A stretch of 64,000 nucleotides of DNA from Neoconidiobolus thromboides FSU 785 (Eukaryota > Entomophthoromycota > Entomophthoromycetes > Entomophthorales > Neoconidiobolaceae). This document shows positions 1-64,000 of the stretch, one piece after another. Within the stretch, counting starts at the first letter, position 1, and every line of letters begins with the position of its first letter. Location of the stretch: positions 62,001 through 126,000 of the forward strand of contig MU626268.1 of NCBI GenBank assembly GCA_025603075.1. Reading direction: 5' to 3'. The notes under the pieces are model-generated. The model saw nothing but the letters and a program-made list of their open reading frames with translations. It searched no databases and was not told where the DNA came from. Position numbers and translations under genes: made by a program.

Positions 1-2103
1 GCCTCCGCATGATATGAATTTAATTGTTGACTATCAATAGATAATTCTTTCATTCTCAATACTAATTTGGTAAGTGTAGAAGATAATACAGATGCTACAA
101 AATAATCCCCACGTATCAATAAACTACGAATAGGTGGTCTTGGTGCTGATTTTAAAGCTTCTAAGTTGTTACTATTTGACGTAAATGTACTTTCTGTAGC
201 ATAAGTACCATCAGCATTGACACGTCTAGATGATGACTGATAAGTTTGAGTGGTCTCAGGTTCATTACTACTTTGATCTTGTAACTTTTCAAGTTTTAAC
301 TAAGTGGAATTACTTAATAAAATACTATTTTAATTTTATTATTTACCTGTTCTGAAGAAATAATTGGAATTTCGCCTAAACTCTCACGAATTTTTTGCCA
401 TGCAGATTCAATTACTTTGAATAAAAAACTTAATATACAATTCTATTTTACAAATTCCATTATTGAAATTACCTTCCCTTTCAGTAGAATATTCACCAAT
501 AACCCAAAGAGCACCACGTAAAGCTCTTGAAGTTTTAATATCTAAAAAGGAAGCTAATAAATTGGGTAAAATATTTGCTCTTAGTTCAGGGAATCTTTCT
601 GCTACTTCTCTATTTAAATTAATTAATACTAGAAAATACGTTGAGTATATGATAATATGTATAATTACCTAATAAAAGAAATAACATCAACAGCAGCATT
701 ATTATTGTTTTCTGATAAAAATTCGATTAGAACGTTAATGACTTTAGAAGCCACTTCAGGAAATTGGATAGCACAAGTATGAATTGATTTAATCAATAAT
801 TCACGATATTCACTATTCTAGAAAATAAAAGATAAAAAACATCAATTTTGATCTCTCGACAATAACATAGTTAATGCTACCTTTTCATATTGTTGATCAT
901 GGGTACGTGACAATTCTTTTTGTAAAAAATGAATAATCTCATCCACATTACGTTTATTAATCAATGAATTAGCGATCATTAATACTTTAGAACGTACATC
1001 AATATCTGGGCTGGAAGTTACAATTCTTAATAAATCCATAGCTAATTCAGAAAATAATCCAAAATTCTTTTTAGATAAAGATTCAAAACGATCTAATACA
1101 ATTAATTTAACATTGTTATCAGATTCTTTTAGGCCTAACTCTAAGAAGCAAGCACCAGAAGCTATTAAATTTAATTATTAATTGTTGGTTGAAATTAACT
1201 AAATGGTAAGTATTACCTTTAATAGCTACAGTGTTAGATGATAATAAAGGAAGAGATGTAGCAGCTTCATACTTAACGGAAGGTGAGGTAGCACTCAATA
1301 ATTCAACAACAGTTTGAATATATCTAGCCTAAAAAATAAAACCAATCAAACTGACCTTTCATAAAAGCAAAATTACAACTTACTTTTTCACCTACATTAT
1401 CAATGGCATCTTTACGAATATGCTCTAAGATAGCTAATTGAAGTAACTCATCAAATGAGATAATTTGTTCATAATTTTGCTTAATGAATTGGGTAGCTAA
1501 TTGAGGAGCAGTGTTACTTAACATAATAAAAGCATTACGTTTACAAGTAGCATCAGGTTCGGCTATAAGGAAAGATTGTAATAATTCTGGAGCATCAGGT
1601 AATAAATTGGGATGAATTTTATAAATGGAATGAATGGCATTAATGGCATTTTTTCTAACATAAGATAAACGATGTTCTAAACATGCTCTACAAGAGGGTA
1701 TCAATGGTTCTAATAATTCCACTTGTTGTAATTTACTTAAAAAGCGTAATGTTGCTCCACGAATGAATTCGTTGGGATGTTGTAAATCGTTACGAATGGC
1801 ATTACATACTAAGATCATTTCTTGTTTTAACTTACCTTCATTATCAAACTTTGGGCATACTTCCCAGTAAAAATGTAATATTTTTTTTAATACTTTGTTT
1901 TTAGTAGGCATAACAAAGCGGATAATATGCATTAAGAGATCCTCACAATTATCTCCATTTAGAATGAGATTGATAATTGACTTTAAACTGGATATCTTTT
2001 CACTATCACGTCCTTTTTCTAAACTCTTTTTAAGTTCATTATGGCTAGGTTCATTTCCTTCTTCCATAGAACTTAGTATAGTATATACTGGTTCGTGACT
2101 CAT
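1..2103 (-). CDS. Coatomer subunit beta (beta-COP), 3' part off the window
   Basis: Core subunit of the COPI vesicle coat that drives Golgi-to-ER and intra-Golgi transport. Seven exons can be joined in frame: 2103-1384, 1328-1217, 1161-881, 817-669, 609-473, 414-347 and 299-1 (continuing beyond the window). The join gives about 588 residues of alpha-solenoid (HEAT-like) repeats. Recognisable stretches include FIRGATLRFLSKL, RKNAINAIHSIYKIHP, ARYIQTVVELLSATSPSVKY, VAERFPELRANIL and RSLLLRGDYFVASVLSSTL, all typical of beta-COP. The start is the first ATG, and the next stretch upstream is AT-rich non-coding. Introns are 47-63 nt with GTAAGT or GTAAT-like donors. It is divergent from the TBC gene across 660 bp. 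Family assignment is secure; the splice sites are my own reading. Confidence 0.93.
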
Positions 2104-2763
2104 TTTGAATTTGGTTGTATCTGGTTATTATTTGGTGAATAATATAAAAAATTGTATGATGTAGTGTATTTAGAACTTATAGACTGAATCCGAAGATTTA
2201 TGATGTTTTATTGGTGCTATGAGATTTGATTAAATGGTAGCTTATTATTGGTTCAAACTGGAATTTTTTAACTTTTTGACCTTATAAATTAGTTTTCCAA
2301 TGTATTAATCTAATTTATATTATGATAGTATAGTATTAACATACAATATTGTTACTGCATCATGAGTATTTTTTAATAAATGTTTTATGATAAAACTATA
2401 ATAAAGAATAAATTTAAGTTTAGTTGAATTAAAGCTATAGTATGACATTTTATTATCCTTGAATTATTTGACACTACTATTTATAATAAAAAGTAATTAA
2501 ATTTATTAAACTCTTATTCAAATTCAAGTTATAAATAAACTCAATTACTATTATCTACAATAAAATAGCTTCCACTCATTAATTAAGTTATAAATAACTC
2601 TTTAAAACTGCATATTTTTATAAAATAACAAATTCCATTCTCTAATTAACCAATGAAATCTTCTGATGTGTTTAAAGTCTTTTAAGGAAATAACATCAAA
2701 AAATAAAACAATAAAATAAAATTTTTAAATCAAAGATAAATTTCTTTTATTCTATATTTCATT
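2104..2763. promoter_or_regulatory. Shared intergenic region between divergent beta-COP and TBC genes
   Basis: About 660 bp of AT-rich sequence between two divergent start codons, so it should hold both promoters. I see no recognisable factor site and no MITE in it. Confidence 0.4.
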
Positions 2764-4295
2764 ATGAATCCCAATGTACCTACAGAAAAAATGTTAGACA
2801 TTTTATTAGATGACTTAGAAAGAGTAGAAATTAATGTAAGTGTTTCAATAATACATATTATTTTATTTATAATATCAATAGGGTAACCACAACGAACAAA
2901 ATATCGATAAAGAAGAAAAAGAAGAAACTAATGGATTAGACTTTAGTCAAATAAAACCAAATCAAAGTCAGGAATACTCTAAAGAATTGTTATCAGAGGA
3001 AGAAGAAGAGTTTCAAAATATTAACATCAATGAACAACAAACAAAAAAGAAAGCTAAACCAACAAAGATACGTATCTCATTAACAAAAGAAGTCAAAAAA
3101 GAAGAAAAAGAAGAAAAAGTCCCACTTACCAATAAAACGAGATTAGTTACCTTACCTGCAAAAGATAGTCAAGAAGAAGAAAAACATCTAAAGGAGTATT
3201 TAAATATGATGAAAATAAGTAATGAAAAAGAAAAGAAAAAGGAAGAAGAAAGAAAAGAAAAAATTAAATTATATGAAAAAGAGCAACATTTAAGGAAAGA
3301 ATTATGGGAAACAAAATATTTAGTAGATATTGATAAAAACTTAAAATTAATTTATTCGGATTTATATGATGGTTTGCCTACAGCAGTTCGAGAAAAAGGA
3401 TGGCAATTATTTTTTAAAAGAAGTATTAAATCCAATACTAAAAATCAATATTTAAAGCAAATTAATGAAGAAGAATATCAATTTTTATTAAATCGATTTC
3501 AACATTCCAACAATTTAGAATATCAAATTAATCTGGATAAAAATTATCAAAGAATTGAATTACAAATTAAATCCACATTTCCAAATCTTCATTTATTTCA
3601 AAAAAATTGTCCATATTATCAAAATGTTAAAGATATCTTAATTGCTTATGCTTCACTAAAACCAGAATTATTAATTAAACTAACAATTGCTAATTTAGCT
3701 TCAATACTACTGTTAAATTTAAATGATTATTGGAGTTTTATTGGATTACAATTATTATGTAATAACCCAGTTTTAGATGCTTTTATGTATCATAATAATA
3801 ATTCCATTTATACAAAGTTTATTGTCAAATTTGAACATGCTTTTTTGGAAAAATTACCAAAGGTAACAAAAGAGAGATCATTTTGTTATATAATTTTTAT
3901 TTATATAATTTTATTTTGTTTTAGTTATACCTTCATTTTCAAAAAATTAAACTAAAAAGTGAAATGTATTTACATTCTTGGTAAGTAATAATGACAATAA
4001 TCATATGTTTCTATTAATCTGTTGTATTCTATTATTTAGGATCGAAAATTATTATACAAATATGTTAAAATTAGAAGATTGTTTAATTTTGTGGGATTAC
4101 TTAATATTATTACCTGAATCTGAATTTCAATTGTTAATTGAAGTTGGTATTTTAATTTTAAAACATCAAGAAATTCATTTATATAATAATCGTATTGATG
4201 AAATTTTAAATTATTTAATTAATTTAGAATTACAATTAACTAATTTAAAGCAAAGTTTATTTTTATTATTGAAAAAGGGTAATTTTATTAAATAA
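2764..4295 (+). CDS. TBC-domain (Rab GAP-like) protein lacking the usual catalytic fingers
   Basis: Four exons, 2764-2835, 2882-3862, 3925-3980 and 4040-4295, join to 454 residues. Residues about 25-150 are charged and coiled-coil-like (runs of Glu and Lys). The remainder reads as a TBC fold: an ExGWQLFF entry (VREKGWQLFF), TFPNLHLFQ, YYQNVKDILIAYASLKPE, and a C-terminal WIENYYTNMLKLEDCLILWD, matching the Wf...p...~riWD part of TBC domains. Active Rab GAPs carry an arginine finger (IxxDxxR) and a glutamine finger (YCQGM). Here the first reads IELQIKSTFP and the second is replaced by LLIKLTIANL, so both are absent. A non-catalytic, scaffold-like role is inferred. The gene ends tail-to-tail with Elg1, 118 bp apart. 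The subfamily cannot be named. Confidence 0.72.
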
Positions 4296-4413
4296 CTATA
4301 TCAAAAATAGATTTAATTTATTTTAATTTATTTAATAATAATAATAAAATGTACAGTTTATATATTTATTTTTGTTTGTTTTTTTATTTCTACATAGTAA
4401 TATCAATATTTGG

Positions 4414-7400
4414 TTAAAATTTAAACGTTGTTAAATAAAGGGTAAAATAAGCATCTTTTAAATTAAAATTAAATAATTTTAAATTTAATAAATTCCTTCT
4501 TAATCTTAAATTTTTAAGAAATATTAATTGAATTTTTAAAACAAATAAAGTATCTAAAATAACTTGTTGTTTTGAATGATTTTTAAAATGAAATTTCATT
4601 TTATCAATTAATAATTGTTGAAATTTTATATTGTTTTGTTTGTATTCATAGTTTAATTGGTTTAAATTTTTTAATGAATTTTTACTTTTATTTAATAGAT
4701 TGTATAATTCATGACTATGATTGGTATTATTATATAATAAACATTCATTTAGTACTTGGTTAAAATGATTTAATTGATCACTATTATTATTATTATTATT
4801 ATTACTATTATTATTATTACAATCTTGTATCGATTCATTATATATATTATATTCCTTTTTAAATACAAAATTACTATAATTATGTTCACTAATTAATTGA
4901 TTATAATTATTTGTTATACCAAATTTAATTTCAGTATTAAAACATTGATGTGTATTAATTGTATTATCATTGATTTCATCCCAATGATAATAATTTGATG
5001 TATTATGACATAAATCTGGTATTAGATACTAACAAATTATTAAGTATTAAATATAAATATTAAGTATTATTATTTGTTAAATCTATTTACCTTTTCATAT
5101 TTTGATTCGAATTTACAATTAAATAAATCATTGATACTATCTAACTCCAATTGTTTGATTATAATACCAAAATTGGGCTCATTGCTATCAGTGATATTGT
5201 TTAAATCAACCTTATTATTACATGACCCACTATTGTTACTGCTATTCACTTGACTGTTATTGTCAACATTTAGCTTACTATCACTATTTTTAACTAATTC
5301 ATCATTAATATCAGTATCCGATCCAATTATATTATTATTATTTGAATTGCTATTATTACTGTTGTTCAATTGGGTGATATTTGCACTATTCAATTCATCA
5401 TTGTTACCGTTACTTGATTCATTCTTATTATTACGATCTAGCTTAATAATGTTATTATTATCTAATTCCTCATAATTCATAATATCTATTTCCTCATGCT
5501 CATCGTTAGAACTATCCAATCTAATATCATTCTTATTGTTTACTTTATTATTGTTATTGTTGACTGTATTATTGTTTTCATCTAGTGTATTTTTATTACT
5601 AGTGTAGAGCCTATTATTTCTAATAAACCCCAACTCCAAGTCCTTGTTATTAAATAATTCATCCTCGTCATCCTTGTTATTATATAGCTCGTCATCGATA
5701 TTACTTATTTCATCGCTAATAGTAAAATAATCGCTATTACAAGTTAAATTTAAATTTGCTTCATTTAATATTGTGTATTTTGTATTAAACTCCAACTCAT
5801 TTAATAAGTTTAACTCAGTAGTAATTTCATAATTAAATATCTTTAATAATTGTTGAATATTTAATTGATTATTCCCGTCCTTTATATTATTACTCATACT
5901 ACTATCTTTCAGTACGTTATTACTCTCGTTATTATTATCCGTTGTCTCATTCAAATAATAAACATTTAAATAACTCAATATTCTTCTAATATCAAAATTC
6001 AACATATAAATTAACTTTTTAATACAATTTAGCTCCATGATTTTTTGATATTTTAATCCTATTAATTGTAGAAATAAAATTAATTGCTGTTCATTCCAAG
6101 GTTTGAATTTTATGTTTTTATAGACCATTGTTTTTGGTATTTGATCATTTATTGAATCTAAAAACATTAATATAAATTATAGCACTACTATAAAAAATTT
6201 ATAATAACTTACCATTACTAATAAGTATAAACGGCCTTTTACTTAAGTTAGCAATTTGAATTAAGCTGCTTAAAAAGTTTTTATCACTTGAAAATAGAAT
6301 ATCTACTTCTTCAATTAATATCAATAAATTTGATTTCTTGTTACTCTTATTGCTACCATTTAATAGTCTATTAGTATGATTTTTTTTCACCAGGTGATTA
6401 TTCGATAACTCCAATAACAACTGATTTAATTCTTTATTGGATCTTTTATTTGTAGAATTAATTTCCAATATTTGATAATTGCATTCTTCTGCACATAGAT
6501 AAATACAGCTTGTTTTTCCTACTCCATGGCTACCATAAATCAATAAAAAAGGTTCCATTTTATTGGCTTTCTTTTTCTCTTTAGTTATCTTCTTTTTACT
6601 TTTCTTTTTTCTACTTCCATAGTCCTCTTCTTCATTTTCTTTTATTTTTTCTCTCAAGTTCATCATTTCATTATAAATTTCTTCTTCTTCATTATCATCA
6701 TAAATAGTATTATCTTCTGGTATTAACTTCCAATAACTCAACCATGTTTTAATTTTTATAATACTATCTTTATTATTTATAAAACCTCCGTTTTTTTGTG
6801 CCGAAAAATTATTTAATAAATCTTTATTGCTATTTGTATTTTTATTAAATGAACTAAAAATTGATTTTTGATTACTATATAGCTCATTTTGTTGAAATAA
6901 ATTAAACATTGTTTCGAATGAAGGTAAATAAACCGATCCTTTCTCTGATTTAACTATCCCTTTTTTCTTATTAACATCAAATTTAAAATCATCTATTGCT
7001 TTGTTCCTTTCGCTCTCTTTCCCACCATCAATAACATTATCTTCTTTCTTATTATACACGTCCTCATTTTTATAAATATCATTAATGATTTCTTTTTCCA
7101 CTATAATTACCTCTTTTCTCTCTTTAATATTAAATTTAAAATCCTCTGCCGTCTTACTACCATCGCTCTTTTTCCCATCATCATTAACATTCTCCTCCTC
7201 TTTTTTATCTGTCATACTTTCATTCCCATAGACAGCTTTAAAATAATAATCATAGTATTCCTTATCCGGATAAGGAGTTGATGTTAGTTCTTTATATGTC
7301 CATAATTGCTTAACTGATAAATTATTACTACCCATTTCCCATTTTTTATTAAATAAACTATAATATTTTTTATTAGTGGATTCTTTTTTGTTGGCTTCTA

Positions 7401-7648
7401 AAGAATCATCTAATACTATACTATCTTCCAGCTTTATTTCTTTATCTGTTTCGTTAATAGTATTTTCTTCATTATCTATAGCAACATCTTCTGTTTCTTT
7501 TAAACGAAAAAAGTATTAGTTAAGTTCAAAACAGTTATAGATTAACTTGAATTTTATTTCATATACAGAAATACTTACCTAATTTATTCTTCTTTTTTGG
7601 TATTATTAAAAAATAATTGGTCAATTTATTTTCTTTTCGTTTATTCAT
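4414..7648 (-). CDS. Elg1/ATAD5-like replication clamp unloader, large subunit
   Basis: Exons 7648-7579, 7496-6213, 6157-5091 and 5028-4414 join to 1011 residues. Elg1 replaces Rfc1 in an RFC-like complex that unloads PCNA. The AAA+ core carries a Walker A GSHGVGKTS (about residue 345), then YLCAEECNYQILEINSTNKR, a variant Walker B LILIEEVDILF (about 420), and a sensor region KRPFILISN. After the last two introns comes the alpha-helical segment with NFDIRRILSYLNVYYL. These motifs match ATAD5/Elg1 rather than Rfc1 or Ctf18. Residues 6-13, ENKLTNYF, resemble a PIP box with Glu in place of Gln, where Elg1 proteins bind PCNA. Long Asn/Asp/Ser-rich inserts and an ATT-repeat poly-Asn tract (about 4784-4818) pad the C-terminal half. 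Confidence in the family is high and in the precise tail lower. Confidence 0.85.
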
Positions 7649-8150
7649 ACTGACATTAACACTTCCTTCTAATAATTTAATGTTTACTGCTCCTTATTAA
7701 TCGTAGTCTAATAATCCTTTTAAGTTAAATTGAATATAAGCATTTTAAGTTTTGATTAATTGGCCTTTAATTGGATAATAAATTTTAACTTAAATTGTAG
7801 AATGTTAAAAATATTTGATTGGGTTGGAAAAATGCTAACAACTGCTAAGAAAAACGTGTAACTTGAAGCCTTGAAATTGGTCAAACCATATGTCAAAAAA
7901 GTAGATGTGTTGGTAGGTTTGGATAGCAACCATCTTGAGTATATTATACCATATTAGTATAATGATACAAAAAAAATCAAATAAAAAATGCAATATTTAT
8001 TTAGAAGTATAAGTAGTTTTACTAAAGCCGGGAGTAAAAGAAAGATGAATACATATTTAGATGCTCTTTAAACCCAATATTTATGTTACTTGGACTCAAA
8101 TTGTTAAAATAAATTTCTTAAATTCTCATATGATGTAACAATAAAACATA
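7649..8150. other. Intergenic; no gene recognised
   Basis: AT-rich sequence upstream of the Elg1-like gene. A plus-strand stretch from about 7802 reads as short open pieces (MLKIFDWVGKMLTTAKKNV, then LVKPYVKKVDVLVG) broken by stops. It may be an old gene remnant, but I do not recognise it. Confidence 0.3.
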
Positions 8151-8248
8151 TGGGGGATGTATTTTTTTGTTTAAGAATTTTACTACAATTTTTCCACTCA
8201 AATAGTGCTTAAAAAATGGAAAGATAATGAAACTAAAAAACAGCCCCA
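8151..8248 (+). mobile_element. MITE copy 1 (TGGGG hairpin family)
   Basis: About 98 bp, starting TGGGGGATGTATTTTTTTG and ending AACAGCCCCA, with the central TAGTGCTTAAAAAATGG block. It is flanked by TA on both sides. Plus orientation is defined here as the strand with GTTTAAGAATTTTACT near the 5' end. Confidence 0.9.
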
Positions 8249-8261
8249 TATAATAAAGCAA

Positions 8262-9405
8262 AAAAGGCCTTTTTATCTTCAGGTATATAATTTACAACAA
8301 GTAGTATACGAGTAGCACCAATATGATTACAATCAAATTCATTTTCTCCCCAAGTAAAGCTTAAAATTTTGATTTTTCCAAGGTTCGGGAAAAGCGATAC
8401 AAAATGAACAAGCTCTTTAATTGTGATATAACCGGAGTGAACTTACTTACTTAAATTTGTTTTGTAGAGTTGCACTAAATTAAATTGTATCCCTTTTTGT
8501 AGAAATCTTCTCTATTAAAAATTTTGTTGTCAAATTTTTGATATTTAAGGCGTAAATCATGAAAATGTATAGTTTGAATGTTTGCTTATGAAGATATCTT
8601 GATGGTTCTTTTGTTACATACACGAAATTTACTTCTTTTGAAGCTGGTAACTTTAGAAACCTAGAACTAATTCGATACCTTGGAGTAAAATAACATAAGG
8701 CAATGTTTCTTCTCTTTTCAGTCATTTTGAAGCCCATAAAATCTAAATCATAGTTCTCAATATTTAATAGCTTTACTTTTTTTTAATTATTTTGAATCAC
8801 CAAAAGAGTTGTCAGCATAGGTTGGACCAAAACAAACAACTTCGAATTCTGACTTAAAGTTCGAATTTATATTCGGATTAAGTTTATTAGGGTCATACTT
8901 GAATGCACCAAATAACATTAATGCTTTTAAATTAGTAAACTTGGTTTTAAGTATATATATTCCATCAAAGTGAAGTGTATGTTCTACATCTAATATGAGT
9001 GACATTAATTTGTTTGGATTTAAATAGTTAGCAATATTTCTAGTTAACATAACATCCGTTGTATAAAATTCCAATATTTTGATAAAGTATCTGGTCTGTA
9101 TATATCGTACATCGATATTAGACTTGAACACGTATTTAGTTACTTGGTATTTCTTTATTAATTACATTAATATATTTGATTAAGCCAAAATCTTTTTTGA
9201 TAAATTTTATTTGATAGTCTCAATATGTACAACTGTTTTCTTCATTATACATTAAGTTGAATTGTACTTGATCACTCTAGCTATGATATTGAATAAATCT
9301 TTGCTTAAAAAACACAAATCAATCACATCTTTTGGATCTAATGATTTGAGTATAGTTTCTAACAATATGTCAGTCAATACGTCGGTCAATCAGTCAAGCT
9401 TCAAT
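8262..9405 (-). pseudogene. F-box/LRR family copy A, frameshifted remnant
   Basis: Minus-strand pieces of one family member. An F-box-like segment lies at about 9290-9400 (TDILLETILKSLDPKDVIDL, then CFLSKDLFNII). An open exon at 9131-8787 carries RNIANYLNPNKLMSLILDV and HFDGIYILKTKFTNLKALML. A third piece at 8737-8480 includes LKLPASKEVNFVYV, and a tail at about 8460-8270 includes FPNLGKIKILSFTWGENEFD and CNHIGATRILLV. The frame changes near 8785 and 8480, and an in-frame TGA precedes the F-box, so I call it broken. MITE copy 1 sits just beyond its 3' end. F-box proteins are SCF ubiquitin-ligase substrate adaptors; whether this copy is expressed is doubtful. Confidence 0.65.
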
Positions 9406-9867
9406 GTCGCTTAGAAGTACTGTAAATTACAAAAAGATAGCTTGAATTGATTTTTTATATATTTTGGCATATCAATGAATTCTATCAACAAAGCATATAC
9501 AAAATAGCACTACTGAGACAGCTTATTGTTGATTAGATGAATTTGAGCTAACTTTAAGCTATTATTTAACTTAGCATAAATAAAATAAAATAGTAAAAAT
9601 AAAATCTTATCCATTTTTAAAATGAAATAATAAAAATTATTATTTTATTTATATGATTTCTTTACTTCACCTTTTCATTATAATTATATTAATTCAACCC
9701 TACTTCAAAAGTTATATTAAAGTAAAAGTTAACTCTATATTATATATATAAAGTCGTTTTGATCTATTTTGTCGCTTATCATAGTCTATACTCTCATCTT
9801 TAGATTTTATAAATAAATATATTAAAAATTTACAATTTTTATTGAAAGCAGTTTGAGTTTCAGTATA

Positions 9868-9968
9868 TAGGAGTGTTCTTTTTGACTTCATTATTTTTTC
9901 CAATTTTTAAGCGCTATTTAAGCAGAAAACTTGTTAGTAAAATTCTTAAACACAAAAATACATCTCCA
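9868..9968 (-). mobile_element. MITE copy 2, reverse orientation
   Basis: Starts TAGGAGTGTTCTTTTTGAC and ends AATACATCTCCA, with TTAAGCGCTATTTAAGC in the centre. Flanked by TA on each side; the right-hand TA is shared with MITE copy 3. Confidence 0.85.
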
Positions 9969-9970
9969 TA

Positions 9971-10071
9971 TAGGGGTGTTTTATTTGATTTTATTACTTT
10001 TTTTATCTCTTAGACATTATTTGAGTGAAAAAATTATTAGCAAAATTTCTAAATACAAAAATACATCCCCA
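9971..10071 (-). mobile_element. MITE copy 3, abutting copy 2
   Basis: Same orientation as copy 2 and separated from it only by the dinucleotide TA. Ends AATACATCCCCA followed by TA. The arrangement TA-MITE-TA-MITE-TA suggests insertion into the earlier copy's target duplication. Confidence 0.85.
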
Positions 10072-10909
10072 TATTTATAAAATAAAGATCCAATACTTTG
10101 AATATTTAAATTGAAGTAGCTTTAATAATATAAAGCAGATGGATAAAGAGTTCTTATATAAATGAGTATAGAAAATGATTCAATCAAATCAATTTAACCA
10201 TAGTTCCTGTTATTAAGTGGGCTTATTTATCATTTTCATAAAATCATAGTTCCTTACTGTAAGCTATATATAACAGTTTTTTTCAAAATCCGAGCACTTT
10301 AGGGGCTTCGTACTTTATTTATGAAACATGATTTATTTATAGATTACATCGAAGAGATTTAATGGAACGTTATTATCACATTAGCACAAGGGTATATTTG
10401 GGCTTAAAATTTCAGATCTTGGAAAATTCTAGCAAGGTTTGTTTATTGAGAGCTGTCCCATAGGCGCATGGATTCTGTCTATGGCAATTCTAAATTTTGT
10501 GAAAATGAAAGATTTACAATCCATGTGAAATGAGGTAGGGGTAGTAAAATTACAGTTAAAAATCACTTCATGACTAGACCAGCATAAGGATCTGGAGCCA
10601 ACAATAATGATACACCAACTGGTTCATCTTTATACTGTGAGTAAAGAGAGAGGCTAAATTTATTATCTTACCAGGATCAAGGGCTGAAGAACTGAAGAAC
10701 TGAAGAAACCTTTACCCATATCAAACCAAAGCTATTCAGAGAATGGGCGCAAGTAAGAATGATGGAAGGGGTCTTGATTCTTTAGAGATAGAGGACGTAT
10801 AAGTTGGTAGTTTTAGAGAAAGCATGAATTCTCCTTAAACTAGTGATGTAAATGCCATTAACCTTTCATAATAATTATTTTATTCTGCCGAAGCGAAGCT
10901 ACTAATATA
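10072..10909. other. Non-coding accessory stretch
   Basis: No gene is supported. Around 10560-10850 the base composition is less AT-biased than its surroundings and gives short open pieces (for example GANNNDTPTGSSLYC), possibly from a decayed retroelement. This is a weak impression only. Confidence 0.25.
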
Positions 10910-11009
10910 TGGGGATGTATTTTTGTATTTAAGAATTTTACTGACAATTTTTCCACATAAATAGTGCTTAAAAAATGAAAAAATAATGAAACTAAAAAAA
11001 ACAGCCCCA
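10910..11009 (+). mobile_element. MITE copy 4
   Basis: TGGGGATGTATTTTTGTAT at the left end and AACAGCCCCA at the right end, TA flanks on both sides, and central AAATAGTGCTTAAAAAATG. Confidence 0.9.
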
Positions 11010-11544
11010 TATGTTGTTCTTTACTAAAGCTGGGCTTTATAAAATAAATCCAAATGAAAGCTTTTAAAGCTGTTACATATATATATGAGATATCATTCAC
11101 AATGCAATCAATATGTTACTAGTATTAAATAGCTGTCAATGTAGGCACATAATGGGATTTAAATATTTCACACTAAATACGGAATTAAGATCTAACATAT
11201 TTAAAAATATTAGCCTTTACTAAGGGATCGAAACCAAACAGGGTTGAAAATTCAAGGAACTGTCTTGAAAAGGGAGTTATTACATTGCTTTGATACAAAA
11301 GATAATTATAAATTATATAAAGGTTGGCTATTCAGTGTATGGTTTGAATTAAAAAACTTTACCTGATATCACAACTATGTGATACCCACTACTCAATATA
11401 ATAAAATTGTTTAATTATTGTTGGAGTTTAAATTAAATTATGAAACAAATCAGCAGAGTTCAATATGAATAAGACCAATTAATAAATAAAACGACTTGAT
11501 CATAAAATAAAAATACTCAAACACGATTAACTATGACTAATTTT
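11010..11544. other. Non-coding accessory stretch
   Basis: AT-rich sequence between MITE copy 4 and the 3' end of F-box copy B. I see no coding signal. Confidence 0.3.
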
Positions 11545-12859
11545 TTATAGCTTTATCCAATTTAGTGATGGAATATGCCTTACTAAAACATTAAAAACAT
11601 CTTCACTGTAATTTACCATAAGCGTAATTAGTAACAAGAGAGTAGTATGCTTATAATCAGGTTCTACACTTTGATTTTTTAATGAAACATTTAACATCAG
11701 TTATTCTAAATTTTGTGGAAAGGAATCCTCTAGTTGCAGTATGACAGTAATTGGCTTGAACTTGTTTAACAAATTTGCACTTAATTGAACTATATCCATT
11801 ATGAAAATCATTTATAGAGAAACTGGGACTATCATGTAGTTTACAGTAAAGATATAAACTAAAAATATAGATAGTTTGAATATTTTGGAATAAAGAGATT
11901 GGATTTAAGAGGTCTCTAGATAAAAACTTGAAATAGGCTTCTTTTAAAGTAGATAATTTTGAAAAATTATAATTGAGTATTTTGTCTGAATCAAAGCAAT
12001 CTAATGCAACAACATTGTTGTTTTTAATAAATTTGAAGTCATAGTAATCATCTTTGGTATCTGAATAGAAACTGATACAACCCATTAACCCTATACTTTT
12101 TAAGTCTTTCAAGTCCTCAAATTCATTAAAACAAAAATCATAGTTTGTTGCATTTCGCGTAATTTCCAAATCTAAATTGAGATTGGATTTTGTATCTATG
12201 TTAATCGTTAAATGATCAGTCAAACGTAGCAGAGGCTAATTTCAGTGTTTCCAAATTGATGAATTTTATTTTAATTATATTTAATCCATCAAAGTTTAAG
12301 TATTCCCCTATATTTATAATAAGTGACTCTAATTTATTTGGGTTTAAATGTCTAACTATATCTCGAATTGACGCATTAGATTTTTGATATTTAAATGTAT
12401 GAAGTTGTTTAGAATATTGGCCAAATGGACTTAATATTAGCCTAAAAAGACTAATTAGTAGTCAATTTTTCTAATTTTATTAATTTTGACATCTCAATAG
12501 TTAATCTTACATTTTTATTATTATTACTGCTAGAATTATTACAAACACAATCTGTACTTAAATATCATGTGTATCTTAAATCTATACAATAGTTTAAATA
12601 CTCAAGATCCTTGCTTTCAGTATCCATATGTTTTATAAATAATCGATTCTCTTCAACAAGTTCCTATTAATATTCCCAATATTTAGTAAAGCTAGTTTGA
12701 TTATATAGTCAATAAGTTGAGTTATACATCACTTACTTTGTTTGCAATGTTAAATAACTCTTTATTTAAGAAACACAAATCGATTGACTCTTCTGGATTT
12801 ACTGGTTTAAAGGCTTTTTTTAGTAATATATCAGATAGTTTATCAAATTCTAATTGCAT
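11545..12859 (-). pseudogene. F-box/LRR family copy B, best-preserved F-box but broken
   Basis: Exon 1 (12859-12737) is intact: 41 residues, MQLEFDKLSDILLKKAFKPV then SIDLCFLNKELFNIANK, an F-box, followed by a GTAAGT donor. A second exon starting about 12665 opens with ELVEENRLFIKHMDTESKDL and then meets an in-frame TGA near 12570. Further stops lie near 12465. Beyond these the leucine-rich part resumes at 12450-12240 (RDIVRHLNPNKLESLIINI, FDGLNIIKIKFINLETLKL), shifts frame near 12225, and stays open for 188 codons to 11657. The tail at about 11650-11560 contains DYKHTTLLLLITL, shared with copies A and C. It is probably a pseudogene; a few corrected bases would make it a roughly 400-residue F-box protein. 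Confidence 0.65.
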
Positions 12860-13176
12860 TTCGGAATTATATAATCGAAAAAAAAGGGAAAGAATTAAAT
12901 ATTGATTTTGTTGATTTTAGCTCCTAATTGAATTTTATGGACAAAAATTTAGTCAAGATACTGCTACGTACTGGAATACTATTGGCTAAACATTTTAAAT
13001 TTACCTTTTAAAGTGCGAGGTTTGACTAATTTACTAAATTAAGTTGTATAGTAAAACTTAAGAAAGGTTAGAATGTCAAAATGCTAAAAGCAATTTTTCT
13101 ATATCCCTACTGTATTTCTAAATCATCCTATTGCTATAACAGTTAACAATAAACGTAATCTGGTTATTTAAATATT

Positions 13177-13276
13177 TGGGGCTGTTTTTTTTGGTTTCAT
13201 TATTTTTCCATTTTTTAAGCGCTATTTGAGTGGAAAGATTGTAGTAAAATTCTCAAACAAAAAAAACACATTTTCA
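13177..13276 (-). mobile_element. MITE copy 5, reverse orientation, closest to the transposon end
   Basis: Starts TGGGGCTGTTTTTTTTGG then TTTCATTATTTTTCC, almost the same as the right-hand end of the transposon at 16349. TT flanks on both sides. Confidence 0.9.
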
Positions 13277-13559
13277 TTTATTGTACTATTTTTATAGAAG
13301 TAATACCAATGTGTTACGTGTGAATTAGATCATTTAATACAGAGCTTAAATAGTGGGGACTTTATTAAACATGATGTAAGTACATTTTACTTAAGAGTTG
13401 ATTTTTGTGTAAATTTATTAAATATTATAATCTGTTATCTAATAAAGCATAAAATAAAACATTAAGGTTTAAGGTGTATTAGTATGACAACATTTTAAAT
13501 TTTATAGAACCACATAAAAAAATATTTAATTTATACATAACATGGTTCAATAATAAAAA
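13277..13559. other. Short non-coding stretch
   Basis: No gene or repeat recognised between MITE copy 5 and F-box copy C. Confidence 0.3.
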
Positions 13560-13984
13560 TAAATGTTAAAATGTAGCTTATTACCTGAATTATTTATAAT
13601 TTCATCTGATTTAAAAATGAGATATATTTTGATGAACTATCAAGGAATGTCTCATCACAATCTTTTAAAGCTATGATAAGTAATAGTGGAGTAGTATTAA
13701 TATATTTATAATCAAGGTCTCATCTATCTTCGCTTTTTAAACTCAAGTAATTAGCTTTAACTATTTCAAGTTTTGAAAACAATATAAGGTAAAAGGACCC
13801 TGATTTTAATCTTAAAGTAGCTAATTTCAGTTTTTTTGATAAACTTACATTTGGTTAAATTATAGTTATCACATTTAAAAAATATACCATTTTTAGGTTG
13901 GTTATTAAGGAAGTTTTTATTAGCAAAATAAATCGATTGAATATCTGTGATTAGTGAAATGAGGTTTAGTAACTCAATAAACAA
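13560..13984 (-). pseudogene. F-box/LRR family copy C, C-terminal remnant
   Basis: Only the C-terminal part survives. An open stretch at 13984-13766 reads LLNLISLITDIQSIYFANK, parallel to LLNPISLFQNIQTIYIFSL in copy B. It is followed out of frame by DYKYINTTPLLLIIALKDCD (about 13715-13650), the conserved family tail. The F-box and middle are missing because the transposon begins at 13993. This fits truncation by, or next to, the insertion. Confidence 0.6.
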
Positions 13985-14208
13985 TTAGCATATGGGGCTG
14001 TCCTAATTGGTTTTAAAATCTACTTAGAAATTAATCCAAATTTAAAATTTTAAGTTTGTGTCCAATATAACGGTTAAATCTAAAAAGCCTAAAATTAAAT
14101 GTCTCTATTTAAAACTTATTTTAATTGCTTCCTTTTCTTAAATAGCTAATCTTCCTAATTGTATAAATACAGTTATTTGACTTTATTTTTTGTTGAAATA
14201 AAAATAAA

Positions 14209-15897
14209 ATGCAAACTTTCATAACTAAACTTCGAAATGAAATTTTCAAAAATTTCAATACAATAGGGAGGAGTACACAATATAAACATTGTAATTCATT
14301 TACATCAATTTTAAGAGCTACTTATAACAACCCAAGGTTTATGGAATTTTACAATAAAACAAAACAAAGAAAAGATATGTTATCAAAGTCTACTATCGAT
14401 AATAATAAACTTAATCAAGTAATGTATAAAATTAGTGCTTTAAGGGAAACAGGAAACAAAAATCAGCAAGTAGCGTTATTATCAACTATAGCTTCAATAT
14501 ATTCTTTTGATGAATGTAAAAGTTTTGGGTTTAATATAAATAGAAATCAATATGATTATTCAAAAACAAGTAATAATAATAATATATCAACATTAAAACC
14601 TATTATTAAAAATACAAAAAAAATTAAAGATGAGCAAATTGAAACTACCATACAATATTTACTAAATGATTCAACTATTTCATCAAGCTTTAATAAAAAA
14701 AATAATGATAGTAAATATTCATCAGATAATATATATATATTAAATAAAAGTAGAAGAATGATATATAGTAAGTATTTGAATGATCTAAGAGATAAAGCAG
14801 TAGCTAGGTCAACGTTCTTTAAATATATACCAAGTAATTTCAAAAATCCAGCAAGAAAAACGGATCTATGTAATATATGTACCCAGTATACAGTTAGAAA
14901 AAAGTTATTCGAAAATAAAATAAATACAGCAAAAAACAAAGCAGAGATAGAAGAAATTTTCAACGAAGAAGAAAAACTATACAGATTACATAAATTCTGT
15001 GTTGATACTCAAAAAAACACATTTAATGAAACTATTAAAAAATTAAATAACAAAAGTTGTATAATAGTTTTAGATTTTAAACAAAATATGGAAATAGGAA
15101 CAAGACCAGATTCAATAAATCTAGATCATTATAATAAACAAGTTATATCAGTATTAGGCTTTGGTGTTTTGTATTTAAAAGATCATAAAACAATAGGCAA
15201 AGTTTACTTTGATTATTTATCTGAAATATTGAATCATGATTCAGCATATGCAGGNNNNNNNNNNNNNNNNNNNNNNNNNNNNNNNNNNNNNNNNNNNNNN
15301 NNNNNNNNNNNNNNNNNNNNNNNNNNNNNNNNNNNNNNNNNNNNNNNNNNNNNNNNNNNNNNNNNNNNNNNNNNNNNNNNNNNNNNNNNNNNNNNNNNNN
15401 NNNNNNNNNNNNNNNNNNNNNNNNNNNNNNNNNNNNNNNNNNNNNNNNNNNNNNNNNNNNNNNNNNNNNNNNNNNNNNNNNNNNNNNNNNNNNNNNNNNN
15501 NNNNNNNNNNNNNNNNNNNNNNNNNNNNNNNNNNNNNNNNNNNNNNNNNNNNNNNNNNNNNNNNNNNNNNNNNNNNNNNNNNNNNNNNNNNNNNNNNNNN
15601 NNNNNNNNNNNNNNNNNNNNNNNNNNNNNNNNNNNNNNNNNNNNNNNNNNNNNNNNNNNNNNNNNNNNNNNNNNNNNNNNNNNNNNNNNNNNNNNNNNNN
15701 NNNNNNNNNNNNNNNNNNNNNNNNNNNNNNNNNNNNNNNNNNNNGTTATAGAGTCTATAGAAAACAGAAAAATTAAAAGATCGATCCCAGCTTACCTTAC
15801 GAAGATAACAGAGAATTTAAAAATTTCGATATTTACTAAGCAAGTAAGCAGTTTGTTGAATGATAGAAATAGATTATTAAATGTTAAGATTACTTAA
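14209..15897 (+). CDS. Putative transposase (DFKQN motif), sequence gap inside
   Basis: The start ATG follows an A-rich leader, and 349 codons are open before the gap. Visible features, in order: an Asn/Ser/Lys-rich N-terminal half; RSTFFKYIPSNFKNP; DLCNICTQYTV with a CxxC pair and a later LHKFC that could complete a zinc site; and IIVLDFKQNMEIGTRP followed by NKQVISVLGFGVLYLKDHK. A hydrophobic strand ending in Asp with QN after it is what the first catalytic Asp of an RNase H-fold transposase looks like. I recall similar DFxQN/Q strings in uncharacterised transposase-like proteins of animals. After the Ns the ORF closes with SIPAYLTKITENLKI and SLLNDRNRLLNVKIT. The frame across the gap depends on the gap size being right. 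The remaining acidic residues would lie in the gap. Confidence 0.65.
   Translation: MQTFITKLRNEIFKNFNTIGRSTQYKHCNSFTSILRATYNNPRFMEFYNKTKQRKDMLSKSTIDNNKLNQVMYKISALRETGNKNQQVALLSTIASIYSFDECKSFGFNINRNQYDYSKTSNNNNISTLKPIIKNTKKIKDEQIETTIQYLLNDSTISSSFNKKNNDSKYSSDNIYILNKSRRMIYSKYLNDLRDKAVARSTFFKYIPSNFKNPARKTDLCNICTQYTVRKKLFENKINTAKNKAEIEEIFNEEEKLYRLHKFCVDTQKNTFNETIKKLNNKSCIIVLDFKQNMEIGTRPDSINLDHYNKQVISVLGFGVLYLKDHKTIGKVYFDYLSEILNHDSAYAXXXXXXXXXXXXXXXXXXXXXXXXXXXXXXXXXXXXXXXXXXXXXXXXXXXXXXXXXXXXXXXXXXXXXXXXXXXXXXXXXXXXXXXXXXXXXXXXXXXXXXXXXXXXXXXXXXXXXXXXXXXXXXXXXXXXXXXXXXXXXXXXXXXXXXXXXXXXXXXXXXXXVIESIENRKIKRSIPAYLTKITENLKISIFTKQVSSLLNDRNRLLNVKIT
15255..15744. other. Assembly gap of 490 Ns
   Basis: An unbroken run of N inside the putative transposase. 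The size may be an estimate. Multi-copy sequence is a common reason for such gaps. Confidence 0.99.
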
Positions 15898-15954
15898 GTT
15901 ATTAATAACTAAGTTAATAAATAGTCAAAGAACAAGTAACTGTAATAATATGTA

Positions 15955-16024
15955 AAAACTATTATTACTTGCACTATATAGGGATGGTTAATTATAGTTT
16001 TGGTGCTAACCACTCCCTCCCATG
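15955..16024 (+). other. Conserved hairpin in the transposon's 3' non-coding tail
   Basis: GGGATGGTTA at about 15982 can pair with TAACCACTCCC at about 16008. The second transposon copy has GGGATAGTTA and TAACTGCTACCTCCC at the same place (about 36790-36830, minus strand). The inner stem GGTTA/TAACC becomes AGTTA/TAACT, a compensatory change, so the pairing itself may matter. Its role is unknown; transcription end or transposase binding are guesses. Confidence 0.45.
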
Positions 16025-16611
16025 CAGCTATTTGTTAACTTGGCAATATATTAATAATGTAGTTATAACATTAAAATAGTTTATTTATTTGATAATAAAT
16101 CTAAAATGTTGGTTATAAAGCAGTTGATAATAAATATTTCTCAATTAAGCTTTATAAGAACATATATTTAAGATCTAGTAGAAATTCAACTAGCTTACAG
16201 TATAAACTATAATAGAATGATTTAGAACTGTTTCCGGGTACTTTTGTTTTAATAAAAGATATGATTTTATAGAATTTTAAGCGAAGTTTTTAAAATACAA
16301 AACTTTTCAAAAATTGGATAAAATAATGAAACTAATTCAGACAACCCCATATTAATTTCTACTTGTATCAAATCTAAGATCTTTACATCAAAAAAATATA
16401 TTAAAGCTATAGTTGATAATAACGCTACTTGTTGGTTTTTACTTCCTGTTTCCTTTAAAGAATTAATTTTGTATACTATTTAATTAAGTTTATTATTATC
16501 AATATTAAACTTTAATAGTTTTTATTATTATTATTATAAAATTCCATAAACTATAGGTTATTATAAATAGTTGTTAAAATTAATGTAAATAAATTATGTT
16601 TATATAGTATG

Positions 16612-16691
16612 CTTCTCCCTATTATATTAAAAATTTTAAAAACTTCAGATTAATTTTTAAATAAATTCTGAAACCAATTTGGACATCTCTA
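16612..16691 (-). mobile_element. End-fragment of the same transposon family
   Basis: On the minus strand it begins TAGAGATGTCCAAATTGGTT, then TTCAGAATTTATTTAAAAAT. This follows the left end of the transposon at 13993 (TGTCCTAATTGGTTT, then AATTAATC). It is bordered by TA at 16692-16693. No coding part remains. Confidence 0.55.
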
Positions 16692-17649
16692 TATCAAAGC
16701 GAAAGAAAGTGAGAGTAATTGAAGTATTTTTTTGAACTCTCATTATCACTCTTATACAAGAGATGTTAGAAAATTATAGTAGATTTAGTTCATTTAACCT
16801 ATGATTTAAATAACAAAAATTTTACTAAAAATAATGATATAAAATTTATCTAAAAGCTAATTTATTTATTATAGTATTCAATAGTGCAGTTTAAAGTTGC
16901 TTGATTAATCATAATATCAAGTATTAAAGTTTAGCTCCATTGATATGAAACTACTTTAAACAATAAAAAATATAAATAATCTAATGATTTATTACTTTTT
17001 TTGAAAAGCTTCCGCCTAAGTATCCTATTAACTGAAACATAAGTGATAAATGGTAGTAACAGTAACTACTGGGGACTATGTCATCCCTTTAGGGTTGATG
17101 AAAGAACAAAAAAAGAGTTTAAATCCTTCTTATTTTGTCTTACTATGAAAGGCAAAGCGGGATCTAAGTTATTTTCTGTATCCATAAAGATTCATACTGG
17201 ATCGACAGACTAACAGAATTAAAGGTTAAGAACGAAAGTGAAATAGAGTTAATTTATTTTAAGTCAAAACTTTTGTGAAGATTATAAAGCTCTGTAGCCA
17301 GAATTAGGAACCAAGTCAGGAGTAAAACCTTAGGTACAAGGTGCGATACTAAATCAAAAGGAATAAGGTCCAGGAAAGGTTGGTGTTGGTGTTGGAGTTA
17401 GTGATAAGGAGGACTCAAAGTGCTAATATAATAGTACAGGAATTTGGTCTATAAATAGTATAAGGCCTGATGTGTTAAAATGAAGATAAAAGTGTTAGAT
17501 TAGAAGAGAACATAAGGATATGGGGAAATGGTAAGAGCAACACGTATGGGTAATGGTAAAGGATAGTAGAAAGTTTTGAGTTTAACTCTTTTTCTATAGA
17601 GAGGTAGTAAAAAGATAGATATGAAGGCTATAAAAAAGAGTGAACATAT
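16692..17649. other. Non-coding accessory stretch
   Basis: No gene is supported. Around 17080-17420 a less AT-rich segment gives broken open pieces (KEFKSFLFCLTMKGKAGSK, then stops) that could derive from a retroelement gag. I am not confident of that. Confidence 0.25.
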
Positions 17650-17748
17650 AGGGGTGTGTTTTTGTGTTTAAGAATTTTACTACCAATTTTTCTATCCAAA
17701 TAGTGCTTAAAAAATGGGAAAGTAATGAAATCAAAAGAAATATTCCCA
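17650..17748 (+). mobile_element. MITE copy 6
   Basis: Left end AGGGGTGTGTTTTTGTGTTT and right end GAAATATTCCCA, central CAAATAGTGCTTAAAAAATG. A TA follows the right end; the left flank is ambiguous because the first base has changed. Confidence 0.85.
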
Positions 17749-17754
17749 TACTAC

Positions 17755-18376
17755 ACAATGTTTTATTATAAGACGTAGCAAAAAATGAATTAAAATCAAG
17801 ATCAATTGTAGAGACTTTAACTTTTTTGTAAAAAGAAAAGTGATTTTATGTAAGCTCAAAAACCAAGGGTTATTGACTTCAATAATTGAATTTTATACTC
17901 TTTAGTTGCCTTAAATTGCCAAAATACTTAATATTAAATTCAAATCCATAAGTTTCATTGATTTATAACTCTAAATCAGAAGTAAAATTTACATTTGGAC
18001 CAAATTTAATAGGAGTAAAATTAAGTTTGCAAAAAGTTAAAAATAGTATCGTTAATTGATTAAATTTCATTTTGATGATATCCAACCTATCAAAATTCGT
18101 TTTTTCTGAAGTTCGTATTCTAAGTAACCTCAATATACTCAGGCTTAGCAACTTAATTACATTTCTAATACACATATTGTCTCCAAAAAAGTCAAATGTT
18201 TTGAACTGATTAAAATATTCACTAAATAGGCCTAGGTATTGTTCGTCCTTAAAAGTGGCTATGGTCATTTCTTTCAATTTCGACAATACAATAACTACTC
18301 TAATATTATTATCATTAAAACACCTGTCATAAATATCACGATTATAGAAATAAAACATAGATTTAAATCTGGACAA
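17755..18376 (-). pseudogene. F-box/LRR family copy D, partial
   Basis: An open minus-strand stretch of 137 codons (18376-17963) carries VVIVLSKLKEMTIATFKD, FNQFKTFDFFGDN, FDRLDIIKMKFNQLTILFL and KFGPNVNFTSDLEL, the leucine-rich middle of the family. Past its stop, pieces that match copy B continue in another frame (YGFEFNIKYFGNLRQLKSI at about 17940-17880, then TIDLDFNSFF). No F-box is visible upstream and MITE copy 6 lies at the 3' side, so the copy is partial. Confidence 0.55.
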
Positions 18377-19028
18377 TTATTTAAATACACTGTAATCTCA
18401 TTTTCAATATATATATATATGTTTCATTAATCCACTGTTTCTTTAATAATTTCACAAAAACACAACCCTTCATTTTTATAGCATTTTTGTTTAATTTACT
18501 ACTTTAATAAGTCAAACCCAAGAAAAAGTTGAACCTTGGGGTTTAAATTAGCTCATAGCTAATATTGTACAATTATAAATCAAATATTTGAAATAAAAAA
18601 TTAGATATTTGCAGTATTAAATAATGAATATGTAACATATTGATTTAATATTTATGTTTTTAGTATTTAAGATCTTTTGATATTTTCTATTTTTATCTTA
18701 TGCCTTTTTTTAATTTATTAATTATACATTATTTATTATTAGCAAATGATATTGATAGTAAATTATTTTTATTAGTAATAGTACTTTAAATTTATTATGT
18801 AAGATAGTAATTTATTATTGATTAATTGTTTATTAGTTATACTTTTATTAGAAAATTATTACTGTATCTCGCTAAATAAAAATGAAGTCAATTAAAGTGC
18901 GGTTCAAAAGAGAAGACCTTAATTTATTTATAATAAGAGGAAATTGGGGATGGTAATTAAAATATTGATTGTAAAGTATAAAAAGATTAAAGATCCAACA
19001 AAAAAAATCATCAATTCAATAACAAATC
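18377..19028. other. Upstream region of the small secreted protein
   Basis: Highly AT-rich, no gene. The last 60 bp before the ATG at 19029 contain the A-rich leader (CCAACAAAAAAAATC) seen before other starts in the window. Confidence 0.3.
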
Positions 19029-19244
19029 ATGAAATTATTACCCCTAATTTATTTACCAGCTATAGTATTAAGTTTGCCGACTGGAAGCGGCCATGGTCAT
19101 CATCATAAAAATACTGTTGAAAGAAGACAATTCGAAGGTTTATTAAAATTGGGTGGTGAAAATGGTCTTATCCCTGGGTTTGCTGGCTCTCCTTTTGATC
19201 AAGTACTTTCAAGACTTTCACAAATGATGGGTGGTCCAGCTTAA
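19029..19244 (+). CDS. Small secreted protein with a possible dibasic processing site
   Basis: A 71-residue single-exon ORF. Residues 1-16 (MKLLPLIYLPAIVLSL) look like a signal peptide. They are followed by a His-rich GHGHHHK and then VERR at residues 30-33, a Lys-Arg/Arg-Arg type site of the sort Kex2 proteases use. The remaining 38 residues start QFEGLLKLGGENG and end MMGGPA, with no cysteine. It has no neighbour within 2 kb that suggests a role. I do not recognise the family. A secreted peptide precursor is an inference, and a spurious ORF cannot be excluded, though the signal peptide argues against it. Confidence 0.55.
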   Translation: MKLLPLIYLPAIVLSLPTGSGHGHHHKNTVERRQFEGLLKLGGENGLIPGFAGSPFDQVLSRLSQMMGGPA

Positions 19245-19749
19245 TCTATTTTATTAAAAATAAAACTAGTTATCAATTTATAGTTTTATTACTGTATAAT
19301 GAAGTTATTTTATTGTTGGTATTATAAAGCCTATTCATTATTATATAGATTAATAGTTTTAGAGTTTATAAAATATCTATAAACTTCGACTATTAATCTA
19401 TCAGAATATTGTAACTATTGAGTTATTTTGATCTTCAGTTTAAAGTTTACATCAATTGGATGAATGTCATAGCCTCGAAGCACAATCTAGATCTATTTAG
19501 CTGATTTTAATCTGCTTCATAATAATACTTCATGTGATCACTTGATTTCAAAATCATAGCTATAGATCATAGATAATTTTATTAAGCTCTTTCTTACTTT
19601 TATTTTATTTTAAAACAATAATACTGTTTGATCAATTAACCAACATATTAATAGAAGAGATATTCGAGCTAGTCCATCCAGAATAATAGTTGATTTATGT
19701 TTTTTAATTTACTATATAATCATGACAATGCCAATAAGTATTCATGTTT
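19245..19749. other. Non-coding stretch
   Basis: AT-rich, no gene or repeat seen. Confidence 0.3.
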
Positions 19750-20690
19750 TCAGTAACATTTCATTAGGAGGTACTGATCATTAAAGCACGTAAGCGTAAA
19801 ATCCATGCATCAACAATTTTTGTTATTGTCCAAATATAACATCTGTTTACTATTCAAGTGAACCAGATGATGATATAAGTAAGGTTAATAGTGATACTTG
19901 AAATGTAAATGTTCATAGTAACAGTAGTAACGATAAACTTAATGAGCTCATAAATTATTTTTATAGTTATTATGACAGTGATAATAATAATAATACAGAC
20001 AATGATTACAAAGCTAAAAAGTTAACTCCCAGGCTGCTAAAATTAATAAAATTAATTATGTACATTTTACTTATATGACCGTATTCACGTGTATTTGGTA
20101 AATATTTAGGTCAAATTGGAGTGTTCAAGTACAATAATTGTGATATAACGTTTATACATGTTACTGATGGATTAAACCCAAATAGATTAAATCCATTTGG
20201 ATTATATTGTGGTGATTTGTACATTAATAGGTTCGATATAAAACAAAATATACAAATTTAAAGGTACTTAAGATAACACTTGGAGAGTTTGGTAGTAATG
20301 ATATAGAATTTAACCCTAATTTAAACCTCATTGTTTAAGAAAATTTAGGTCCAGGTCATCATATTAATGTAAAGGATAATTTAGCCAAATATAACTTTAT
20401 AAAACAAATTAAGATCAATAATTTTGAAGCCATATTTGACGATTTTCTTTGTTTCTTTATTTCTTTATTTCTTTATTTCTTTGTTTCTTTATTTCTTATT
20501 CCTTTTCCCAAATTTATAAGTATTGAAAATTACATACAATTTTAAATTAATAAATGTCTAAAGAAATCAATTGAATTAGCTACCCCATCATTACTTGTTG
20601 CATCTATTGAGTTTATGGATAACAGTGCAATTAGTAATGCAATGGAAACGATTGTAATGCTAAACTGCGCGAACTTATGATGGATTTGCA
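19750..20690 (+). pseudogene. F-box/LRR family copy E, plus-strand remnant
   Basis: Decayed pieces in several plus-strand frames: HVTDGLNPNRLNPFGL at about 20160-20210 (compare NYLNPNKLMSLIL in copy A), INRFDIK, a Gly/Asn-rich EFGSNDIEFNPNLNL near 20290, and a tail near 20575-20680 with TPSLLVASIEFMDN. Stops separate the pieces, and a simple repeat lies at about 20443-20497. It is on the opposite strand to copies A-D. Confidence 0.45.
20443..20497 (+). repeat. TTTATTTC / TTTGTTTC simple repeat
   Basis: About 55 bp of repeated TTTCTTTA and TTTCTTTG units. Confidence 0.85.
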
Positions 20691-21570
20691 CTCTATACTA
20701 TATAAAATATTTAGTGTTTAAGGAACAAGATAGGATGATCAATTTACCAATATTGCTTTTTATTAAGTTCTATGAATTCTGTTATTAACTATTAGAAGCC
20801 CATATATTTTTGCTTTATTTTACTAAACCTTTGGTTGTAGCCTCTCAGCTTTTTACTCTACCCTTCCAGCAAGTCCTCCTTTTTGTTCTCTGAATAGAAA
20901 ATCTTTGTAAATTTATAAGCGGATCGAGTATTTCTCATTTATTTCTCTCTTTGAAACAAAACTAAATGTTGATAAAACCATATATTTTTCAAGGTACCTT
21001 TTTATTATATTTTCACATTAGCATTATTTTGTGCTTTTTATTTCTTTCTAGAAATTACATTCAAAAATATCCTTTAAAAGCATCACCTTGGATTTTTTTA
21101 TTTCAAAAAATAAAACATTTGAAAATTCACAAATATTTAATATATTAAAGTGAAATATTAATTGCGTTTGAACACTATTTATAGTATTAACCAAAATCAT
21201 TTTTATAGCCTTTTATTGCCCTTTAAAGCCTGGTATTCAACATAATTAGCAAATTAATCAATTATACCCAATTTTTCTATTCAAAATAAACAACGTTCAA
21301 TTTGATTTAATTAATTTCAAGTCCAAATTCAAAAATTAGGCTTCAATTTTAACAATTGAGACTACCAAATTTAGCTCAAATCACTTAATAAATTACCAAG
21401 AACAAGAGCCCACCAATCACCTAAATCGATTAAGAACCACCTAAGCTAAAAATTTGATTAAAGTAACAAAAAAATTACTCAATTGTTAAGGCTCAACTCT
21501 CTAAATTAATTTATTCTTATCTTTTTTACAATTTTATATATTATCAATTTAATTTCAATAACTTAAAACA
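20691..21570. other. Region upstream of the Opy2-like gene
   Basis: AT-rich and without a convincing gene. A 60-codon open stretch at 20966-21148 is hydrophobic and shows no recognisable feature, so I do not call it. The last 300 bp should hold the Opy2-like promoter. Confidence 0.3.
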
Positions 21571-22588
21571 ATGTATAGTCAACGTTTATTCGTTATTCTC
21601 TTTGCTTTACTAAGCTTGAACTCTATTCTATCAAATACTTTAGGTAATTTCATTAGTCCCATAATTCATCCCATGTTAAATTTAAAGAATTTTAGAAAGA
21701 CGAGAGGGTTGTTTATCTGAAGGAGATTGTCGAGCTCAACAAATTGAACGATGTAGTTGTGATTATACTCAACAATGTGTAATACGCCCGCGTAGTTGCT
21801 GGGAATGTCAAAAAGAAGAATGTATACCAATTAAAGATTCAAATAAACCTAATGAAGTTAATGTAGCTTTAATTGCATCGACTTCAGTTGGTTCAGTTAT
21901 TGTATTGATATTGATTATTGGTGGTGTATTTTATTTTAGAAACAAAAAGGAAATTGAAAAACATGGTGGTATCCATACATATGTTAGATATCGAGCTAAT
22001 AGGGATTCTATTATTATGATGGTAAAGATTCAAGTTTATAATCATTAATTTTTATTCATTTCAATTTAATTATAGACAGGAGACGAAGATGTCGAATTAT
22101 TAAATAAAAGGCTATCCATGTTAAGTTTATCCGGAGAAAGTCAACGAGGTTCTGTTTTATTAACAACAAAAAAGCATAATTTTGATACAAATAATAAACA
22201 AAAAGCTAAGGTTATTAAAGTGGAACAGGATATCGAAGATTTGTTTGAGCCAGGAACTATTATTGATGTTGCTCAAAATGGTAATAGAAATTCTAATCGA
22301 GTTAGTTTATTTAAGAATCCTAGTTTCAATGGTTCTACTCATTCCGAAGTTTTAATTGCTCCAACTTCATTTCAAACTAGAATGCCAACTAAGCTTCATG
22401 ATAAAGATGGAAATCAAAGACCAGTTTCTATTGCTTCATTTCAAACAGAAATTTTAGAAAACCCATATAATTTGAATGATAGTATCAATGAAGAGTCAGA
22501 TAACAATACTTCATTTCATTCTATTATTGTAAATAATAATCTACATGAGATTCAACTGGAAAGTAAAGAACTAAAGAATGAAAAGTAA
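21571..22588 (+). CDS. Opy2-like membrane anchor protein
   Basis: Three exons, 21571-21643, 21696-22021 and 22076-22588, give 303 residues. Residues 1-22 are a signal peptide (MYSQRLFVILFALLSLNSIL). The outside part has a compact cysteine pattern: GCLSEGDC, then CSCDYTQQCVI and RPRSCWECQKEECI. This matches the N-terminal Opy2 domain, in which cysteines are spaced CxC...C...C..C...C. One membrane segment follows (VALIASTSVGSVIVLILIIG), then about 170 cytoplasmic residues rich in Ser, Asn and acidic patches. In yeast, Opy2 recruits Ste50 to the plasma membrane for the HOG and filamentation MAP-kinase pathways; that role here is by family. It ends 87 bp from the convergent gene at 22676. Confidence 0.75.
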
Positions 22589-22675
22589 ACTTAAAATAAG
22601 AAGTGTGAAAAAATAAATAATTATATGTATTATGAATTTTTATTGTTTTTTGTTTTATTATTTATTTTTAAAAAT

Positions 22676-24578
22676 TTAATTTTTTGTTATTATTTGCCAT
22701 AACCATTCATCTTTTTCTAATGGATGTATATTATTATTACCGTTTTGTTGGTTTTGTTTTAATTCTATTAATTGATCCCATATTTCAATATCAACACTTG
22801 AATCTAATAACAAAACTTTAGATTTGATATAAGCTAAGAAGGAGATGGGCAAGTAGCAGGGAGTAAATAGGTGAAATGGAATAGAATACCAAACATAGTT
22901 TAAATAAATTGGTAAATTTAAATTAATTATGTTAATTAAATATAAACTTATAAGTATTTGTTGATCATATGTAAATGAAATTCTATTATTATTATTTATA
23001 CTTTCAGTATAAAATTGAAAAATGGAATTTTGTGCTGCTGCTTCTACAATTGATATTTGTTGAAATTTACCATTTTGTATCATTTCTTTAATTAATTCAT
23101 TAGCTTGAATGTAATTTTTGGTTTGAGTATAATAAACTAATAAAATCAAATTATATTCTGGATCATTATAACTTTCAATATCTTTAATTAATAAATTAAA
23201 TGAAATTTTAAATTGTGGGTAATGTTGATATTTTAATAACAACTTTAATTGTTCTTGTGTTAATTGAATATTATTATGTTGGTTCACATGTTGATAATAT
23301 CTATTAAATAATAAAAAGGTACTCGGATCTTTACTATTATCAACTAATAAAATCAAATATTTCATCATAGTTTCTACATTGCTCCTTTCTTTACTTCCCA
23401 ATATATTATTTTCGTTTCTAATGAATTGATCAAAAAACACATGTAATACTTTACGACTATATTCAGGTTGAAGTAAAGCAAATTTAAATAAAATAAAATA
23501 ACATTCAATATCTTTTTGATTCATTGAGTTAAATCGATCAATCATTAATTTGTAATTGAATTTATTGAAAGATAATAATATTAAACTTAATTTTAAATGT
23601 TTTAAATCATAAATTATTTCCTCTTTTAACATCTCTTCTTCAACTAATTGTAGCTTTATTCTTAATTGTTCATTATATTCATTACTAGTATGACTTTTTT
23701 CTGTTGAAGTTAATAATTGACTAATATCTATTTCTATATCTCTACTATTTATATTTATATCTTTAATACCACTAGCTATCGATGTTTCATTTAATAAAGT
23801 AATAAAAAAAGGAGTATATTGTTGAATATTATTAAATTGAATTCCTAGCTCATTTAATTTGCATTTAATATTTAACATCAATTCAAATTTATCCATCTCA
23901 TTTAACTTTACTTTTTCAATTGTTTGAAATAACATGTCAAATTGATTACTATTAAATAAAAACAGCTTTTGATAATAACTTTCAATAATATTAAATAGAT
24001 CATAAATTAATTGTATAAACTTATTTTTATCTCCTTCATTAATGGCCAAAAATTCACAATAAGTATAAATTATTATATTCATTTCATTCCTATGTATGTA
24101 ATTTTTTTTTTCAATTTTGGAATTTAATATTAATTTCATTCCCTCTTCATCTTTATTTAAAATACTTCTCTTTAGTTTAGTATAAAATGTAAGCATCTCT
24201 AATAAATTATAATTCTCGAAACTTGGCTGAATCAATTGATTTAATATTGGATGTTGTTCAACGCTTTGCTTAAGTTCAATAAGTTCTTCTTTTGTTAATT
24301 TAAATACAGATTTGATATTTTCAATATCGCCAGAAAGACTATTCTGAATAATTTTTTGATTTTCTATTTGAGACATGTTATTTTTGGCATCATGATCTGC
24401 ACTTAAAGTAGAAGCATTAGTAAACTAAAAAGAAATTAAACTCTTGTTATCTATAATTAAATGAAACTATTACCTCCTTTAACAATTTAGATTTTACAGA
24501 GTAGTTAGAATTGAAAAAACAAGTTGAAGCTGATTTATTAGTAAGTATACGAGTTATTAATTGTTTTCTATATACCAT
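22676..24578 (-). CDS. Mitochondrial helical-repeat (PPR-like) protein
   Basis: Exons 24578-24474 and 24424-22676 join to 617 residues. The first exon encodes MVYRKQLITRILTNKSAS, a basic, Ser-rich, acid-free N-terminus typical of mitochondrial import. The short intron (49 nt) places the start here rather than at the internal ATG at 24376. The rest is alpha-helical with repeated short helix pairs, for example YNLILLVYYTQTKNYIQANE followed by LIKEMIQNGKFQQ, and LILLSFNKFNYKLMIDRFNS. This resembles pentatricopeptide-type proteins that bind mitochondrial transcripts. I cannot align it to a named factor, so the RNA-binding role is an inference from targeting plus repeat style. Confidence 0.6.
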
Positions 24579-25043
24579 TGTTAAAAATAGTTTAATTGAT
24601 ATTAGCAGAAAATTAATTAATATTTTTAAATCTGATTTCTTATCGGATTTTAAAAAAAATCCCACAAAGTTTCGGATTTAATTAAATTTAGGTTTAAGAT
24701 TTCGAAATTTAGCTATTCATTTGTGATATAAAAATTAATTCATTTATTAGAAATTTGACTCAAAATAAAACTAATAGTTTTTTTATTAAACCTATTAATA
24801 GTTATATACTAGTAAATAAAAACATACTATACACTTCAATTTCCAATATAATAAATATTTAGTTATTATAAAATAGTGCTATAAATCATTAACTATTTTT
24901 AAAATTTTAGTAAAAAAACTCAATAACTTATACCCATATTAAATTTTATTTCCATTATATTTATTTAAAATAATGTATTATATCTTGAAAAAATTCTCAA
25001 TTTAATCGATATGGGACTAGCATACTAACTATTAAATTATTTA
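24579..25043. other. Intergenic
   Basis: AT-rich, no gene seen. It should contain the promoter of the helical-repeat gene and the 3' end of the EH/SH3 gene; both are on the minus strand. Confidence 0.35.
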
Positions 25044-27122
25044 CTATAGATTCTCATAAAACTCCAAATAACTAGCTGGCAAATAGATCAATTTTTCTTC
25101 ATTATCAATTGAATGGCATAGCCACCAATCAGGATCTTCTTTTTCAATAACAATAAAAATACTATCTGGTTCAAAAACCGTATTGTCTTCATCTTCTTCA
25201 TTCTCATTACTATATTCAAACAATAATTTATATTTACTTCTCTCTTCTATATTCTCATTATTAAAAATAGTTTCTTCTGCTATTTCATTGTTTTCAATAT
25301 CTTTGTTAATTTCTTCTGTTTCGATGATTGTATCCTCATTATATTGTTTGGTATTAAAGATGTTGTTGTCCTTAATAGAATTGTCAAATACATTATCAGT
25401 ATTAGCATAATTATCAAATGCATTATCTTCATGACTATCCTCATAATTATTAATTTGATCAGCATCATTAAATAAATTATTTTGTTGCTTATATTCAATT
25501 TCCCCATCTTCATTAACAACTTCAACATAAGATTTAGGAAACCAATCCATTAAAGAGGGATTGTTTATTAAATAGCCTAATAGCCATTCTTCATTTTCTT
25601 CTAATACATTTAAATAATCGTTACATTGAAATTCAAATTCACTATCTTCAACTGAATAATCATAGCTAGCAATTGCTTTATAAAGTATATTTTGTTCTTG
25701 TTCTCCTTGTTCTTCTTCTTTTAACCCAATTACCTCTTCATTATTTTTATTTGTATCCTTATTACTTATTTCTTCAACTATACTTTTTTCCTGTAATTCT
25801 TCTTTATTATCTTTACTCTCAAGGACGTCATCTTGCTTTACTCTTTCCTCTTTATTGTTATTAATATTATTCAATTGGTTAAAGAATGGATTATGGCTTT
25901 GTTTATTTAAAAATGGATTATTACTCTTTACTTCTTCTAATTTGCTTTCTTTTTCAATAATTCTTTCCTTTGGATCTTCTTTTATTTCTACTTTTGGTTC
26001 TATTACTTCCGCTTTTGGTTCTATTACTTCCACTCTTGGTTTTTCTACTTCTTTCGCAATCTCTTTCTCTTTTATTATTATATTTTGATCAATTTCTTTT
26101 TCAGGTTGTTTAGATGCAATCGATTTGCTTATATTACCGTTGCTAAATAGCTCGTTGCTTCTAACATTACCGATGTTATTAATAGTATTTCTATCAGCAA
26201 TATTATCACTATTAACACTAATATCCTCCACTTTAGTATCCTTTGTTTTCTTTTCTGGAATAGCTAACAATTCAACGTCTTTAATATTGATATTCTCCGA
26301 TAGCCTTATTAAATCCTTTAAAAATGATTTAAAATACACATTCTTACTAGCTTCAAAAGATTTATATAAATTCATTTTAACTTTGAAATTGTTAAACTTT
26401 ATCTTTTCTTTCATAAAATTTTCAGGTATTAAATTCCTTTTAATCGTTTCCATTTTACTTTGAATTTCTTCTTTTTCTTGTTGAATTGCTTTAATTCGAT
26501 TGATTTCTTCTTCTTTTTTGATTTCAAGTTCAATTTCATATTCCTTGATCCTTTGTTTAGCCTCTTCATTAATTCCTTGAGTTTCATTTTCATTATTTAA
26601 ATTCAACTGTTGCATCCTTTTTCTTAATAACTCTTTTGCTTTTCTACTAATTTCATCCCCTTCTTCCTCTACCTCCTCTTTCTTCTCACCACCCAACTTA
26701 TATCCATATTGCACACTGTCTTCAACTTTAAATATTTCTAACTTAATCTCATAGCATTTATTTAAACTATTAATCAACTCATTTTCAACCCAATTACCAT
26801 TTTTTAATTGCTGGTTTTTTTCGTACAATTGAATAACTTTTTCATACTCTTTAGAATCTATCTTTTGATATTTTTGTTCTAATTTTTGATAATATATTTC
26901 AAAAAAGGCTTCTTTAAAGATTGGTACTTGTTTATATAATTCTTTACCATTATTTAACGAACTTTCTGGTAATGGTTTATCCCTTTTGGTTATACTTTGC
27001 TTCTTTTTGAGGGCTTCGAGTTTACCTTCAAGTAATTTGATGTTGTTTAGCAAACCTTCTTTTTTATTTGAGGCTTTAACTCTAGTCCCTGCTTGGTTAA
27101 ATGGTTGCATATTAGTATGTAA

Positions 27123-27157
<35 letters not shown>

Positions 27158-27686
27158 AAGTTTGGAAATTATTTTCTTGATTCATTGAATTATTATTATT
27201 ATTACTGTTCATATAGCCAGTTTTAAGCACCGTTAAGTTGGGATTATTATTATTAAACATAGGATTCACGTTATTTATAGCTGGCTGAGGACTGCTATTA
27301 TTATAAATTGGGATTTCATTTAAACTATTTGGCAAATCACAACCATTTACTCTTGCTTGAATGATATGTAAACCTAAACAAAATTGATTGAGATCTAAAG
27401 AACCTCGATTATTTGGATCTAATAAGTTCCTATTAATAGTTTAGTTTAAGTCTCAGCATACACTGTTTAGTTTCAATAAAGGAAAAAGGACACTAGATTT
27501 ATATTTTATTAGAAAATAAAATTTTACTTACCAAATATAAAATAATTCTTGAGCATTCAAATTACTCTGTAGAAAGACTTGTCTGGATTTATCCCCAGTT
27601 AATAAGCGTCTTTCATCTCCATTAAGACTGATGTATAAATTTCGATATCTTTGTGCTTCTTCAGGTGTTAATGGTTGTATTTTCAT
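25044..27686 (-). CDS. Intersectin-like endocytic scaffold (EH domain, coiled coil, two SH3)
   Basis: Exons 27686-27532 and 27429-25044 give 846 residues. Residues 1-80 form an EH domain: LTPEEAQRYRNLYISLNGD, then ELFYIWNLLDPNNRGSLDL with a calcium-loop-like DPNNRGSLD, then FCLGLHIIQAR. EH domains bind NPF motifs in endocytic adaptors. A poly-Asn stretch and a long coiled coil follow (for example EEEINRIKAIQQEKEEIQSK). Near the C-terminus are two SH3 domains. The first, at about 640-700, has YKAIASYDYS, EEWLLGYL and WFPKSYVEVV. The second, at about 785-846, has KYKLLFEYS, DPDWWLCHS and YLPASYLEFYE. NPF strings (SNNPFLN, SHNPFFN) sit in the linker and may bind EH partners. The order is that of intersectin and differs from yeast Pan1. 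Confidence 0.82.
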
Positions 27687-28411
27687 TGTCTTTTTTAAAA
27701 TTGAAGTGGCTTGGTGTTATTTTTCTAGAGTTCAAAATGTTGTTTTAGGAAAGAATACATTTTTGAAATATAATTGGCTAGTATCAACCAATAGACTGAT
27801 GGAACGAAACTTTGGTTGATGGCTTTTAAAATTGTAGCCATGTTTTTTCAGTGCTTAAAAAACTGATTTATTGGAATGTTTTTTGTCAGTTATCCTTTTT
27901 GCTATTTTCAAGTTTAAAAATTAACCAGTGCAGTTATTTAAGTTCTAAAGTGTTGATAAATGATGAATTTTATAATCAACTATTTCTTTTATTATTAACT
28001 TGAGGCTTGTTAGCTTGGTTTTTATTTTGAAATCAGTAGCTAACTAGCACACATATAAGCTTGAACGGCGTACTGGTTAATTAGTTTGTAAATTCAAAAG
28101 TAACAAAAAAGGACAGTTGATAAAAAATATCTCCATAATTGTTCCATTTGAGCTAAACTAATCTATTTTAAGGTTTTATTCCGAATAAATGCTACTTAAT
28201 ATATATTTTATTTTACATTTGTATTATAGTTCTAAATTCTAAAAGCATTAAAATATTTTTTCATGATAGAATTTTACAATAATGTTTTAAAATAACGTAA
28301 ATACAATTTTAACATAATATAAAAAGGGATTAAACCCAATATAATTTTATTTTAAAAAATATCTATACCACTGCCACTATAAGAACATAACGCCTATTCT
28401 TTTCACTATTT
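27687..28411. other. Intergenic
   Basis: AT-rich sequence between the intersectin-like start and the end of Mtr4. A 62-codon open stretch at 27631-27819 overlaps the EH exon and has no recognisable feature. Confidence 0.35.
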
Positions 28412-31400
28412 TTACAAATAAAGCGATGCCGCAAATATAATATCTCTTTTGATCAACCTAACACCCTCTGAAAATTTAATCTCAAGTTCATTGTTACCAA
28501 TGGTTTTACTAGCCATAGCCATCTGTCTTAGCAATTCCTCCAATCTGCGAAACATACGAATAATGGACCCCTCAAACACTTCAGTCATTCCGCACAGCTG
28601 TTCGAAACTAACACCAGCACACCAAGCTAATACTACATCCATAAGATCAGGTTTAAATGTTTTTAAATAAAGATCTTCTTCCATTGGAATCCTACATTCG
28701 TTAGTGACTTTGCATATATATTTTGCTTTCTGTTGGATAGTATTGAATGCCTCTTTAAGTTCATCACGTACTTGTACATCATCATTATCAGTATTTTCAT
28801 CAAATACAAAGCAGGATAAAATAGCAACGGACTGCTCCACTGTTAAATCTGTAAACATACCACAAAAGATCAATTCAGTTAACAATAATTCTCCAGGGTT
28901 AGTGATCTCACAAGCTACTCTGCCCTTAATTTCAATTACATCTGAAGGGGATACAAAACCTAAACGGCGTAATATTCTACGTCTACATTTTAACTCATCC
29001 ATCTTTTCAATGTTATTACTACTGCTGACTTTTTCCTTTAGTTTTTTGGCCAAGTTTTCCATTTTTAAATATTCATCATACTGTTCTTTTTTTTCTTCTA
29101 ATAGAGGATCATTACTAATCGGTTGTTCAAGTAACCTCTTTTCACAATCAGCTACCATCTTTACAATATTTTTATTATCTTCACCAGTTAATTTCATGTT
29201 CTTTATAGGATCCAATAAGGGATATACTTTATACCTTTTGTTAATCTCCTATTTAAATTTTTAAATATTATTATTTACATATATTATTAAATCAATTATT
29301 ACACTATATATCATATCTATCTTTTCAATGTTAGCTTTGCTGGTTAAATCAGTTGGTAATTTCACCATAATTTGAGAGTATCCATCTAATAAAGATAATA
29401 CTACTGGAATGACCTGTAACAGTGATAAATAAAAAATAAATAATAATGAGGTCATAAGATTTACCTTCCAAACCTTTTGGCTAGATGGATCTTTTGGATT
29501 ATAAGGTCTTAATAAAGTGCTAATAGTATTGTTTAACTTGAAATCATAACTGATTTCTGAACTTGCACTCTTCTTATCTAATGGTAATAGTACATCTACT
29601 ACAACTACACCTACCTTTTCAGCAATGGTGCCATTTTTGGCTTCTTTCGAAGTTAAATTGACGATGTTATAATTGACTACAAACCCATATCCAAAATCAA
29701 CATCTATATGGTTGACCCTAACCAATCTACCAGGATTTAAAAATGGGACAGCAATCTTGGATTGATTTAATCTCTCTCTTAACAGTTTCGAGCTAGTCTC
29801 TAACTGTTGCTGAACCATATAATATTTAGGCAGCGCAGGATCGTACTCCATTTGACTCAATTGTTTATTCAATTCTTTTAATTGCCTTTTTAACTTAGGT
29901 AAATTGGCCTGGTTCTGGAAGTGCATAAAAGAGTTCTCAAGGATACTTTCAGGTGTTATACCTTCTACTCTAAGTAAATTCAACAACATATTATAATTCA
30001 AATTGAATGCAGAATTCAACACATCTGACATACCCTTGATCATTGACTTAGCTACTGCTGGCTCCATATTCTCATTGATCATCATAATAACGATACCTCG
30101 ATCATCTAGACCTCTACGACCTGCTCGACCACTCATTTGAATGTATTCACCAGATGTGATCCAACGGCTTTCTACACCATCAAACTTACGCACTGAGGTA
30201 AAAACTACTGTTTTAGCTGGCATATTTAAACCAATTGAAAAAGTTTCAGTAGCGAATAATACTTTGATAAGACCTTCTTGAAATAAGAGTTCGATCACTT
30301 CTTTTAAAATCTGTAAAATACCGGAGTGATGGATACCAATACCACGCTTTAATAATGGTAAAATGTTCACAATCTGTGGTAAATTCCTGTCTTCTTCCTT
30401 TAATGAGTTCATTGCGTTGTTAAAGATGTTTTCTACTAAATCGGCTTCGACAGCTATAAATAAAATATTAGTTTACATCATGTTATGATTATATGAATAA
30501 TACATGAATTGAAGTCAATCTTGGACATTTGTTGCGCTAACAACTCACAGCCCTTTTTACCAAATGAAAACACAATCACTGGGTGATAATTTTTGGTAAG
30601 GATCAGCTTGATAATTTTAGATATATCCGATTCACTTCCTAAAAATATTATTAAGTTACTTTTTATATTTGTCATACCATATCTTTATATACCTTGTGTT
30701 ATTTTTCCAATTTTTCTATTCATTCCTTTTCCAGAACCTCCAACTTCTTCCTCCAAAGTATCCTTTTTAATATGTGAAAGCGCCTTTTCAAAGTTGGCCT
30801 CTTTAAACTCCCCATTCTCATCTACAACTAATCGAATGCCATCACCACCTTCCGGGAACAGATAATGCTGCAAAGGAGTAGGCCTAAAATCGGTATAAAC
30901 CACATGGCACGGTTGGTCATGAAGCTTACAGATCCAGTTGGAAAACTCTAACGCATTTGGTATAGTAGCTGATAAAAATACATACCTTACTTTATCAGGC
31001 AAAAGAATCAATGTCTCTTCCCAAATTACACCTCTTTCTTTATCACGCATATAATGCACTTCATCAAAGATAACCCAAGCTACTTCTCGTACGATTTCAG
31101 ACCCACGGTATAACATAGACCTTAAAATTTCGGTAGTCATAACCAAACAGGATGCATTTGGTGAAATTGTTACATCACCTGTCATTAAACCAACATCTCC
31201 AAACTCTTCTGCAAACTCACGGTACTTTTGATTGGATAAAGCTTTGATTGGAGAGGTATAAATAACCCTCTGACGATTCCTCAGGGCTTGTGCAATCGCA
31301 TACTCAGCTACTACTGTTTTACCTGCTGATGTGTGGGCGGCTACTAACACAGATTCATTGCGCTCAATCGAGTAAATACTTACTTTTTGGAAAGGATCCA

Positions 31401-31881
31401 AAGTAAATGGATAAACACGAGCAGGATTGGCATCTGGCTTGTGCTGTTGGATAGGAACATATGGATAGCCAGGTGGGATAGATACTTGATGGCGGACCTA
31501 TTTTCGGTAAATTAAATAAATTGATCGAAGATTAAATAAATAAATACTTACTTGATGCCTAAGTTTTAATTTCTCTTTACCCTCTTCGCCTACTACTTCT
31601 CTTGCGGTCTCCTCTTCAAAGGAGTCTAAGATCTCTGGTTCCATTTGTACGCCTTCCTTTGATTCCATATTATCATCTTCACTGTCAAGATCGTCATGGT
31701 CGGCTTTTAACTTTTTATTTCTATTTTTATTTTTAATGCTTGGATTATCATTTTCCAAATCACTATCATTTTCTACTATTTTAATAGCTTCATTTAGAAC
31801 TGCGTCTAATTCTTGTCGACCTCTATTGGAGCTGGTCACTGCTTTAATGGTGTCAAAAAGCTCTTCGTCGTCGGAAAACAT
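28412..31881 (-). CDS. MTR4: Mtr4 RNA helicase of the nuclear exosome (TRAMP)
   Basis: Six exons, 31881-31552, 31497-30693, 30638-30504, 30453-29465, 29413-29279 and 29248-28412, join to 1076 residues, a normal Mtr4 length. Motifs: Walker A AHTSAGKT (about 164-171), [18 protein letters not shown] in [12 protein letters not shown] (about 255), SAT in FLSATIPN (about 286), and motif [17 protein letters not shown]. The arch/KOW insertion shows [19 protein letters not shown], and the C-terminal helical bundle [15 protein letters not shown]. Mtr4 unwinds and feeds nuclear RNA to the exosome with Trf4/Air proteins. The fifth intron (29249-29278) is only 30 nt. The fourth (29414-29464) is 51 nt and has no in-frame stop. 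The acidic N-terminus is unusual only in sequence. Confidence 0.95.
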
Positions 31882-32000
31882 GCTGAATCAATTTCAAAAA
31901 AATTCTTTTTTTGATGAAAAGAATTTTTAGAATTTTTAGAATTTCTATGATTTTTGCACCCAAAATTAGTTGTCAAGTTAGGTTTATTGAAATTATCATT
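31882..32000. promoter_or_regulatory. Mtr4 upstream region, bounded by MITE copy 7
   Basis: Only about 120 bp separate the Mtr4 start codon from MITE copy 7, so the MITE and what lies beyond must be part of, or close to, the promoter. Short AATTTTTAGAATTTTTAG-like repeats lie near 31920. Confidence 0.35.
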
Positions 32001-32101
32001 TGGGGATGTATTTTTGTCTTTAAGAATTTTATTAATAAATTTTCCACTCAAATAGCGCTTAAAAAATGGAAAAAGTAATGAAGTCAAAAAAAACACTCCC
32101 A
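32001..32101 (+). mobile_element. MITE copy 7, just upstream of Mtr4
   Basis: TGGGGATGTATTTTTGTCTT at the left end, AAACACTCCCA at the right end, and TT flanks on both sides. Confidence 0.9.
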
Positions 32102-32679
32102 TTTTTTGAATTCGTATAAGTCCTTAGTATTTTTACAATAAAATAATTTAAAGGTGCATCTTTTTTTAAAATTATTTTGTTTGCATTTAAAGTTGAGAGA
32201 CAAGGCCATTATTTATTTAAAATTTAAATAAAGTTAACGACAATTTAGAAATTTTGATTACGTTTAATTTGTTTGATAGGACCAATATATTATATATTTA
32301 TTAGTGAGTAATTATTAAAGAAAGTGAGCTTCAAATAAATCTATAATGTTTTGTTTTACCAATATTATAATAAATATGGAAGTATAGAGGGAAAAGAGGC
32401 ATGGTACTTAATAGAATGTAGGACAATAAATAGTCTAAAACAGGATTCACTTTAATAGATTTCGAAGCGTTTTTATTAATATTAAAATGTTTAAACTGTC
32501 TAACTTTTAACTGTGTAAAAAGGAGCTAAATAGATGAAATAAAAGATATCTCATTTTCTTTCTGTTATTTTAAACAGACAGCTTTTTAAGATATCAAAGT
32601 TATTATATTATTGGCTATTAAAGCTTATTATACTTTTGGTCCACATTCAATGATCTAATTAATTACAATATTAAACACT
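32102..32679. other. Non-coding stretch
   Basis: AT-rich, no gene seen between MITE copies 7 and 8. Confidence 0.3.
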
Positions 32680-32773
32680 TGGGGATGTACTTTTTTGTTT
32701 AAAATTTTAGTATTTCTGCTCAAATAGCGCTTAAAAGGTGGAAAAAGTAATGAAACCAAAAAAATCATCCTCA
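32680..32773 (+). mobile_element. MITE copy 8
   Basis: TGGGGATGTACTTTTTTG at the left end and AATCATCCTCA at the right end, with a short internal deletion. CT flanks both sides, a clear non-TA duplication. Confidence 0.9.
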
Positions 32774-33101
32774 CTTAAGACCAATTTTACATTAGTATTT
32801 ACTTTTTTATGTTACAAATATACTTATATTAATTTACCAATTTTTATTAAATAGTAATTTAGCCTAGATGTTTTTTTATGAATATTAATATAATAAGCCG
32901 GAAAAATAATAGATATGCTCATATTGAAATCATGAAATTATACTACCTAAGCTTTTAGCACTCAATTATTAAATATAGTAACAAATTTGATAAACTTAAC
33001 TAAAATTAAATATCAAGTATTGAATAATTTAAGTTATATAAAGTTAAATAAAATAAAATATTTAATAACGTTACTATCCAGTTCCATTTCCTATTAATAA
33101 A

Positions 33102-33201
33102 TAGTGATGTATTTTTATGTTTAAGAATCCTACTAACAATTTTTCTACTCAAATAGTGCTTAAAAGATGGAAAAGTAATGAAGTTAAAAAAAACATCCCC
33201 A
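33102..33201 (+). mobile_element. MITE copy 9
   Basis: TAGTGATGTATTTTTATG at the left end, AACATCCCCA at the right end, and AA flanks on both sides. It lies 86 bp beyond the 3' end of the kelch-like gene. Confidence 0.85.
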
Positions 33202-33287
33202 AATTTAAACTGATAAATTAATCTTATTTTTTTGTTTGAGAAAACTAATGTTTTATTTCAATACTTCTGCATCATACACTATTAACT

Positions 33288-34481
33288 TTAAAATGTATCA
33301 TTTACAAAGCCTTTTTTATCTTTTTTGAAAAAGTTTGGGATAATGGGTTTATTATTTTTCCTTCTAATATAATAATATATTCCAAATATGATAAGTAACA
33401 AACCTAATACACCACCAACTACTCCTCCAATTATATTGTTCCTAGTTTCATAATTAGGTTGATAAGTTAGTTCATCAATTAAAAACCCACTTTTTAAAAA
33501 GAAAATCGGAGTAACTTTATCACCATCTTTACAAGTTGCAAAAGGAAGTAATAGATGATCATTGTGAAATACAGCACATCTAACCATTACTTCAATTTCA
33601 GTTATGTAAGGTTGAGACCAGGTTAATTTTTCCAAATCAAAGGTATGTAATTCAAATGGTTTTTCAGATACAAGATAAATCAAATTTTTATTTCTTGTGT
33701 GAGTCCTATTTACTTTTCCTAGCTTTCGTGGTGATGTTCCAATTATAAGTTTTGTACTTGCATCATTATCTGAAAGTTTGATTGATGTTACAAAACTTTT
33801 ATCAGAGTTTTGGTTATTATCCCCATTAATCAAGTAGAGTATACCGTTATAAGCTTCCATTATTGGGACTCCGGTATAGTTTAACTTATCTTTGATGAGC
33901 CTCCATGAATTCTCTTTTTCATTATATACTAGTATTCTATCTGTAAAGTTATTCTTTCCTTTTGATTCCATTTTAGTAACGTACACAAAGTATTCATCTA
34001 AATTGATATCGCTTTGACTAACAACGAATCTAGATGGATCAGCAAACACATCATTGTTGGCTTCTGATATATTTGCTGCTTCATTAAATGAGCTTATACT
34101 ACTTTCTTTAGCATTCCAACTTTTATTATTAATATTATAATAGTATACGGAGGGTCCATTCGATACAAAAAATATATTAATAATCCTACTTTTATCACTT
34201 CCAGCGCCACTATAAATTAAAAATTGAGAGACAGGTTTCTCCCACTGAATGAGCGATTCCCATTGACGGTTGGAGCTCTTTGGATCGACTGCAGCATTTA
34301 AATCCAAACTATAGACTGTATTATTGATATTCCAATAATGGTTACGCTCTGTATATTCATCACCAAATGTATATAGTTTATTATTTATTTTAGCGCACTT
34401 TCCATTAGTAAATAGAGGTGAGGTTATGTCGCTTGAGATTACAGCTGTTGCTAAGAAAGCAATTATTAAAAAAGAATACAT
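33288..34481 (-). CDS. Kelch-like single-pass cell-surface protein
   Basis: One exon, 397 residues. Residues 1-17 (MYSFLIIAFLATAVISS) are a signal peptide. The outer part contains kelch/galactose-oxidase-type blades: CAKINNKLYTFGD, YSLDLN, RILVYNEKENSWRLI, IMEAYNGILYLINGDNN and HTFDLEKLTWSQP, each the xLYxxGG or W-containing part of a beta-propeller blade, with the Gly pairs eroded. One membrane helix follows (IIGGVVGGVLGLLLIIFGIY), then a basic tail RRKNNKP. Proteins with this layout are common in fungal genomes with unknown function; ligand binding at the surface is an inference. MITEs lie on the 3' side, and 1.4 kb without a gene on the 5' side. Confidence 0.65.
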   Translation of the reverse strand: MYSFLIIAFLATAVISSDITSPLFTNGKCAKINNKLYTFGDEYTERNHYWNINNTVYSLDLNAAVDPKSSNRQWESLIQWEKPVSQFLIYSGAGSDKSRIINIFFVSNGPSVYYYNINNKSWNAKESSISSFNEAANISEANNDVFADPSRFVVSQSDINLDEYFVYVTKMESKGKNNFTDRILVYNEKENSWRLIKDKLNYTGVPIMEAYNGILYLINGDNNQNSDKSFVTSIKLSDNDASTKLIIGTSPRKLGKVNRTHTRNKNLIYLVSEKPFELHTFDLEKLTWSQPYITEIEVMVRCAVFHNDHLLLPFATCKDGDKVTPIFFLKSGFLIDELTYQPNYETRNNIIGGVVGGVLGLLLIIFGIYYYIRRKNNKPIIPNFFKKDKKGFVNDTF

Positions 34482-35911
34482 TTTTTACTTTAACTTTTTA
34501 TCCTTTTCTTTCAATAAATACTTTTCCGAATCCTAGAAACATTATGTAAAGTATATTTTCATACATGTTCAAATCCTGCTTTGGCAACGCCAATTCTACT
34601 TTAATAAATAGTTATCTTATATTGCTTATACTCAGGTTATGATTGGAAAAAGTTATAATTAAAGCAAATTATTCCTAAATCCATACTTCGCTTAAGGTTT
34701 AAATCAGTGACACAAATCATGGTTATTTTGCACACTTTATATTAATATATATTTCAAAGATCTACTTATATATAGCTCAATATCTCAAACATGGTTATAA
34801 AGCAAAAATATTAGACTAAATTAAAGCAAAGAAAAATAAACTGTTAAATTTAATATTCAAACTTTTGTAAAAATCTAGTGAATTCGCTATTACCAACTCA
34901 TAGAAATTATGAAAAAAAGGCAATTCAAATAACTGATCCAGCTTCAAAGATGCTTTAACTATGGAATGAGTATTATGTAATTTCAGATAGTAATTTTGTG
35001 AATAATTTGTGCTTGAGGTACTCTTATTCTTAGTACGCTAATTTATCTCCATTTCGGGTAGCCAGAGCATCCATAATTATGATAATATTCTAACCTTAAT
35101 CTTTATTTATAATAGCCTATATTTATATAGTATTACAATTATTTAATATGAGAACTTTATTAAATTGAAGCTTAAAATCATGATATCATAAAAGTTTCAT
35201 TGATTTAGAGTTTAGCTCACCAAAGAAGGATAACCTTCCTATTAACCTTATCATCCTCACTGCTATGTAAGAAACTATTTGAAGAACTGAATTAAATGGA
35301 TCTTACTTTGCCTTTCAGCTAATTTCAAAGGTAGATAATTATCAGACAAGATCCCCTACTTTACTGGATACTTTTAGATAATAATCCTATCCCTGAAGAA
35401 AGTTCTCTTAGATATTTAAAGTTTTGTTTTGGCCGATAAAATACTTGGTGTTTCGGCATTTTAATGGAAAAAATGCACAAAGATAACATGCTAAAATTTG
35501 TTAGATAGTGTAAAAACAAAGGGGAATAACCCAGAAACCTGTTCGTACAGCTTATGATCAAAAAGAAGAATAAAATAAAATGTATACAAATATCCTTTAA
35601 ATTTTAATGTGTTTTGTTTTTTAATTGTAGCTGTTTATATACTATCTTCGGTAAAAGTTTATCGGTTATAGTTAGGGATATTAGAATTTAATATGTTCTG
35701 TATTTTTTCAAGGTTCTAAGTTTTTGAAAATATTTTAATTTCCCTAAAGTTACCTTTCATCAAATATGTTTGTTTAGGTTTTATACTTGAAAATATTTAT
35801 ATTTTCTTAGTTCATGGCAAAAGGCCTTTATAGGTTGTTGGTATTTTAGACGATTTTGTGCCTGTGAGGTTATAAATTGCTATAATAAAGCGTTTCTTAC
35901 TAGAAAACACA
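34482..35911. other. Non-coding stretch between the kelch-like gene and transposon copy 2
   Basis: About 1.4 kb without a supported gene. A 66-codon open stretch on the minus strand (35561-35361) has no recognisable feature. Confidence 0.3.
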
Positions 35912-36009
35912 TGGGGTATCCGAATTCGTTTTATTTTTTTGTCTAATTTAAATATTTTAAATTTTAAAAACTTTGCTTAAAATCCTACAAAAATAAATTC
36001 TTTATTAAA

Positions 36010-36478
36010 GTGTGAAATCTGGTACTCAGTGGTTGGAGTCAAAAGCAGCTCCTGCTTGATTGACTACCCGTAAGTCGAAAGGTTTTATTAGCCTATATAA
36101 CTAAGATAGACTTGAACTGTAAAGAATAGTACGTAATATGCTACGGGCTATATAAGACAAATAGAATAGGCAATACTACTGTAAAATCTACGTAAAATAT
36201 TACCAGAAAGATTTACTGGCTTTATTAAAGGCAAAATATTAAGGAATAATTCAGTTAGAAAGCCCTAAGTTATTATGTTTTAAAATCTCTTTTATACCCC
36301 AACAAGTATGGATATCAAAATAGGGAGATGATGTTCTTCGGAATTACATGATAGAAATCATCATATCAAATCAAAATAAGAGCATGGGATTAATTGTTTG
36401 TGAGCTCGAGAACACAACAACTTAAGTGATTGTTATGTCATAATCAATCATAGAGCTCACAAAGCGATATTTCACAAA
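36010..36478. mobile_element. Unidentified 0.47-kb insertion inside transposon copy 2
   Basis: Comparison with the first copy shows extra sequence between TTTATTAAA and ACCAAAAGTACTTGG. Its ends are weakly inverted (TGTGAAAT on the left, ATTTCACA on the right). It contains a perfect 11-bp inverted repeat, TTTGTGAGCTC at 36397-36407 and its complement at 36453-36463. Near the left end TACTCAGTGGTTGGAGTC resembles a tRNA A box. Class unknown. Confidence 0.45.
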
Positions 36479-37238
36479 ACCAAAAGTACTTGGCTACTTT
36501 TAAACCATTTTATTACAATTTATATTATAAACTAGTGAAATTTTTATTGAATTTAATAGAGACTCCGCGATTGGAAAGGCTTTTACTAATATAACCCATA
36601 TATTAATATTAATCGAAGTTTTAATATATAAACAAGTAAATAAATATTTTTATAAAACTTTATTGAGAAATATTTATTACCAATTGCTTTATAGTCAAGA
36701 TCACAAGTTTGATATTGAACAAATAAATAATTTCAATGTTATGACTATATCATTAATATATTAATGAGTTAACAAACGGTTGTATGGGAGGTAGCAGTTA
36801 ACCCCAAAGCTATAACTATCCCTATATAATATAAGCAATTATATTGCTTATATTTATTATTATAGTCACTTACTCTTTAGCTATTTGTTAACTTATTTAT
36901 TAATAATTTAAGTAATATTAATAATTTAAGTAATATTAATATTTAACGATTGATTCCTATTATTCGATAAACTAATTACTTGCTTAACAAATATTTAAAC
37001 TTTTAAACTTTTTGCTATTTTTGTAAAACAAGATAAGGTTGGTTTTTTAATTTTTATACTTTCTATAAACTTTGTAACTTTAACTGAAACTATATCACTT
37101 TTTTTTAATCTATCAGATGGTGGATAATAATATAATTTATTATTATGTTTAATAAATATAAATACTTTTTAATATCTTATATTTTCATTACTCTTATTTT
37201 TTTTCCATACTTTTCAAAAATTACATTTATTTCTCCAT

Positions 37239-37339
37239 TGGGGATGTATTTTTGTGTTTAAGAATTTTATTAGCAATTTTTCCACTCAGGTAGTGCTTAA
37301 AAGATGGAAAAAGTAATGAAATAGAAAAAAACATCTCCA
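37239..37339 (+). mobile_element. MITE copy 10, nested in transposon copy 2
   Basis: TGGGGATGTATTTTTGTGTT at the left end and AACATCTCCA at the right end. Flanks are AT and TT, so the duplication has drifted. Confidence 0.88.
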
Positions 37340-37486
37340 TTGTTAACAATTGAATTAGTAATTCTATTATGTTTGTAAATAAAAATTAAGAAAATTGAAA
37401 TTAATTGATTAATACCTTTTGTTTTACCTAATGCTTCAAAACTATTTTTCTCTTATAAAAGATTTTTAAAATGTTTATCAACTATA

Positions 37487-37586
37487 TGAGGATGTTTTAT
37501 TTGGTTTCATCACTTTTTCCATTTTTTGAGCCCTGTTTGAGCGAAAAATTTATTAGCAAAATTCTTAAATAAAAAAATAATCTCAA
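37487..37586 (-). mobile_element. MITE copy 11, nested in transposon copy 2
   Basis: TGAGGATGTTTTATTTGG at the left end, then TTTCATCACTTTTTCC; the right end AATAATCTCA is worn. TA lies at each side. Confidence 0.82.
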
Positions 37587-38450
37587 TATTTTTTTCTATA
37601 ATGCTTAACAAAAAAATCAAAATCAAAATCTAAACTATTATTTATTTTATAAATTTCTTTAACTACATAATATAAAGGCTTTTGAAATTTAAAATGATTT
37701 CCTGTATTTGCTTATATATTAATCTTTATAAGTTTTCTAAATAAAAGCTTCTTAAATATTGAATTAATTAAACAGTTTCCTGCATATACCAAATTATGAG
37801 TTGATATTTCAAATAAATAATGAGAATGAATTTTGTTTATCATCATATTATTTTTTAAATATAAAACATCAAATCCTAATACTGATATAACTTGTTTGTC
37901 ACAATAGTTTAAATTTATTAGATCTAGCTTTGTTTCTATTTTTATGTTTTGTTTAAAGTTTGAAATTATTCTATAACTTTTATTATTTGATTTTTTGAAT
38001 AGGTTTACTAACTATATTTTTTCAAATATTAATATAAAATTCATATAATTTATACAACTTTTTTATTTGAAAACTCTTTTATCTTTGTTTTATTTTTTAT
38101 TGTTATATCTATCTTATTTTTAAATAGTTTTTTCTAACTGTATACTAGATGCATATATCACACAAATCTGCTTTTTTCGCTGGGTTTTTAAAATTGTCTA
38201 TTATATATTCAGAAGACGTTGACTTAGCTACTGCTTTACCTTTTGAATTATTAAAATATTTGTTATACACTATTTTTTCTACTCTTATTCGATATATATA
38301 TTATCTAATAAATATTTATTGTCATTTTGTTTTTATTAAATTTTAGTAAAATAGATGAATTATCAAGTAAATATTACAATATCACTGCATAATTTTTGTT
38401 TTTGTAACTATATTTTATAAAAATATAGCATATTTTTTTATAAATTCTAA

Positions 38451-39349
38451 TATAATACCAAATAAGTAAGTTGTTTTATACATTGTTCATAGAGTTGAAG
38501 GTTTTAAATCATTTGTGCCAAACTTCTGTATGACTTTCAATCTTTCAATTACATTAAAGAGCACCTCTTTTTTTCTTTTATTAAAGGTTTATCCCCTCTA
38601 ACATTAGAATCAGCCCTTTTTTAGCTACCACTTCTATAGTATGGCTCATCTATCAATAATTTAAAAGCTAAGCTATAATTTATCTAAGACAATTATGTTA
38701 ATAAAAAGATATCTGCAAGGATGGCAGACTCTCTTTAACAGAGCATTTTACCTCGTTTCTTTAAGTGTAAATATTTTTTAAGGGTTTAGAGCTCCTAGTG
38801 TCACTTTTTAACTCCAGGATTGAAACTCTCAGCTTCAAATCGGTACTTTCGCTGATGTAAATTGTTCTCTTGATTGTTTGCTGCTTTCTCGCTCTTAATT
38901 CCTTGCTTATTAATTTTCTTTCCTCTTATTAAATGAATAAAACACTACTCTAGGGGATAAGAATAATAATTTTTAGGTGGAAATTAAGTAAAATTAACTG
39001 TAACAGCAAATTTTTTTATTTATAAGAGTAAAAGTTAATCTCATGTAAAAGATCTACTGCAGCATTTTTATACCTTTAACAATTTATTTGATATTTCCGC
39101 CATAATAAAACCGCCTTTGATGAAAATTAAATATTTTACACTGCAAATACACAATGATAACTCATATAGATAAAAATTACACAATTCTTTCTAATTACTT
39201 TATTCAGAAGAAATGGTTGATATTCTTTTGAATTATGTAAACAGTGCAGATTCAAAATCTCCAAATATAACAATTAACCTTAGTATCTAAATAACAAAAC
39301 ATGCTCAAGCTAGTATAAAGCTCTTTGACTTTATTTCATTTGTATTTTG
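38451..39349. other. Non-coding stretch
   Basis: About 0.9 kb with no supported gene. The first part may hold unrecognisable N-terminal sequence of transposon copy 2. Confidence 0.3.
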
Positions 39350-39822
39350 TTAACCACATTCATTATGAACTATACATTGGCAACAATGATAAGCAGTCAT
39401 AGGATTCCTACTAGATAGATTAATCTGATTAAATAAATTACTATCGTCTAAAAGCATATACGGCGATTTATTTCCTTTGTAAAAAAGTGAAATTATAAAC
39501 GTAAGTAATGTCATAGTGATTATTATAAAGAAATCAATCAGGCCATACCACATAACATTGAACGTAGCAAGAGAAAGAAAGATATAAATCAAACTTCTTC
39601 CACGAGGAAACATATAAAATTTCAAGTGCTCAAGATGATGCAATTGTAAAATAGGTATTTCATATGCTAATACAAAATGTGATAGAATCTACCGTAAAAC
39701 AGATAATATTACTCCATGTCCATAATCCTAAAAATAGTACTTCATTTTAAATGCACTTACAAGTACCTCTAAACCAACAATAATATTGACGAAGGATGAA
39801 AAAATCTTAGTCTCTTAGACAT
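39350..39822 (-). pseudogene. Small membrane-protein family copy 1, broken
   Basis: Minus strand. It starts MSKRLRFF at 39822, shifts frame soon after (SSFVNIIVGLEVLVSAF), and has in-frame stops before DYGHGVILSVLR and just after it. It then stays open for 97 codons: LKFYMFPRGRSLIYIFLSLA, WYGLIDFFIIITMTLLTFII and SLFYKGNKSPYML. The family layout is as in the intact copy at 45187. Confidence 0.7.
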
Positions 39823-40646
39823 TGTAATCTAAATATAGAGTACAAAATATAAGATAAAAGGCTTCATAGCTGTATATAGTATTTCATTCAAATACATAAT
39901 TAACCTCAATTCAAATCAAAATAATTTTTTATAAACATCTCACATGTCGCAATACAGTATTATTAATATTATACCCTTTTATCTTTATTCATTTCACTCG
40001 TATGAGTAGATGATAGTATCTCTTCTAGTTATAACTAATGTTCTTATAATTAATTACACTTTAATTAAATCTATTCGTTACTTCTGTAAATAAAATATTC
40101 TGCTAATTTTGATTAAATGGAAAAGCTTAAACGTCTTTATTTAATTGTAGACTCGCATGCAAATAATACTAATATTTATCTTTTTTAATTAACGTATTAG
40201 CATAGATATGAAATTGACATAAATATTATTTCTATTTCAATCTTTCTGTTGAATTCTTAAATGACTTTAAAAATTATTTCTGCTCCTTCTGGTATTGGTT
40301 TCTTTTTCTACCATTGGTGGCTTTTTAACGTGATTTCAAACATCAGCATTAGTAGTATTTGATTAGAATAATATTACTTTATAAATAATTTTAAATGTTA
40401 AATTTAGAATTCCAAGAGCCGAAAATAATATATATATCCTTGTATAGTTCAATGGTGTTAGTCAAACTATTAACAACATGATGTTCCTCATAGATCTTGT
40501 TAAACTAAATACTCTTAATCATAATTTGAACATATAGTAGAAATTATCCAAGTTGAATCAAATAATTAGGTATTTTTTGAAAGCAAAAGGTATAGTAGAA
40601 TGTCACATAATCTCTAGATATTTTTTATTTACTAAATAAGAGTATT
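39823..40646. other. Array spacer with conserved upstream motif
   Basis: No gene. At about 40410 the sequence TTTAGAATTCCAAGAGCC belongs to a motif found about 0.3-0.6 kb upstream of each array gene. Confidence 0.4.
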
Positions 40647-40746
40647 TGGGAATATATTTTCTTGTTTAAGAATTTTACTAACAACCTTTCGGCTCAAATA
40701 GCGCTTAAAAAACGGAAAAGTAATGAAACCAAAAAAAACATCCCTA
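40647..40746 (+). mobile_element. MITE copy 12
   Basis: TGGGAATATATTTTCTTG at the left end, AACATCCCTA at the right end, and TT flanks on both sides. Confidence 0.88.
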
Positions 40747-41088
40747 TTTGTTATCAGATTAGTGCTTACTTATGTCAAAAACTTGTGTATCTCCTTTAAG
40801 ATCCTCTATATAAAGCTTTATCATAGTAAGTGACAAATACATGTATATTTATATTACTTTTATATCTTCAAAATGTATACTTTTGACATAAACTATTCGT
40901 TAGAGCATATTACATAATAAAGCCTATTGTAAAATTCAAAATTTATGACATGGGTTCAATTAATAAAGATTCTTAGCTATTTCGATATTAATTTAAAACA
41001 GCTAATATGGTATTTATTTCTAAATAAAATAGCCTTGAAAACGAGGTAGATGGCCATAAAGGTAGTCTCAAAAAAGGATGTCTATCTA

Positions 41089-41187
41089 TGAGGATGCTTT
41101 TTTTGGCTTCATTGCTTTTTCCATCTTTTAACTGCTACTTGAGTAGAAAAATTGTTGATAAAATTCTTAAATACAAAATACATCCCC
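41089..41187 (-). mobile_element. MITE copy 13, reverse orientation
   Basis: TGAGGATGCTTTTTTTGGC at the left end and AATACATCCCC at the right end; TA lies at each side. Confidence 0.88.
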
Positions 41188-42039
41188 TATGCTTTTATTA
41201 ACAGGGATACTCTATATAAATTTTTTTACAAAATAGGTGAAGATGCTTCCTTCTGCGATTTTCAACACAATCATCACGAATATTTTTATACATGCCATCA
41301 TCTATGAATTAATTACAGTGAGAAAAGAACAGGAATTTAGACTTTTTTTGTTTTGATAGAGTTAATCTAGGAAAAAGGACTTAACAACAGTTAAGAAGGC
41401 AAAAATACATACTGGTTCTTTAAAAAAGGGCACCAGGCATAACAGATGTATCAGATGTATTAAAAAAAGACTAACTAATTAAAACCCCATCAAAAAAAGA
41501 CATACATCATATAAAGTCCAAAACTGGAAGTAATTCAAAATAAATTATTACTGTGTAAATTAGATAGCTAATTTTGCAGAGACTTTGAAACATGTTATTT
41601 CAACGATTGGAAGCATAAACTTTGCAAAGAGCTCAAATAATATATTCTAATGTAGTAAGATCAAACTACTTTTAAAAAACGATCAAAGGGAATAGACTAA
41701 AGAGATAAAAAAGCGGCATAAAGCGGAATAATAACTTATTAAATCTTAACGAATTAAAGGATAAGTTAGATGAAAGAAAGGGATTCATATTTATACAAGG
41801 GTTGTCTCAAAAGGATTTGTAAGAACACAAGGCGGAAACGCTCCTTTTCCCAAAAATATTAAAGGTAGGAGAGGGGATCACCCAGAAATGAGAATTTCAT
41901 TTGGTTTTTATGTTCTCTATTTCATTTATTTAAAACAAAAAAAAACCAACTATATACATGACTGTTAAAATTATAGCTAATCTTCCCAATTAGTTAATCG
42001 GTTAAAAGCTAAAAAAATTTATGCACGTTTATATAACTT
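41188..42039. other. Non-coding array spacer
   Basis: No gene is supported in this 0.85 kb. Parts are less AT-rich and contain short duplicated phrases (CATACTGG, AAAAAAGACATAC) but no coding signal. Confidence 0.3.
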
Positions 42040-42505
42040 TGATACTTACTTCAATTGGATTTGACAAAGCATCATGACCAATGGAAGTAGTTTGATAGTA
42101 AGGAGGGGCAGATCCGAGCTAATTATCAGTAAGATAATCATCCTCAATTGGCATATATAGCGATTCATTTTCTTAATAAGAGTATGAGGTTGTAAATATA
42201 TTTACTGTAGCAATATCTGCTGTAGTGATATCAACAAAGTCATATCTAATTTCGTGGTTCAAAGAAATCGAAAGCAACCTATACTTTGAAATTCTTTGAG
42301 AAAAAGCATTCAGAACCCAAAATACTTTAAATGGTGTTAGTAATCTTACTTGGGCATAAATACAAAATGGTTTTAAGAATAAATAGAGTATATCCTAGAG
42401 TACTCATACAACTGCATCGATAAAGTTAGATATATTCAAGTATACTTATAACTAATGACCCATCAATAATAACTCTAGGAAGTGCTGAGAAAATTATTCA
42501 TCTTC
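42040..42505 (-). pseudogene. Small membrane-protein family copy 2, broken
   Basis: Minus-strand remnants in order: IFSALPRVIIDGSLVISIL (about 42495-42440), poorly preserved middle, then NESLYMPIEDDYLTDN, a stop, and LGSAPPYYQTTSIGHDAL with SNPIEV. The tail follows the intact copy's MPINENEPPNNSPGSALP closely. Several stops and indels are present. Confidence 0.6.
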
Positions 42506-43020
42506 TATTCTTTAGATATTACTTCAACATAAAAATTGTTTGTTTCACGTTATATACACTATTTTAAAGGCTAAGCATTAATCTTTATATCAATGTAGTT
42601 AAATTCAACAACCGTTTCATATAAATATATCCTTAATTTTATGATTGGGCATCATATACTTTACTTGGATCAGCTGTAGTTTTAATCAGTGTATATTTTA
42701 AAATATTTAAATATTTAATACAGCTCTTAAAATTTTATAGATTGCTTTTAACCTAGCTTTACTTTTACTTAGTTCAACCCATCGAAATTTTAATAGCTCC
42801 TAATCAACTATAATAACTAATATTGTTAAATGATTATATCAGCATTTTATAAAGACAATCAAAAACTTATTTACAGGTCAAAAATTAGGTTGATAGCCAT
42901 CCAAGTCGGATTTTGCTTGTGGTCTATTATTACGAATTGTTATAAGATTACTTGGAAATTATTCGAAAAGTAACTTTTCGTTAAAATTTAGAATCCTAAG
43001 AGCTGATAGTTATAAATAGA

Positions 43021-43119
43021 TGGGGATGTATTTTTGTATTTAAGAATTTTACTAATAGTTTTTCCACTCAAATAGCGCTTAAAAGATGGAAAAGTAATGA
43101 AGCCAAAAAAACATCCTCA
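43021..43119 (+). mobile_element. MITE copy 14
   Basis: TGGGGATGTATTTTTGTAT at the left end, AACATCCTCA at the right end, and GA flanks on both sides. It lies next to the conserved array upstream motif (TTTAGAATCCTAAGAGCT at about 42988). Confidence 0.92.
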
Positions 43120-43426
43120 GATGCTAATCTAAATAGTTACATAGTAGTAGTTTTGTCACTTTAATATAAATATTATCAATAAGCTATTGGGTCAAAAAAA
43201 TTGTCATGAAGATATTAATTAGTATATAATTTTATCTTAGATTTAAACATGTTTCTTTAAAAAATTCTGCAATTTTTCCTATCACTACAATTGAAGACTG
43301 TACAATAACAGACGCTAGCATAAACAGTAACTCATATCCTATGTTTTTAAATCATTGAAAGTTATTTAGCTTAATTTATACTTTTTAGTTTTTATTGAAA
43401 GCTGATTCTAATATATGGAAAAAATG

Positions 43427-43525
43427 TGGGGATGTATTTTTGTGTTTAAGAATTTTACTAACAGATTTTCCACTCAAATAGCACTTAAAAATGGAAAAAA
43501 TAATGAAGTCAAAAAAACACTCTCA
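43427..43525 (+). mobile_element. MITE copy 15
   Basis: TGGGGATGTATTTTTGTGTT at the left end, AACACTCTCA at the right end, and TG flanks on both sides. Confidence 0.92.
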
Positions 43526-43683
43526 TGTAATCTTTATTTAAAAAATATGCTTTACAGGTTTGACTATTTTATCTCCTTATGAAAAAATATGTATACTTGA
43601 ATAATAAAATGAAAGGTTTTGTTTAAATAGTCTCATATAATTTTAGCAATTGATTAAATGATAATATAAGGAAAAATGTCTAC

Positions 43684-43935
43684 GTTAAACTTCTTTCAGG
43701 AGGAAACATATAAAATCTGAAATATTTAAGATAGAATTGGTTGATTGCTGGTATTTCAGACAAAAATACAAAACGAGCTGAAAATAGCGTAAAATGGGAG
43801 GTAGAATACCATGTCCAGGATAACTGTGTCCTTAGTAATAATAATATCATGTTTTATATACGTTCATAGCTAATGTTGTACTAATGATAACATTAGAGAG
43901 TGATGAAAAAATTGTTAATGCTTCAAACACTTTAA
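43684..43935 (-). pseudogene. Small membrane-protein family copy 3, truncated
   Basis: Minus strand: TIFSSLSNVIISTTLAMNVY, stops, then PGHGILPPILRYFQ, and in another frame the FYLKYFRFYMFPP-like part. It ends at the GRSL position; the C-terminal half is missing. Confidence 0.55.
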
Positions 43936-44958
43936 GTTTAATACTTAAAAGATGAAATTTCTTTTGTAGCTATTTATAATATTTTTAGTAACTATTTGAT
44001 TAATAGCAGCTTAATGTTAAAATAAAGATTTCATCATCTTACTTCACATAGCACAGCCCTTTTTAGGGATATAGGTAATTTTATTTTGTTGTATTCATAT
44101 TAAATCATTGATTTCCTTTTTAAATGTATCCATTATAACTAACAACTATTTATTTGAAAAGAACTTTTATGAATGTAGAAAAAAAACTATTCATTTATTT
44201 ATATACAATGACATTTAATAGTTTTAATGAAATTTAAATGCATTTGGCCCTCTCTATAAATGGTGATAGTGTTTTTCTCTTGTAAATACTGCATTTTGTA
44301 TATATTCACTAATGACCCCAGTCCAATAATATCTTTTTGCGGTTTTATGATGATCCCAAATGAAATAATATTTTGTATTTAAAGTTTTTTGAAGTTCGTT
44401 GCTTAAGTCTCAGATAATTTTAAATAGATTTATAATTTTCGATCCAGAATGCCAAGGACCACAAAAATAAACACGGTTAATTCAGCAATATAAGGGATGT
44501 TGACCAGAGTATTTATAATCTGAAAAACTTTAAAAACTTAGTATGAATAAAAAACTTTATAATATACCTTATAAAATAATTTCATTTGAAAATACTTACT
44601 ACTATTGTACTTGCGAAAGCAAAATAAAGAGTGAAATATAAAATACTAAAAGGAGATATAAGGGCAGGAAAAATAGAACATAAGTCGAATAAGTAACAGA
44701 AAGTAGTGTTAATTTATGATATCCTGGTTTCGAGATAGATAGGCTATATAAAACGTTTTTAAATTAGCTTAGTACAAGTCAACAGATACACAAGAACAAG
44801 TAGTAAAAGGTAACAAGAAGCCAAAGGTGCTATTAATAGTAACTTAAAACTATAAAGTTGGTAGAAATTTATTTAAACATCATTTTAAATAATTTATAGA
44901 TCATTTATGGTTTTAAATATATATCACCTGATAATATCTGCCATCAAATTTTAACTTG
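43936..44958. other. Array spacer related to the next spacer
   Basis: No gene. It carries the upstream motif (CCAGAATGCCAAGGACC at about 44450). The stretch at about 44728-44830 (ATATCCTGGTTTCGAGAT, then TTAGCTTAGTACAAGTCAAC) parallels about 46530-46620 (ATACCTGGTATCAAGAGG, then TTAGCTTTGTTCAAGTTAAC). The spacers were therefore duplicated together with the genes. Confidence 0.5.
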
Positions 44959-45072
44959 TAGGGATTTGGAAGGTTTAAATGGATTTTGTGCTTAATAATT
45001 TTACTAATAATTTTTCCGCTCAAATAGTGCTTAAAGGATAGAAAAAGTAATGAAGCTATAAAAATACCCCCA
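44959..45072 (+). mobile_element. MITE copy 16, with small insertion near the left end
   Basis: The left end TAGGGAT is followed by about 14 extra bases, then TGGATTTTGTGCTTAATAAT. The right end is AATACCCCCA followed by TA. It lies about 115 bp past the stop codon of array copy 4. Confidence 0.75.
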
Positions 45073-45186
45073 TATGTTAAATTGTAATATGTATTTATAA
45101 TTATGCAAAAATTTGTATCACAACTTTTAAAAATAAAATTGGTAGATAAAAGAACTACGATATACAAATAACAATCTTTATTTAAA

Positions 45187-45684
45187 TTAAGTTGATACAA
45201 CCTTGATACATGCTTCGGTTGGATTTGATGGATTCCCGTCATCAGTAGAGAAGGTTTGATACGAAGGAAGAGCAGACCCAGGACTATTATTAGGTGGTTC
45301 ATTTTCATTTATAGGCATATATGGCGATTCCTCCCCTTTATGATATAATGATATTATAAAAGTAATCACTGTAATGATGCCCAGTACAATGATATTGACA
45401 ATACCATACCATATAAGACTAAATGATGAAATAGAAAGGAATGCATACATTAAACTTCTTCCAAGTGGGAACATATAGAATCTAAAATGTTTAAGATAGA
45501 ATGGTTTTATAAGGGGTATTTCAGATACCAACACGAAGTGAGCCAAAAAATAACGTAAGATGGATAGTACAATACCATGTCCATAGTCATAATAGTATTG
45601 ACGAGTTTCAAAGACACTTATAACTAGTACTATACCAATAATAATGTTTGCCAATGTTGAGAAAATTCTTAATCTTTTAGACAT
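45187..45684 (-). CDS. Small membrane-protein family copy 4, intact, intronless
   Basis: 165 residues with four predicted membrane helices: FSTLANIIIGIVLVISVF; VLSILRYFLAHFVLVSEIPL; a third around FPLGRSLMYAFLSISSFS; and a fourth, IIVLGIITVITFIISLYHKG. The C-terminal tail is polar (NENEPPNNSPGSALPSYQ) and would face the cytosol. The motif FYMFPLGRSLMY resembles the GRGLFYIF motif of the COPI-associated/TVP15 family of Golgi membrane proteins; this is a resemblance from memory, and the length is similar. No introns, whereas the paralogue at 60735 has three. A 288-bp block is 286/288 identical to copy 5. Confidence 0.7.
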   Translation of the reverse strand: MSKRLRIFSTLANIIIGIVLVISVFETRQYYYDYGHGIVLSILRYFLAHFVLVSEIPLIKPFYLKHFRFYMFPLGRSLMYAFLSISSFSLIWYGIVNIIVLGIITVITFIISLYHKGEESPYMPINENEPPNNSPGSALPSYQTFSTDDGNPSNPTEACIKVVST

Positions 45685-46933
45685 TGAAGTTTAATATTGA
45701 TGTGTTTATTTTTTAAATAAAGTATTAAAATAATTATTTATCCTTTATGATTATTTATACCTTTTTTTGGAACAATCTAATCAATGGCAACTTGATGTTA
45801 AATTGAAGGTTTGTACACTAATCTATATACGCAGCTTAATTAACATATAGTTAATTTCAAGTTTATATTTTACATGCACATTAAACCATCAATTTCCTTT
45901 TTAAATATATTCACCCGTGATTATAAATAGTGCTTATGTACAAAATTTATGAGTTCATTGTATATGATGTAGCTATTTCATTTATATAAAAGGAGATTGA
46001 AAAAAATTAATGAAATTACCTACGTTTAGTCCCCTTTATAATTGACAACCATATCCGCCTTTTGTAAGCCTTGTTTATGATATTATTCATTGATGGTTTT
46101 GATCTACTAAATTAATTTTTTAAGCTTCTAATATTTGGAGTTTATATAAGATGGCTATTTGTATTTAAAGCTTTCTTAAATGTTAATTAGAGTATTGTGA
46201 TAATGTTGGTTTTATAATTAGCTGTTTGAATGCCAAGAGTCATAAAAAATAAATAAGGATTAATTTGGTAATGTGCGGTATTAGCTTTGATGTTGGTAAT
46301 ATCAAAGTTCTTAATAAATTCATATCTGTAAAACTATTACAAGCTATTGAAAAGTATTTCTTCCAAAGAACTTTAATTATTTAGTCTCAGGCATCCTATC
46401 TATGTAAAAAATGAAGTGGAGTAGGATGTGTTTAAAAGGGGCCAAAACTGCAGTAAAGGTAAAAGACGAGTGGAATAATAGAAATCAGCTAACTGCAACA
46501 ATCTACAACGCCCTATTTTTGAACAAGATACCTGGTATCAAGAGGTTTTGAATTAGCTTTGTTCAAGTTAACGTAGACAAAAAGGAATGAATAAAAAACA
46601 ATAAAGGGATAAAAACGATATCTTTGAAAACTTGAAGGCACATAAATTAGGCTTAGATATATTATGAATGATTGTAAATAGTTTATAAAACATCATATAA
46701 TTATAGATCTATACTATGTCATTATCATTTATTGTTAAAGTCAAAAGGATTAACTATTTCATACCTTTACGCTACCGTGAGTGCTTTAGCTAGACTTTAA
46801 GTGTTTTACATATTCTAGAATGTAAAAATTTAATTTCTCATATATTTTGAAATTTAAAAAAAGCTTACATCGTAATATTCAAGAGTGACCTTGTAAAGAA
46901 ATTATAATACATAAATAGTAAAGTTTATTTAAA
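45685..46933. other. Array spacer between copies 4 and 5
   Basis: About 1.25 kb without a gene. It contains the upstream motif GAATGCCAAGAGTC at about 46227 and the duplicated spacer phrase at about 46530-46620. Confidence 0.4.
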
Positions 46934-47431
46934 TCAAGTTGACACGATTTTGACATCTATTTCGTTTGGAATCGCTAATGGATTGCCATCATTAGGTAAG
47001 GGCTGGTAACAGGGAAGAGCAGAGTTAAAATTACCATTAGATGGGTCATTGTCTTTTACAGGCATATATGGCGATTCCTCCCCTTTATGATATAATGATA
47101 TTATAAAAGTAATCACTGTAATGATGCCCAGTACAATGATATTGACAATACCGCACCATATAAGACTAAATGATGAAATAGAAAGGAATGCATACATTAA
47201 ACTTCTTCCAAGTGGGAACATATAGAATCTAAAATGTTTAAGATAGAATGGTTTTATAAGGGGTATTTCAGATACCAACACGAAGTGAGCCAAAAAATAA
47301 CGTAAGATGGATAGTACAATACCATGTCCATAGTCATAATAGTATTGGCCGGTTTCAGCTATACTAATAGCTAATACTACACCGACAAAGATGTTAGCAC
47401 ACGTTGAAAAAGTCCTTAATCCTTTTGACAT
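46934..47431 (-). CDS. Small membrane-protein family copy 5, intact, intronless
   Basis: 165 residues, same layout as copy 4. The N-terminal 30 residues differ (MSKGLRTFSTCANIFVGVVL against MSKRLRIFSTLANIIIGIVL), as does the tail (KDNDPSNGNFNSALPCYQ). The middle, from QYYYDYGHG to SPYMP, is the same except IWCGIVN in place of IWYGIVN. At the nucleotide level 47060-47347 matches 45313-45600 with two adjacent substitutions. The upstream motif TTGAATGCCAAGAG sits at about 47715, worn, as AATGCCAAGAGAT. Function is unknown; a Golgi or vesicle membrane role is inferred from family resemblance. Confidence 0.7.
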   Translation of the reverse strand: MSKGLRTFSTCANIFVGVVLAISIAETGQYYYDYGHGIVLSILRYFLAHFVLVSEIPLIKPFYLKHFRFYMFPLGRSLMYAFLSISSFSLIWCGIVNIIVLGIITVITFIISLYHKGEESPYMPVKDNDPSNGNFNSALPCYQPLPNDGNPLAIPNEIDVKIVST

Positions 47432-48198
47432 TTTAAGTTTGATACAAAAAATTGGTTTTTTATTTAATATATATACTATTTTATAATATTATTTAGCCAA
47501 TAATAATTAAACATTAAATCTTTGCCAAGGATTTGAATTTAAAAAGTCAGTAATTCCGAGTAGGGGTTAAAAAAAGTGAGTAATTCTTAACCTTTATGTG
47601 ATTCAATTTATTCGCTATTTTATTTGGATATTGTCACAAGCCTTTTGGTTCTATATCTTATGTTTTATTTCAATAGCCAGCATATCTCTGAACTTAACAT
47701 TCATTTCAATAATGCCAAGAGATATCTGGATTTATAACTGATATTCTTTAAATCCTATATAGTGTTACTAAATATCTTTTTTATTTCAGTAATTCATTTA
47801 CTTTTAGAAATTCTAAAATTGAAAAACATGAGAGTTCAATTTTTAAAACACATTCTTATGCTATTTTATACAACTATACAGTATTAGTTAACTCCTTGTT
47901 AGTTTCAAAAATCCTAAAAATTATTATAAACAAAATTTTAAATATAAAAAAGACTGGATAAGATTAAAATTTAATCTACATTTATGCAAATTTAATCAAT
48001 TTGTTGTGTAGTAATCCTACTATAGCTATATCTCTTGCTATATATCTACTACCAAAATTGAAATTATTTACATTTTATAACTTTAACTATCAAAAATCTT
48101 GAATTGCTTTGGTAATTTATTTTTTTAGAGTACATGTATGGCTTTAACATATCTAATGGATTAAACATAGTTAAAAATCTATTTTACAAGTTGAAATA

Positions 48199-48294
48199 TG
48201 GTGATGTATTTTTTTGTTTAAGAATTTACTAGCAAGTTTTTCCACCTAAATAGTGCTTAAAAGATAAAAAAGTAAACCAAAAAAAACACCCCCA
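48199..48294 (+). mobile_element. MITE copy 17
   Basis: TGGTGATGTATTTTTTTG at the left end, AACACCCCCA at the right end, and TA flanks on both sides; a few internal bases are deleted. Confidence 0.88.
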
Positions 48295-48372
48295 TATGTC
48301 TTCATACAAGAGCAAATTAAGTTAATGTCAAAATACTAAAATTTATTAAGTTGAGCTTGTGCGATTTGATGT

Positions 48373-48869
48373 TTAATTTGATATGATTTTGATATCTACT
48401 TCTTTTGCGATTGCCAGAATGTTTTTTTCATCAATCTTCACTTGATGATAAGGAAGAACAGGCTCTGGGCTGTTATTAGATATACCGTTCCCATTTATAG
48501 GCATATACGGTGATCCAGTTCCTTTATGACGTAATGCAATTATGAAGGTAATTACTGTAACGGTTCCTGTTATAATGATATTAATAACACCACATAGCAT
48601 AAGGTTAACGATGAGATAGAAAGGAACGTATACATCAAACTTCTTCCAATAGGAAACATAAAAAAGTTAAAACGATGAAGATAAAATTCCTTTAACAGAG
48701 GGATCTCTGACAAAAATAAAAATAGAGCTAGAAAGGAACGCAAAATTGATAGTACGATATCATGACCATAATCATAATTAGGTACCCTGGTTTCGGCTAT
48801 GCTTGTAGTTAATACAATATCAACGATGAGGTTAGCGATAGATGAGAAAATCCCAAAACTTTTAGACAT
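48373..48869 (-). pseudogene. Small membrane-protein family copy 6, one frameshift
   Basis: Two overlapping minus-strand frames. The first, from the ATG at 48869, reads MSKSFGIFSSIANLIVDIVL, then FFMFPIGRSLMYTFLSISSL. The second resumes near 48603 with MLCGVINIIITGTVTVITF, then GSPYMPINGNGISNNSPEP, ending at 48373. Everything else is intact, so one base lost or miscalled near 48600 explains the break. Confidence 0.75.
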
Positions 48870-50799
48870 TATGAATTACTTTATGAGACCGAAAACTTAC
48901 CTCATGGTTGACTATATATATAGTTTTATAAGAACCAATTAGCAAATATTACTTAATATTTGGCTTTTGCCAAGGGTTTAATCTTTTATAAATCAAGTAA
49001 TTAACTTTTCACACTAATGTACTTTAATGTATTATCATTACTATAACTATTAATTCTGCCCTAATCAGTTGAATATTATATAGTTTGGTTTAGTATTGAC
49101 ATAGCTCAAAGTTGATAGTTGCTTCATTAATATAAGAAGTATATGGACTTATAGTTAATGTGCATAATTTAAACTATACAAAATAATATTTAAAAATATT
49201 TAAAATAGTGTCTAGTTTGATCTATAAATACACTCAAATTTTAAGAGTAGCATTTTAATATTACAACATGATAATATATTTGATATATTAAATCAAGCCC
49301 GCTGAAAACATCATCTAGTATGTTAAAATGAATGTTTAAAGACTATATAATATGCTTATTTTAAAGTTGTGTTATATATAGTAAGGGATATTAAAGCAAT
49401 GCTTTTAAATATTAGAATCTAGTCAGAGTATACTGGATTATTTTTAGGTGTGATTATAAATGACTAGGCTTTAGAATAAAGAACAAATTTGGTAAATTTA
49501 TTATCAAATTAAGTGAAAAAACTTATAATCTTTGAAATTATAAAAGTAAATTTGCTAGAATAGGTTTTAATTGGCACTTTTTTAAAATAAAATTTATCCT
49601 TCTATTTTTTTAATATTTTTGTTTTATATTTTTATCCTATAATAAAATAGTTTATATGCATGTTAAATTTTTATGTATATAGTAAATATTTTTGAAGCAT
49701 TTGAATGTATCAAAATATAAATACAAGTTTTACCAGATCTCCTTGTTATTTAGTCTATCAATATTTTTAATTAGATATAATAAAAACCTAAAATTTAGCT
49801 AATACTTTTTTTATTTTTTTATTTTTTTTATATAACAGTTTAAAGTTAATATAAACAGCTGCTATATTAGATTTTACGTCATATGTTTATATAGTATTAT
49901 AACTGATACTACAACACTTTTAAACATAATATGGGCTTATTTCAAAACCAATAAAGTATGGTTACTCCCCTGGTCTATTAACTCCTCATCCCTATCATTC
50001 TTATAAGCTTGAGCCTTTTGTCTCTATTTTTTATTCTTTTACTTCTTAACATTATTAGTTAGATAAAATATTTGGGCTTTTAAGCTTTTAAGAATCTAAA
50101 AAATATCAAAAATGCTTCTTTCAGCTTCGTTTGAATTTTTATAAGGGCTATTTTTAGTTTTAGTAAAGTTGTCACTTTGAAATTCACTTTAAAATTCACT
50201 AAATTAATAATATATATCTTGGTAAATAAACCTTATATACAATAAGTGGGATTTACAATGTTTTAATTATTAAATAAATCAAGTGATGCCCATATAAAGT
50301 TTTTGAAATTACATAAAAGTTCAGTTTTAAATAATAATCTCACGCTTTGATTCAGCCCCCTTTTTAAACGTTATGTAAACAAAATTAAATTTCAATTAAA
50401 TACCAAAATTTTTTATTTAATAAAGAATCAGATGAGAGGATCTAAATATTACAGACAAACATTAAAGGATAGATAGGATAGAGATACAAGTAGCAATTAA
50501 ATAAAAACATTCTTTCGATACTAAAAATTAACAACTTTAACTTTTTTACTTTTCTTTTTTTACCTTAATAATTTACGTATCGATTCTATAAAATTAATTA
50601 TTAGTTACTATAAAAATAAAATAGAGAGTAATATTACTTAATAAATATTTCAAAATAGAATAAAATGGCAACATGAGTTGCGTTAACAATAAGCGATAAG
50701 AGTAGGGCCGATTCCTATATGTTTGTACAAAAATCAACCCCATTACTATGAGATGCACAGCGGATTTCTTTAAAACATTCTAAAAATTTATATTAATAA
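48870..50799. other. Non-coding stretch
   Basis: About 1.9 kb of AT-rich sequence. I see no coding signal, MITE or transposon end. Confidence 0.35.
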
Positions 50800-51810
50800 T
50801 TAATATACCACCATATATGAAAAAGAAATAATTACAATAGCTAACTCTTTCCAATTAAATTCTTTTTTAGGTACATGTGCTACATTCAATTCCTTTTGAA
50901 TAACCTCCAACCTTTCATTTAAAGACGCAACTTGAGTTTGAAGTGTTTCAAGTGCATGTTCGGCCTCAGGTGGCAATCTACTTGGATATAATAAATTCCT
51001 ATCCAAATTTTGGTTATCTGGAGGACTATAAAAATTATTTGCACGTACAGTGCAAGTAGACATAGTAGCTCCATCGTCAGATGAATAATCAAGTTCATCA
51101 GAACTAAGGGGATCAAGTGGAGTATCTTCAATTGAATTAACAGAAGGTGTTTTAATAACAGGTATACTATTTTCCATCCATCGATGATTTATGTTCAAAC
51201 TTAAATGAGTTAATGGTGGACTGGTATCATTCATATCTTCTGGGCATGAAAAATAGTCTTCTTGAGAATTAGAACTTTGTGCTGATAATGGAAGTGAACG
51301 AGGTTCAGGAAGCTAAAATTTGAATTAAAATTTAGATTTATTTACTTAAATATAAGTATACTTTAATTTCGCTAATCCTTTTTCCTCTTTCTAAACTTTC
51401 AATTATATCATAAATAAAAGGTCTGTCCGAATACCTTTTTAACAACTAAAACATAGTTAATTGATACGTCGATTTCATTTTATATAACAATCTACCTGTA
51501 ATACAGCTTTATAATATTCTTCTTGTGCTTGAGAAGGAGATAATGATTGCTTTTTAATTTCCGAGTCCCTATAATAAAATAATGAATTTCATGAACATAT
51601 TGATTACTTAAAGTCATACCATGAAGAATTATTATTATTTGTATTATTTATATTATCTGTTTTTGACTGTAATGATTGATTATAGAATATTTGCAACTTT
51701 AACTTCTCTTCAATAGTAGGTTGAAATGGAAGGGGTAGTTGACGCATAACAGTTAAAGCCTGATCGAATCTTTTTTGAGAATGATAATCTTTTGTTAATG
51801 TGACCATCAT
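50800..51810 (-). CDS. Atg37/ACBD5-like acyl-CoA-binding, tail-anchored protein
   Basis: Exons 51810-51620, 51568-51496, 51445-51362 and 51312-50800 give 286 residues. Residues 1-95 read as an acyl-CoA-binding domain: RFDQALTVMRQLPLPFQPTI, EEKLKLQIFYNQS, and after a poly-Asn insert WDSEIKKQSLSPSQAQEEYY with KAVLQLLKRYS. The usual ligand-binding YKQA and the downstream Lys are changed (FYNQS, WDSE), so acyl-CoA binding may be weak. The middle is disordered. Near the end are a coiled coil (ALETLQTQVASLNERLEVIQ) and a C-terminal membrane helix (ELAIVIISFSYMVVY), the layout of peroxisomal Atg37/ACBD5, which links peroxisomes to pexophagy or the ER. Peroxisomal location is inferred from layout. 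Confidence 0.68.
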
Positions 51811-53651
51811 TTAGAAGATGAGAATTAGCAAAGCAAAACTTTTAAAGTGAAACTAAGAGAAAAGGATAACAAAGAAATTTAAATTTTTATAAAATAAAGC
51901 TTGGTTTAAAAGATAAATTTAATACTCTTATTATTATAGTGATTGAATTGGTTTTGATTAGAAATTTGGTTGGGTGAAAATCGCTGCATTACAGCCAATT
52001 ATTTTACCATTTTATAACAAACTTACTTTATTTTTTGATGAGAAATATTTTCTACTAATTTCCCTTTAACCAACTAAAATATTATTAAAGGCATCTCAAT
52101 TTTATTATTGGAGTATCGGATGATCCTTTGATTTTATAACTTGTTGTTTCCAACACATGCCTAATTTTATTTTGTACTTAAACCTTTTCAGTTCTCTTTT
52201 TATGCCTTGTATAATAATCTGATTTTTTATCCCCTGAATCCAAAAATATCCCCAGCTATAAGTTATAACTCTGGGGCAAAATAGAAATGGCTTAATGATT
52301 TTAAAATGAACAAAGTTTCATCACAGCCAATCAAAGCTTCAAATTATATTAAATTGTTGGAATTAGCAGTCACTCAAAAGATTGTTTAGCTAACCATTTC
52401 GTTTTAAAACTGAAATTTATTTAAAACGTTTGAAATTTATTCAAAATTAGAGTTATAAATTTAATTATGAAATTAATTGACAAAATGGTATAAACATGGA
52501 TTTTATTAGCCAATAATGAATCATCTATAATATCTTTATTTAAAAATTATAAGCTCATCATTCCATTCTATAACGACATTGATGCCGTTGACTCTTCATC
52601 TCTTTTATTTTATAATTGCCGAAAGAAATGATAACAATTAACTAAAGTTCAGTACTATTAAGTAAATAAAACTTTTATTATCTATATGTTATAAAATTTA
52701 ACAAATTGCCTCAATAAACTACGATTCTTAATTCAACTACACTTCTTAGTTGTTTACTTTCAATATAAATAATACAAATAAAAATATATAGTTGAGCCAT
52801 TTTTTTTATTTTTAAACTTCTGTTTTTTTAAGGTAAAATAACAATTTCTCATACCCTCAATATTAATTTATTTACAATTTAAGCAACTACTTTACCACTA
52901 ATTTTGATTGTTGTGCTTTAATATTTTTTTGCAAATTAAATATTGACTATCAATCTTTGAGTTGCTTTGCTACATGTGGTTTTAAGATTAAAATCAGTTA
53001 AACTGAGTTGATTTAAATATCAAAAAGTTTTTTTTATAACTTTATAATCAAAATAATAACACCAAGAATAATAGCAAAGGATTTAGCTTATATTTCTTTT
53101 ATTGAGTTTAAACTTTGTACTCTAATTTTTAATATTTAAAATGGATTGCATTTATAGTGCGTTAAAAAAATGCTCAGAGCCTTCATTTTAGAAGCAAAGA
53201 AGTAAACCTACTTTTAAAGCATTAAATTTCTCATCCCTTAATCTTCATTATATCTCAGTCTATTCATTTTATTGATGAAGTTTTATTTATGCACTTAGAT
53301 TTATTGCCCCTTATTGAAATTTATCTACATGAGTTTAAAAACTTAAACTATAAAAAAAACTCCAATTTAGTTTTGTTCAAATTCGAAAAATTCAATTGCT
53401 TCAATTTTAAATAGATAAGTGTGAATTTTTAATACATGGAGCCTTTTTTAAAATTCTTGAGGCCCTTTTGGACAAGTGGATTAATACCTTTTGTATATTC
53501 AATAGCAATTAAACATTACTATAAGAGTGTCAATAAGTTTCAAAGCCTGATTAATCGTCTATGAAATCCATCAGTTCAATTTAGGTATAGGTAATAAAGT
53601 TCCTTGTTCATTATAAAATCAATCTAAGCGTAGTATTTTTCATAATGTTAT
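51811..53651. other. Non-coding stretch
   Basis: About 1.8 kb, AT-rich, with no gene that I can support on either strand. The first 200 bp should hold the Atg37-like promoter. Confidence 0.35.
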
Positions 53652-53750
53652 ATTGAATGTATTTTTGTATTCAAGAATTTTACTAACAATTTTTTGATCA
53701 AATAGCGCTCAAAAGATGGAAAAAATGCTGAAGCTAAAAAAACATCCCCA
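53652..53750 (+). mobile_element. MITE copy 18
   Basis: Left end worn (ATTGAATGTATTTTTGTAT), right end AACATCCCCA followed by TA, central AAATAGCGCTCAAAAGATGG. Confidence 0.85.
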
Positions 53751-54234
53751 TATAATAAATCAAAATACCAGAAAATTAATGCTAAGCTTAAACAACTCAT
53801 TTAAAATGTTGCATTTTATACTTGGTATTCTATGTCATGAGTTAATAAATAGGTTTTAAATAGATATCAGATATAAGAAATAAAATGTAACTATATAATA
53901 TTTTCAATTTTAAAATTTTATATAGCATTCAAACTTTTATTTCTTTTTAATTTATTTAGTTTGATTAAAGTGTTTAATTGTATAAAAAGTATAGTATTTT
54001 TTTCCAACAAAAGTATACCAAAATCTTTAATAATAAAATTTACAGAACTAAGATATTAAAATTGATAAAAAAACCTAGATTATTATAATTTATATTATCC
54101 ACTTCTATTAAGTCAACTTTAACAGATTTATTAAATATAATAAACACAAAGTTAAACCACAAGAAACTATGCCAAGGTTTAAAAAATAATACTAATTTTA
54201 GAAAATATTCATCTCATTGTGGATCCTTTTTTCT

Positions 54235-54246
54235 AGAGTATAAAAA
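54235..54246 (+). promoter_or_regulatory. Possible TATA box of the hydrolase gene
   Basis: GAGTATAAAAAC lies about 40 bp before the ATG at 54282. In AT-rich DNA such a match is weak evidence. Confidence 0.3.
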
Positions 54247-54281
54247 CTCAAGTTTATTATTCAAAGTCTTAAAAAATAAAA

Positions 54282-55750
54282 ATGATATCTCTTTTATTAT
54301 TTATAGTCATAATATTAATTAGTTTAATTTATCTTGGTAATAAACTATTAAATGAAGCTGCTTTTTCACCATGGTACTATCGATATTTTAATCTATGGAA
54401 ACCAAAATACCCTATTCATGGTCAATGTGAAGAGGAGTATAAGGAAGTTAAAGAAGTATTTAGAAACAGTTTTGAACGTGGTATAGAAGTTGGTGCTTCC
54501 GTAGCAGTTTATAACAAAGGAAAACTAGTGGTAGAACTTTATGGCGGTTATCAAGATTATGAAAATAAGGAATTATTTAATGAAACTACATTAACGATAG
54601 TATTTTCAAGTTCTAAATTTATGGTAAGACTTTTTAACTTTAATAGTGGTTTTTATATAATGAATTTGAATTAATGTTATTGAATTAGGCCAGTGCTGTT
54701 ATTGCTAAATTAGTAGATCAAGGGTTACTTGCTTATAATGAAAAAATATGTACATATTGGCCGGAATTTAGTAACGGTGGTAAAGAAGAAGTAACCTTAA
54801 CCGATTTATTACGTCATGAAGGTGGATTACCATATTTATTAGATCCAGAGCCAGCATATGAAGATGTTTATGATAGTAAAAGAATGAAAAAAATTATTGA
54901 AAATACGACACATGTTTATAATGGAAAAAGAGTACGTTGTTATCATGGAATAACCCGAGGATTAATTTTAAATGAACTTGTTAAATTAGTCGATAAAAAA
55001 GGACGTAGCATTGGACAATTATTTAAAGAAGAGATTAATCCAAAGTATAATATAGAATTTTATTTAGGTTTAGAAAAAGAATATGAAAACCGTAAAGCTA
55101 AATGGTATAATTATCCTACATTAGATGCTTTGACTTTGTTTTTACCTAAGTGGTTAATTGGTAGAAAAGCAGTTAGATTAAATAGAGATACTTTAAAAAG
55201 AGATTCTAATTTAATGAAACTGATGAAATTAAAACTATCTAATGAAAAGGATCTTCCAAATGCTAAAGATATGCTTACAATTGAAATCCCAAGTGTTAAT
55301 GGTCATACTAATGCAAAATCAGTAAGTTGATTTTTAATGCTACATTAGTTTTTTACTGACTAAATCGAATTTTATTAGTTAGCTAAAATAGGTAGCTATT
55401 TTGCAAACAATGGCAGTGTCAATTGTAAAACTTATTTAAGTGAATACACAACTACAGAATCAATAGGTGAAGTAGTTGAAGCATATGATGAAGCTATCTT
55501 ATTAAAGACTGAAATGACTAAAGGCGGCTTTGGAATATTTAAATATAAAGAACTTGAAGAATATTCCAATGTATCCTTTTATGGTTGGGGTGGTATGGGC
55601 GGTAGTTTGATTTTATTTTCTCCAGAATATCAATTCTCATTTGCCTATGTTATGAATGCTCAACATTTAGTTTTGATGAGTGAAGGTAGAGCAGTGGATT
55701 TATTAGTTACTGCTTTTAAAGCTCATGTAAAGACATTAACTAAGAATTAA
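54282..55750 (+). CDS. Membrane-anchored beta-lactamase-fold serine hydrolase
   Basis: Exons 54282-54623, 54689-55321 and 55379-55750 give 448 residues of the beta-lactamase/class C (EstB, LACTB-like) family. Residues 1-19 are a membrane anchor or uncleaved signal (MISLLLFIVIILISLIYLG). The catalytic SxxK is SSSK at about residues 110-113, after TLTIVF. The second motif, usually YxN, appears as CYHGITRG. The late glycine-rich motif is FYGWGGMGGS, where H/KTG is usual. TDLLRHEGGLPYLL is the family's LLxHTSGLP motif with Glu for Ser. Such fungal enzymes hydrolyse esters, amides or lactams, and the substrate cannot be read from sequence. The start is the first ATG after a TATAAAAA stretch at 54239. 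Confidence 0.8.
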
Positions 55751-56195
55751 TTTATTTATTTGTTTTAATAATAAATTGTTTCAATGTTTTTAATACTTTA
55801 ACTTATATTATTATTGAAATAGACTTATAATAATAATTGACCAACTTAAAGTTAGTATAAACTTCCAGTAATATGTAATGATAATATAATTCAGGTTAGT
55901 ATATTAATAATTAGCTTTATTTTCACATGCCAATTGCATCATTCTATTGATTTAAAAGGAAGAAACTTATACTAAATGGTAAACTATATCTAATCCAATT
56001 TTAATGTATTAAATATCAAGGGTAGCTCTAGTAATATTTAACATACAATTATTATATCAAAAAAATATTCAAAAAACAAAAACTATAAGAGACTATATAA
56101 AAAAGGATTAAACAGGCTTTTAGGGGGTTTTAATAGCTTATAATACTACTGTTTAACATTGAAACTTAGAATATCAAATTCGAAATATAAAAAGT
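55751..56195. other. Intergenic
   Basis: AT-rich 3' flank of the hydrolase gene; nothing recognised. Confidence 0.3.
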
Positions 56196-56295
56196 ACATA
56201 TATGTTTTTTGGTTTCATCGCTTTTTCTGTTTTTTTAAGTACTATTTGAGTGGAAAATTCTTAGTAAAATTCTCAAACACAAAAATACATCCCTA
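56196..56295 (-). mobile_element. MITE copy 19, left end worn
   Basis: ACATATATGTTTTTTGG then TTTCATCGCTTTTTC at the left, and AATACATCCCTA at the right; TTAAGTACTATTTGAGTGG in the centre. Confidence 0.8.
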
Positions 56296-56879
56296 TATAT
56301 TAATATATTAAGCATATCATGTTTTGGGTTAACCTTATTGAATATTCAGATTGATCTGTAAATAGTATAAATCAAACGAGTGACTATAATTTTGAATAAA
56401 TGCTAACAAACTATGTAATATATTTAATCATTATTTAGATTTAATTCTATACTTTATTGTTTAATTAACATCATTAAAAAATACATTGACTAGTACCAAA
56501 AAACAAGACAAATCAAACATAGGGATTATAAGTAATAAATCAACACAATAATTATAAAACTGTTTATTTATAAAAAAATGACAATTAAAATAAAAAAGCC
56601 AAGACCAAGATCTTCTTTTGCTATCTTAGCATAATAAGTAGATTTTCAAAATACAGATTTTCTTTTGCTATCTGGCTATAAATAATGGAATTTTAGAGTA
56701 TATTGTATGCTTTTCCTAGTAATAAAAAAATAAACCAGGTTTTTTTCTTGGGGAAGGCGAGCTTGTATAAAACATAATCATTGAAGGTTATCGGATTATC
56801 AATATATTGTATCAACTAATAAGTGGTATGACCAAATGCTACAGCAAAAGTAGTAAAAAGCATATTAGAATGTATCAAA

Positions 56880-57190
56880 TAGATCAAAAGTGTCAAAAAG
56901 CCTAGTTTAAGCGCCAAAGGAAGCTAGTCAAACTCCAGAAGTTATTAAAAAGTGTCAGTGACCAAAAGAAGCATCAAATAATTACAGTTATATTGTATAC
57001 TTAAATAATGAGAGCTAAATGACAGAAGTTATTAAATACAAGCGATCAAAAAAAGCATCAAAAAATTTGTAATACTACCAAAGCGACCTAAATAGCAAAA
57101 GATTAAAATCCAAGAAGTTATTAAAGAATACTAGAGTAACCAGTAAAGCATTAAACAGCTTATAGTATTACTCAAGCGCCTCAGGCAGTA
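56880..57190 (+). repeat. Decayed tandem repeat, about 110-bp units
   Basis: The phrase AGAAGTTATTAAA recurs near 56938, 57022 and 57114. After it come related strings with AAAGCATCAAA or AAGCATTAAA and a spaced AAGCGCC or AAGCGACC. About three units, diverged. No coding frame runs through them. Confidence 0.45.
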
Positions 57191-57797
57191 GAAGAAGAAC
57201 AAATACTGAGTTACCAAGCAACAGAAAGTCAAAAGTCCGTCATAGGGGAGAATTGAAAAACAAAAGTTTTTAATTCCAATAGGTTGAAAAAAATCCTCCT
57301 TTATATACTTTTTTTACTGTGCTTATAAAAAGTAAAACGGATTTTAGTAAGTTGTGTTATCTATGAACCCAACACTTAATTATTATTATTTTATAATTAT
57401 ATGTAGTTAAAAACGTTTTATGTGTGAAAATTGCTATTTATATTATAAATCAAATAGGTATATGTGTAATGTTTTAATTCATGTGGTCGTCCTTATATTT
57501 TACTCTTGTTTTTTGTATTATGCTTCCTTATATTTAGGTTAAAAATAAATATCGTTATCTTTTATCATTCTTTATTAACCAATAATGTATTCTATTCTAT
57601 ATAATATCATGTTTTAAATATAAAATAATAAAGGGATGCATTAATATAAATATTGAACTAGTATCATGATAAAATACACGAACTAAGTAGAGCGTTGTTT
57701 TCTGCTTATTCAATAAATTTTGAACAATTATCATGAGTTATAAGAAAGTTACCACTTTTGAAACAACGCTAATCTTAAGTTTTAAGAATTATAATAT
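57191..57797. other. Non-coding stretch
   Basis: AT-rich, nothing recognised. Confidence 0.3.
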
Positions 57798-57892
57798 AAT
57801 AATGTTTTTTTTAGTTTCACTACTTTTTCCATTTTTTGAGTGTTATTTGAGCGGAAATTTTATCAGCAAAATTCTTAAAAAAATATCCCCTA
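57798..57892 (-). mobile_element. MITE copy 20, worn
   Basis: AATGTTTTTTTTAGTTTC at the left, then ACTACTTTTTCC; ATATCCCCTA at the right. The TGGG of the left end is lost. Confidence 0.78.
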
Positions 57893-57936
57893 TTTTGAAA
57901 CTTTAGATTGATTCAAACAAGATTATAGAATATGAA

Positions 57937-58033
57937 TGGGGATCTATTTTTTTGTTTAAAAATTTCGCTATCAATCTTTCCATTCAAATAATGCTCAAGA
58001 AATGGAAAAAGTGATGAAATGAAAACATCCTCG
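57937..58033 (+). mobile_element. MITE copy 21
   Basis: TGGGGATCTATTTTTTTG at the left, AACATCCTCG at the right, and AA flanks on both sides. Confidence 0.88.
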
Positions 58034-58084
58034 AATATTAAAATCATTGACCCTTAATATACTATCTTTTGAATAAATAACGTA

Positions 58085-58184
58085 TGGGAATGTATTTTTG
58101 TGTTTAAGAATTTTGCTAACAAATTTTCCGCTCAAATAGTGCTTAAAAAATGGAAAAAGTAATGAAGTCAAAAAAACACCCCCA
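58085..58184 (+). mobile_element. MITE copy 22
   Basis: TGGGAATGTATTTTTGTGTT at the left, AACACCCCCA at the right, and TA flanks on both sides. Third MITE within 400 bp. Confidence 0.92.
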
Positions 58185-60734
58185 TATTTTAACTAAGAAA
58201 TTTGCGTACTTTTATAATTATCATTTAATTTACTTTATTACAATATTGTATTCATCAATAGAAAGGTTAGAAAGCTTTATAAATATCACACAGTAATATT
58301 TTTTATTGAGATTATTACATCATTTTAAGGGATGATTATTGCTTTTAAGAAGATTTTTTGAAAATATTAATATATAAAATATGTTATAATATAAAAAACG
58401 GTCTTATTAAATATATATCAGTTTTATTTAAATCATATAATTCTAAAAAACGATATTACATCATCTGATATCAAATAAGGTTAATCAACTTTTACTATTA
58501 TTTTTTATGTGATGCTGTGTTATCAATAGCTTTGTGAACCTTGTTTTACAATTTGTAACCAATTTCGTATTATAATAAAACAATCATAATGATAAAGTTA
58601 ACTATTTGGATAAAGTTAAGGTTAGATATAAAAACAATTGTATACTGTATTAAGAACGCTAAACTTTAATGAAGCTTTGATAAATTAAGTTATTACTAAA
58701 GTTTTAGCTAAGGTGTAATTTATATAGCTACTCAAAGCTCTCTACACCATTTAACAAAAACTAAAGTAGTTATTATTTCTAGTTGTAATTTGATTGTTTT
58801 TATTAGTTATTTTAATGATAATAGTGTGATAAAGTTACTAAGCTAAAAGCAAATAGGAGGTTTGAACTAATATATTATTTATTAATAGATTAAAGAGACT
58901 ATAAACATCAGCAGGTATATGCTTGTAATTTTTTATATTTTAAGTGCATTTTTTCAAACAAAAGTAATATGTTTATTTCAGAATTAATAGAATATAATAT
59001 GTAATTTTAGTGGAAGATGAGCGAAGGTGAGTATCTAGGGACATCGAGCAAGAAGAACAAGGCATTTATCCATTTGGTACTACTTTTAAGTACTAGCACA
59101 ATTCTAATAGCGTGAGTGCTCTCTTTTAGAATAAAGGATTTTCACTCAAGGAAAATGAAACCCAGAGGAAAAAAGGGAAAGGACAGCTTTGAAATTAATA
59201 TTGCAGAAATTTATATGAAAAATCTAAACAGCTGAAGATAAGAAGAGAGGATGAACACAATCCATTTGATCTTGCAAGGGTTTAGTGACAAAGTTAAAGT
59301 CTAGAATCAAGAACAATGAAATAGATGGAGGGCCTTTCAGAAAGACAGATGCGCACATTAACCAAACATTTTTTGTTTTTTGTCTTCATTTAGTAAGGTA
59401 TTTCCAATCTTCCCATTTGATTGATATCCATGTGTATTCACTTATATTTACTATATTTATAAAAAAACTACTCATAAAAAATGATTTCGGTAAATATAAA
59501 AAACATTATATAATTATAGTTTATAAAAAAGGGAAATGTCATACGTGATAAGGACGTTTATTAAGTTTAGCACCTTGTTAATAACAGTATTGAGTATATC
59601 ATGACCAATTAGTTATATACCAATTATAGTTCAAACCCTGCTGTATAAAATAGGTAATTAAAATACTATGCATTATTTAAACTACTATTACCACAAAATA
59701 ATAAATGTAATAATTAAGGCATTTGTAGATTAATAACAAGATCAAAATAAGTATACAAATTAATCAAACTCCCCAGTATGTCAATCAAGCAAAGATAAGC
59801 TTCAGGTATTCAACATTAGGCTAAGATACATAAGAATAAGCACCTTCTATATAGTTAATAGTTAATAGTCAAGAAGGAAAATTAAAGTGTAAAACATATT
59901 GTCAATTAAAAGATGTTCTAATATCCACACTTTTTAATACTTTTACTTTATTTGTTAATATTTATACTTTGACTTAAAAAATAAGTGAGAGAGTATGAAT
60001 AAATTAATAAAAGAAGGCAAAGTTAAATACCTCAAATTATTTGAAGGTGATGAAGAAGTGTTAAAAAAAGTTCCTGAAATTTATCCTATTCTTATAGTAC
60101 AATTAGCTTTAATTCAAAATTAATAGGAAATGTTGTTGAGAAAAATGGACTATCAGATCTACATAAAGAGTTAGTGGTAACCATCATAACTTAGTATTAA
60201 GTTAAAGCTTATTGATAAGAAATTAAATAAAAATGATTTAAGGTTTATACATTATTTACGTTATATCAAATATGACTTGAATTTAATTTTTAAATTTTCA
60301 AAAAACTTCAACATATAGCCAATTGAATAAATATAAGAGCTTCTTAACTATGCTTACCTTAAGCTATGAGGTAGGTAAAATTAGATTATTTACTGATGCT
60401 TTGACTCATACATCAGTTCGGATATCTTATATCAGATGTTAAACAACCAGACAATCTCTACATATAAATCATTCAAAGTTATATTACAAAATCAAATCAT
60501 CTATAAATCCTATAAAAAAAATAAGAATAATTACAAACTCATTAATCCAGAACGAACTTAATTTAGCGGCCAAATAAAAAATACCAAGAAAAAAAAATAG
60601 AGCTGGATTCTAAGCTTAATCCATTATTACATTGGACCCAGTATTTATTATCATTTTTAAATTTAGACTTTAGATTATAAAAATTAGAACATTCAAATTT
60701 AATTAATGTTTATTTTTTATTACTTTTCTTTAAA
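58185..60734. other. Non-coding stretch
   Basis: About 2.5 kb with no supported gene. A 42-codon stretch from 59995 (MNKLIKEGKVKYLKLFEG, then DEEVLKKVPEIYPIL) looks coding-like but is isolated and ends quickly; it may be a remnant. An 87-codon stretch at 59285-59548 shows no recognisable feature. Confidence 0.3.
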
Positions 60735-61668
60735 ATGAAGACGTTGAATTTCTATTATCTTAATACTACAATCAATATCTCCATATCTATTTTATTGATT
60801 ATAAATGCACTTATTTTATTCAATATAGCTATTGATAATGATAGAAGTTATGAGAACAAAATCCATAGTATTATTATAGCTTTGTTTAGGCTGTAAGTAG
60901 AATCTAATTTAATCAATTGAATATTTATTAACAGTATAGTATATGTGCCGTAACTATTACAGTCTCTGAATTTACTAAGTTGCACCCTTTTTATTTAGAA
61001 TATTTGTATAGCTTTATGCATCCTATTGGAAGAACTTTAAGTAATTATAATAGCTATATAGTTTTTGATTTTATTAACAATTGATTTCTTTAGTTTATTT
61101 AGTGTAAGTTTTAATCCTAAGTTTACATTAGTCGAAATACATTAATCAAATACATAGCTTTGCCATCATATGTTTTAGTTATAGTTGGTGGGGGATAACA
61201 AGCACTTGTAGTATTGCAGTATTAGCGATGACTACTTTATTATTAAATTATAATAAAGGATATAATAAATCACCATATATAAGCAATAAAGCAATAAAAC
61301 AAAAATTAAATTTGAATAATGAATCTACAATTAATCACTCATCGAATAACAGTAGAAGTAACTCAAACATCGATTGGAATAATGATATTACCCCAACTAA
61401 TACTATAACAAACGATGATTTAGGTAGTAATGGAATTAACAGTACACAAGTTAATATTATTGGTAATATAGATTTTGAAAATATTGAGTTGCCTGAATAC
61501 AATAGCATTACTTTTCCAACCCCAGCTGCACATAGCTCTTCAATTACTTTTATTGATTCGGTGCCTAGTGCCCCTACCTCTTCAATTACACCTATCCCTT
61601 CAGCACTAAATAGTTTATCGTATATTGATTCAAAGCAAAGTAACAATTCTAAAAGTTCCAATTTTTAG
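60735..61668 (+). CDS. Intron-containing member of the small membrane-protein family
   Basis: Exons 60735-60892, 60940-61040, 61094-61103 and 61158-61668 give 259 residues. The third exon is only 10 nt. The joined protein aligns without gaps to the intronless array copies: VSEFTKLHPFYLEYLYSFMH (copy 4: VSEIPLIKPFYLKHFRFYMF), PIGRTLIYLVFAIICFSYSW (copy 4: PLGRSLMYAFLSISSFSLIW), and NKGYNKSPYIS (copy 4: HKGEESPYMP). Four membrane helices are expected. The tail is longer (about 125 residues) and rich in Ser, Asn, Thr and Pro (SSITFIDSVPSAPTSSITPI). Without the microexon the loop after GRTL loses three residues and the frame, so I accept it. Exon 2 uses the second of two AG acceptors. Confidence 0.65.
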
Positions 61669-61889
61669 ATTTATAGCACTTGCTATGTTTAATAAAAGGA
61701 TCAGAATGTTATAGATAAATAAATAATATTAATATTATTTCCCAAGCTTTATAAAATGATTTGAATTTGTTAGTTTTTATAGCTTTGAATAATAGCCTTT
61801 CATTTTGAACTTTCAAATATTTTTATTTATTTAGTAATGATAAATTTTAGTATTAAATAATTATATTGTAAGCATTTAATAAATGAAGA
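61669..61889. other. 3' flank of the intron-containing family gene
   Basis: AT-rich, no feature recognised. Confidence 0.3.
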
Positions 61890-61945
61890 TATATTTAAGT
61901 GGAAAGATTGTTAGTAAAATTCTTAAACAAAAAGATACATCCTCA
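61890..61945 (-). mobile_element. MITE copy 23, half element
   Basis: Only the right half remains: TTTAAGTGGAAAGATTG, then TTAGTAAAATTCTTAAAC and ATACATCCTCA. The left half is missing. Confidence 0.78.
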
Positions 61946-62323
61946 AATGTTGTTTCTTGGCGTTATCTTTTTCAATGAAATAAATGGTTTATTAAACAAA
62001 TAGCTAGAATTATCCTTAACATTCAATAGACCGAATATTGGCTTATAATAAACCTTGCTTTTTATTTTAAGTGCTGTTCATTATAAGTAATTGAATAGAA
62101 TAGTTGTTATATAGAATGGAAAGTTATTAATAAAATTAATATTGTTTTGTTTATGTCATTTAATAAAAACTAGATTAGCTTTAAGTTGATTAATTTACTA
62201 TTGTTAAGTTGATAGTAATATCATTGTTATTCTACTAATTAATGATTGATAAAAATGAAGGATGTTTATTTTATTTATTTTCATATACCAACTTTAATGA
62301 TACTATCATTTTTAAATAATACA

Positions 62324-62424
62324 TGGGGATGTTTTTTTTTGACTTCATCATTTTTTCCATCTTTGAGCACTATTTGAATGGAAAAATTATTAGTAAAATT
62401 CTTAAACATAAAAATACATCCCCA
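62324..62424 (-). mobile_element. MITE copy 24
   Basis: TGGGGATGTTTTTTTTTGAC at the left, AATACATCCCCA at the right; flanks are CA and TA. Confidence 0.9.
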
Positions 62425-64000
62425 TATCTAAATATTAAAAGTGAGTTAATTTCTATGAATAAGTTTAAAATTCAAGTTAATATATTTAATTTTCTTATTT
62501 AGTTTTCTTAAAGCTCGAATTATGATTTGCTTAAACTAAAAAATCAATAAAATTAAGACAATGTTTTTTCTAGTTAGATTTAACTACTAATTTTTCAATC
62601 TCTCATTATATAAAAAATGGCTAAACCATGGGTATGTAAAGAGAATAATTCTTGGTTATTCTAATATTTAACCTCCATTATTAAAATGACATATTGATGT
62701 CAATCCCTATTTTAAACAAGTGACTTAATGTTTTTATTTTTAAAATGTTTATCAAATTCACCTGGTTAATTAACAACAAAATAATCAACTAAAATAACTA
62801 AAGAAATTAAGATGAGATTGCTTTAACTTTACATCTGCTGAAACTTTATCATGACCTGATTTACAGTAACTTTAGAGTCAGTTGCTGTTTATTTGTTCCT
62901 TTTCTAATGCTTAATCTGAAGATTCTAGCATGATTTTGACAGTTTTTTATTCTTGAATAAACAGTTAGTTATGTTGAAATATAATTACAGCAGTTGTATT
63001 GATTTATAGTTAGTATCAATTAAATCCTAGTGAAGAGTAGGAGACTACAAGTCATTTCCCTAATTATTGTTTTTTTTGTTACTATTACTGATTGGACAAA
63101 TAATTCACATTCTTATCCTCATACTTCATCATTAAGGCCAAATTATTATTAATAAAAAGGCTCATTTGAGGTAAATTTGGTTTTAATTATAATATAAATT
63201 GTGGGTCACAAAATGAGTATTTTAAGTGTGGGGTGAAAGCGATCATGTTGGTTCCTTGTCAAACTAATATTGATATTAATAAAAGTAATGATATCCGTTA
63301 TTAGAAGGTTACTAATAATATTAAAAGTAAATTCAATTTATTTATTAAAAAGCAGTAGCTTGTTCATATACGAAAAGTGAACCTATGGTCAACCTATCAT
63401 TATTATTATTATAAAACTATAAAACATCAACAAAAAATTAAGTCATTGATTGTTTATGATCCTCTTGATTTTACATCTATTTAAGCTTAGATGTGTGCTG
63501 ATTAACTACTCATTTACAAAAAAAAAACGAATATTAAGTAACAAATCACCATAACAATATAAATCGCCAAGTATAAAATTTATCACTAATTGTTACACAT
63601 TAGAGATTAACCAATACTATTATTAAATCCTTTTAACAAGCTCATAATTCTTGCATAGTTTATTTATGCTTTTTGTATACAAAAACCGACAAATTCCAAA
63701 ATTCAAGCTTGGATTTTTTAATTTCCAAATGATCATGATGTTATTATTTTGACAAATAATATTAGAACAATTATAAAGCATGAGATTAAATGATTTGATT
63801 ATTCTTATATTTGAATTCATGCTATCTACTTTATGTCTAAATCCATAAACTTTGTTGAATATGGGCTTGTAGTAAAATTAAGGTTAAATGAAGTTGATAA
63901 TAATATAAATATAAATTAAATGAAAGGTTAATATTAATTTTTATTTTGTATTTTTATAATTAATTATGACTAATACTGCATTCAACTCTTTCCGATTAAC
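62425..64000. other. Non-coding right end of the window
   Basis: About 1.6 kb without a supported gene. Near 63160-63290 one frame reads FGFNYNINCGSQNEYFKCG, then VPCQTNIDINKSND, with spaced cysteines, and is then stopped. It could be a remnant of a secreted cysteine-containing protein but is too short to call. Confidence 0.3.

Follow-up and report, generated by a model that had tools for sequence, protein, structure and literature searches.

A DNA transposon with Sola2-like features and related 98-bp MITEs in the genome of Neoconidiobolus thromboides

A 2.4-kb DNA transposon copy occupies positions 13994-16348 of the window (the whole 64,000-nucleotide stretch of Neoconidiobolus thromboides FSU 785 DNA that was analysed); it has ends GGGG...CCCC and measures 2,355 bp including an assembly gap. 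We consider it likely to be a Sola2-like cut-and-paste DNA transposon with a predicted DDD transposase, likened by its features and not by its transposase sequence, because DDD residues, 4-bp AWWT target-site duplications and short inverted ends together make up the published Sola2 profile. The element and its relatives in the window comprise the following features.

10911-11008: 98-bp MITE of a related family, with ATAT on either side
13990-13993: left target-site duplication ATAT, identical to 16349-16352
13994-14013 (+): left inverted end GGGGCTGTCCTAATTGGTTT, pairing with the right end at 16 of 20 bases; its start is common to other copies
14209-15897 (+): single open reading frame (ORF), predicted DDD transposase, with C221/C224 (CxxC) and D289 in VLDFKQN
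15255-15744: assembly gap of 490 N, inside the ORF
15898-16328 (+): noncoding 3' tail, kept in other copies
16329-16348 (-): right inverted end GGGGTTGTCTGAATTAGTTT (minus-strand reading), placed by comparison with the left end and with other copies
16349-16352: right target-site duplication ATAT, a perfect match to 13990-13993
16355-16691 (-): inverted and older 5' fragment of this family (element bases about 7-59 and 251-555), immediately next to the right border and its duplication
32002-32099 and 48200-48293: further MITEs
35912-38375 (-): second copy, decayed, lacking the left part (its first element base is 662) and itself holding further insertions
43022-43118: MITE copy, with AGAT on either side

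The original prediction had placed TGGGG ends at 13993..16349; the matched inverted ends were borne out (16 of the 20 terminal bases pair in the window copy), but the exact border was not, the ends being read here as GGGG/CCCC, one base inside. Borders are placed here by the convention of the longest duplication, under which the TA predicted at both borders is present as the middle of the flanking ATAT. Both ends are backed by other copies elsewhere in the genome, and the end pattern (up to two mismatches, 23.1 Mb) occurs beyond chance, since 129 + 137 = 266 matches were found vs 0 + 1 in a reversed control. ATAT precedes 50 of the 66 distinct large-element ends at the loci examined, and an outer A precedes 62 of the 66; 30 loci were chosen by a pattern requiring TAT at the flank, and the outer A lies outside that pattern. 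When left and right ends were paired, flanks were identical in 4 of 13 pairings, some of them doubtful, the window copy being among the four. Had the element landed in an older copy, a continuation of the inverted 5' piece at 16355-16691 would be expected left of 13990; none was found there. Excision footprints were sought at 16 sites, none of which was convincing.

The second copy had been offered as confirmation of the element's ends, ORF and tail; it does so for the right end and the 3' tail; the left end gets no support from it, as its match starts only at element base 662. A genome-wide search for copies, which the original prediction had proposed, returned at least 132 matching pieces with an N-terminal query (116 of 337 candidates scored) and at least 166 with a core query from another copy (135 of 331 scored); these are counts of pieces, several of which may come from one copy. 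The transposon is thus represented in N. thromboides by more than 100 pieces, almost all of them decayed. Long stretches of other copies mostly show 89-94% DNA identity to the window element, and residues 1-348 are free of stops in the window copy only, among the N-terminal-query matches listed. For P0022, a divergent relative used as a query, the combined matches of the genome search give an alignment spanning residues 11 to 541.

Three element copies (L008, L015 and L056) contain a 468-bp insert with ends TGTGAAAT...ATTTCACA, flanked by 5-bp duplications (AACAG, ATTGT and AATAG); it is a solo LTR or another transposon, and probably also lies at about 36011-36477 of the window, inside the span of the second copy.

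As predicted from the outset, the element has a single ORF with CxxC and VLDFKQN motifs (C221, C224 and D289), and 14209-15897 is open throughout, its sole break being the N gap. The stretch under this gap measures 502-505 bp in five MITE-free copies (L006, L051, L053, L054 and L057), so the gap as assembled probably falls about 12-15 bases short of the true length. Other copies supply the hidden region, which includes WADTGNHFRS and HGKSIVDGHFG. The protein of about 565 residues is predicted to include an RNase H-like nuclease whose first catalytic residue is D289 (DFKQN); the second and third would be the aspartates of WADTG and HGKSIVDGHFG, both of which the N gap is predicted to hide.

Two protein searches returned matches from N. 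thromboides only: in the first, the N gap had left the query without its core, and the second scored those 7,990 candidates with the most words in common. A search with the core gave 20 matches, one in N. thromboides and 19 unnamed relatives outside it (E 6.7e-47 to 6.9e-15, 28-45% identity). Alignment A2 of this group retains DFK[QE]N, WxDxGxHF and HGKSxVDGHFG; among the rows that cover them, the first, second and third predicted catalytic aspartates are present in 25 of 26, 25 of 25 and 23 of 23, respectively, the sole exception being a decayed copy. All 24 covering rows have H268; of the two CxxC cysteines, the first is kept in 19 of 21 rows and the second in 18. A 25-row tree of the core, in which 6 of 22 inner branches have good support, places N. 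thromboides on a single branch (support 100/100), with several deep groups alongside.

An AlphaFold model of one relative has an RNase H-like core with the conserved, predicted D-D-D triad, the block around the third aspartate having a pLDDT of 69. Among solved structures, the closest folds are those of retroviral integrases and the Mos1 transposase, with low Foldseek TM-scores (0.18-0.30 for four Mos1 matches), and the integrases fit at least as well as Mos1. The 50 structural matches listed comprise integrases and mariner-type transposases only, a list in which the absence of others carries no weight. Among BFVD viral models, the best match to the transposase model is a Bodo saltans virus protein annotated as 'DEXDc helicase' (A0A2H4UVU9, E 2.1e-4), a label that may be wrong. 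No relative of the transposase could be confirmed in the viral and prokaryote collections searched. Two viral sequence patterns, including HGKG, which was drawn from animal transposon proteins, had no match.

The view that this is a poorly described lineage gained ground from the family searches: nothing usable for the transposase was found in Pfam (with 25 of 29 families listed in one of the searches) or among PDB sequences, and the one protein tried against NCBIfam had no match. No integrase or Tc1/mariner Pfam family appeared among the matches listed for 12 proteins (hmmscan), a result compatible with a distant relation to the Gypsy-type integrase of Ginger transposons. An intein splicing model matching P0022 (E 3.2e-4; 21 bits against a cut-off of 35.8; 2 of 26 members at E <=1) and a PDB sequence match at E 0.18 were discarded.

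The clearest record of target choice comes from a family of 98-bp MITEs with ends GGGGNTGT...ACANCCCC, which is related to the large element. Their end pattern (up to three mismatches) has 1,486 matches in the whole genome and none in a reversed control, which suggests about 1,500 MITEs. Some are nested inside copies of the element, so other copies display the same site without the insert; in several element copies the MITE sequence lengthens the open reading frame. Among 37 candidate nested insertions, 4 had unreadable junctions; 24 of the remaining 33 carry an identical 4-bp duplication, at 18 different sites, rows at one site possibly being inherited from a single event. The duplications are ATAT (18), AAAT (3), ATTT (2) and ATTA (1), that is, AWWT in 23 of 24, and in the other 9 insertions the flanking 4-mers differ. 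From base composition, arithmetic gives about 1% of random 4-mer pairs as identical. An automatic scan of the window yielded 20 MITE-like stretches with identical 4-mers in 4 (AGAT and ATGT included), a low figure in part because boundaries were often one base off.

The original prediction had described variable 2-bp duplications for these MITEs; the variability holds but the length does not, the two bases being the central pair of 4-bp duplications that mostly read AWWT. Where the site is AWWT, a 4-bp duplication with GGGG ends writes the same string as a 2-bp duplication with TGGGG ends; the 4-bp duplication is favoured because of the ATTA site, the sole clear case.

The closest known system appears to be the Sola2 group of the Sola superfamily, known from Dictyostelium fasciculatum and Polysphondylium pallidum; Sola-2 is also reported in Rhizophagus irregularis (PMC11075540). 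As described in the published accounts, Sola transposons are DDD elements with 4-bp duplications, mostly of 2-9 kb (PMC10741241), and Sola2 elements have AWWT duplications (ATAT, AAAT and ATTT) and ends of 12-21 bp (PMC3627910). The AT-rich AWWT duplication is found here in the ATAT/ATAT pair of the window as well as in the nested MITEs; the DDD transposase is predicted from conservation and from the positions of the aspartates in the model; and the inverted repeats are short and the size falls within the 2-9 kb range. Unlike the Sola2 transposase of Dictyostelium, which is given as 888 amino acids (PMC3627910), that of N. thromboides has about 565, and the element has a single ORF, with no Fanzor gene seen. 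Against the Sola2-like reading stand this difference in length, the 9 of 33 MITE insertions and 9 of 13 large-element pairings without an identical 4-bp duplication, and the 4 of 20 in the automatic scan of the window. The modest pLDDT around the third aspartate in a model made from a relative, the low TM-scores and the lack of a convincing excision footprint at 16 sites also weigh against it. The 'uncertain superfamily' of the original prediction was too open, as AWWT targets, short ends and a predicted DDD triad point to Sola2/Sola.

If the element is Sola2-like, its transposase would bind the GGGG ends, perhaps via the helical N-terminal part and a CxxC...H motif, and would cut the element out (cut-and-paste). 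The element would be joined to an AWWT target by cuts staggered by 4 bases, and repair of the stagger would create the duplication. The same enzyme would move the MITEs in trans, since their ends and target are shared with the element.

A less probable explanation is a separate, unnamed DDD superfamily, marked by the DFK[QE]N, WxDxGxHF and HGKSxVDGHFG boxes, whose AWWT likeness to Sola2 arose by convergence. It agrees with the lack of a usable sequence match in Pfam, NCBIfam or PDB, with the 19 unnamed relatives and several deep groups on the tree, and with the statement that Repbase superfamilies are defined by transposase sequence, judged by convergence in iterated searches, and not by duplications alone (PMC4455052). 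However, Sola2 is already the name for DDD elements that combine a 4-bp AWWT duplication with short ends, and Pfam may simply be without a Sola model. On this tentative reading, a separate, deep-branching superfamily of DDD cut-and-paste transposons, with unnamed members in other organisms, would have spread about 1,500 MITEs over AWWT targets in the genome of an early-diverging fungus.

It is unlikely that the 98-bp MITEs derive from a different autonomous element, in which case the AWWT duplications would not be those of this transposase. The inner end bases do differ (a poly-T follows GGGGNTGT in the MITE), and MITE end 1 matches the left end of the element in 28 of 42 columns; yet 32 of 41 columns agree between MITE end 2 and the right end, the large-element ends themselves show the ATAT and outer A counted above, and genome searches with two divergent relatives as queries reached this lineage only, to which all places found belong.

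It is very improbable that the element is a distant branch of the Tc1/mariner (IS630) group in which the strict TA target was lost. Mos1 has a similar layout with an RNase H-like catalytic core, the third catalytic acid of mariner is D, as predicted for this transposase, and TA is mostly mid-target here. However, 24 of the 33 readable nested insertions carry an identical 4-bp duplication, which argues against Tc1/mariner; the target middle is AA or TT in 6 of the 24 (the AAAT, ATTT and ATTA cases), so that the doubts first raised about this assignment are upheld; no sequence match or Tc1/mariner Pfam family was listed; and retroviral integrases fit the model no worse than Mos1. In integrases the third catalytic acid is E; unlike them and the Ginger transposons, the transposase here has a predicted third D, with no integrase Pfam family among the matches listed. 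Tc1/mariner elements are described as always duplicating TA (PMC10741241).

Comparison of ends and duplications agrees with the original prediction that CACTA, hAT, piggyBac and P types do not fit. CACTA/EnSpm elements bear CACTA-type ends, whereas those here are GGGG...CCCC, and hAT and P duplications fall within the 7-12-bp class vs 4 bp here. MuDR, with a stated duplication of 7-12 bp (PMC10741241), is set aside by the same length, and TTAA, given as the duplication of piggyBac and Kolobok (PMC9587614), occurs in 0 of 24 identical duplications.

Elsewhere in the window, a reading frame at 54692-55330 (+) matches the Beta-lactamase family (PF00144, E 2.4e-20), a broad family of serine hydrolases, and a row of several similar membrane-protein-like ORFs was noted by eye at 39350-48875 (-), one of which (46937-47488) has a sub-threshold COPI_assoc match (23.7 bits against a cut-off of 30). 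Rfam and tRNA scans of the 64-kb window found nothing.

In the literature on the genus Neoconidiobolus, none of the matches listed describes Sola-type elements or MITEs. A survey of five genomes gives 13.5% repeats for N. thromboides and reports an 'Unknown' repeat class in all five, N. thromboides included; the available text of that survey does not mention Sola (PMC10515909). The element and its MITEs may account for part of the 'Unknown' repeats of N. thromboides, and alignment A2 offers a ready profile for a transposase group without a usable Pfam match. The nested MITEs document target choice cleanly under natural conditions, and would extend the Sola2-like profile to Entomophthoromycotina.
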